From contig JAJZAV010000004.1 of assembly GCA_021799255.1 (NCBI GenBank), positions 1-40,130 of the forward strand: a stretch of DNA of 40,130 bases. Reading direction: 5' to 3'. Of this stretch, positions 1-40,130 are shown one piece after another. The DNA comes from Bacillota bacterium. GTDB taxonomy: Bacteria > Bacillota > Bacilli > Alicyclobacillales > Alicyclobacillaceae. The notes beneath the pieces were generated by a model that saw only the letters and a list, made by a program, of their open reading frames with translations, was not told the origin of the DNA and made no database searches. How positions within the stretch are numbered: position 1 is the stretch's first letter; each line of letters starts with the position of its first letter. A program made the translations under genes and the position numbers.

Positions 1-1
1 G

Positions 2-517
2 TACAACCGAATTCATGGCCGCGTTGAGGGGATTAATCAACTGCAGGCGCAGGATGTGAAGAAGTACGGGCCGGGAAACTACGTTCCGTCGGTTAATACT
101 ACGTTTTGGAGCTTCCGCATCATGGTCCTCGCCGGAATGATCATGATTCTCCTCTCCATCCTAGGCGCGTACTTCGCCTCCAAGGACAAGCTCCACAATA
201 AGCGCAGATACTTGGCCCTTATGGTGCCTGCGATTGGGCTGCCGTTCTTGGCCAATACGATGGGATGGATCATGACTGAAGTGGGAAGACAGCCTTGGGC
301 CGTTTACGGACTTCTCAAGACGCAAAATGGGGTTTCGCCGACGGTTTCTAGTGGAATGATATGGGTAACACTCGTGGGATTTGGGGTCGTGTACGGCATT
401 CTCGCGGTGGTGGACGTATTCTTGTTCGTGCGCACGTACCGCCAGGGTCCTGAGGAATTGCAGGCAACGCGGGAAGTCGTGGATAGTGTGGATCCTAGAA
501 AGTCACTATTGGTATAG
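2..517 (+). CDS. cydA: Cytochrome bd ubiquinol oxidase subunit I, C-terminal part (truncated at window start)
   Basis: Frame is open from position 2 (YNRIHGRVEGINQLQAQDVKKYGPGNYVP...GWIMTEVGRQPWAVYGLLKT), characteristic of the CydA C-terminus; followed directly by cydB. Confidence 0.95.
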   Translation, partial: YNRIHGRVEGINQLQAQDVKKYGPGNYVPSVNTTFWSFRIMVLAGMIMILLSILGAYFASKDKLHNKRRYLALMVPAIGLPFLANTMGWIMTEVGRQPWAVYGLLKTQNGVSPTVSSGMIWVTLVGFGVVYGILAVVDVFLFVRTYRQGPEELQATREVVDSVDPRKSLLV

Positions 518-534
518 AGACGGGAGGGGATAAT

Positions 535-1548
535 GTGAGTCTAAATACCTTCTGGTTCATCTGCATCGCGGTTCTCTTCATTGGCTTCTTCTTCTTGGAG
601 GGGTTTGACTTTGGTGTGGGCATGCTTCTTCCGTTTGTGGGCAAGAACGATGCCGAAAGGCGTCTGATTGCGAACTCTATCGGCCCCTTCTGGGATGGAA
701 ATGAGGTATGGCTCATCACGGCGGGAGGAGCGATGTTCGCAGCATTTCCTAATTGGTACGCCACGCTGTTTAGCGGGTTTTACATCGCTCTCTTCCTGAT
801 GCTCCTTGCCCTCATCGGCAGGGGTGTAGCCTTTGAATTCCGCAGCAAGGTTGAGAATCTTGCCTGGCGGCGCACGTGGGATTGGGTCATATTCTTCGGT
901 AGTGCAATCCCCCCCCTGCTCTGGGGAGTGGCGCTTGGCAACCTGATGCGCGGTGTGCCCATTAACGCCAGCATGAACTATGTCGGGGGTTTCTTCACGT
1001 TACTCAACTGGTACAGCCTCGTTGCCGGAGTCAGCATGGTGCTCCTGTTTCTTCTCCACGGCGCTCTGTTTCTTTCCATGAGAACAGCCGGCGACATCAA
1101 GGACAGGGTCCGCCGGATTGCCATTCCTGTTGGGGAACTCACGACGCTCGTGCTGCTCATTTTCGTCGCGCTCACTTACTTCAATACCGACATGTTCAGG
1201 AAAGCGGGCATCGATCCTGGAGCCGTTCCGATTCTCGCTGGACTCGCGCTCGTTTCCGTTCGCTTCTTTATCCGAGCGAATCGGGACGGTTGGGCGTTCA
1301 TGATGAACGGGCTTACCATTATCCTGTCGACCGTAGCCGTCTTTGCCGACTTATTCCCGCGCGTCATGATCAGCTCGCTGAACCCCGCGTGGAGCCTTAC
1401 GATATACAACGCCGCGTCGAACCCCTATTCGTTGAAGGTCATGACTATCATAGCCCTGACGGTGCTCCCCTTCGTGCTAGCTTACCAGGCGTGGAGTTAC
1501 TGGGTGTTCCGGGGACGCATCCGCACGACGGATCACATGGATTACTAG
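535..1548 (+). CDS. cydB: Cytochrome bd ubiquinol oxidase subunit II
   Basis: 337 aa polytopic protein with GFDFGVGMLLPF and GPFWDGNEVWLITAGGAMFAAFP motifs; GTG start. Confidence 0.95.
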   Translation: MSLNTFWFICIAVLFIGFFFLEGFDFGVGMLLPFVGKNDAERRLIANSIGPFWDGNEVWLITAGGAMFAAFPNWYATLFSGFYIALFLMLLALIGRGVAFEFRSKVENLAWRRTWDWVIFFGSAIPPLLWGVALGNLMRGVPINASMNYVGGFFTLLNWYSLVAGVSMVLLFLLHGALFLSMRTAGDIKDRVRRIAIPVGELTTLVLLIFVALTYFNTDMFRKAGIDPGAVPILAGLALVSVRFFIRANRDGWAFMMNGLTIILSTVAVFADLFPRVMISSLNPAWSLTIYNAASNPYSLKVMTIIALTVLPFVLAYQAWSYWVFRGRIRTTDHMDY

Positions 1549-1550
1549 TC

Positions 1551-3305
1551 ATGGATAAGCGGGTTATCGCGCGACTAAAAGACGTTCGAGTGGTCCTTGT
1601 CAGCGCCATCCTACTCGGTTTGTTCAGCACGTTGCTGCTCATCGTGCAAGCGCAGATGATGGCGGGTATCGTGAGCGGATCGTTCATCGGTCACGAGTCG
1701 ATTCACACGTTGGAACCGCTCATGTGGGTGCTTCTCGGAACTCTCTTGTTACGCGGGACGATCTCGTTTTCGTCCCGCATCGTCGTGGGCCACCTGTCAC
1801 ACCGTTTGAAGACGAGCTTGCGCGGCCAACTGCTCGGCCATCTCGTCGCACTTGGACCGATGTACTTCAAAAAGGAACAATCGGGTGAAGTGGTACAGAC
1901 CGCCTTTGACGGAATTGAGCAGTTAGATACCTATGTGTCCGATTATGTCCCGCAGCTTGCGCTAGCGGTCATTACCCCTCTTGCCATCTTCGCGTTCATC
2001 GTGTCGAAGGATCTTATCACCGCGGTTATCCTATGCGTTAGTACTCCGCTCGTACCCATTTTCATGATTCTCATCGGAAAGTCGGCACAGTCCTTGACTG
2101 ACAGGCAATGGCGATTAATGGGGGTGCTTAGCGGGCATTTTGTCGATCTGCTCAAGGGTCTTCCAACGCTTAGGGTCTTCCAGCGGACGAAGGCACAAGT
2201 CGATATTATCCGAAGAATGACGGACGAATATCGCCGCGCCACCATGAAGCCACTTCGGGTTGCCTTCCTTTCTGCGTTTGTCCTGGAGCTTTTGACAACG
2301 CTTAGCACCGCGATGGTCGCGGTGGGATTGGGGCTACGCCTCCTGTCGGGCCGCATGAGTTTCGTCGACGCCTTCGTCGTGTTGCTGTTGGTTCCGGACT
2401 TCTTCTTGCCGATTCGCGCTCTGGGAACTAAGTACCACGCCAGCATGAATGGAATCTCAGCCGCGCATCGTATTTTCGACATTCTGGACGAACCTATCCT
2501 GGCGCTGCCGCTCCCTGGGCGAACGGGAGAGAAGACGGGTTTGCACGAAATAGAGTTCAGAGATGTCTCGTTTACCTATCCGGGCGCTGAGCAACCTGTT
2601 TTGCAAAGCATTTCATTCAAGATCAAGCCTTCCGACGTGGTAGCCATCGTTGGGCTGAGTGGCGCGGGGAAAAGCACCTTGTTGGACCTATTGCTGGGCT
2701 TTTTGACCCCGACAGATGGACACATCCTGGTGGACGGGGTTAACTTGACGGATCTCTCCGGAAGTTGGTGGCGGCAGGAAATTGGTTACGTGTCGCAAAG
2801 CCCGTATCTCTTTTCAGACACCGTGGCCGCCAACATTAGCCTGCACAGACCTTCGGCAGATGAGAATTGTGTTCGCTCTGCGGCAAAGCGGGCCCTGGCT
2901 GACGATTTCATCCTGGACCTACCGCAAGGATACGATACTGTCATTGGTGAGGGGGGGCAATCGCTGAGCGGAGGGCAGGCCCAGCGGATTGCTATCGCGA
3001 GAGCGTTGTACAAGAAAGCACAGATATTGACGTTGGATGAACCCACAGCTCACCTCGACGTCGAGTCCGAGTCTGCTTTAAGCGCATTGTTCGCAAGCGT
3101 CGATTCAGCGCAAACCATGATCTATATCGCCCATCGCCTTTCTACGGCGCGCATCGCGCGCAGGATTATCGTCCTTCACGAAGGCAAAATCGTCGAGGAG
3201 GGCAGCCATGACGAACTAATGCAGAAAGATGGTCTATATCGACGAATGTACGGGGCGTACTCAGGGGAAGGATTGGTAAGGTCATGCGAGTTGCACGCAC
3301 TCTAA
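1551..3305 (+). CDS. cydD: Thiol reductant ABC exporter subunit CydD (TM domain plus NBD)
   Basis: The track ORF starts at 1290 inside cydB; the likely start is ATG 1551 (MDKRVIARLKDVRV), 2 nt after the cydB stop. Walker A GLSGAGKST, LSGGQAQR, LTLDEPTAHLD. Confidence 0.9.
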   Translation: MDKRVIARLKDVRVVLVSAILLGLFSTLLLIVQAQMMAGIVSGSFIGHESIHTLEPLMWVLLGTLLLRGTISFSSRIVVGHLSHRLKTSLRGQLLGHLVALGPMYFKKEQSGEVVQTAFDGIEQLDTYVSDYVPQLALAVITPLAIFAFIVSKDLITAVILCVSTPLVPIFMILIGKSAQSLTDRQWRLMGVLSGHFVDLLKGLPTLRVFQRTKAQVDIIRRMTDEYRRATMKPLRVAFLSAFVLELLTTLSTAMVAVGLGLRLLSGRMSFVDAFVVLLLVPDFFLPIRALGTKYHASMNGISAAHRIFDILDEPILALPLPGRTGEKTGLHEIEFRDVSFTYPGAEQPVLQSISFKIKPSDVVAIVGLSGAGKSTLLDLLLGFLTPTDGHILVDGVNLTDLSGSWWRQEIGYVSQSPYLFSDTVAANISLHRPSADENCVRSAAKRALADDFILDLPQGYDTVIGEGGQSLSGGQAQRIAIARALYKKAQILTLDEPTAHLDVESESALSALFASVDSAQTMIYIAHRLSTARIARRIIVLHEGKIVEEGSHDELMQKDGLYRRMYGAYSGEGLVRSCELHAL

Positions 3306-5038
3306 TCCGATGGATTCAACCTCACTTCGGGATTGCCCTGTTGGCTTTGCTCATGGGCTTTTTGGCCGCAGGATCTAGCGTTGGACTCATGAGTACGTCA
3401 GGGTACCTCATCGCGTCGGCGGCGCTACATCCAGCGACCATTCTGCTGTTATGGACGCCCATCGTGGCCGTCCGATTTTTCGGACTATCGCGCGGGGTAT
3501 TTCGATATCTCGAACGCGTGTTTTCCCACGAGTTCACCTTTCGAATCCTGAGCGACATCCGCGTTTTCGTATTTCGTGGAATGGCCAGTTTGCCTCTTTC
3601 CAGATGGCAGTTTATGAAAAGCGGAGATTGGCTGCAGACGGTGATGGCCGATGTGGATTCGCTGCAGGACTTCTATTTGAGGGTGCTGTCCCCATCCTTA
3701 GTGGCCATGCTCTCCGGCCTGCTCGGATCGGTTATCGTGGCCGTTGTGGACATTCGTCTGATGGTGTGGTTCGCGCTTTGCTTCGTGCTCACGGGGATGG
3801 GTGCCGTGTTGCTGTCTCATCAGCTGGGAGCCCATCCATCCCGCTCCATGACGTTCGAAAAGAAGAATTTCTATACTCGTCTTGTCCAGCTCGTCCACGG
3901 AATGCGCGAAGTTCTGCTGTTTAACCGTGAGGCTGCCGTGTTGTCGGAGTTGGAGGAGTACCAACACTCTTGGACGGCGCTGCGAAAGGCAATGATTCGG
4001 CTGGAGGGGCTAACGGACGGCCTCATTGTGAGCGCAACGGCATTTTGCGTATGGGGCATGCTGTGGTTCGCCATTCCGATGGTCACTATTCACCGAATCA
4101 CCGGCGTTTCACTCGTCGTCGTCGTACTCACCACACTTGCTTCCTTTGAATCCATCGCCTCCCTCCCTGGTGCGTTTTCGTATCTGCGCCAAGTGCTAGA
4201 TGCCGGTAATCGCACGCTGACGCTCGTTGCCGACGATGGACGTTCTAGCTCTGCGGGGAAGGAGCAGAGCGCGACTTCGCCGATGAACGGAGACCTTCGG
4301 GTCCATGCCGTGAGTGTCTCTTGGCCATCTTCTGCACGTGAGACGGTGCGAAGCGTTTCCTTTGAGGCCCCTTGGGGCAGTAAAATTGCCATCGTAGGAC
4401 CGAGTGGTTCTGGAAAGTCGACGCTTGCCAATGCCATTCTAGGCCTTGCGCCGGTGACAGCGGGTTGCATCGAACTCGGGGGGATGGACGCGGCGCATAT
4501 GACTGATCTGGACCGGGAAAGGTGGTTCACCGCCGTTCTCCAGTCCCCGTACCTGTTCAACGCACCCATTCATCAGAACCTGAAGATAGCCCGTCCGCTC
4601 TCCTCGGACGAGGATCTTTGGGAGGCGGTAAACCTCGCGGCCATTGCGGACAGGATATCCGAACTGCCGGACGGTTTTGATACGCTCGTTGGCGAGTTTG
4701 GAACGCTCATGTCCGGCGGGGAACGCCAACGCTTGGCACTCGCCCGTGCGCTTTTGCGCAAACAGGCGATTCTTTTGCTGGACGAGCCTACCACCGGTTT
4801 GGATCCGATTGCGGAAGAACGATTCATGGAGTCGCTCTGGAAGGTGACGCAGACAAGAACCGTTCTCGTTACGACCCATCGCCTGGTTGGTCTGGACCGT
4901 GTTGATGTCATCTTGGTCATGGAGAACGGGCAGATTGTCGAACGAGGAACCCACGCGGGGCTCGTCGCGAAACGAGGGAAATATTGGCGGATGCTGATGG
5001 CGCAACAGGACATGATCTTGGGTGTAAACAGCCGCTGA
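3284..5038 (+). CDS. cydC: Thiol reductant ABC exporter subunit CydC
   Basis: Overlaps the cydD end; Walker A GPSGSGKST, MSGGERQR, LLLDEPTTGLD; cyd operon context. Confidence 0.9.
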   Translation: MRVARTLIRWIQPHFGIALLALLMGFLAAGSSVGLMSTSGYLIASAALHPATILLLWTPIVAVRFFGLSRGVFRYLERVFSHEFTFRILSDIRVFVFRGMASLPLSRWQFMKSGDWLQTVMADVDSLQDFYLRVLSPSLVAMLSGLLGSVIVAVVDIRLMVWFALCFVLTGMGAVLLSHQLGAHPSRSMTFEKKNFYTRLVQLVHGMREVLLFNREAAVLSELEEYQHSWTALRKAMIRLEGLTDGLIVSATAFCVWGMLWFAIPMVTIHRITGVSLVVVVLTTLASFESIASLPGAFSYLRQVLDAGNRTLTLVADDGRSSSAGKEQSATSPMNGDLRVHAVSVSWPSSARETVRSVSFEAPWGSKIAIVGPSGSGKSTLANAILGLAPVTAGCIELGGMDAAHMTDLDRERWFTAVLQSPYLFNAPIHQNLKIARPLSSDEDLWEAVNLAAIADRISELPDGFDTLVGEFGTLMSGGERQRLALARALLRKQAILLLDEPTTGLDPIAEERFMESLWKVTQTRTVLVTTHRLVGLDRVDVILVMENGQIVERGTHAGLVAKRGKYWRMLMAQQDMILGVNSR

Positions 5039-5042
5039 GTTT

Positions 5043-6059
5043 TTGAACGAAATCGTTGCCACGGTTCACTTGAAGGGATTGCTCGAGAGTGAATCTGTTG
5101 CCGAATCGGGAGGAATGGAATTGCCGGAACAGAATGCGGCGAATCGGAGTCGGATTGTTGTCATTGGGGCCGGAGCCGTCGGGGCAACTTCAGCCTACAC
5201 GTTGTTTCTTCGACAAAGGGCGGCCGAGATTGTTCTCATTGATACCCGCAAGGATAAGGCGCACGGTGATGCGCTGGATATGAACCATGGAATGCCGTTT
5301 GCGGGCTCGACAAAGGTATGGGCGGGGGATTACTCCGACTGCAAAGGCGCAGACGTCGTCGTAATCACGGCGGGAACCGCCCAGGCTCCCGGGGAAACCA
5401 GACTGGACCTTCTGAAAAAAAACGCGTCAATCGTCCGAAGCATTGTGCGCGACGTCGTCAAGCACAATTCCGATGGAGTCTTGCTCGTCGCCACGAATCC
5501 GGTAGACATTTTGTCCTACCTTGCGTGGAAGGAGTCGGGGTGGCCGGCCAACCGAGTTCTAGGAACGGGAACATTGCTTGACACGGCAAGATTTCGGTAT
5601 CTGATTAGCCAAGTTGCGCACGTCGACCCACGAAGCATTCACGCGCACATCATCGGAGAACACGGAGACTCAGAATTGCCGGTTTGGAGCCGTGCTAATA
5701 TCGCGGGGGTTCCCGTACAGTTGGACGATGTTCGTAAAGACGAAGTATTTCGCCAAACGCGCGACGCGGCGTACGAGATCATCCAGGCGAAAGGCGCGAC
5801 CTACTATGCCATCGCTCTTGCTGTCGACAGGATTTGTACCGCAATCCTTCTTAACGAATCCTCGGTCCTCAATGTGTCCACACTTCTTACCGACTACTGC
5901 GGCATCTCCGATGTGTACCTCGGCGTGCCAACCGTCGTTGGCGCGAGCGGCGTGTCTCGATTGATCCCGCTGGATCCCTTGCCAAATGAACTGGAACTCT
6001 TACAGAAATCAGCCGAGACACTCAAGCAGAACCTGCGGGCTATCCTGGGCGAAGAATGA
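5043..6059 (+). CDS. ldh: L-lactate dehydrogenase (the true start may be ATG 5115)
   Basis: IVVIGAGAVGATSAYTL Rossmann motif, GTLLDTARFRYLI, IIGEHGDSELPVWS active-site motif; TTG start in the track, internal ATG gives MELPEQNAANRSRIVV. Confidence 0.92.
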   Translation: MNEIVATVHLKGLLESESVAESGGMELPEQNAANRSRIVVIGAGAVGATSAYTLFLRQRAAEIVLIDTRKDKAHGDALDMNHGMPFAGSTKVWAGDYSDCKGADVVVITAGTAQAPGETRLDLLKKNASIVRSIVRDVVKHNSDGVLLVATNPVDILSYLAWKESGWPANRVLGTGTLLDTARFRYLISQVAHVDPRSIHAHIIGEHGDSELPVWSRANIAGVPVQLDDVRKDEVFRQTRDAAYEIIQAKGATYYAIALAVDRICTAILLNESSVLNVSTLLTDYCGISDVYLGVPTVVGASGVSRLIPLDPLPNELELLQKSAETLKQNLRAILGEE

Positions 6060-6128
6060 GAGGGCCGAAGGAAAACCCGCCAGTCGTTACCATCGGGCTT
6101 TTATGCTGCGGGCACGCACGACTTCTCT

Positions 6129-6815
6129 TTATTCATCGTTGTTATTGATGGTGTATCCCTCGCGCATGGCGTATGCCGCGGCTTGGACGCGGTTGCTCAC
6201 ATGCAATTTATCCAAAATATTGCGAACGTGATTGCGGACCGTATTCTCGCTGATGAAGAGAATGGACGCAATCTCCTTGTTGCTGGCGCCGGTGCTGAGT
6301 TGACGGAGCACTTCTATCTCCCGTTCTGTGAGCGCGTCGACGTCCGGCACGGGTTTTCTGTCCTTCGGCTTGGACATCTCGTGAATGATTCGGACGGCCA
6401 GATTTCCTGGAATGACGGGTTCTCCACGACTCACACGAATGATGCTCTCAACCACCGTGTCGGGGGCCGCGTTTTTAAGCACATAACCAGAAGCTCCCAC
6501 CTTCACCGCCTCGAATAGAGATTCATCGGTATCCGACACGGTCAAAATGAGGATGCGCGCAGAAGGATCTAACTCCTTGATCTGCCTCGTTGCTTCGATG
6601 CCGTCCATCACAGGCATGTTGATGTCCATGACGACCGCGTCGGGCTTTAGGTGTTGGTACATGGTAACGGCCGCTCTTCCGTCGCCCGCTTCTCCGACCA
6701 CCTCGATGGCTGGCTGAGTCCGGAGAATGGAGCTGACTCCCTGGCGAAACAAAGCGTGATCGTCCACAATGAGGACACGGACCGGTGTATCTTTATCAGG
6801 CATAGCCAAGATCAT
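6129..6815 (-). CDS. NarL/FixJ-family response regulator (REC plus LuxR-type HTH)
   Basis: VLIVDDHALFRQGVSSIL, PDAVVMDINMPVMDGIEAT, and C-terminal LTEREIEVLRQLSTGASNKEIASILFISENTVRNHV. Start may be 6809 or 6803, given the AAAGGGG SD position. Confidence 0.93.
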   Translation of the reverse strand: MILAMPDKDTPVRVLIVDDHALFRQGVSSILRTQPAIEVVGEAGDGRAAVTMYQHLKPDAVVMDINMPVMDGIEATRQIKELDPSARILILTVSDTDESLFEAVKVGASGYVLKNAAPDTVVESIIRVSRGEPVIPGNLAVRIIHEMSKPKDRKPVPDVDALTEREIEVLRQLSTGASNKEIASILFISENTVRNHVRNILDKLHVSNRVQAAAYAMREGYTINNNDE

Positions 6816-7075
6816 CCCCTTTGCTCTTGCACTTCACATTTTATGATACTACATAATCCATCTTGACGGTCACGAGCCAATCACCAACACTTCATTTGGA
6901 CTATGGTATTATAGGCTGATTTTGCCTTGGTGGTTTCCATCAATGATAGCGACGAGCGCAGTTTTCGGCTGAACGATGCGTATAAAAATCACGCAGCGAT
7001 TGCTACTCGTTGTATATTCCACCTTTGGAAGGATTAAAATTCCTTATATTACGGTTGTTCCTCCCGCTCAGGTCC

Positions 7076-7104
7076 TTACACCTTTGTGACTCATAGAGTA
7101 CAAT
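7076..7104 (+). promoter_or_regulatory. Putative sigma-A promoter for the PAS histidine kinase
   Basis: TTACAC (7076-7081), 17-nt spacer, TACAAT (7099-7104); about 40 nt before ATG 7146. Confidence 0.5.
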
Positions 7105-7145
7105 GTCAAGAGATAAACGTGACGCGAGAACCCGGGAGGGCAGCT

Positions 7146-8630
7146 ATGTTAAGAGAACACCTTTCGATTCTGGAATCGGCTCTGCGCTCACAAGGGGAAT
7201 CATTGCCTGTGGTAAAGCAGGCTTTTCGCAATCTCTCCGACGTAAATTACGCGCTGGACGAATCCTTAATCGTTGCCATTACCGATGTCCGAGGAGACAT
7301 CACCTTCGCAAATACCAAATTTTGTGAGATATCAAAATACAGCCGGGAGGAATTGCTTGGGCAAAACCACCGGATTATTAACTCTGGGTATCATCCAAAA
7401 GAATTCTTCCGCGACATGTGGGTAACGATAGCGAACGGCAAAGTGTGGCGCGGTGAGATAAAGAACAAGGCGAAAGACGGGACGTTCTACTGGATGGACA
7501 CCACGATTGTCCCTTGTCTGAACGATGCGGGCAAGCCCTACCAATACGTCTCGTTTCGAAATGATATTACCGCACGCAAGCTGGAAGAAGAACGACTAGA
7601 ACTGCTCATCTCCACCATGCCCGATATGGTTATATTCAAGGACGGCGAGGGGCGCTGGCTCAAGGCGAACAATGCCGCAAAGAAAGCCTTTGGACTCGAG
7701 AAGGTCCGTTTTGAGGGGCATACGGATTCTGAAATTCTCGAGAAATCCAGCCGAAACCGGGTTCTCTTCGAGCAAGTGGTCGGTTGGGATGAAGAGGCGT
7801 GGCAGCACAAAGACACCAGCCTGCGCGAGCAGGTTAGCCGGTTTGATTCCGGCCAAGACGGCTTCTTCGATGTAACGAAGGTGCCTGTATTCCACAACGA
7901 CGGCAAGCGCAGTGGACTCATCACGATATGCAAGGACGTTACAGAACAGAAGCGGACAGATGAGTTTCTTCGTCGAGCCGACAAGATTGCGGCGGTTGGA
8001 CAGATGGCGTCCGGCATCGCGCATGAGATTCGCAATCCGCTAGCGGCCATCAAGTGGTCGCTTCAGGTGTTGAAAACCGTTGAGGGGGCGGACCTCGAAC
8101 AATACGACGCCATTCTGTCGGAGCTCGATAGGGTCGACAGCATCGTTGGGGAACTTCTGGTGTTGGCAAAACCACAGGAACGCCAGTTTCAGGCTGTGTC
8201 TCTGGAGAACATTCTTCCCATTGTCGTTACCCTTATGACGAGCCAGGCCAAGCGTAGCAAAGTGAGGCTGAACCTGTCGCTCTACGACGACTTGCCCGAG
8301 GTTCGGTGTGAACCGAATCAGCTGAAACAGGTTTGCATGAACTTGATTAAGAATGCGATTGAAGCGATGCCGAATGGCGGAGACATTGACGTCGTCGCAG
8401 AGCAAAGTTCTGCGGACGAAGTCCTGATTTCGTTCAAGGACCACGGTGTGGGGATACCGGAAGAGATGATCGCTAGATTAGGAGAACCCTTCTTCAGCAC
8501 AAAAGAGAAGGGGACGGGACTCGGGCTTATGGTTTGCCATAAAATCATCCAGGACCACAAGGGACGCATGAATATCAAGAGCAGAGTGAACGAAGGAACG
8601 ACGATTGAAGTCTATCTTCCGATTGTTTGA
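7146..8630 (+). CDS. PAS-domain soluble sensor histidine kinase (PAS-PAS-HisKA-HATPase)
   Basis: ATG 7146 preceded by GGGAGG; ITFANTKFCEISKYSREELLGQNHRII PAS; MASGIAHEIRNPLAAIKW H-box; ATP-binding GTGLGLMVCHKII. Confidence 0.92.
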   Translation: MLREHLSILESALRSQGESLPVVKQAFRNLSDVNYALDESLIVAITDVRGDITFANTKFCEISKYSREELLGQNHRIINSGYHPKEFFRDMWVTIANGKVWRGEIKNKAKDGTFYWMDTTIVPCLNDAGKPYQYVSFRNDITARKLEEERLELLISTMPDMVIFKDGEGRWLKANNAAKKAFGLEKVRFEGHTDSEILEKSSRNRVLFEQVVGWDEEAWQHKDTSLREQVSRFDSGQDGFFDVTKVPVFHNDGKRSGLITICKDVTEQKRTDEFLRRADKIAAVGQMASGIAHEIRNPLAAIKWSLQVLKTVEGADLEQYDAILSELDRVDSIVGELLVLAKPQERQFQAVSLENILPIVVTLMTSQAKRSKVRLNLSLYDDLPEVRCEPNQLKQVCMNLIKNAIEAMPNGGDIDVVAEQSSADEVLISFKDHGVGIPEEMIARLGEPFFSTKEKGTGLGLMVCHKIIQDHKGRMNIKSRVNEGTTIEVYLPIV

Positions 8631-8674
8631 CTGAATGACCTGTGTTCGATAGGATGACAGAGTAGACGAGCGGT

Positions 8675-8704
8675 TCGCGCCCCGTGGCTTAACACGGGGC
8701 GCGA
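8675..8704. repeat. Perfect 12-bp inverted repeat (GC-rich hairpin, terminator-like but without a U-tract)
   Basis: TCGCGCCCCGTG-GCTTAA-CACGGGGCGCGA. Confidence 0.7.
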
Positions 8705-8790
8705 GCGCGTATCGACGGGATCGCGCGTCTGACCCTTGTTTTTTCATCGTATGAGTCGGCAGATAGCTTCAACACATATCGAAGAGGTGA

Positions 8791-9351
8791 ATGAACGTGA
8801 ACGTAGTTGCTTTGGTGGGGAGTTTACGCAAGGACTCGTACAATTTGAAGTTGGCAAAGACCATGCAAGAACGGTACGCCAATCGATTCACCCTTCGCAT
8901 TGCGGAGATAGGCGGTCTTCCTTTGTATAATCCTGACGATGAGTCGAACGCTCCAGAATCAGTCGTTCTGCTCAAACGAATGGTGAAGGATGCAGATGCC
9001 GTTATTGTCATAACTGCGGAATACAATTGGTCCATCCCGGGTTCTCTGAAGAACGCTCTGGATTGGATTTCTCGGGGAGACAGGGAACTCCGAGGGAAAC
9101 CGGTGATGACCGCGGGGGTCACTCCAACGGCTCTCGGCACGGTACGCGCCCAACTACATCTGCGTGAGATTCTATCAAGCCCGGGAATGTGGGGGAGGAT
9201 CATGCCCCCCGGCGGGAACGAGATCCTGATCAATTTCGCGGAGCAGAAGTTTGACGCGGCGACCGGTCGCCTGACCGACGAAGTGACCCTGGAGTTCTTG
9301 GACGGGGTCATCAATCGTTTTCTCCAGTTCTGCGCAGAAGTTCAACCCTAG
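8791..9351 (+). CDS. NADPH-dependent FMN reductase family protein
   Basis: VVALVGSLRKDSYNLKLAK and ITAEYNWSIPGSLKNALDWIS flavodoxin-like motifs. Confidence 0.88.
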   Translation: MNVNVVALVGSLRKDSYNLKLAKTMQERYANRFTLRIAEIGGLPLYNPDDESNAPESVVLLKRMVKDADAVIVITAEYNWSIPGSLKNALDWISRGDRELRGKPVMTAGVTPTALGTVRAQLHLREILSSPGMWGRIMPPGGNEILINFAEQKFDAATGRLTDEVTLEFLDGVINRFLQFCAEVQP

Positions 9352-9383
9352 ATCCTATCCATAACGAAAAGGCGGATGAACCT

Positions 9384-10046
9384 TTGGAGCGAAAATACGA
9401 AGCGCTGCTATTCGATCTCGATGGGACTCTCTTTCGTACGGAAACCTTGGCTGTAGCCGCCTATCACGCCACATTCGAGCAATTGCGGGCTGAGGGCTTG
9501 TACGAACTTCCGACTCCGCCCGAGAAGGTCTTCTTGGGAAGTCTCGGATTGCTGCTCGACGAGATTTGGCGCAGAGTGATTCCACAAGCCTCGAATGCCG
9601 TTCGCGAGCGAGCGAATGAATTGCTTCTGTACCACGAGGATAGGCTTTTGGACGAGGGCCGTGGAGAACTGTACGACGGGGTGGAATCAACCTTGCGGGA
9701 ACTCCATCGACGCGGGTACAAACTCTTCGTTGCGAGCAACGGCCTTGAGGGGTACGTAAAGGGCGTGATTCGGAAAAAAGGACTCGCCGACATTTTTGCT
9801 GGACTGTATAGTGCGGGCGAGTACCAAACGAGCACGAAGGCCCAGTTGGTTGCCCTTGCGCTGAAGCACCACGGTTTACAGGCGGCCTGCATGTGCGGGG
9901 ACAGAAAGAATGATGTGGAAGCAGGCAAACAAAACGGCTTGTTTGTAGTGGGATGCGACTACGCAGGATTTCACGACGACGGGGAGTTGCGAGATGCGGA
10001 TCTCGTCATACACTCTTTCCCAGAGTTGCTGAACCACTTTCGCTAA
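9384..10046 (+). CDS. HAD-superfamily hydrolase (phosphoglycolate phosphatase-like)
   Basis: LLFDLDGTLFRTE motif I, VASNG motif II, MCGDRKNDVEAGKQNG motif IV; TTG start. Confidence 0.85.
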   Translation: MERKYEALLFDLDGTLFRTETLAVAAYHATFEQLRAEGLYELPTPPEKVFLGSLGLLLDEIWRRVIPQASNAVRERANELLLYHEDRLLDEGRGELYDGVESTLRELHRRGYKLFVASNGLEGYVKGVIRKKGLADIFAGLYSAGEYQTSTKAQLVALALKHHGLQAACMCGDRKNDVEAGKQNGLFVVGCDYAGFHDDGELRDADLVIHSFPELLNHFR

Positions 10047-10053
10047 AACGACG

Positions 10054-10105
10054 GACCGTTGATAGGAGCGGTGGAACAACCTCCGCTCCATCCGCGGTCT
10101 TTTTC
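10054..10105 (+). terminator. Putative intrinsic terminator after the HAD gene
   Basis: GACCG ... GGAGCGG(10065-10071)/CCGCTCC(10083-10089) ... CGGTC followed by TTTTT. Confidence 0.55.
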
Positions 10106-10115
10106 GTTACGCACG

Positions 10116-10160
10116 TTGACAAACGCGGCGAGGTTGTCGATACTTAGTTTAGCAACTGAA
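10116..10160 (+). promoter_or_regulatory. Putative promoter with MarR-like operator for the ABC exporter pair
   Basis: TTGACA (10116-10121), 17-nt spacer, GATACT (10139-10144); imperfect palindrome TTAGTT-TAGC-AACTGA over 10144-10159. Confidence 0.45.
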
Positions 10161-10208
10161 ACTTTGCACCGTGCATCTTTTTGCGCACACGCGCTAGAGG
10201 TGAACCCC

Positions 10209-12023
10209 ATGATCAAGCTGTCTCGTTTATTAAAGGAACACTCCCTAGCCATCGGATCCGTACTCGTCCTCATCTTCCTTCAGTCGCTCGCCAATCTATA
10301 CTTGCCGAATCTGATGTCAAATATTGTGGATATTGGTATTGCGAAAGGGAACATCCCGTACATTTGGACCGTTGGACTTTATATGGTCCTCGTCACGGTT
10401 GGGGGTGCACTTTGTTCCGTCCTTGCCAGCTATCAGGCCTCTCGGGTTTCCACCGCATTTGGTCGCAAGCTGCGTAGTACGATTTTCCGACACGTTGAGG
10501 GATTTGCCCTGCACGAATTCGATAAATTGGGAACGGCATCTCTCATCACCCGTTCCACAAACGACATTATGCAGGTTCAGCAACTCGTCAACATGATGTT
10601 GCGGATGATGGTGATGGCTCCCATGATGGCCATAGGAGGCATCATCATGGCCGTGACGACGGATGCGAAACTGTCCATCATCATCGTTGTCGTGGTCCCC
10701 GTTCTCAGCCTTGGCATCTATGCGATTATGAGTAAGAGCATCGGTTTATTCCGGATCATGCAGTCCAAAATTGATACGCTGAATCGCGTCCTAAGGGAGA
10801 ATCTCACGGGCGTTCGGGTGATTCGCTCCTTTCACAGAACGGATTATGAGCTGTACCGTTTCGACGGTGCCAACCGGGATCTTACGAACACTGCCGTCCG
10901 GGTCAATCAGATCATGGCCCTCCTGTGGCCGCTTATGATGCTAATCATTAACTTTGCAACCCTCGCCATTCTCTGGTTTGGCGGAGTGCGCATTAACGAC
11001 CTGTCCATGCAAGTAGGCAACCTCATGGCCTTCCTCCAGTACGTGATGCAGATCCTCTTCTCCATCATGATGGTGTCCATGGTGTTCTTCATGTTTCCTA
11101 GAGCGTCGGCTTCCGCGGCCCGCATCAACGAAGTGTTGGAAACGGAGCCGGAAATTAAGGATTCACCGGTGTTCGAGCACCAACTCACAGCGCGTAGGAA
11201 GAGCCCCTCACCGGAAGCTCGTCTCGGCGAGGACGACCCGGGAACAAATGATGAGGGAGCGAAGGCCGACGGCGAGATCGTAGGACAAGTTGAATTTCGC
11301 GATGTGGCGTTTTCCTACGCTGGAGCGGAGGCCCCAGCGATTTCCGGGATCTCCTTTCTGGCGAAGCCCGGTCAAGTCACCGCTATCATCGGTGGCACCG
11401 GTGCGGGAAAGTCTTCGCTCGTCAACCTCATTTTGCGATTCCATGACGTCTCTTCGGGATCGGTTCTCGTGGATGGAATCGACGTGCGGGACATGCCGCA
11501 AGCGGATCTTCGTGCGAAAATCGGGTTCGTTCCACAGAAGGCGATTCTCTTCACGGGAACCGTTGCGGAGAACATCCGCTACGGGAAGGAAGATGCGACG
11601 GATGAAGAGGTGGAACATGCGGCGATAGTGGCCCAAGCCATGGAATTCATAGCCGACATGCCAGAGAGGTTCGATTCGCTGATCACGCAAGGGGGCACCA
11701 ACGTTTCGGGGGGGCAAAAACAACGCTTGTCCATCGCCCGGGCTTTGGTCAGAAAGCCCGAAGTCTACATTTTCGACGATAGTTTTTCGGCCCTTGATTT
11801 TAAGACGGATGCCAAGCTCCGGGCCGCTCTGCGCGAGGAGATTACCCATTCTACGGTTCTCATTGTCGCCCAGCGGGTCAGCACGGTCATGGACGCGGAC
11901 CAGATCCTCGTGCTCGATGAGGGCAGACAGGTGGGGCTCGGAACCCATCGTCAACTCCTGTCTTCGTGCGATGTATACCGCGAGATTGTCGCATCGCAGA
12001 TGTCGGAGGAGGAGATAGCATGA
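10209..12023 (+). CDS. Heterodimeric ABC exporter subunit 1 (TM-NBD fusion, noncanonical NBD)
   Basis: ATG 10209 chosen over the upstream track start; GGTGAGKSS, VSGGQKQRLSIARAL, Walker B VYIFDDSFSALD (Asp where catalytic Glu is usual). Confidence 0.88.
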   Translation: MIKLSRLLKEHSLAIGSVLVLIFLQSLANLYLPNLMSNIVDIGIAKGNIPYIWTVGLYMVLVTVGGALCSVLASYQASRVSTAFGRKLRSTIFRHVEGFALHEFDKLGTASLITRSTNDIMQVQQLVNMMLRMMVMAPMMAIGGIIMAVTTDAKLSIIIVVVVPVLSLGIYAIMSKSIGLFRIMQSKIDTLNRVLRENLTGVRVIRSFHRTDYELYRFDGANRDLTNTAVRVNQIMALLWPLMMLIINFATLAILWFGGVRINDLSMQVGNLMAFLQYVMQILFSIMMVSMVFFMFPRASASAARINEVLETEPEIKDSPVFEHQLTARRKSPSPEARLGEDDPGTNDEGAKADGEIVGQVEFRDVAFSYAGAEAPAISGISFLAKPGQVTAIIGGTGAGKSSLVNLILRFHDVSSGSVLVDGIDVRDMPQADLRAKIGFVPQKAILFTGTVAENIRYGKEDATDEEVEHAAIVAQAMEFIADMPERFDSLITQGGTNVSGGQKQRLSIARALVRKPEVYIFDDSFSALDFKTDAKLRAALREEITHSTVLIVAQRVSTVMDADQILVLDEGRQVGLGTHRQLLSSCDVYREIVASQMSEEEIA

Positions 12024-13945
12024 AATCGGGAGGGAGGCCGGATAAGAACCCTGCTCCGCGACAGCGGCGAACACGCAAAAGCGCAAGTCGTTCGATGCAA
12101 GGGGGCGCGATGCGCGGTGGACCGCCCATGGGAATGCCTGTTCAAAAGGCCAAGGATTTTCGCGGGACCCTGTTTAGGCTTGCAGGGTATTTTAAACCCC
12201 AGTGGTTTCTCTTAATCGTCGTTTTCATCGCCGCAGTGCTCAGCACCATCTTTGGGATTATTAGCCCGAAGATCATGGGAAACGCGACGACTGATTTGTA
12301 CAAAGGGTACTTTTTGGCGAGAAGCGGGGTTCCGGGTGCCGGAGTCGACTTCCACGACATTCTTCGGATACTCGTCACGCTCGCCATCCTGTACGTCTTG
12401 AGCAGCATCTTCAGCTACGTTCAGCAATATCTGATGGCCGGGATTGCTCAGCGCACCGTCTATGCGCTTCGCAAAGAGGTCAATGCCAAATTGACGCGGT
12501 TACCTTTGTCGTTCTACGACTCCAGATCTCACGGGGACGTTCTGAGCCGGTTTGTGAATGACTTTGATAATATTTCGAATACGCTTCAGCAAAGCCTAAC
12601 GCAGTTCATCACATCAGCAGTCACTCTGGTTGGCGTCGTCGTCATGATGTTTTCGATTAATTGGCTGATGACGGTGGTCATCTTCCTGACTCTCCCGCTC
12701 AGCATGTTCATCATACGGGTCATCGCGAAGCGCAGCCAACGCTACTTTGCAGATCAGCAGAGAACGCTCGGAGAGCTAAACGGGCATGTGGAGGAGATGT
12801 TCACTGGACACCAAATCGTAAAGGCGTTTGGCCACGTGGACAAATCGATTGCGGAATTCGAAGAAATTAACGAGGAACTGTACAAGGCGGGTTGGAAGGC
12901 GCAGTTTGTATCCGGAATTATCATGCCTCTGATGAACTCCGTGGGGAACCTGGGATTCGTATTTGTCAGCGTTTTGGGCGGAATTCTTGTCATCCGAAAT
13001 ACGATTACCATAGGCAACGTGCAAGCGTTTATCTCCTATGCGAGGCAGTTTTCGCAACCCATCACGCAGTTGTCAAGCATTGCAAACATCATCCAGTCTA
13101 CCATGGCGTCGGCGGAGCGCGTGTTTGAATTGCTCGATGAGCGAGCGGAAGTTGAGACGGGACCCGACGAGCCGATTCTCGAACGGGCCATAGGCGACGT
13201 CGATTTCGAAGGTGTTGTGTTCGGATACAACGAGGAGTCCCCCGTCATTCAGGATCTCACCATTCACGCGAAGTCGGGACAGACCATCGCGATTGTCGGA
13301 CCGACGGGGGCGGGCAAGACGACCTTGGTCAACCTGCTCATGAGATTTTACGATGTGGACGGAGGCAAAATCCTTGTCGACGGAGTGGACATCGCGGCGA
13401 TGCAACGCCATCATTTGCGCAGTCTGTTCGGCATGGTCCTGCAAGACACTTGGCTGTTTCATGGAACGATTCGAGACAACATCGCCTACGGTCGCGCGAA
13501 TGCATCGCACGAAGAGGTGGTGGATGCCGCGAGAGCGGCTTACGCAGACCATTTCATTCGGACGCTGCCCGAGGGTTACGATACCGTACTAAACGAAGAC
13601 GGTTCTAACATATCGCAAGGCCAGCGACAACTCTTGACCATCGCTCGCGCGATACTGTCGAATCCCTCCATCCTCATCCTCGACGAGGCGACGAGCAGCG
13701 TCGACACTCGGACGGAGGCTAATATTCAACGCGCCATGGCGGATCTCATGCGGGGCAGAACGAGCTTTGTCATCGCGCATCGCCTTTCCACGATTCGGGA
13801 AGCGGATCTCATTTTGGTGATGAACCACGGCGAGGTCATCGAACAAGGTACCCATGAAGAGTTGCTCGCGAAAGAAGGATTTTACGCGGATCTATATAAT
13901 AGCCAATTTACAGGGAAAGCCGCGGCGGACACCGTTCTCATGTAA
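12020..13945 (+). CDS. Heterodimeric ABC exporter subunit 2 (TM-NBD fusion)
   Basis: ATG 12020 after GGAGGAGGAG; GPTGAGKTT, ISQGQRQLLTIARAI signature, ILILDEATSSVD; overlaps the subunit 1 stop. Confidence 0.88.
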   Translation: MKSGGRPDKNPAPRQRRTRKSASRSMQGGAMRGGPPMGMPVQKAKDFRGTLFRLAGYFKPQWFLLIVVFIAAVLSTIFGIISPKIMGNATTDLYKGYFLARSGVPGAGVDFHDILRILVTLAILYVLSSIFSYVQQYLMAGIAQRTVYALRKEVNAKLTRLPLSFYDSRSHGDVLSRFVNDFDNISNTLQQSLTQFITSAVTLVGVVVMMFSINWLMTVVIFLTLPLSMFIIRVIAKRSQRYFADQQRTLGELNGHVEEMFTGHQIVKAFGHVDKSIAEFEEINEELYKAGWKAQFVSGIIMPLMNSVGNLGFVFVSVLGGILVIRNTITIGNVQAFISYARQFSQPITQLSSIANIIQSTMASAERVFELLDERAEVETGPDEPILERAIGDVDFEGVVFGYNEESPVIQDLTIHAKSGQTIAIVGPTGAGKTTLVNLLMRFYDVDGGKILVDGVDIAAMQRHHLRSLFGMVLQDTWLFHGTIRDNIAYGRANASHEEVVDAARAAYADHFIRTLPEGYDTVLNEDGSNISQGQRQLLTIARAILSNPSILILDEATSSVDTRTEANIQRAMADLMRGRTSFVIAHRLSTIREADLILVMNHGEVIEQGTHEELLAKEGFYADLYNSQFTGKAAADTVLM

Positions 13946-14003
13946 CGGAGTGCTCGCGTTGCGAAGACGGCCCACCGCTGTTGAATAATGGGAGGGACAC
14001 TAG

Positions 14004-15017
14004 ATGATTCGAGTCGCTATGCTCAGTTACTGGCACGTGCACGCAAAGGATTACACCGCGCAAGCTCTTGCGCACCCGTCCATCGAGTTGGCCGCCGTGT
14101 GGGACGAGTTGCCCGAACGGGGAAAGGCCAAAGCCGCTGAACTCGGGGTGACGTTCCACCAGGATCTCGATGAGTTGCTTCAAGATGACACCATTGCTGC
14201 CGTCATCGTCGACGCCCCAACGACGATGCATCGTGACGTTATGGTCAAGGCCGCAAACGCGAAGAAGCACATCTTCACAGAGAAGGTTCTCGCGCCTACC
14301 CTGCGTGAAGCACGCGAAATTCTGGATGCTGCGAATTCGTCCGGCATCAAGCTGACCGTGTCCTTGAGGCGCTTGTATGAGCCTTATACCGCAGCCATCA
14401 AAGCCGTGATTGACCACGGCGTACTCGGGGATCTCACGATGGTACGCGTGCGCGACGCTCACGACGGAGCGTCCGGTGGGTGGCTGGTGGATCATTTCTT
14501 CAATCGGAGCCAAACGGCCGGTGGCGCACTGATTGATCTCGGGTGCCATCCCATGTACCTTGTACGTTATTTCCTAGGCCTTCCAGATAGCGTTAGCACG
14601 AGCTTCGGGCACGTGACGGTCCGAGAGGTGGAGGACAATGCGGTGTCCGTCCTCAATTACAAAAATGGTGCTCTTGGTATCGCCGAGACTGGCTTCGTCA
14701 GCCCCTATTCGCCCTTTTCGATTGAGATCTACGGGACGACCGGGTCGTTGTTCTATGGGGGAGTTGACAATCGCATCCTGGTGAAGTCGATAAAGGATCT
14801 CTCGGGCCTTCCGTCAAAAGGACCTGCAGAGTGGGTGGAAGTCCCACTGGCGCCGCCGTCTCCTACCGCGCTGCAGCAGTGGGTCAATCACATTGAGGAA
14901 GACACTCTGGATCCGGAGAATCTGGAACTTGGAGTGGATCTCACCCGGTTGATGGAGGCGTCCAACTTGTCGGCTCAAAAGGGACAAATCGTCTTGCTCG
15001 ACTCCCTCGCAGAGTGA
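14004..15017 (+). CDS. Gfo/Idh/MocA family oxidoreductase
   Basis: N-terminal Rossmann fold and the FTEKVLAPTLREAREIL motif (EK motif); LGCHPMYLVRYFLG. Confidence 0.85.
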   Translation: MIRVAMLSYWHVHAKDYTAQALAHPSIELAAVWDELPERGKAKAAELGVTFHQDLDELLQDDTIAAVIVDAPTTMHRDVMVKAANAKKHIFTEKVLAPTLREAREILDAANSSGIKLTVSLRRLYEPYTAAIKAVIDHGVLGDLTMVRVRDAHDGASGGWLVDHFFNRSQTAGGALIDLGCHPMYLVRYFLGLPDSVSTSFGHVTVREVEDNAVSVLNYKNGALGIAETGFVSPYSPFSIEIYGTTGSLFYGGVDNRILVKSIKDLSGLPSKGPAEWVEVPLAPPSPTALQQWVNHIEEDTLDPENLELGVDLTRLMEASNLSAQKGQIVLLDSLAE

Positions 15018-15053
15018 GGCCGCGACGCAATCCGGACAGGTCCAAAAGAAAAC

Positions 15054-15095
15054 AAACGGGGCACAGGAACGCGTTGGCGACCTGTGCCCCGTTTT
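15054..15095. terminator. Strong bidirectional intrinsic terminator between convergent genes
   Basis: AAACGGGGCACAGG (15054-15067) / CCTGTGCCCCGTTT (15081-15094), with A-rich left and T-rich right flanks. Confidence 0.85.
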
Positions 15096-15150
15096 GCGCT
15101 ATCGTGCGTATGGCGGGATAGACCCGTCGCCGTAGCCCACTTCGTCGTGA

Positions 15151-16260
15151 TTACTCGTCCAGCGCGTTGTCCGGAAGACCAAGCGGCAGCGGATCCGGGC
15201 GCTCGCACGTGCTTTGCATGACGTAGTGTCGCCCCTCATTGGACGCGTCGTGGAAGCCATGCATCGCTTCAAGGACGTGGTAGGCCATAGCGGCGTTCGC
15301 GCGGTGTGCCCGGCCGCTTCGAATCGCATACGCCAGGTCCGCCACGCCAAGCCCTCGGCTCTGTTCCGTGTACCCGTGCAACAGCGGGATCTCGCTCCAT
15401 TCGCCGGCGCCCGCCCGTTGGACCAGAACCGGCCCGCCGAACGTGTTCGGATCCGGAACCCGCAAGGATCCTTCCGTCCCGTAGATCTCGATGCGCGGGA
15501 AAGCGGATGTCCCCCCGCGAATGTCAAAGCTCGTGATGAGCGTGCCTACGGCCCCGTTCTTGAAGTCCAGGACCCCAGCGATATGCGTGGGTGTGTTTAC
15601 TGTGATCTTCTGTCCATACTTCGGCTGGCTCGTGATGGTACGCTCTTTGAACGTGATGCGGGCCGATCCCGTTACCCTCTCTATGGGACCCATCAGGAAG
15701 ACCATCGCTGTCAGATAGTAGGGACCCATGTCGAACATCGGGCCGCCTCCTACCTGATAATAGAAATCTGGATCCGGGTGCCACGATTCGTGGCCCTTGC
15801 CCATCATGAATCCGGTGGCGGCGATGGGAGTCCCAATCCAACCGTCGTCGATGAGCTTGCGACAGGTCTCGATGCCACCGCCGAGGAAGGTGTCCGGTGC
15901 GGATCCCACCAGCAGTCCCTTCTCCTTCGCGAGTCGAAGGACTTCCTGGCCTTCATCCCGGGTTACCGCGAGCGGCTTCTCAACATACACGTTCTTTCCG
16001 GCTGAAAGCGCGGCTAACGAGACCTCGGCGTGCGCCTTCGGAATCGTCAGGTTGACCACAATTTCGATATCGGCCATGGCAAGCAATTCCTCAACCGTGC
16101 ACGCCACCGGAACGTCAAATTCGGCGGCTCTTGCCTTCGCTCTCTCTAAATCTATGTCGGCGCACGCAACGAGTTCCATAACGGGGAACCTGCGAATTCC
16201 CTTGAAGTAAGCGCTGCTGATGTTCCCGCAACCGATGATTCCTACTTTGACTGGTTCCAT
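15151..16260 (-). CDS. Gfo/Idh/MocA family oxidoreductase
   Basis: [38 protein letters not shown]. Confidence 0.9.
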
Positions 16261-16289
16261 GGTTCACGTCCTATCTCGATTCTTCGTTC

Positions 16290-16913
16290 TTACTTCGCCG
16301 CAAACAGCATACCGCGGCGCATCAGCGTAAGCGCGGGGGGCATCGCGACGATGTTTGCCTGATGGCCAAGGGAGGAGTAAAACACGCGACCAGCCCCGTA
16401 CGTTTTCGTCCAGACTACGGGCATCTCGACCTCGTCGAAGTATGTAACCGCGAGAACGCGAATAGCCGGATCCACGTGCATGTAGTACTTTTCGGAGCAA
16501 ACTTCGAAGTCCTCGACACCCTGTGTGATGGGATCGTCCTTCACCTTCATGTGGACGGTGTACGTGACTCCGTCGTTGCCGGGGTGAGCCACCCATTGCC
16601 CGCCTACCATGTACTGAAATTCGGTGGCTTCGCGAAACGAATCGGCGAGCCCGCCGTGGCAACCTGCAATGCCGACGCCGCTTTTGACGGCGTTCAGGAG
16701 GGGCTCCAACTGTTCCCGCTCTATCTTACCCATCGTCCAGACCGGCACGATGAGGTTCAAACTCCGGAGTTTTTCTTCATCGCGAAAGCTGTCGAGCGTA
16801 TCGGAGACCTCCACTTCGAAGCTCTCTTCGCGAAGCACCCCCGCCAAAATCTCCGCAACTTCCGCGGGCTGATGTCCCAACCAGCCTCCCTGCACAATCA
16901 AAGCCTTCTTCAT
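16290..16913 (-). CDS. ThuA-like domain protein (trehalose utilisation family, class I GATase-like fold)
   Basis: ALIVQGGWLGHQPAEVAEIL, GVGIAGCHGGLADSFREATEFQYMVGGQWVAHPG, WTKTYGAGRVFYSSLGH. Confidence 0.88.
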   Translation of the reverse strand: MKKALIVQGGWLGHQPAEVAEILAGVLREESFEVEVSDTLDSFRDEEKLRSLNLIVPVWTMGKIEREQLEPLLNAVKSGVGIAGCHGGLADSFREATEFQYMVGGQWVAHPGNDGVTYTVHMKVKDDPITQGVEDFEVCSEKYYMHVDPAIRVLAVTYFDEVEMPVVWTKTYGAGRVFYSSLGHQANIVAMPPALTLMRRGMLFAAK

Positions 16914-16941
16914 TTCGCTTCACTCCCACAACATCAGAATG

Positions 16942-18099
16942 TCATATGTCACTCACTTGAATCCAAGACCGATTGGCGATGGAGACGTCGACGGCTTCAA
17001 GGACCTGCTGGCACACGACGCCGTCTTCAAAATTCGGGATAGGTTGCCGCTTTTCCTCGAGCGCCTTCAGCATTTCCACCATCTCGTGGATGAAGGTCTG
17101 CTCGTACCCGATGGTGTGTCCGGGCGGCCACCACCTATCCGAGTATGCGTGGGCGGGATCCGTCGCCAGCACGCGCCGAAATCCTTGAACGTCCTCGTCG
17201 TCGTCGGTGAAGTAGACCGAAAGCTCGTTCAGCCGCTCGAAGTCAAACTTGACGCTTCCCTTGCTGCCGTTAATTTCAAAAGAATTGGTGCAGCGGTGAC
17301 CTGCCGCGAAACGCGTGGCTTCAAAGCTGCCGAGAGCCCCGTTCTCGAACCGTGCCAGGAACAAAGTGGCATCATCGACCGTCACGGGCCCCTTAGGTCC
17401 ATCGGCGTTTCCTTTGGCGCTGAGTCCGGCCATCTCTGAGGGGAGAGGACGTTCCTTCACGAAGGTGTCGTTCATCCCAACCACTTCGCGGATGGAGCCG
17501 ACGAGGTAATGAGCGAGATCGATCAGATGAGCCCCGAGGTCCCCGTGAGATCCCGACCCCGCCACGTCCTTTTGCAGGCGCCACACCAAAGGGAAGTTCG
17601 GATCGATGATGAAGTCCTGCAGAAACCACGCGCGAAAGTGATAGATCTTGCCGAGGCGTCCCTCATCAATCAGCTTTTTTGCCAATTGAATTGCGGGGGT
17701 GAATCGGTAGTTAAAGCCAACCATGTGCCGTATGCCGGCTTGTTTCACCGCTTCAAGCATGGCACGGGAGTCGGCCAAGTTGAGAGCCAGAGGCTTTTCG
17801 CAGAAGATGTCCTTCCCGTTGGCCGCGGCCGCGAGCACAATTTCCTTATGCACGTTGCTTGGCGCGTTGACGTCCACCAAATCGACGTCGTCGCGCGACA
17901 CCATGGCCTTCCAATCCGTCTGCGCATGCGCGAAGCCGAATTGGCGGCGGGCCTGTTCCAGCAACGTCTCATCTCGTCCGCAAATCACCTGTTTGATGGG
18001 CCTCGGGACGTCTGGGAAGAACAACGGGATGTCGTGGTACGCGTGTCCATGCGCTTTGCCCATAAATTTGTAACCAATCATTCCGACTCGGACGTCCAA
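16942..18099 (-). CDS. Gfo/Idh/MocA family oxidoreductase
   Basis: VGMIGYKFMGKAHGHAY, GKDIFCEKPLALNLADSRAML, GDLGAHLIDLAHYLVG. Confidence 0.9.
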   Translation of the reverse strand: MDVRVGMIGYKFMGKAHGHAYHDIPLFFPDVPRPIKQVICGRDETLLEQARRQFGFAHAQTDWKAMVSRDDVDLVDVNAPSNVHKEIVLAAAANGKDIFCEKPLALNLADSRAMLEAVKQAGIRHMVGFNYRFTPAIQLAKKLIDEGRLGKIYHFRAWFLQDFIIDPNFPLVWRLQKDVAGSGSHGDLGAHLIDLAHYLVGSIREVVGMNDTFVKERPLPSEMAGLSAKGNADGPKGPVTVDDATLFLARFENGALGSFEATRFAAGHRCTNSFEINGSKGSVKFDFERLNELSVYFTDDDEDVQGFRRVLATDPAHAYSDRWWPPGHTIGYEQTFIHEMVEMLKALEEKRQPIPNFEDGVVCQQVLEAVDVSIANRSWIQVSDI

Positions 18100-18300
18100 T
18101 GGACTTCACCTCCGAAGGATAGGTAAACCGAATGAGGAGTTTCTGGCGGAGCAATGGGAATGCCGCCTATTGCGTGGCGGGAGGGTAATGTCCCAGATCA
18201 CAAAACCCATCTGCCCGAACCCGCACGTCGAATCCGCTTTCAACTTGTGCTCGAAACCTCACAAGTGCGGTTCACGTCCCATAGAGGTCCACGCACGTGA

Positions 18301-18329
18301 ATTTTCATTCAGAGGAGTGAATTTGTCAA
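18301..18329 (-). promoter_or_regulatory. Putative sigma-A promoter for the Gfo/ThuA operon
   Basis: On the minus strand: TTGACA (18329-18324), 17-nt spacer, GAAAAT (18306-18301). Confidence 0.5.
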
Positions 18330-18340
18330 ATGGAACAAAT

Positions 18341-18375
18341 GGCACCGGGCAAAGGCCATCAGATCGCCCGGTGCC
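18341..18375 (-). terminator. Intrinsic terminator of the S13 peptidase gene
   Basis: 10-bp perfect stem GGCACCGGGC/GCCCGGTGCC followed on the minus strand by ATTTGTT. Confidence 0.65.
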
Positions 18376-18386
18376 GCCAAGGAGTG

Positions 18387-21278
18387 TTACTGAACGACTT
18401 GTGGTGCGAAGTTTCCGTTCCAGGGCATCTCACTCGCGATGGCTACGACGGCGTAAAGGCGTCCGGATGGGCTTCGTACGAATCCAGCGATGGAGTGCAC
18501 CTGTGGAGCAACGGTGTTCCAAAGGCGGGCCTTGAGAGCCGAAGCCAGCGAAGCGGCCCGCGAATCGTGCGACGCTTGGACAAGCAGGGATGCGACGTTG
18601 TTTGGAGTTGCATAGTTTTCCCAGCCGAGAGCGAGCGGATCCGAGAGGAACGCATTGCTCCCGAGTTTATGGAGTACGGTGCGGAAACCACCATTACCCA
18701 ACGCCCGATAGAGCTGCCCGGCGAGTTGGGACGACGCCGAATTCAACATATCGGGGACGACGCTCGAGATGGACGGGCCGTATATCCGTGCCACCACGCG
18801 CTTGGTTGAGCTTCCATTGTTGACGCCCGGTTCGGCCTGGCCGATGGACGAGATCTGTCGCACTTCGTTTTGTACCGAAACGCCGGCTTGTCTCAGCGCG
18901 TCGCGAAACACGGTGGCTGAGACCTCCGGCGCGTTGGGAGGCGCAACCTGCAAGCTTTGGCCACCGCCAGGCTGCACGCTACCCGTAAGAACGTACGCGC
19001 GCCGTCGTAAATCAAAGGAGACGTTCACCGCCGTAGGAGCTTGTGCGTCCACCGTGACCTGATTCACAACGCGTATGGGCGCATCCGCTGGCGATACGGT
19101 GACAGTCGGGGACGCGTTAACAGCCGTGCCGTGAGGCCCCGCTGTCACGTGCAGCGTCACAAGGCTTGCGCTACCCGTCAGAGGGGCTTCAGGCGGTGCA
19201 AAGGCTTGCCCTATGTCCTCCAGCGCGATGTCCTGCGGGTACGGAAGCCATCCGCCGGCGTACACGTACTCAATGGGCCCGTTGATCCGGCGAATATGCT
19301 CGGCCGCGACTTGGTTCGCGAGCGATTGCACGTTCGCCGTCGTGAGATCCGGATACTCATTGCCCGTGAGCACAAGCGGGCCGTTCAGCGTTCCGTTTTG
19401 GACGTCTCCCACGGACTGCACCGTGACGTTGCCGAAGCTCTTGGCGCCGTCGAGCGCCGCATCCGCCACCGCGAGCCGCGGCAGCAGCCCCAGATTCAAC
19501 AACGTGTTGCCGTGCAGGTTCCATACGACTTTACCCGTGGAGGCGTCGGTTACCGAGACTCCGACGATTCCGTCCGCGTCGAGAACGCTTTTGAGCTTTG
19601 GCGACAAAAACGAAAGACTCGCCGGCAGCGAGGGGACGGGCGGCGGGTTCTGCGCGGCGGCGATGATGGCTGCGTCCGAAACCCCAGCCTTTCCTGCCGT
19701 GCCTGTACCCGGGTATTTCGCGACGTCATCCAACATCTGATCCAAGGCGGACCCAACCAAGTCCATGCGCACGGTCGGTGGGCCGTCGTCCAGAATGGCG
19801 AACGCGATGAGATGCCCGTTTGCCGTTTTTATATAGCCGGCGTAATTCCACTGGTTCGAGAGGTTTCCGGTTTTGACATACGCGACGGAACCTTGCGGCA
19901 GGGCATACGGATGGCCGACGAGAAACCCGGCGTTTGGGCTGTTCAGTTGCATGAGCGAGTGCAGATACGTGGGGAACCACGGTCTGGTTGACGCGTAACG
20001 CAGGACTTGTACAACTTGGCTGGAGCTCATCTCGTCGAGTTCAGACAGCCCGGATCCGTCCACGGGCCGTAGGCCGTCGGGATTCACGCCTGCCTTCGCG
20101 AGAAAGGCCGACATCACTTTCGCCGATGCACCAATCGATCCGCTCGTTCCCCCGGATATTCCGCCGCCTTGCGCCGAGTTTGCGATTCCAGCCAGCGAGC
20201 GGTCTTGCGCGGGGACCCCGAGCATCCGATACAAGTTTTCGGCCATCTGGTTCACGGAGAACTGATTCTGCAATATAAGGCTCTTTTTGAGTGGTTCGGA
20301 CGAATAGCTCGCGATGGTGGAGGTTTTAGACGGGAGCGCCCCCGTCGTTGCGGCTTCCTGAAACTTGACGCCGTCTCTTTCTAGCAGGCTCTGAAACAGC
20401 GTAGCCGCGTACAGCGCGGGGCTCCCGATGGATAGGAACTGCTCCGTGTAGGCCCCCTGTGGCATGTGGCCGGTGAGAACGATGTTGTTGGTTCCCAACT
20501 CGCGTACGACAGCAAGGGTGTTGGGCTCGCCACGCGGGACGCTCACAGCGTGGTTCACGACGTGAAAATAGCTCGGGACTCCCGCGGCGCTGTTAAAGAT
20601 GAGTTCCGTCACGGGCGGGGTGCCCGGCGGCGCGCCGGAGACCGCGACCTCGATTTCGGATCTCTCGGCCATGAGGGCCGACGTGCCCGCTCCGTAGTCC
20701 GCGACCGAGTCGCCGAGCGTCCACCCAATTCCGTAGATGGGTGGGGCGTACAGCGTCGACACGCCTACGACTCGACTAGCCTCTTTCACCCGCGAGGCGA
20801 CTTTTGCGGCCAGGGCTTCCAGCGTCGATGTCTTGTTGGCTTCGAGGAGCGGATCGCCACCTCCGACCAGATAGATGGGGCCTGCCCCGTTCGCGGTGCT
20901 CTTGGGCGGGTTGACGGTCGGCACGGTCACTCGGGTAACGTAGCGAAAGTTAGGCCCGAGGTTTTCCAACGCTGCAGCAGAGGTAATCAGTTTGGTCACC
21001 GAGGCGGGCGGCTGTCGCCAGTTTGGATGAATCGATCCCAAGACTTGGTGACTCGTCAAGTCGAATGCGTAGGCCGATACGCTGGCGCCCGTAAGCGATG
21101 TATTGGAGTTCAGGATGGACATCCAACTGGTCTGAAGCACAGTGTCGACGTTGATCATCGGCGTCGGGCCTTTCGTTCCGGCGAGTGCACTCAGTGCAGT
21201 TGGACCGCCTGCAAGAAGGGGGGCGATGAGCGAAAAACTAATGCCAATGCGAACTAGGCGAACGGCAAGGGGCTGCAT
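18387..21278 (-). CDS. dacB: D-alanyl-D-alanine carboxypeptidase/endopeptidase (peptidase S13, PBP4 type) with a second, degenerate S13-like half
   Basis: Signal peptide; PPASVTKLITSAAALENLGPNFRYVTRV (SxxK), PVDGSGLSELDEMSSSQVVQVL, AYVKTGNLSNQWNYAGYI (KTG). Residues after about 560 resemble a second copy of the same fold. Confidence 0.85.
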   Translation of the reverse strand: MQPLAVRLVRIGISFSLIAPLLAGGPTALSALAGTKGPTPMINVDTVLQTSWMSILNSNTSLTGASVSAYAFDLTSHQVLGSIHPNWRQPPASVTKLITSAAALENLGPNFRYVTRVTVPTVNPPKSTANGAGPIYLVGGGDPLLEANKTSTLEALAAKVASRVKEASRVVGVSTLYAPPIYGIGWTLGDSVADYGAGTSALMAERSEIEVAVSGAPPGTPPVTELIFNSAAGVPSYFHVVNHAVSVPRGEPNTLAVVRELGTNNIVLTGHMPQGAYTEQFLSIGSPALYAATLFQSLLERDGVKFQEAATTGALPSKTSTIASYSSEPLKKSLILQNQFSVNQMAENLYRMLGVPAQDRSLAGIANSAQGGGISGGTSGSIGASAKVMSAFLAKAGVNPDGLRPVDGSGLSELDEMSSSQVVQVLRYASTRPWFPTYLHSLMQLNSPNAGFLVGHPYALPQGSVAYVKTGNLSNQWNYAGYIKTANGHLIAFAILDDGPPTVRMDLVGSALDQMLDDVAKYPGTGTAGKAGVSDAAIIAAAQNPPPVPSLPASLSFLSPKLKSVLDADGIVGVSVTDASTGKVVWNLHGNTLLNLGLLPRLAVADAALDGAKSFGNVTVQSVGDVQNGTLNGPLVLTGNEYPDLTTANVQSLANQVAAEHIRRINGPIEYVYAGGWLPYPQDIALEDIGQAFAPPEAPLTGSASLVTLHVTAGPHGTAVNASPTVTVSPADAPIRVVNQVTVDAQAPTAVNVSFDLRRRAYVLTGSVQPGGGQSLQVAPPNAPEVSATVFRDALRQAGVSVQNEVRQISSIGQAEPGVNNGSSTKRVVARIYGPSISSVVPDMLNSASSQLAGQLYRALGNGGFRTVLHKLGSNAFLSDPLALGWENYATPNNVASLLVQASHDSRAASLASALKARLWNTVAPQVHSIAGFVRSPSGRLYAVVAIASEMPWNGNFAPQVVQ

Positions 21279-21323
21279 GAGACTTCACTCCTGATGATGG
21301 GGCAGAGAATATTGATAGCGTAC

Positions 21324-21352
21324 ATTGTGGGCGAATCGGACACCATCGTCAA
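21324..21352 (-). promoter_or_regulatory. Putative sigma-A promoter of the S13 peptidase gene
   Basis: Minus strand TTGACG (21352-21347), 17-nt spacer, CACAAT (21329-21324). Confidence 0.45.
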
Positions 21353-21354
21353 CC

Positions 21355-21376
21355 CACGATGCCTTTGTGCATCGTG
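21355..21376. promoter_or_regulatory. Perfect 8-bp dyad in the divergent dacB/ppk intergenic region
   Basis: CACGATGC-CTTTGT-GCATCGTG, just upstream of a plus-strand TATAAT (21390-21395) and adjacent to the minus-strand -35. Confidence 0.5.
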
Positions 21377-21504
21377 CGGGCTCCTAGCTTATAATTGGGA
21401 CAAAGCTGCGGATTTTCGTTTGGCCTGTAGCATGTACTCCATCCTATCTGGCGCAGCAGGGCTCAAGGCGAGCCTGAGTTTCGGGAAAAAACGGAGATAT
21501 GCCT

Positions 21505-23622
21505 ATGAAGAGATTGGATTATAAGTCGTACTACATCAATCGAGAGTTGAGTTGGCTCGCCTTTAACGAACGGGTGCTCGCAGAGGCAGCCGACGTTACC
21601 AATCCTTTATTCGAACGCCTGAATTTTATGGCCATTACGGCGTCAAACCTGGACGAATTCTTTATGGTCCGCGTCGCCGGGCTCAAAGACCAGCAGAAGC
21701 TCGTGTACACTCGTCCCGACAACAAGACGCGCATGTCCCCCGCCCAGCAACTTTTCGAGATCTCGAAGAGGGTGCACGAGGACGTCGTCCGAGCATACCA
21801 GATCTTAAACAAGTCCATTTTCCCAGCGCTCGTGAAGAACGGGATTGTCTTCCTATCGCCGTCCGAAATGTCGTCCGAATATAGGGAATTCGTTAGCGAC
21901 TATTATCGGCATCACATTTTCCCTGTGCTGACCCCCTTGGCGATTGATGCCAGCCACCCGTTTCCGATGTTGGCGAACCGCAGCCTGAACCTCGCCGTTC
22001 TGCTTGAACCGGACGAAGACGATGATCAAGAAATTCTCTTCGCGGTGGTACAGGTTCCGTCCGTGTTGCCGCGGTTCATAGAACTGCCGCGGGTTGACGG
22101 CAAAGTGGCCTACGTGTTGCTTGAAGACGTGATCCGCGAATATTTAGAGATGCTGTTTCCCGGAAACCGGGTGTTGGAGGCGGCTCCGTTTCGAATTACC
22201 CGCAACGCCGACATTACGGTGGACGAGGAGAGCGCGGAAGATCTTCTCGAGGAAATTGAGAAGGAACTTAAGAAACGAAAGCGTGGGGCGGCGGTCCGCC
22301 TTGAAGTGGCCGACACGATGAGCGGAACCCTCGTCGAGACATTGCGGGAATGGGTGGAATTACCGGAAGATGACGTGTATTGCATCAATGGCCCTCTAGA
22401 TCTTACGTTTTTCGCGCGGTTTTATCAGCATCACGACAAGCCCGGGCTGCGTTATCCCCCCATCATTTCGCAGTCTCCGCAGGATCTCATCGGTGAGAAC
22501 AGCATCTTTGACGCGATTGCCCGCAAGGATGTCATGGTCCATCACCCCTACGAGTCGTTCGATCCGGTGGTTCACTTCATCAACCAGTCCGCAGACGACG
22601 CAAACGTTCTGGCCATCAAACAGACCTTGTATCGGGTGAGCGGAAACTCTCCTGTCGTCGGCGCCTTAGCGCGAGCCGCCGAAAACGGCAAGCAAGTTAC
22701 CGTGCTCTTGGAACTGAAGGCTCGTTTCGACGAGGAGAACAACATCGTTTGGGCGAAGAAACTTGAGGAAGCAGGCTGTCACGTCATCTACGGTTTGGTG
22801 GGACTCAAGACCCACAGCAAGATCACCTTGGTGGTGCGCAAAGAGGGAGCCGAACTGCGGCGGTACGTACACCTGAGCACCGGAAATTACAACGATACGA
22901 CGGCAAAGGTGTACACGGATCTGGGGATGTTCACGGCCCGGGAGGATTTTGGCTACGACGCGTCCGCATTCTTCAACCACTTGACTGGGTTTTCGACGAC
23001 GCCCACGTGGCGCAAGATTCGCACGGCTCCGAAGGGGCTCAAAGACACCTTTCTCGCACTCATCCAGAATGAGATAGACAAGAGTAGCCAGGAGAATCCC
23101 GGGCGGATCATCGCGAAATTTAACTCGCTGACGGACAAAGACATGATTATGGCCCTGTACCGAGCATCGCGCGCCGGAGTCCAAATTGATCTCATCATTC
23201 GCGGCATTTGCTGCTTGCGTCCGGGCATACCAGGGGTTAGTGAGAACATCCGGGTATCGAGCATTGTTGGACGGTTCCTGGAACACAGTCGCGTCTTCTA
23301 CTTTGGCAACGGCGGGGAGGAACTCCTGTTCCTTTCCTCGGCCGATTGGATGACTCGCAACATGGTCAACCGGGTTGAACTGCTGTTCCCGGTGGAACAG
23401 GCCAACCTAAAGGAGAGACTCAAACATATCCTGGAGGTCCACCTTCGGGACAACGTGAATCGCTATCTGCTCTATTCCAATGGAAAGTACCGAAAGGTCC
23501 GCCGCACAGACGGCGAACCTCAGGTATCGAGTCAGGCGTTCTTTTACAAAGAAGCTCAGAGGCACGCGGCGGTGGAGGAAGATGCTCACAGTCAGATCAC
23601 GCCTATCACGACGCCCCGCTAA
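21505..23622 (+). CDS. ppk1: Polyphosphate kinase 1
   Basis: YYINRELSWLAFNERVLAEA, SNLDEFFMVRVAGLKDQ, ALARAAENGKQVTVLLELKARFDEENNI, YGLVGLKTHSKITLVVR, HLSTGNYNDTTAKVYTDLGMFT. ATG 21505 has better SD spacing (GGAG) than 21499. Confidence 0.96.
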   Translation: MKRLDYKSYYINRELSWLAFNERVLAEAADVTNPLFERLNFMAITASNLDEFFMVRVAGLKDQQKLVYTRPDNKTRMSPAQQLFEISKRVHEDVVRAYQILNKSIFPALVKNGIVFLSPSEMSSEYREFVSDYYRHHIFPVLTPLAIDASHPFPMLANRSLNLAVLLEPDEDDDQEILFAVVQVPSVLPRFIELPRVDGKVAYVLLEDVIREYLEMLFPGNRVLEAAPFRITRNADITVDEESAEDLLEEIEKELKKRKRGAAVRLEVADTMSGTLVETLREWVELPEDDVYCINGPLDLTFFARFYQHHDKPGLRYPPIISQSPQDLIGENSIFDAIARKDVMVHHPYESFDPVVHFINQSADDANVLAIKQTLYRVSGNSPVVGALARAAENGKQVTVLLELKARFDEENNIVWAKKLEEAGCHVIYGLVGLKTHSKITLVVRKEGAELRRYVHLSTGNYNDTTAKVYTDLGMFTAREDFGYDASAFFNHLTGFSTTPTWRKIRTAPKGLKDTFLALIQNEIDKSSQENPGRIIAKFNSLTDKDMIMALYRASRAGVQIDLIIRGICCLRPGIPGVSENIRVSSIVGRFLEHSRVFYFGNGGEELLFLSSADWMTRNMVNRVELLFPVEQANLKERLKHILEVHLRDNVNRYLLYSNGKYRKVRRTDGEPQVSSQAFFYKEAQRHAAVEEDAHSQITPITTPR

Positions 23623-24908
23623 ACAAGAGCCCCTTGGCGCTGCAACTCTTTTCTCACGTACTCCAGTTTGACCGTCTTCATTAAGGCATAGTGGGCCGCG
23701 GCCACACCCGCCGCGTGCCCCGTCGCAAACGCCGTCCCCATGACGCGGGCGGACGCGAAGGCGATTGGATCGCATGAAATGATGCGGCCCGCGCACCAGA
23801 GGTTCTGGAAGCCGAGAACTGATAAGGTGCGCAAGGGAATGTCGTAAAAGGACAGGTCCTTAATGTGATAATACTCGGCGGGTTTGCCCGCCTTGTGAAA
23901 CTCGGCTGGCCATCCTCCGCGTGCGACAGCGTCCTGGTGGCGGACCCCATTGATCACATCCTCGCCGGACAACGTGTGCTGGCCGACAACGTGCCGTGTT
24001 TCACGCACTCCAATCGACGGGCCCGTCTGCACGAGAAACGCGTTTTCGAATCCAGGGATCCGCCTTCTGAACACGTCAAGGTAAGACCAAGCTTGGTGCC
24101 TTGCGGTAATCTCAGCCTGGGTCAGGCTGACGGAATCCAACCCATTGAGCGGTTCGTCGGCAAACATTGCCAAGATGTCTCCCGAGATGGGCAAGCGAAG
24201 CAGAATTCCCTTTTCCTTCGTCAGGGACGAGCTGCCTTGTTGCTTCGCCTCGAATATCGCCTCTGTGAACACGGCGCGGTTCAACTCTACGTCCTTCGGA
24301 ACTCCGCCAATGCGCATGACCATGGTCCCCGCTTGCACGTTTCCTTCTCCGTCGCCAAAGCGGACCCGCCCTCCGGCCAACGTGGTGAGATCCGCCTCGC
24401 CGCTCGTATCGACGAAGGCTTCGGCCTCTATGACAATCCGCCCATGGTGATCCACGCATTCTATGGCCTCTACTTCCCCGTTCTCGACGAAGGCGTCAAT
24501 GACCTTGCAGTGTAAGCGCGGCGAGACGCCGCCCTGCAACACGACCCTGTCGAGCGCGTACTTCGTCGCCTCCGGGTCCAGCGGGATAATCACGTTCCCT
24601 GTGCCCGGATTGCGCACGGGACCGAAGTATACGCCAAGCCTGTCGAGTTCCTCCAGCACCTTGGCCCCTACTCCGCCTACCACCTGGAGGATGGGGTCCT
24701 GTTGCGCGAAAAAACCACAAAACGTGAGCACGGAGCGATGCGTAGCCGCGCCCCCAAAATACGGATTCTCATCAACGAGCAGCGTCCGGCATCCCACCTG
24801 GGCTGCCCCCACTGCAGCGGCAACCCCTGCGGCGCCGCCTCCTACAACGACAACGTCAAATCGCTGCCTACGCTCATCCAATGGGTCAGCCCCCAAGCTT
24901 GATGACAC
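23619..24908 (-). CDS. FAD-dependent oxidoreductase (FAD_oxidored type)
   Basis: VVVVGGGAAGVAAAVGAAQVGCRTLLVDENPYFGGAATHRS; FVDTSGEADLTTLAG; C-terminal NLWCAGRIISCDPIAFASARVMGTAFATGHAAGVAAA. Confidence 0.88.
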   Translation of the reverse strand: MSSSLGADPLDERRQRFDVVVVGGGAAGVAAAVGAAQVGCRTLLVDENPYFGGAATHRSVLTFCGFFAQQDPILQVVGGVGAKVLEELDRLGVYFGPVRNPGTGNVIIPLDPEATKYALDRVVLQGGVSPRLHCKVIDAFVENGEVEAIECVDHHGRIVIEAEAFVDTSGEADLTTLAGGRVRFGDGEGNVQAGTMVMRIGGVPKDVELNRAVFTEAIFEAKQQGSSSLTKEKGILLRLPISGDILAMFADEPLNGLDSVSLTQAEITARHQAWSYLDVFRRRIPGFENAFLVQTGPSIGVRETRHVVGQHTLSGEDVINGVRHQDAVARGGWPAEFHKAGKPAEYYHIKDLSFYDIPLRTLSVLGFQNLWCAGRIISCDPIAFASARVMGTAFATGHAAGVAAAHYALMKTVKLEYVRKELQRQGALV

Positions 24909-25008
24909 TCTAGAATGTCGACGAGTCCATCACGTCGGTCGCCAGCCTATGTACACTTCATAATTATGATCTGGTGCTAACACTATACCACAAAAATAGC
25001 GGTGATAA

Positions 25009-25063
25009 AGTGCCTAATGCCTGCGACGATGACGGCATTATGATTATCTCTCGTCGGGGCACT
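25009..25063. promoter_or_regulatory. Compact nested/crossing inverted repeats upstream of the NHEJ polymerase (operator or RNA pseudoknot)
   Basis: AGTGCC(25009-25014)/GGCACT(25058-25063); TAATGCC(25015-25021)/GGCATTA(25034-25040); CGACGA(25024-25029)/TCGTCG(25051-25056). Confidence 0.4.
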
Positions 25064-25126
25064 CTATCCTAGAAGGAAGCCTATTCCTAAAGAAAAGCCG
25101 TGTCAATTTTAGAGGGGATTGGTTTC

Positions 25127-26038
25127 ATGCAGGCGATGCTGGCGACGGTGGAAGGCAAGCAAGTGAGGATTACCCATCCCGATAAGATGATGTGGCCGAA
25201 GTACGGGGTCACGAAGGCACATTACCTTGAGTATCTAGTAAAGATAGCCCCGTATCTCCTGCCCGCCTTGAAGCGGCGCATGTTGATGACGTGGTGCTAC
25301 CCACACGGAGCGGAAGAGGACGGATTTGCGCGCAGGTCGAGACCGTCGTCGGCTCCGGATTGGTTGGCGGGGATTCGGACGGGGGACTCCGTTCGAATGG
25401 TGGCCAACGACACGGCGACGCTGGTTTGGATGGGGAACCAGAGCTCGCTCGAGTTCCACGTTGAAGCAAATCTCGTTGGAACCTATTACCCCACGTACCT
25501 CGCCATGGACTTAGATCCCAGCCTCCCGGAAGCGTTTGACGACGTCGCGGAGATTGCTCTGCAATTGCGAGAGGTTCTGCGAGGACTCGGCCTCTTGTCC
25601 ATTCCAAAGACTTCGGGGAAAACCGGGTTGCATGTGTTCGTGCCCATCGTTGCCCGATACACTTATGAAGAAACCCGCGAGGTCAGTAAATTCATAGCGC
25701 GCTACATGGAGGAGCGCATGCCACTTCGAGTAACGCTTGAACGGCTGGTGGAGCGCCGCACAACGAAAGTGTACTTCGACTACTTACAGTTGTGGCGCGG
25801 GAAGACGATGGCGGCCGCATACTCGCCGCGCGCTGGTGCGGCACCAACGGTGTCAACCCCCCTCTCTTGGACGGAGATTGAGGAAGGCGTGCACCCGAGC
25901 GACTTCACCATTTTGAGCGTCCCGAGGCGAATTGAGTCCGTGGGGGATCTGTTTTTATCCGTCGTGAACCCAAGGGACACCGAAGCCCACTCGCTTGATG
26001 AAATCCTGATGTTTCTCAAGCATCACCGCCAAGTTTGA
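25127..26038 (+). CDS. ligD: NHEJ DNA polymerase, LigD primase/polymerase-type stand-alone protein
   Basis: ITHPDKMMWPKYGVTKAHYLEYL, YLAMDLDPSLPEAFDDV catalytic Asp motif, PKTSGKTGLHVFVPI, VYFDYLQLWRGKTMAAAYSPR. The track start is 25100; ATG 25127 is an alternative. Confidence 0.9.
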   Translation: MQAMLATVEGKQVRITHPDKMMWPKYGVTKAHYLEYLVKIAPYLLPALKRRMLMTWCYPHGAEEDGFARRSRPSSAPDWLAGIRTGDSVRMVANDTATLVWMGNQSSLEFHVEANLVGTYYPTYLAMDLDPSLPEAFDDVAEIALQLREVLRGLGLLSIPKTSGKTGLHVFVPIVARYTYEETREVSKFIARYMEERMPLRVTLERLVERRTTKVYFDYLQLWRGKTMAAAYSPRAGAAPTVSTPLSWTEIEEGVHPSDFTILSVPRRIESVGDLFLSVVNPRDTEAHSLDEILMFLKHHRQV

Positions 26039-26066
26039 TGCCATCAGGAGAAAAATGACATCCCTT

Positions 26067-26879
26067 TTACGAGGATTTTCTCTTCCCCTTCTTCGACGTC
26101 GGCGCCTTCTGCGACGAGGTCATCTCGAGACTCTTCTGCAGGGTTTGCATGAGATCCACGATGTTGTCTTTGTTCCCCGCGACGACCTTGGCTTCGCCCG
26201 ACTCCTGCGCCTTGTTTGAAATGATGCTGAGGAGAGTCTCGCGACGCTCGTCCCGGTACTTTTCCGGAGTGAAGGGGGTGGACAATTGGCGGACTAGCTG
26301 GGTTGCGACGGCAAGTTCGTTTTCGGCCACGGGCGCATCGGAGTTTGCGAACGGCAATTCTTCCACAGGTCTTACCTCATCGGGCCAGAACAAGGTTTCC
26401 ATGACGAGCATGCCGTTTGAGACGCGCAGACACGCCAACGTCTGCGCGCTGCGCAGGATGGTCTTCGCGATGGCAATTTTGTTGGTTTCCTCCATCGCCC
26501 GGGCGAGCAACCGATACGCACGCACGCTGGCGGACTCCGCGGACACGTAGTAGGTCCTGTCGAAGAAGACCGGATCGATATCCGACAGCTCGACGAAGTC
26601 CACGATGTCAATCGTGTCGGATCGGCGGTGGCTGACCGCTGCCAATTCGTCTTCGGACAAGATCACGAACTGGTTCGGCGCGTATTCGACGCCGCGGACA
26701 ATGTCGGCCGCAGGCACCTCCTCGTGGCACGTCGGGCACACCTTGTGGTACTCAATCGGCGTATTGCAGGCACGATGAAGATACCGGAATTTGACGTCTT
26801 TCGATTCGGTGGCGCTGTGCAAACGTATGGGCACGTTCACGAGACCGAAGCTGATGGACCCTTTCCACACCGTGTGCAT
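26067..26879 (-). CDS. ku: Ku protein (bacterial NHEJ)
   Basis: MHTVWKGSISFGLVNVPIRLHSATESKDVKFRYLH, typical Ku N-terminus; VEYAPNQFVILSEDELAAV. Confidence 0.95.
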   Translation of the reverse strand: MHTVWKGSISFGLVNVPIRLHSATESKDVKFRYLHRACNTPIEYHKVCPTCHEEVPAADIVRGVEYAPNQFVILSEDELAAVSHRRSDTIDIVDFVELSDIDPVFFDRTYYVSAESASVRAYRLLARAMEETNKIAIAKTILRSAQTLACLRVSNGMLVMETLFWPDEVRPVEELPFANSDAPVAENELAVATQLVRQLSTPFTPEKYRDERRETLLSIISNKAQESGEAKVVAGNKDNIVDLMQTLQKSLEMTSSQKAPTSKKGKRKSS

Positions 26880-26982
26880 GGTTTTTCCTCATCTCCTAAG
26901 TATAGGAATTTCTATGACTGAGAAGGCGTCCGCCTTGTGAATTCTGGAAGCGAGACGTCTATAGTGTCGTTCTGAACGCGCG

Positions 26983-27006
26983 TTTCATGCAAACTTTCAT
27001 GCAAAC
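26983..27006. repeat. Perfect 12-bp tandem duplication
   Basis: TTTCATGCAAAC twice in tandem (26983-26994, 26995-27006); the second copy contains the ligase stop codon. Confidence 0.8.
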
Positions 27007-27965
27007 GGATGTTCATCCGGGGGGGCGTCGACCACCGCCTGTAGGGTTGGTTGGCGCAGGGAAGAGTCCTTTGCCCATTCGATGAATTGAACCTTCACGG
27101 CGATGCGGGGCTTCGTCCACACTACCTGGCGGGAGGGCGCGGGTGGTCTTTCGAAAGGGCACTTTTCGACACGATGCTCGTAGAGTGTGTGATGCAATTG
27201 CGCCCACTCGGTTCGAGCCAATTTCCCGGGCCCAACCGTGGCGACATAATACAGGTGTTCGTCTCGGTCCGGCAAACCTAGCAAAAGAGCGTTTGGCACG
27301 TCGCCCACGGCGGTGTAGCCCCCAACCACGGCGATGATGTCTCGGTAATTCTTGATCTTTCGCCAGTCACTGTGGCGCTCGCCACAGACGTAGGCCGAAT
27401 GGCCTAGCTTCACCACGATGCCTTCGAGTTGATGCCTCTTGACGACGTCGAACAAGGCTTCGCCGTCGGGATAATTCGGCACGGCTTGAACCGTGGGACT
27501 CGTGCGCAAAGAGGCAAAAAGGATGTCCATCCGTCTTTGGAAGGGCAATTCGGTCACTGATTTTCCATTGTAGAACAAGATGTCAAAGACCATGTACACG
27601 ATGGGAACTTCTTTCGCTCTGGTGGGCACTAGACCTTGTCGCCGGATCCCATCTCGGCGCATCACATCGTGAAACGATGGCTTGTTCTGCGCATCGAGGG
27701 CGATGACTTCTCCATCCAAAATGATGCTCTTTGCTTGGCAGTACTGCGCGGCATCGGCCAACTCCGGATAGTGCATGGTGCGAAGATGCTGCTTGCGGTT
27801 GAGGAGTGCGGTCTCGTGTCCGTCGTAGTAAGTAAGAATGCGGACTCCGTCCCACTTGACGGAGGCAGTCCACTCTTCGCCAACCGGAATTTGGAGGCTC
27901 TGAATCGGTTCCATGGGGAAAACGGGTCGCATGTCGGCCAAGCCGAACGTCACTGTGTGTGCCAT
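26997..27965 (-). CDS. ATP-dependent DNA ligase (LigD ligase-domain type, stand-alone)
   Basis: WTASVKWDGVRILTYYDG (KxDG), IILDGEVIALD, LEGIVVKLGHSAY, DWRKIKNY. MAHTVTFGLADMRPVFP start at 27965 preferred over the track start 28088, which lies inside the kinase gene. Confidence 0.9.
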   Translation of the reverse strand: MAHTVTFGLADMRPVFPMEPIQSLQIPVGEEWTASVKWDGVRILTYYDGHETALLNRKQHLRTMHYPELADAAQYCQAKSIILDGEVIALDAQNKPSFHDVMRRDGIRRQGLVPTRAKEVPIVYMVFDILFYNGKSVTELPFQRRMDILFASLRTSPTVQAVPNYPDGEALFDVVKRHQLEGIVVKLGHSAYVCGERHSDWRKIKNYRDIIAVVGGYTAVGDVPNALLLGLPDRDEHLYYVATVGPGKLARTEWAQLHHTLYEHRVEKCPFERPPAPSRQVVWTKPRIAVKVQFIEWAKDSSLRQPTLQAVVDAPPDEHPFA

Positions 27966-28002
27966 GCTTATACTTTGACCTGAACAGCGGGCCCGAATTC
28001 CG

Positions 28003-29781
28003 TTAAAGTGCGGAAGTTTCCACGAGTTGGATCTGTTGTGACGTTTCAAGAGGCAAACGAATTTCCACGGTGGTTCCCTGCACTCCATCGCTGGTTAGAC
28101 GAATGGTACCTCCATGGTCCGAGATGATCTTGAAGGAGACCACCATGCCAAGCCCGGTGCCGTCGCTTTTTGTCGTGAAAAACGGATCTCCTATCCGTTT
28201 GAGATTTTCCTCGTCAATGCCGCAGCCCTCGTCGGTGATCCTGACGATGACGCACTTTTCCTCAAGTTCGATGTCTATATCGACGAGGCCGCCATGGGGC
28301 ATCGATTCAATGGCGTTCTTGAGAACGTTCACAAACACTTGCTTTATGTGGTTTGCGTTGCAATAAACAGGTGGAATGTATTCGGTTGGAAGGATACGTA
28401 TTTCCACGTTGCAGAACTTGGCGTGTGGTTCCAACATGGCCACGGCATTGCCCACCAAGCTGACGATATCCTCGTTCATATACTGCCCGAACTGTGGCTT
28501 TGACCAGACTAGGAACTCGTTGATCACCGTCTCAATCTGATTGAACTCCGCCCATAAAATGGGCAGAAAGCGTGCGAGGTCCGCCGGATTCTTTGCAATG
28601 ATCTTGAGAAATCCCTTGACGGAAGTGAGCGGATTGCGAATCTCGTGAGCGACGCCCGCAGCCAGCTGTCCAACCACGGCAAGTCGATCAGATCTGCGCA
28701 GCATCTCGTCGACCTCAACGCGTTCGCTGAGATCCCTTGCGACCATTACGACGTGACGCACGTCCCCGTCTTCTCCCGTCACGGAACTCCCCTTGATTTC
28801 CGTCAGAATGGGCCTTCCGTCTTCATGGACAAAGCGCACGGGCAGGGTGAACTCGGCGTGATTATACAGGGCAGAATGGATTGCGGACTTTACCTGAGCG
28901 ACATCATCCTTGTGGATGACACCGTCGAGGGACTGGCCTTCGATGTGCTTTGGGCTTCGTCCAAGAAGCGTCAAGTGAGATGGAGAGGCGTATGTCACGT
29001 CTCGCTTTGGATCCACAATGGTGATCAGATCCCGCGTGTGATCGGTGATGATTTGCTGTTTGGAGGCGATGGTTTGGTACATCGTAGTCGCTTTGGCGTG
29101 CTGTCGCGTAAGATAGATGATGCTAAAGAGGATCAGGAATGAGTAGATGCAATCCAGGATGAGGTGCAACGGATCGTGATAAGGTTTGAGGATGGTGGTC
29201 AGCACGACGGCGCAAATAAACATGGGATAGATCATAAACTGCCACGAATTCAGGTAGGTTTGCATGCTTACCTTTTCCCCAACCGAGTCCCTCACGCCGA
29301 GCAGCATCAGTAGGTTGAGCGCATCGAAAATGAAAAGCAACAGAGCGGACATGAGCCATAGGGGAAGGTGGGGAAAGTTCTTTATCAGGGCGGCGTCGGC
29401 CAAGGCGCATACGTTATACATACCCATGGTGGAGAACAGCCGGAACCAGCTTATCTTCTGAGACTTAGAATGGGCGTGCCGGATATTCAAGATGAGGGTA
29501 TCGGCCCAAAGGGCGGCGAGGCTGGCGCCGATGCCGAAATAGAGGAGCAAGAAAATGAACCCCACGTTGCCCGTGCTGTACTCATTTCCGATGGCTTTGC
29601 CACGAGGCAATCGGATTGGGAAGAAACTGAGAATGAGCGAAAACAAGAACATGATTAAGAGTGGTGACCAAGGATGCAGCTGAAGCTTCTGCCACAATTC
29701 GACGAGGGAAGCGCATCCGATAAGGAAGAGGACGCTTGTATACCAATTCACATCGCTGCTTCGCTCCATCGCTCGACCCAT
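28003..29781 (-). CDS. Membrane-bound PAS sensor histidine kinase (N-terminal multi-TM domain, PAS, HisKA, HATPase)
   Basis: Hydrophobic N-terminus; ITDHTRDLITIVDPKRDVTYASPSHLTLLGRSP PAS; AAGVAHEIRNPLTSVKGFLKII H-box; GTGLGMVVSFKII. Confidence 0.9.
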   Translation of the reverse strand: MGRAMERSSDVNWYTSVLFLIGCASLVELWQKLQLHPWSPLLIMFLFSLILSFFPIRLPRGKAIGNEYSTGNVGFIFLLLYFGIGASLAALWADTLILNIRHAHSKSQKISWFRLFSTMGMYNVCALADAALIKNFPHLPLWLMSALLLFIFDALNLLMLLGVRDSVGEKVSMQTYLNSWQFMIYPMFICAVVLTTILKPYHDPLHLILDCIYSFLILFSIIYLTRQHAKATTMYQTIASKQQIITDHTRDLITIVDPKRDVTYASPSHLTLLGRSPKHIEGQSLDGVIHKDDVAQVKSAIHSALYNHAEFTLPVRFVHEDGRPILTEIKGSSVTGEDGDVRHVVMVARDLSERVEVDEMLRRSDRLAVVGQLAAGVAHEIRNPLTSVKGFLKIIAKNPADLARFLPILWAEFNQIETVINEFLVWSKPQFGQYMNEDIVSLVGNAVAMLEPHAKFCNVEIRILPTEYIPPVYCNANHIKQVFVNVLKNAIESMPHGGLVDIDIELEEKCVIVRITDEGCGIDEENLKRIGDPFFTTKSDGTGLGMVVSFKIISDHGGTIRLTSDGVQGTTVEIRLPLETSQQIQLVETSAL

Positions 29782-29803
29782 CTTTCCGTGTTAACTCAAT
29801 TAG

Positions 29804-29829
29804 AAGAACTGGGGGAACCCCCAGTTCTT
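29804..29829 (-). terminator. Perfect 12-bp hairpin between the small ORF and the kinase (weak terminator or mRNA-processing hairpin)
   Basis: AAGAACTGGGGG-TT-CCCCCAGTTCTT on the minus strand, followed by CTAATTG (no clean U-tract). Confidence 0.5.
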
Positions 29830-29848
29830 GGTCTGCTGCAGAATGGAC

Positions 29849-29926
29849 TTAATCGAGCCATGGCATGGTTTGTGTGGCCACTGGCAACATGCCTGCACCA
29901 GTCGTGAAGGAATTAGCCATCTTCAC
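29849..29926 (-). CDS. Unannotated 25-codon ORF downstream of the c-di-GMP riboswitch candidate
   Basis: Minus strand AAGGAGGTG-TTCTC-GTG; reads MKMANSFTTGAGMLPVATQTMPWLD then TAA. Not in the ORF track (below length cut-off). Confidence 0.6.
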   Translation of the reverse strand: MKMANSFTTGAGMLPVATQTMPWLD

Positions 29927-29941
29927 GAGAACACCTCCTTA

Positions 29942-30040
29942 GTAGCTGGCTGGCTTGATTCGCAACGCCACAGCGATCGAAGCCCCTATAGCTTTGCGTC
30001 TCACGGTTTCCCGTGGTTTGCCCCGCCTCCGATTGGTGCA
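29942..30040 (-). ncRNA. c-di-GMP-I (GEMM-I) riboswitch candidate
   Basis: Minus strand reads GGGCAAACCACGGGAAACCGTGAGACGCAAAGCTATAGGGGCTTCGATCGCTGTGGCGTTGCGAATCAAGCCAGCCAGCTAC, with the GEMM-I conserved GGGCAAACC, GAAA tetraloop hairpin (CACGG-GAAA-CCGTG), GACGCAAAGC and 3' GCCAGCCAGCTAC. Confidence 0.88.
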
Positions 30041-30074
30041 GAGGCCATAAGGAGAAGATCTAGGTGTGTTAGGG

Positions 30075-30103
30075 ATTATATACTAAATTGCAAGACAATT
30101 CAA
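30075..30103 (-). promoter_or_regulatory. Sigma-A promoter driving the riboswitch transcript
   Basis: Minus strand TTGAAT (30103-30098), 17-nt spacer, TATAAT (30080-30075). Confidence 0.75.
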
Positions 30104-30122
30104 CGTAACGGATGGGATAGAC

Positions 30123-30875
30123 ATGAGTAGAGATCAGGACGTTGATAGACTCGCGTCGTTGCTCGCAAACAGTGCAAGAATCGTCGTCCTCACGGGGGCC
30201 GGAATGAGCACTGAATCGGGAATTCCGGATTTTAGATCCGAAGGGGGTGTTTGGGAAGATGAAGATTTGCTTGCAGCGATGTCGGATGGATATCTGAGGC
30301 GCAGTCCGGAGGATTTTTGGCCGAAATTCAAAGCCACCTTTTTAAACCAGCGCTTTCTTACGGCAGTGCCGAATCGGGGGCACCAGGCCCTCGTACAACT
30401 CGAGAAGATGGGCAAGCAAGTCGAGGTGTACACCCAAAACGTCGACGGACTGCACCAACAATCGGGCAGTTCCCGCGTCATGGAAATTCACGGGAACGCT
30501 CGCACGGCATATTGCCCGCGTTGCCATCACGAATACGACCTAGACTACGTTTTGGAACACCCCGTTCCTCGCTGTTCCTGGGAAACTCAAAAGGGTGGAG
30601 TGTGCGACACCATCCTGCATCCGGACACGGTCCTGTTTGGTCAGGCTGTGAGGTACTTGAACGAATGCATTGATGAACTCGGCCGGACCGACCTCTTCCT
30701 CATTCTCGGCACCTCGCTCACCGTGGACCCCGTTGCTTCGTTGCCCATGTACAAACCGAGAGGATGCCCTCTCGTCATCATTAATCTCGACGAGACCCGC
30801 TTTGATTCGATGGCGGATTTACGGATCCACGAGAAGATAGGCGACGTTCTCCCGTTGGCGGTTTCCAGACTCTAA
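30123..30875 (+). CDS. Sirtuin NAD-dependent protein deacylase
   Basis: RIVVLTGAGMSTESGIPDFRS, YTQNVDGLHQQSGSSRVMEIHGNARTAYCPRC, zinc cysteines, FLILGTSLTVDPVASLP. Confidence 0.94.
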   Translation: MSRDQDVDRLASLLANSARIVVLTGAGMSTESGIPDFRSEGGVWEDEDLLAAMSDGYLRRSPEDFWPKFKATFLNQRFLTAVPNRGHQALVQLEKMGKQVEVYTQNVDGLHQQSGSSRVMEIHGNARTAYCPRCHHEYDLDYVLEHPVPRCSWETQKGGVCDTILHPDTVLFGQAVRYLNECIDELGRTDLFLILGTSLTVDPVASLPMYKPRGCPLVIINLDETRFDSMADLRIHEKIGDVLPLAVSRL

Positions 30876-30902
30876 TACCGAAGAAGAGCAGGTGATGAAT
30901 CG

Positions 30903-33395
30903 ATGGCGCAAGCCATTATCTTGCGAGATGGCCGAGTTGCACAGTTCCGGGAAGCTCAGAACTCCGACGAGGATGTCCTGAAGCTGCAGGAGTTGTTTGC
31001 ATCCGCCTCCGACGAGAGTCGATACTTCCGGTTCTTTCGGGTCGTGCGTGAGGTGCGCCCTTCCGACATCCGGCTGATGCTGCGGAGCGATGGGTGGGAC
31101 CAGTTTACGCTTCTTTGCATGTCGGAAGACAGGGCAATCGGTGTTGGGACGTATTCGAAATCCGGGAACGAGACCGCCGAGGTCGCTTTCTTTGTCGGTG
31201 ATGAGGATCAGGGGAGAGGCATCGGGACCCTGTTGCTCGAGCACCTGGCTGCGGTGGCGTTCGAGTATGGGTTTCGTAAATTTGAAGCCTCCGTGCTGGA
31301 GGAAAACCATCGGATGCAAAGGGTGTTTCTCTCGAGTGGATACGAGGTTGCAGCGAAGTCCGACGCGAGCATGGTCCGGATGGAACTGCCCCTGTATCAA
31401 ACTGAACGCACCCGGTCTCTCGCCGATTTGCGGGAGAAGCACGCGGTTGCGGCTTCGCTGAGACCGTTTTTGGAACCGAGTGCCATCGCGGTCATTGGGG
31501 CGTCGCGTCGAGCGGAGAGCCTGGGCCAGATGCTGTTTCGACACATCGTCCAGGGGAGATTTACCGGGACCGTGTACCCGGTCAATAAGGAAGCGGCAAG
31601 CGTGGCTGCCGTCAGGGCGTACAAGCGGGTGTCGGAGATACCCGAAGCCGTTCAACTTGCCATCATCATCGTCCCTTCGGACGAGGTCGAAGGAGTCGTC
31701 GAGGATTGCCTTCACGCGGGCATCCACGCCGTGATTGTCGTTTCCTCAGGTTTTGCGGAGCGCGATCCGGTGGGAGTGCGCCTGCAGACCAAACTCCTGC
31801 GGCGAATGCGGGAGTTTGGGTGCAGGATGCTTGGCCCAAACAGCCTCGGGGTGGTTGCCACGAGCCCAAGGTTTCAGTTGAACGCTTCGTTGGCACCTAG
31901 GCTCCCGCTTCAGGGAAAACTCGCGATGGCCAGCCAGTCGGGTGCACTCGGCATCGCCATACTGGAGTATGCGACGCGCACGGGCGTGGGCATTGCGAGT
32001 TTCGTAAGTACAGGCAATCGCGCAGACATCTCCAGCAACGATCTTCTTCAGTACTGGGAAGACGATCCGGATGCCCGCATCATCGCACTCTACCTTGAGA
32101 CGTTCGGAAATCCGCGCACGTTTTCGCGGATTGCAAGGCGCGTGACGAGGCGCAAACCCATCATCGCCGTGAAGAGCGCAAGAAGCTCGACGAGCATGCA
32201 GGTCTCCGACATGAATCGGACGGCTCTCCTCGCGGATGACTTCGTGGTGGACGCCCTCTTTCGACAAACCGGCATCATTCGCGTCGATACCTTGCCCGAA
32301 CTGTTTGACGTCGCGGCCCTTCTCGGCGCGAGCCCTCTTCCCGCGGGTCGCCGCGTTGCGGTGGTAACGAACTCCGCAGGAGGGGCCGTCATGGCCGTGG
32401 ACGCCATCGTCAAATTTGGCCTGGAATTCGTGGGGCCGGTGCTTGACTTAGGCTCCGACGCGCTCGCAAACGGATATGCGAGCGTTCTACCCGCTGTGTT
32501 TGCGGATCCGCTGGTCGACGCCATCCTCGTGGTTTTCATTCCGGTCGGAGTCTCAGAGCAAAACGAGGTGCTTGACGCCATCGCTGTGGCTACCAACAAC
32601 GCGAAGGTTTTAGGGATAAACAAACCGGTTATCGCGAACTTCCTCGTCACGGCGGACTCCATGGTCCACGTGGAAAGGACGGGTAGCGAGTCCCTGCCCG
32701 TGTACCCATTCCCTGAACAGGCAGCGCGCGCACTCGCCCATTTTGTCGATTACGCTTCGTACCTGAAGAAGCCCGTCGGCAGGGTGCCGGACTTGCCGAA
32801 TCTCGACGTTGAATTGGCCCGGAAACTGGCGCAACCACCCGTGACCGATCCCAAGGCTGGCCCTACTTGCCTCGTGCAGTCCAGGGCTGTGGAACTTCTC
32901 GTTGCTCTCGGAATGCCGATGAGAGGCGTCAACCACCGCGCCGGAAGGGGCCAACCGACTGCGGGAAGCGCTCGCCTGCACGCCACGGTAGATCCCCTGT
33001 TTGGACCCGTGATTCGTTTGCTGCAGGTCGGGATGGCAGCCGGGATGAGCCTGTCTTCCTGGCACGATCAGGACGAGGATGCGTGGGTTCTCCCAACGGG
33101 TCGTGAGCCTTGCATCCGGCTTGCTCCGCTCACCGACGCGGACTGTGATGCGATGATGGACGCGGCCTTCGGTGCAAATCTTGATACGGCCAACCGGGAG
33201 CTGTTGTTTGAGATCCTGTTGCGGCTGTCTCGTCTCATGGATGAGGTTCACACGGTGGCCGACGTGGTCCTGACGGTTCATTTGGCAGGAGAAGACGAAT
33301 CCGGATTTGTGGACGAACGAGGGGCTGTGATCTCGGTGCGGGCCGTGAATCAGGCGGCTTGGTCGTACAGGGTCTTGGAAGGCGAGGAGTCGTGA
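30903..33395 (+). CDS. GNAT / ADP-forming acyl-CoA synthetase-like fusion (Pat-like protein lysine acetyltransferase), apparently with reduced ATP-grasp domain
   Basis: N-terminal GNAT (DEDQGRGIGTLLLEHLAAVAFEYGFRKFEASV), then CoA-binding (PSAIAVIGASRRAESLGQMLFRHIV...MLGPNSLGVV) and ligase domains (MASQSGALGIAILEY). Confidence 0.88.
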   Translation: MAQAIILRDGRVAQFREAQNSDEDVLKLQELFASASDESRYFRFFRVVREVRPSDIRLMLRSDGWDQFTLLCMSEDRAIGVGTYSKSGNETAEVAFFVGDEDQGRGIGTLLLEHLAAVAFEYGFRKFEASVLEENHRMQRVFLSSGYEVAAKSDASMVRMELPLYQTERTRSLADLREKHAVAASLRPFLEPSAIAVIGASRRAESLGQMLFRHIVQGRFTGTVYPVNKEAASVAAVRAYKRVSEIPEAVQLAIIIVPSDEVEGVVEDCLHAGIHAVIVVSSGFAERDPVGVRLQTKLLRRMREFGCRMLGPNSLGVVATSPRFQLNASLAPRLPLQGKLAMASQSGALGIAILEYATRTGVGIASFVSTGNRADISSNDLLQYWEDDPDARIIALYLETFGNPRTFSRIARRVTRRKPIIAVKSARSSTSMQVSDMNRTALLADDFVVDALFRQTGIIRVDTLPELFDVAALLGASPLPAGRRVAVVTNSAGGAVMAVDAIVKFGLEFVGPVLDLGSDALANGYASVLPAVFADPLVDAILVVFIPVGVSEQNEVLDAIAVATNNAKVLGINKPVIANFLVTADSMVHVERTGSESLPVYPFPEQAARALAHFVDYASYLKKPVGRVPDLPNLDVELARKLAQPPVTDPKAGPTCLVQSRAVELLVALGMPMRGVNHRAGRGQPTAGSARLHATVDPLFGPVIRLLQVGMAAGMSLSSWHDQDEDAWVLPTGREPCIRLAPLTDADCDAMMDAAFGANLDTANRELLFEILLRLSRLMDEVHTVADVVLTVHLAGEDESGFVDERGAVISVRAVNQAAWSYRVLEGEES

Positions 33396-33579
33396 GTTTC
33401 ATCGGGATAAGCTAGGTGAGCGAATGGCTTCGACGTTACGTGATGGGGACTGCATGAGAAGAACGGGGTACGGGAACAACAAGAAGCGCGATGAAGCGCA
33501 AAGGATACTACGCTAAGGATGGGCCCCGATGCAACTCGGGACCGAACGAGGAAAGCGTCAAACGAAAGGGGAGATACGC

Positions 33580-33987
33580 GTGACTTCTGAGGAAATCTCG
33601 GATTTGCTCCGAAACGCGAACACCGTGGCCGTCGTTGGATTGACAGACAGGCCGGGAACTGCGAGCTACGATGTGGGTTCCTATATTCAGTCGCAGGGCT
33701 ACGATCTCATCCCCGTGAATCCGACCATCCAGTCGTCGCTCGGGCACAAAGCCGTCCCATCGCTGGACGCCGTGTCACAGAACGTAGACGTCGTCGATGT
33801 TTTTACCAATCGCATTCCTCTTGACGAAATTGGGCGCATGGCGGCCTCGAAAGGCGTCAAGGCCATCTGGTTGCAGCCGGGTGTCACGATAGGCGAAGGG
33901 GTAAACGCCACATCTGGCGTACCCGTAGTGCAAGGCAAATGCATCATGAGAGAGCATCGGCGCTTGCTGGCTGGCGAAGAGATCTAG
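33580..33987 (+). CDS. CoA-binding domain protein (YccU-like)
   Basis: NTVAVVGLTDRPGTASYDVGSYIQSQGYDLIPVNP, KAIWLQPGV; GTG 33580 with AAAGGGGAG SD preferred over 33529. Confidence 0.85.
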   Translation: MTSEEISDLLRNANTVAVVGLTDRPGTASYDVGSYIQSQGYDLIPVNPTIQSSLGHKAVPSLDAVSQNVDVVDVFTNRIPLDEIGRMAASKGVKAIWLQPGVTIGEGVNATSGVPVVQGKCIMREHRRLLAGEEI

Positions 33988-34067
33988 ACGCGTCGCCCGT
34001 ATGTTGCAACGTGCGGGAAATGACCCCGTTACCTTAAACCAATTGTTTTCTCGGAGGAGGTGCTTGG

Positions 34068-34445
34068 ATGGGTGAGCGATCCATACTTTCATCGTTCTTG
34101 ACCGAAGAAGACGCACAGACTGCGGCGAAAAAAGTAAAGGCCCTTGGCATTGAAGTGGCCAAAGTCGATCCGCTTAACCAGTTCGCAGGTCCCGAACCCA
34201 GCATCAACTCGTTTCCGATAACCGGGAATATCCCCAGCTTAGCGAGTTTGACGCTGGACGTTTCCCCGTCGTCTCAAGACGCCGGGATTCTCTTGGCTGC
34301 AGGTCCGTCCGCGAGCGGAATGAGCGATGGTGACGACCCCCGAGATGATATGACGGGGCGAAACTACCTGCTCACTGTTGTGTGTGATGACCGCCTTGTG
34401 GATGAAGCGGTCTCTGTGATCAAGGAGTGCAACGGATACACGTGA
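34068..34445 (+). CDS. Hypothetical protein (about 125 aa)
   Basis: ATG 34068 preceded by GGAGGAGG; MGERSILSSFLTEEDAQTAAKKVKALGIEVAKVDPL; no confident family. Confidence 0.65.
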   Translation: MGERSILSSFLTEEDAQTAAKKVKALGIEVAKVDPLNQFAGPEPSINSFPITGNIPSLASLTLDVSPSSQDAGILLAAGPSASGMSDGDDPRDDMTGRNYLLTVVCDDRLVDEAVSVIKECNGYT

Positions 34446-34508
34446 GTCAAACGTAGAACGCACCGTTTGTACGATTTGGACTTCAAGATTGCTCTTCGTG
34501 ACTTTTAC

Positions 34509-34538
34509 GGCGAGCTATGAAACCCACCATGGCTCGCC
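34509..34538. repeat. Strong hairpin (11-bp stem with one G-U pair) in intergenic region
   Basis: GGCGAGCTATG-AAACCCAC-CATGGCTCGCC. Confidence 0.55.
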
Positions 34539-34677
34539 GCGTTGTGCATTCGGAGGCATCCCGCGCTTTACGCCGATTGCAACGGATTCTCGTCGGTCCC
34601 TTTGACACCGATATGTCGTTTGACAGCGGCAAACAACAGGAATATCGTCGAGGTATCAGAAGGGAGAGATTGCACAT

Positions 34678-34882
34678 GTTTTTCCGTCCTAGAAGACCGT
34701 CTCTGCTCATGTTTCTACTTCTTCTCGTGGGGATTAAGGTATGGAAAAAGGAACGCATCAGCGAAGAGGATAAGGCTTCGTATCGTGAGAAGCGCAAGAA
34801 ATTTCGCAGCAAACTTCGGGAAGCGTGCGCGGTTTGGGATGAAGATGAGACCGATGAAACACAGAACAACGTGGCAGACTAA
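34678..34882 (+). CDS. Small single-TM basic membrane protein, hypothetical
   Basis: ATG 34678 with AAGGGAGAG SD; MFFRPRRPSLLMFLLLLVGIKVWKKERISEEDKASYREKRKKFRSKL. Upstream TTGACA-17-TATCGT. The track start at 34517 lies in the hairpin and lacks an SD. Confidence 0.6.
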
Positions 34883-34993
34883 CCGGGTCGCCTAAGAGGG
34901 CTTGATTCCGATTGGTGGATGATCATGTGCCTTAATCATCCATCTCGGTAAACTCGCCATCCGGCCAAGGTCTTTGGATAGGAGTTTCTCATC

Positions 34994-36748
34994 GTGTTCC
35001 TTCAGTTCTTGCGTACTATGACGATATTCCGTTTAGCGTTCATGTTCTGGTTGGACTACCTGCGCATCCGATTGGCAACGCGCACGCGCCGCCGGGAGGA
35101 TAGGGAAGTCGCGCTGTCTCGGGCGTACGCGAGGGCAGGCATCCGCTTTCGGCGCGCCGCGTTTCGGCTGCAAGGATTGATTGTGAAAGTTGGTCAGTTC
35201 CTGAGCGCGCGTACCGATGTTCTGCCCTTGTCGTTTACTCGCGAATTATCGCAACTCCAAGACGCCGTCCCCGCCGCTCCCTTCGAACGAGTGAGGCCGG
35301 TTCTTGAGGCCGAACTCGGAGCACCCCTCCCCTCGGTGTTTTCGGAGTTTGATCATAATGCTATCGCCGCCGCGTCGCTTGGGCAGGTGTATCGCGCGAA
35401 ACTCATGGGCGGCGAAGTGGTTGCGGTAAAGGTGGTGCGCCCCGGAATAGAACGGTTGGCGCAGACCGACCTACGCGCCTTGCGGCGGATTGTTCGGATT
35501 CTACATAGATTCACCAAGTTCGGAAGACGGATGAACCTCATCGAGGTTTACACCGAGTTTGCGGCGATGGTGCGCCAAGAGCTCGACTACCGAATGGAGG
35601 CCGAGCACCTCAAGCGCTTTGCTCGGCAATTCTCCACAAATCGTCAGGTGGTTGTACCGAGACTGCATGAGACCTTCGTTTCACGCCGCCTCCTCGTGAT
35701 GGAGTTCCTCGAAGGCGCTAAAATCACCGATCTCGAACGCATCAGAAATATGAACGTCGACCCCGATACCGTCTTGAGGACGCTTCTCGACGCTTTCCTT
35801 CGCCAAGTCCTACTTCATGGATTCGTCCATGTGGATCCACATCCCGGGAACCTGCTCGTGTTGCCGGATGGGCGCCTTGGCATCATTGATTTTGGCATGA
35901 TGACGGATATCTCCCCCGACGAAATGCAGGATCTTTCCAATCTCATCAAATCTGCGGTGACGCGGGATCTCGACACGCTCGTCGGATCGGTCGACAGGCT
36001 AGGATTTCTTCAGCCGCATGCCGATAGAGCGTTTCTCAAGAAAGCACTTGGCTACATGCTGGATAGGTTGAACGGCATCCAGCTTAAAAAGGGGCGAGAC
36101 CTCGATGAGTTTTTGGAGGAATTTCAGGACTTTCTCCATGACGAGCCCGTCATTGTGCAGGCGAAGTACATGTTCCTGGGGAGAGCGATTGGCCTGCTGG
36201 CCGGGACTGTGAACAGCCTGTCTCCTTCGTTTGCATGGGGGCCGTTTTTGCGAACGACCGCCCTGCCGCTGGTCGGACAATTCGCCGCGGGGGAGAAAGG
36301 CAAAGACTCAGGTTTTCGACGGACAATCGGAGACGTGGTCTCCGCCATTTTTGGCGATTCTTCGGGCGTGGCAGTGGACTTTGCCCTGAAGCAAGCGGAG
36401 GACATCGGCAAGACGCTCATTCGCATTCCGGGTGAGCTAGAACGAGTTTTGGACAAGGCCGAATCCGGTGAACTCACCATTCGACTCCATTTGGACGAGG
36501 TCTTGAAGCGCTTGGACCGACAGGAACGCCGAATGTCGATGGCCTTTTGGCTCGGTGCTTCGATTGGTTTCGCAGTGCTGGCGGCGTGGCTGCACGCCAA
36601 TACCCACTCTGCCTGGATGCCCCATGCCACAGATGGAACTTTGGGGGCCGGGGCGCTGTGCCTTCTCGTCGTGTTGATCAAACTCCTGCGTTGGCCGAGC
36701 CACGATAAGAGGCTCAAATCTTCCCAGAGGTCTCGCCGTCATCGCTAG
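34994..36748 (+). CDS. ABC1/UbiB family atypical kinase
   Basis: LIVKVGQFLSARTDVLP (KxGQ), AAASLGQVYRAKL, VHVDPHPGNLLVLPDGRLGIIDFGMM. Confidence 0.92.
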   Translation: MFLQFLRTMTIFRLAFMFWLDYLRIRLATRTRRREDREVALSRAYARAGIRFRRAAFRLQGLIVKVGQFLSARTDVLPLSFTRELSQLQDAVPAAPFERVRPVLEAELGAPLPSVFSEFDHNAIAAASLGQVYRAKLMGGEVVAVKVVRPGIERLAQTDLRALRRIVRILHRFTKFGRRMNLIEVYTEFAAMVRQELDYRMEAEHLKRFARQFSTNRQVVVPRLHETFVSRRLLVMEFLEGAKITDLERIRNMNVDPDTVLRTLLDAFLRQVLLHGFVHVDPHPGNLLVLPDGRLGIIDFGMMTDISPDEMQDLSNLIKSAVTRDLDTLVGSVDRLGFLQPHADRAFLKKALGYMLDRLNGIQLKKGRDLDEFLEEFQDFLHDEPVIVQAKYMFLGRAIGLLAGTVNSLSPSFAWGPFLRTTALPLVGQFAAGEKGKDSGFRRTIGDVVSAIFGDSSGVAVDFALKQAEDIGKTLIRIPGELERVLDKAESGELTIRLHLDEVLKRLDRQERRMSMAFWLGASIGFAVLAAWLHANTHSAWMPHATDGTLGAGALCLLVVLIKLLRWPSHDKRLKSSQRSRRHR

Positions 36749-37391
36749 TTATTGCTGTGACTTCATGGCCGTTTGGCGCGGCACCCGTGTCTTCACGGAC
36801 CATCGAGAGTGCCTTGAAGCGCAGATGGGCCACAAAATAGGTGATGTACGCGCAGACGCTGAAGTAGAAGGCGACAACCAGAATCAATTCCCGCGAAGCA
36901 ATTAGGAACCAAGCGACTTGGACGATTAAGTTGGCAAACGTAAGGTATGGCTTCACGAAGTTCAACTTCAACGCATTTGTGAAGAGTTGCTTCGTCGACT
37001 GATTGAGGTGGACCATGAGCGGAAAGATGTTCATGGCCGTCGAAAACACGATGAACAGGACGATATACAAAAGCACCACGGAGACGTCCTTCAAGGCGAA
37101 GTGAGCGACCGTTACCACCCGCAAGTCGAGCCAGAGGATGGCCAGGACGACTAACAGAAGAACGAAAACTACGTAGCTCTGAAACATGTTTTCCTTCATA
37201 GCTCGCAGGTAGGTTCGAAAGATTGCTGGTTCTTCCTGTTGCACCGTTTTTCGCACCGTAGCAAAGAGAGCCGCCGTCGCAGCAGGAATCGTGACCACGA
37301 AGACGCACGATACGAGGTACAGCAGATTCATCACCATGAGCCGATAAACAAACGTAAGCACTCGATACAGCGGACCATCCAAGGAAAACAT
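36714..37391 (-). CDS. YesL/DUF624 family membrane protein
   Basis: YRVLTFVYRLMVMNLLYLVSCVFVVTIPAATAALFATVRK, typical YesL/DUF624 N-terminus, multiple TM segments. Confidence 0.8.
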   Translation of the reverse strand: MFSLDGPLYRVLTFVYRLMVMNLLYLVSCVFVVTIPAATAALFATVRKTVQQEEPAIFRTYLRAMKENMFQSYVVFVLLLVVLAILWLDLRVVTVAHFALKDVSVVLLYIVLFIVFSTAMNIFPLMVHLNQSTKQLFTNALKLNFVKPYLTFANLIVQVAWFLIASRELILVVAFYFSVCAYITYFVAHLRFKALSMVREDTGAAPNGHEVTAITSDDGETSGKI

Positions 37392-37502
37392 GTTGTCACC
37401 TCAAACGTGCAGACTTGTTAGTGAATCCCGTTTTCTCTGCATTCATCTCCATGTGCCAAACTCTATCGGAGTGGATGCCCGATGACAAGAGGAGGTTTTT
37501 TC

Positions 37503-38210
37503 ATGGGCCAGGATTTCCGGGATCCAGAAGTCGCGAAGAAGTGGGAAAACGGAGGAACTATCCATAATCCTCTTCGTGCCGAACAGCTCGAGATTCTCGT
37601 CGAAATCGTGCGCCGTACGTATCGGGAGGATCACGTGATCCTGGATCTCGGATACGGCACGGGGCAGGTAGATAAGCTCATTTTGGAGGCTGTCAACCAC
37701 GCAAAGATAGTAGGCATCGATTGGTCCGATGCCATGATGGAAATTGCCAAAAATCGATTGAACGACTTCGGGGATCATTTTGAGTCCATCCGATGGGATC
37801 TCTCCCAATTGGCCAGTCTATCCCTTGCGCATGGGTCGTGCCAGATTGTGATTGCCGTGCAGTCGTTGCATCACTTGACGCCGGAAGGAATGAAGTCTGC
37901 CTATCGATGGATTTTCGAAAACCTTGAGCATGGTGGCATTTTCCTCTTGCAGGATAGAGTTCGCGTCGAAGATGAGCGAGTGTTTCCCCTGTACCAACGG
38001 CTTTGGCAGAAAGTCGATGCCTTGAACCATACAGCGCTCGCCGCTCATGAAGGCGACAACTACGAGGAACATATCAGGCGTACGCGAGAGAGAGGCGACT
38101 ATCCGGTTCTCCTTGACGAACACCTTAAGTGGCTCAAGGACGAGGGCTTTCACGCGGCCTGTTTGCACGCGTACGGTCACCGGGTCTTGGTTGGCGCCGT
38201 GAAGCCCTGA
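37503..38210 (+). CDS. Class I SAM-dependent methyltransferase
   Basis: HVILDLGYGTGQVDKLILEAV motif I, VGIDWSDAMMEIAKNRL; ATG 37503 with GAGGAGG SD preferred over 37482. Confidence 0.85.
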   Translation: MGQDFRDPEVAKKWENGGTIHNPLRAEQLEILVEIVRRTYREDHVILDLGYGTGQVDKLILEAVNHAKIVGIDWSDAMMEIAKNRLNDFGDHFESIRWDLSQLASLSLAHGSCQIVIAVQSLHHLTPEGMKSAYRWIFENLEHGGIFLLQDRVRVEDERVFPLYQRLWQKVDALNHTALAAHEGDNYEEHIRRTRERGDYPVLLDEHLKWLKDEGFHAACLHAYGHRVLVGAVKP

Positions 38211-38293
38211 TTGTCACGATTCGTAAGACTCCCGTAGGGATTCCTTTGGATTGAAGACTTCACGTTTGATGACGCATTGTTTCGGGGAAAAAT

Positions 38294-38450
38294 GGTAGAG
38301 TAGTTATGGTCAGTATTTCGATCAACGGTTAAGGCTCTGTCGTTCTACTCTACCGGGTGTGGTGACTTGGGGCCTTTAGGCACGACAACCGGTAGAGTAG
38401 AACCATCGAAATCGTGAGCCTTATGCAACACTACCCGTCTGTGGAGTAGG
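38294..38450 (+). ncRNA. Complex structured leader candidate upstream of the ABC transporter
   Basis: 15-bp perfect hairpin GTTCTACTCTACCGG (38342-38356)/CCGGTAGAGTAGAAC (38389-38403); upstream copy GGTAGAGTAG (38294-38303); crossing helices ATTTCGAT/ATCGAAAT and TAAGGCTC/GAGCCTTA. Confidence 0.55.
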
Positions 38451-38460
38451 AGGCAAAGGA

Positions 38461-39387
38461 ATGTCAGCTTTACCAGCGGTACAAATCCGGAACTTGTCTA
38501 AGGTCATCGGTAAGAAGACCATCGTGGACAATCTGTCGTTTGACATCCCGAAAGGCGAGGTTTTTGGCTTTCTTGGTCCCAACGGAGCAGGCAAGACGAC
38601 GACGATTCGCATGATGGTGGGTCTCATCTCGAAGAGCCAAGGACAAGTCCTCGTGAACGGCATTGACGTCGATACTGATTTTAAGAGGGCAATGCAGCAC
38701 ATCGGGGCCATTGTGGAAAATCCCGAACTATACAAGTTCATGACGGGGTATCAGAACTTGAGGCATTTCGCAAAGATGTCTGCAGGGGTAACGCCGGAGC
38801 GAATCCAGGAAGTAACCAAGCTGGTTGGCCTCGAACAGAGGATCCACGAGAAGGTAAAAACTTATTCTCTGGGGATGCGCCAACGCCTCGGGCTTGCACA
38901 GGCGTTGTTGCGTGCACCGGACGTGCTGATTCTGGATGAGCCGACCAACGGACTCGACCCAGCGGGCATACGGGAACTTCGGGATCATTTACGATCTCTC
39001 GCGAAACAGGGTGTATCCGTCATCGTTTCGAGCCATCTTTTGTCCGAGATGGAACTGATGTGCGATAGGGTCGCCATCATTCAAGCCGGGAAGCTCATTG
39101 ACGTGAAGACGGTCAAAGAGTTGGTGTCGGGTGAAGCTATCGGTAATTCTACAGAGATCGAAGTGGACGATGCTGTGAGAGCCGTCTCCCTGATTCAAAG
39201 CGCTGCTCCGGAGGCTGGTGCCAGAGAGCTCGATGGTGTTGTTCACGTGTCGGTATCTAGAGAGGACATTCCCGGCATTCTCGTTTGCCTCGTCCAAGGG
39301 GGAATCAAGGTGTATGGCGTGCGTATGACCAATCGGTCGTTGGAAGACACGTTCCTGGAATTGACAGGAGGTGGCCCGATTGCTTAG
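38461..39387 (+). CDS. ABC transporter ATP-binding protein (BcrA/YxlF-like)
   Basis: GFLGPNGAGKTTTIRMMVGL, YSLGMRQRLGLAQALL, VLILDEPTNGLDPAGI. Confidence 0.93.
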   Translation: MSALPAVQIRNLSKVIGKKTIVDNLSFDIPKGEVFGFLGPNGAGKTTTIRMMVGLISKSQGQVLVNGIDVDTDFKRAMQHIGAIVENPELYKFMTGYQNLRHFAKMSAGVTPERIQEVTKLVGLEQRIHEKVKTYSLGMRQRLGLAQALLRAPDVLILDEPTNGLDPAGIRELRDHLRSLAKQGVSVIVSSHLLSEMELMCDRVAIIQAGKLIDVKTVKELVSGEAIGNSTEIEVDDAVRAVSLIQSAAPEAGARELDGVVHVSVSREDIPGILVCLVQGGIKVYGVRMTNRSLEDTFLELTGGGPIA

Positions 39388-40130
39388 CCTGATATCCAAC
39401 GAGAATTTTAAAATCTACATTCGCCTGAGGACTTGGATCCTGACCGCTATTGTGGTGGCCGCCATCATCGTCATTGCGGTCATCCTTCATGCGCACCAGC
39501 ATCCAAATCCGAATTGGAAGGCAGGTCTGATGGCCCAGAACGCAAAGTTACAACAGGCCATGAGTAGCCCTCATTTGCCAAAGGATGCCGTGCAACAGTA
39601 TAGGGGCATGATTGCTGTTAACAACTACGAAATTGCGCACAATCTAGATCCGAATTTGGACACTGCGTGGAAGTTCACCGCAACCGCCATGAATCTGTCA
39701 TCGTTGCTGGTTGCGTTCATCGTCGTCATCGTCGGTGATATTGTCGCGGGTGAGTTTGGCGGGGGAACCATCAAGATGCTGCTTACGCAGACGGCTACGA
39801 GGACGAAGGTGCTTGTGTCAAAGTATATTGCTGCACTCTTGTTTGCACTCGGACTCACCGCCGTCATGCTCGGCGTCTCTCTGCTCTCGGGAGGGCTGTT
39901 TTTTGGATTTGGCGGAGGAGGGCTCCCGTTTCCTTACGTGAATCCAGAACACGTCGCCATGCAGATGTCGACGTCTTCGTACGTCCTAATGCAGTACGGT
40001 TTCCTGTTTGTCCAGGTCATCATGAACATGACCATCGCGTTCATGATTTCTGCCATCTTTCGAAGCACCGCGCTCGCCATCACCATCTCGATTCTCGCGT
40101 ATCTGGTCGGGAATACGTTGGTTTCGGTGC
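39380..40130 (+). CDS. ABC-2 type transporter permease, truncated at window end
   Basis: TTG 39380 8 nt after AGGAGG; MLSLISNENFKIYIRLRTWILTAIVVAAIIVIAVI...GEFGGGTIKMLLTQTATRTKVLVSKYIAALLFALGL; frame open to the window end. Confidence 0.85.
   Translation, partial: MLSLISNENFKIYIRLRTWILTAIVVAAIIVIAVILHAHQHPNPNWKAGLMAQNAKLQQAMSSPHLPKDAVQQYRGMIAVNNYEIAHNLDPNLDTAWKFTATAMNLSSLLVAFIVVIVGDIVAGEFGGGTIKMLLTQTATRTKVLVSKYIAALLFALGLTAVMLGVSLLSGGLFFGFGGGGLPFPYVNPEHVAMQMSTSSYVLMQYGFLFVQVIMNMTIAFMISAIFRSTALAITISILAYLVGNTLVSV

Follow-up and report, generated by a model that had tools for sequence, protein, structure and literature searches.

On the evidence below, we lean, if only slightly, towards the view that the 25-codon open reading frame (ORF) on the minus strand at positions 29849 to 29926 of the window, the whole stretch of 40,130 nucleotides analysed here, is a real gene. 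It would be a diverged member of a group of small peptides ending in PW, called here the PW peptides, with a role at the membrane or at a receptor, a level tuned by a riboswitch and a continued pairing with the neighbouring kinase. Gene order, conservation, purifying selection in the relatives and the aptamer were established by sequence comparison. The PW peptides apparently form a conserved and undescribed family, pheromone-like and encoded beside membrane sensors.

The minus strand of the window carries, in this order, a promoter-like element, an RF01051 aptamer, a Shine-Dalgarno (SD) sequence, the 25-codon ORF, a 12-bp hairpin and a PAS/HisKA/HATPase_c kinase, as an earlier sequence-only reading had described from promoter to hairpin. 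The sigma-A-type promoter candidate (TTGAAT-17-TATAAT, 30075-30103) matches 10 of 12 consensus positions, with 1 such element found against 0.3 expected in shuffled sequences. The c-di-GMP-I (GEMM-I) aptamer spans 29938-30032 and the SD sequence AAGGAGGTG lies at 29932-29940. The ORF, coding for MKMANSFTTGAGMLPVATQTMPWLD, has the position and the PW ending of the peptides from relatives; it runs from a GTG at 29926 to the TAA stop at 29851-29849, with an in-frame ATG at 29920 as a possible start, and the GGAGG is 7 nt from the GTG and 13 nt from the ATG. The SD, start and stop positions given before all agree with the sequence, and the SD stands just past the aptamer as had been said, but at a distance of 3 nt from the last pair of the Rfam model, which ends at 29944, instead of one. 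The perfect hairpin AAGAACTGGGGG-TT-CCCCCAGTTCTT noticed previously is present at 29829-29804 and begins 19 nt past the stop codon. It is terminator-like with a T-poor tail (CTAATTG), failed the intrinsic-terminator scan, and is similar in sequence to the hairpins following the peptides at three related loci (L067, L068 and L120; p<=0.004). The kinase (28003-29781, 592 aa, ATG at 29769 as alternative start), assigned by Pfam and by its orthologues in relatives, has an N-terminal multi-helix membrane domain followed by the PAS, HisKA and HATPase_c domains. DNA-repair ORFs are found 3' of it (region 25100-29781): an ATP-dependent DNA ligase at 26997-28088 on the minus strand, overlapping the end of the kinase, a Ku ORF at 26067-26879 on the same strand, and a LigD-type primase-polymerase at 25100-26038 on the plus strand, facing the other two. 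The riboswitch transcript could extend into this group of DNA-repair genes.

The aptamer, the sole Rfam match within the window, scored 51.9 bits (E=1.9e-7, gathering cut-off 35) over the full model, positions 1-87, and exhibited the core motifs GGCAAAC, a GAAA loop and GACGCAAAGC, so that the GEMM-I-like element of the sequence-only reading is a full-length RF01051 match. Its score is below those of the aptamers at L006 (70.3), L007 (69.2) and L199 (76.3). Compared with other c-di-GMP-I riboswitches it is ordinary, except that the first ORF behind it is a 25-codon peptide. The end of the aptamer is directly followed by the SD also at L067, L068 and L199, and aptamer end, SD and start fall within about 30 nt at four loci, the window included, which makes translation control of the peptide the natural reading. 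From the position of the SD it is plausible that the riboswitch regulates initiation of translation of the peptide, as previously suggested, and this part of the suggestion is strengthened by the four loci; the pairing that might carry it out is not. Located 5' of the aptamer, UCUCCUUA (30048-30055, minus strand) is a candidate anti-SD strand and pairs with UAAGGAGG both when the fold is free and when the aptamer is enforced, but tested against shuffled sequences this 8-bp pairing lacks significance (p=0.126). A conserved anti-SD was rejected, with p=0.13 in the window and merely weak counterparts in L067 and L068. The pairing of UCUCCUUA with the SD, from which a direction of the switch might be inferred, would fit an OFF switch, but it is non-significant and appears in the prediction whether or not the aptamer fold is imposed; the SD is paired in both cases, and no switch is visible from folding. 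Three more c-di-GMP-I aptamers were found in the host genome, a 3.67 Mb draft, on contigs C201, C280 and C75 (L001-L003), the one on C201 being followed by a stretch that resembles a hairpin and by a gene whose protein product has a signal-like start.

The same arrangement was found in relatives. In the genomes G023 and G013, an RF01051 aptamer is followed by an SD, a peptide gene (MKRNALMTAGVMVAIALATVVQCPWW and MRKNALVTAGVLVAVALATIVQSPWF, respectively), a hairpin, a gene for DUF5317 (PF17248) and the kinase. In G121, from another bacterial family, an aptamer of 76.3 bits precedes an SD, MKKASAFVTLAALTAMALATIINKPWF, a hairpin, DUF5317 and a receptor with an HD-GYP-like output. These three loci of two families thus share an ORF of 26-27 aa, a PW ending and a receptor with a common membrane domain, and the conservation of frame and SD behind orthologous riboswitches supports the proposal, made from the window alone, of an unannotated peptide gene standing first in a c-di-GMP-I riboswitch transcript. 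More generally, the ORF 5' of the full-length kinase orthologues of relatives codes for 26-31 aa and ends with PW plus one residue. A profile (HMM) of the peptide gave 11 strong matches in 41 genomes of the bacterial family, all 11 just 5' of DUF5317 and the kinase. Over 401 genomes of the class it gave three further matches, which precede a DUF5317-kinase fusion, a DUF5317 with an HD-GYP receptor, and a kinase without DUF5317. The fusion, in G070 (L198, contig C54), joins DUF5317 and the kinase sensor in one open frame of 861 aa. At a locus of G135 (L120/L196, MAG DeMMO6_24), the intact peptide MKNNAWKTLASFAALAIAILYGKPWL is followed by a hairpin and directly by the kinase, DUF5317 being absent there just as it is in the window. 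A single-protein kinase query of the species genomes gave no match and an alignment-based scan then gave L113 and L120; plasmid records yielded nothing useful. Eleven more genomes carry the peptide with no detected riboswitch, mostly with Spo0A-box-like sites, and no riboswitch was found at the seven peptide loci scanned in genus g5, even at a relaxed threshold.

The peptides of the relatives are basic at their start and hydrophobic in their core, and they carry a C-terminal PW. The synonymous/non-synonymous comparison called for by the sequence-only reading was made on the coding sequences of relatives, and six pairs gave pN/pS ratios of 0.28, 0.21, 0.17, 0.24, 0.00 and 0.42, each of them rough because the sequences comprise only 26-30 codons. 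At the level of the alignments, the peptide genes of the relatives are real and under the purifying selection expected of coding sequence.

We compared then the copy of the window with this family. It shares with it the placement of SD and ORF 5' of a hairpin and a receptor, the C-terminal PW and the sensor domain of the receptor, and of the 16 start sites in the 40-kb window that have an SD before them and open 20-36 codons, only the two of this ORF, its GTG and its ATG, lead to a PW ending. Its fit to the family is better than that of all 3000 full shuffles (p<1/3000); when MK and PWLD are held fixed, the core gives p=0.10, and the score against the family HMM is 0.8 bits. The window peptide keeps MK...PW, with PW plus two residues (PWLD) against PW plus one in the homologues. 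Its best 12-residue hydropathy is 0.98, compared to 2.2-3.0 in the homologues, and no export signal was found in it, as it has no hydrophobic stretch whereas the relatives have one. It would therefore not be exportable in the way the peptides of the relatives might be, and since the hydrophobic core is missing, we count this ORF, at its orthologous position, as a diverged homologue and not as a full member. At the nucleotide level, the coding sequence resembles the relatives weakly (p=0.03-0.06) and the hairpin does so clearly (p<=0.004). DUF5317 is absent from the window operon, where the kinase directly follows the hairpin, and the only DUF5317 found in the host genome is on contig C48.

These losses leave a second reading, in which the peptide worked with an ancestral DUF5317 and has been decaying since the loss of this partner, the riboswitch and the hairpin now regulating the kinase only. 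The missing hydrophobic core and the window aptamer, weaker than those at L006, L007 and L199, speak for it. So do six other genomes, of genus g5, that have lost both DUF5317 and the peptide and have kept Spo0A-box-like sites, the hairpin and the kinase; this joint loss makes decay after loss of DUF5317 a real alternative, and the hairpin retained there may by itself act on the kinase. Upstream of the kinase at these six loci (L237-L242), the hairpin (e.g. GAAGAATCGGGGCTTCGTCCCGATTCTT) and the Spo0A-box-like sites persist without the peptide and DUF5317. Against decay, the SD, start, stop and PW ending of the window are intact, and L120 has an intact peptide although it has no DUF5317. The sensor domains argue in the same direction: with a model from which the window and genus g5 had been left out, the sensor domain of the window kinase scored 145 bits, in the range of peptide-bearing kinases (100-218 bits), unlike the kinases of the six peptide-less genomes at 50-58 bits, with one at -3.6 (perhaps in a wrong frame), a contrast that is suggestive and not proof since the g5 genomes are related to one another. 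As its sensor domain is conserved like those of peptide-bearing kinases, we favour, without certainty, a diverged copy that would still work in the window over a relic; decay appears to us possible but unlikely.

We found also a sister type of peptide of about 29 aa, with the body MSxKVKAxxxFGAxVLFSxAAQA followed by a variable tail, a strong SD and usually a hairpin. All 13 of the 13 complete loci examined in the bacterial family have it in front of DUF5317, as do two loci from outside the family; in more distant families it was seen at 0 of 9 DUF5317 loci. Its body carries a signal-peptidase-like AxA, after which come hypervariable tails of 6-15 residues (GFFWIS, GVGVKF, GFALRP, GLVVTP, ALIFGGG and others). 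Precursors of secreted peptides show this combination of a signal-like part that is conserved and an end that varies. The gene after DUF5317 at these loci encodes a membrane sensor with a GGDEF and/or HD-type output (GGDEF/HD-GYP receptors), a TGTCGAA-like site is often found before DUF5317, and an Rfam scan of these loci gave no aptamer. The host genome itself (G000) has, judging from its sequence, a second peptide-DUF5317-receptor module, on contig C48 at 12387-13078 (L065, L220), consisting of MNNKVKAAVVLGAMVLFAVAANAALIFGGG, DUF5317 and a membrane GGDEF-HD protein. With hhalign, the sensor domains of the kinases matched those of the DUF5317-linked GGDEF proteins with E=1.8e-5 and a probability of 78%, which makes a relationship between them likely rather than proven. 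An AlphaFold model of the sensor domain, predicted with three sequences as input, reached a pLDDT of 45, too poor for a fold search.

A third reading concerns the family as a whole: the peptides would be no pheromones and would stay in the membrane as small regulators that bind the receptor or DUF5317, like MgrB or KdpF-type small proteins. Their length of 25-31 aa, basic start, single hydrophobic stretch and nearly absent tail, with an invariant PW at the end and no tail variability, are consistent with this, and the DUF5317-kinase fusion in L198 suggests a membrane complex. The AxA and the hypervariable tails of the sister family have instead the pattern of secreted precursors, and the window peptide itself has no membrane-spanning stretch, so that we consider resident membrane regulators rather improbable.

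For the favoured reading, that of a signalling peptide, we propose the following mechanism. The peptide of the relatives, with its basic start and hydrophobic core, would enter or cross the membrane and would perhaps be cut down until a tail of some five residues is left, e.g. EYPWV, ETPWL or QSPWF; a pheromone role, like this export or processing and the binding to a receptor, is what we infer from the family pattern. Together with the membrane protein DUF5317, the peptide would set the activity of a receptor that acts through a histidine kinase (likely to feed Spo0A), an HD-GYP or, in the sister type, a GGDEF/HD-GYP. In a subset that includes the window, the c-di-GMP-I riboswitch in the 5' UTR would tune the level of peptide translation, and the hairpin would pass just part of the transcription on to the kinase. 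In the window, DUF5317 would have been lost and the peptide would have drifted, while still pairing with the kinase. Taken in its full extent this would be a signalling system of Bacilli not described before. It would consist of a tiny peptide, secreted or located in the membrane, of DUF5317 and of a receptor whose output can be exchanged (histidine kinase, HD-GYP, GGDEF/HD-GYP). The c-di-GMP riboswitch would set signal production and so join peptide signalling to c-di-GMP and sporulation in one loop, and the window version would dispense with DUF5317. We put forward this wider scheme tentatively, with somewhat more doubt than confidence. Among the roles suggested before for the peptide, signalling fits the relatives best and a toxic one finds no support.

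The sequence-only reading had also offered a leader peptide coupled to the kinase. In such a device only the act of translation would matter, and ribosome occupancy, controlled by the riboswitch, would decide how much transcription passes the hairpin into the kinase gene. The order of aptamer, SD, ORF, hairpin and kinase, the stop codon 19 nt ahead of the hairpin and the conservation of the hairpin even where the peptide is lost would all suit such a device. It is less supported because the relatives show constraint at the amino-acid level, with pN/pS mostly 0.2-0.4 and an invariant PW, and because DUF5317 usually lies between peptide and kinase; there is no regulatory codon run, the peptide co-occurs tightly with DUF5317 and the sensor domain, and we judge a leader quite improbable. 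That the ORF arose by chance behind a riboswitch that in fact controls the kinase is very improbable, for although it has merely 25 codons and its core similarity to the family is weak, its position, SD, length and PW ending recur at orthologous riboswitch loci of two families and it surpasses every full shuffle. The ORF as a fragment of DUF5317, whose N..xGGxMPV motif it resembles, was rejected once full-length orthologous peptides had turned up 5' of an intact DUF5317.

No Pfam or NCBIfam model matched the window peptide, in line with the earlier failure to recognise a family for it, and no peptide scanned matched NprX/Phr, AgrD or another catalogued family of NCBIfam above cut-off. The precursors of Phr/NprX type in Bacilli are alike in having a short ORF beside a presumed receptor, a hydrophobic export-signal-like body and a short C-terminal tail, and one sister peptide gave a very weak match to the NprX HMM (E=0.16). 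Their receptor is however a cytosolic RRNPP protein, whereas here a membrane sensor kinase or a c-di-GMP enzyme takes that place, with DUF5317 as partner, and the window copy differs further by having no hydrophobic body. The AgrD-AgrB-AgrC and ComX-ComQ-ComP systems share the operon order of peptide, membrane protein and multi-helix membrane histidine kinase, but no known peptide-processing enzyme shares the Pfam family of DUF5317, and no cyclisation motif, ComQ neighbour or adjacent response regulator was seen. By gene order and sequence, the PW peptides would work like the known peptide-receptor pairs, yet they fall in no catalogued family. In the open-access literature we found no paper mentioning DUF5317 and no description of such a peptide-DUF5317-receptor or riboswitch arrangement. 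If the proposal is true, DUF5317 gains a function, spore-forming Bacilli have a candidate ligand for a class of their membrane kinases and c-di-GMP enzymes, a second-messenger riboswitch is exemplified in the control of a signalling peptide, and simple, testable predictions follow for cultivable Alicyclobacillaceae.

A link to sporulation is suggested by several observations. Spo0A-box-like TGTCGAA sites, some with one mismatch, precede the peptide in g5, g14 and L120; no such site was found near the window promoter. Spo0A is encoded in the host genome. The kinase core matched the KinD model NF053867 with 182.9 bits, well below the cut-off of 775, this being the nearest among the sporulation kinases. 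By its kinase core, the Spo0A of the genome and the TGTCGAA-like sites of the relatives, the system resembles sporulation kinases of KinD type, from which the window kinase differs in its N-terminal membrane domain, and we infer that the kinase may feed Spo0A. In both g14 genomes, a T-box leader (L006:3896-4132 and L007:449-684) stands 3' of the kinase and precedes a gene resembling a phenylalanyl-tRNA synthetase subunit.
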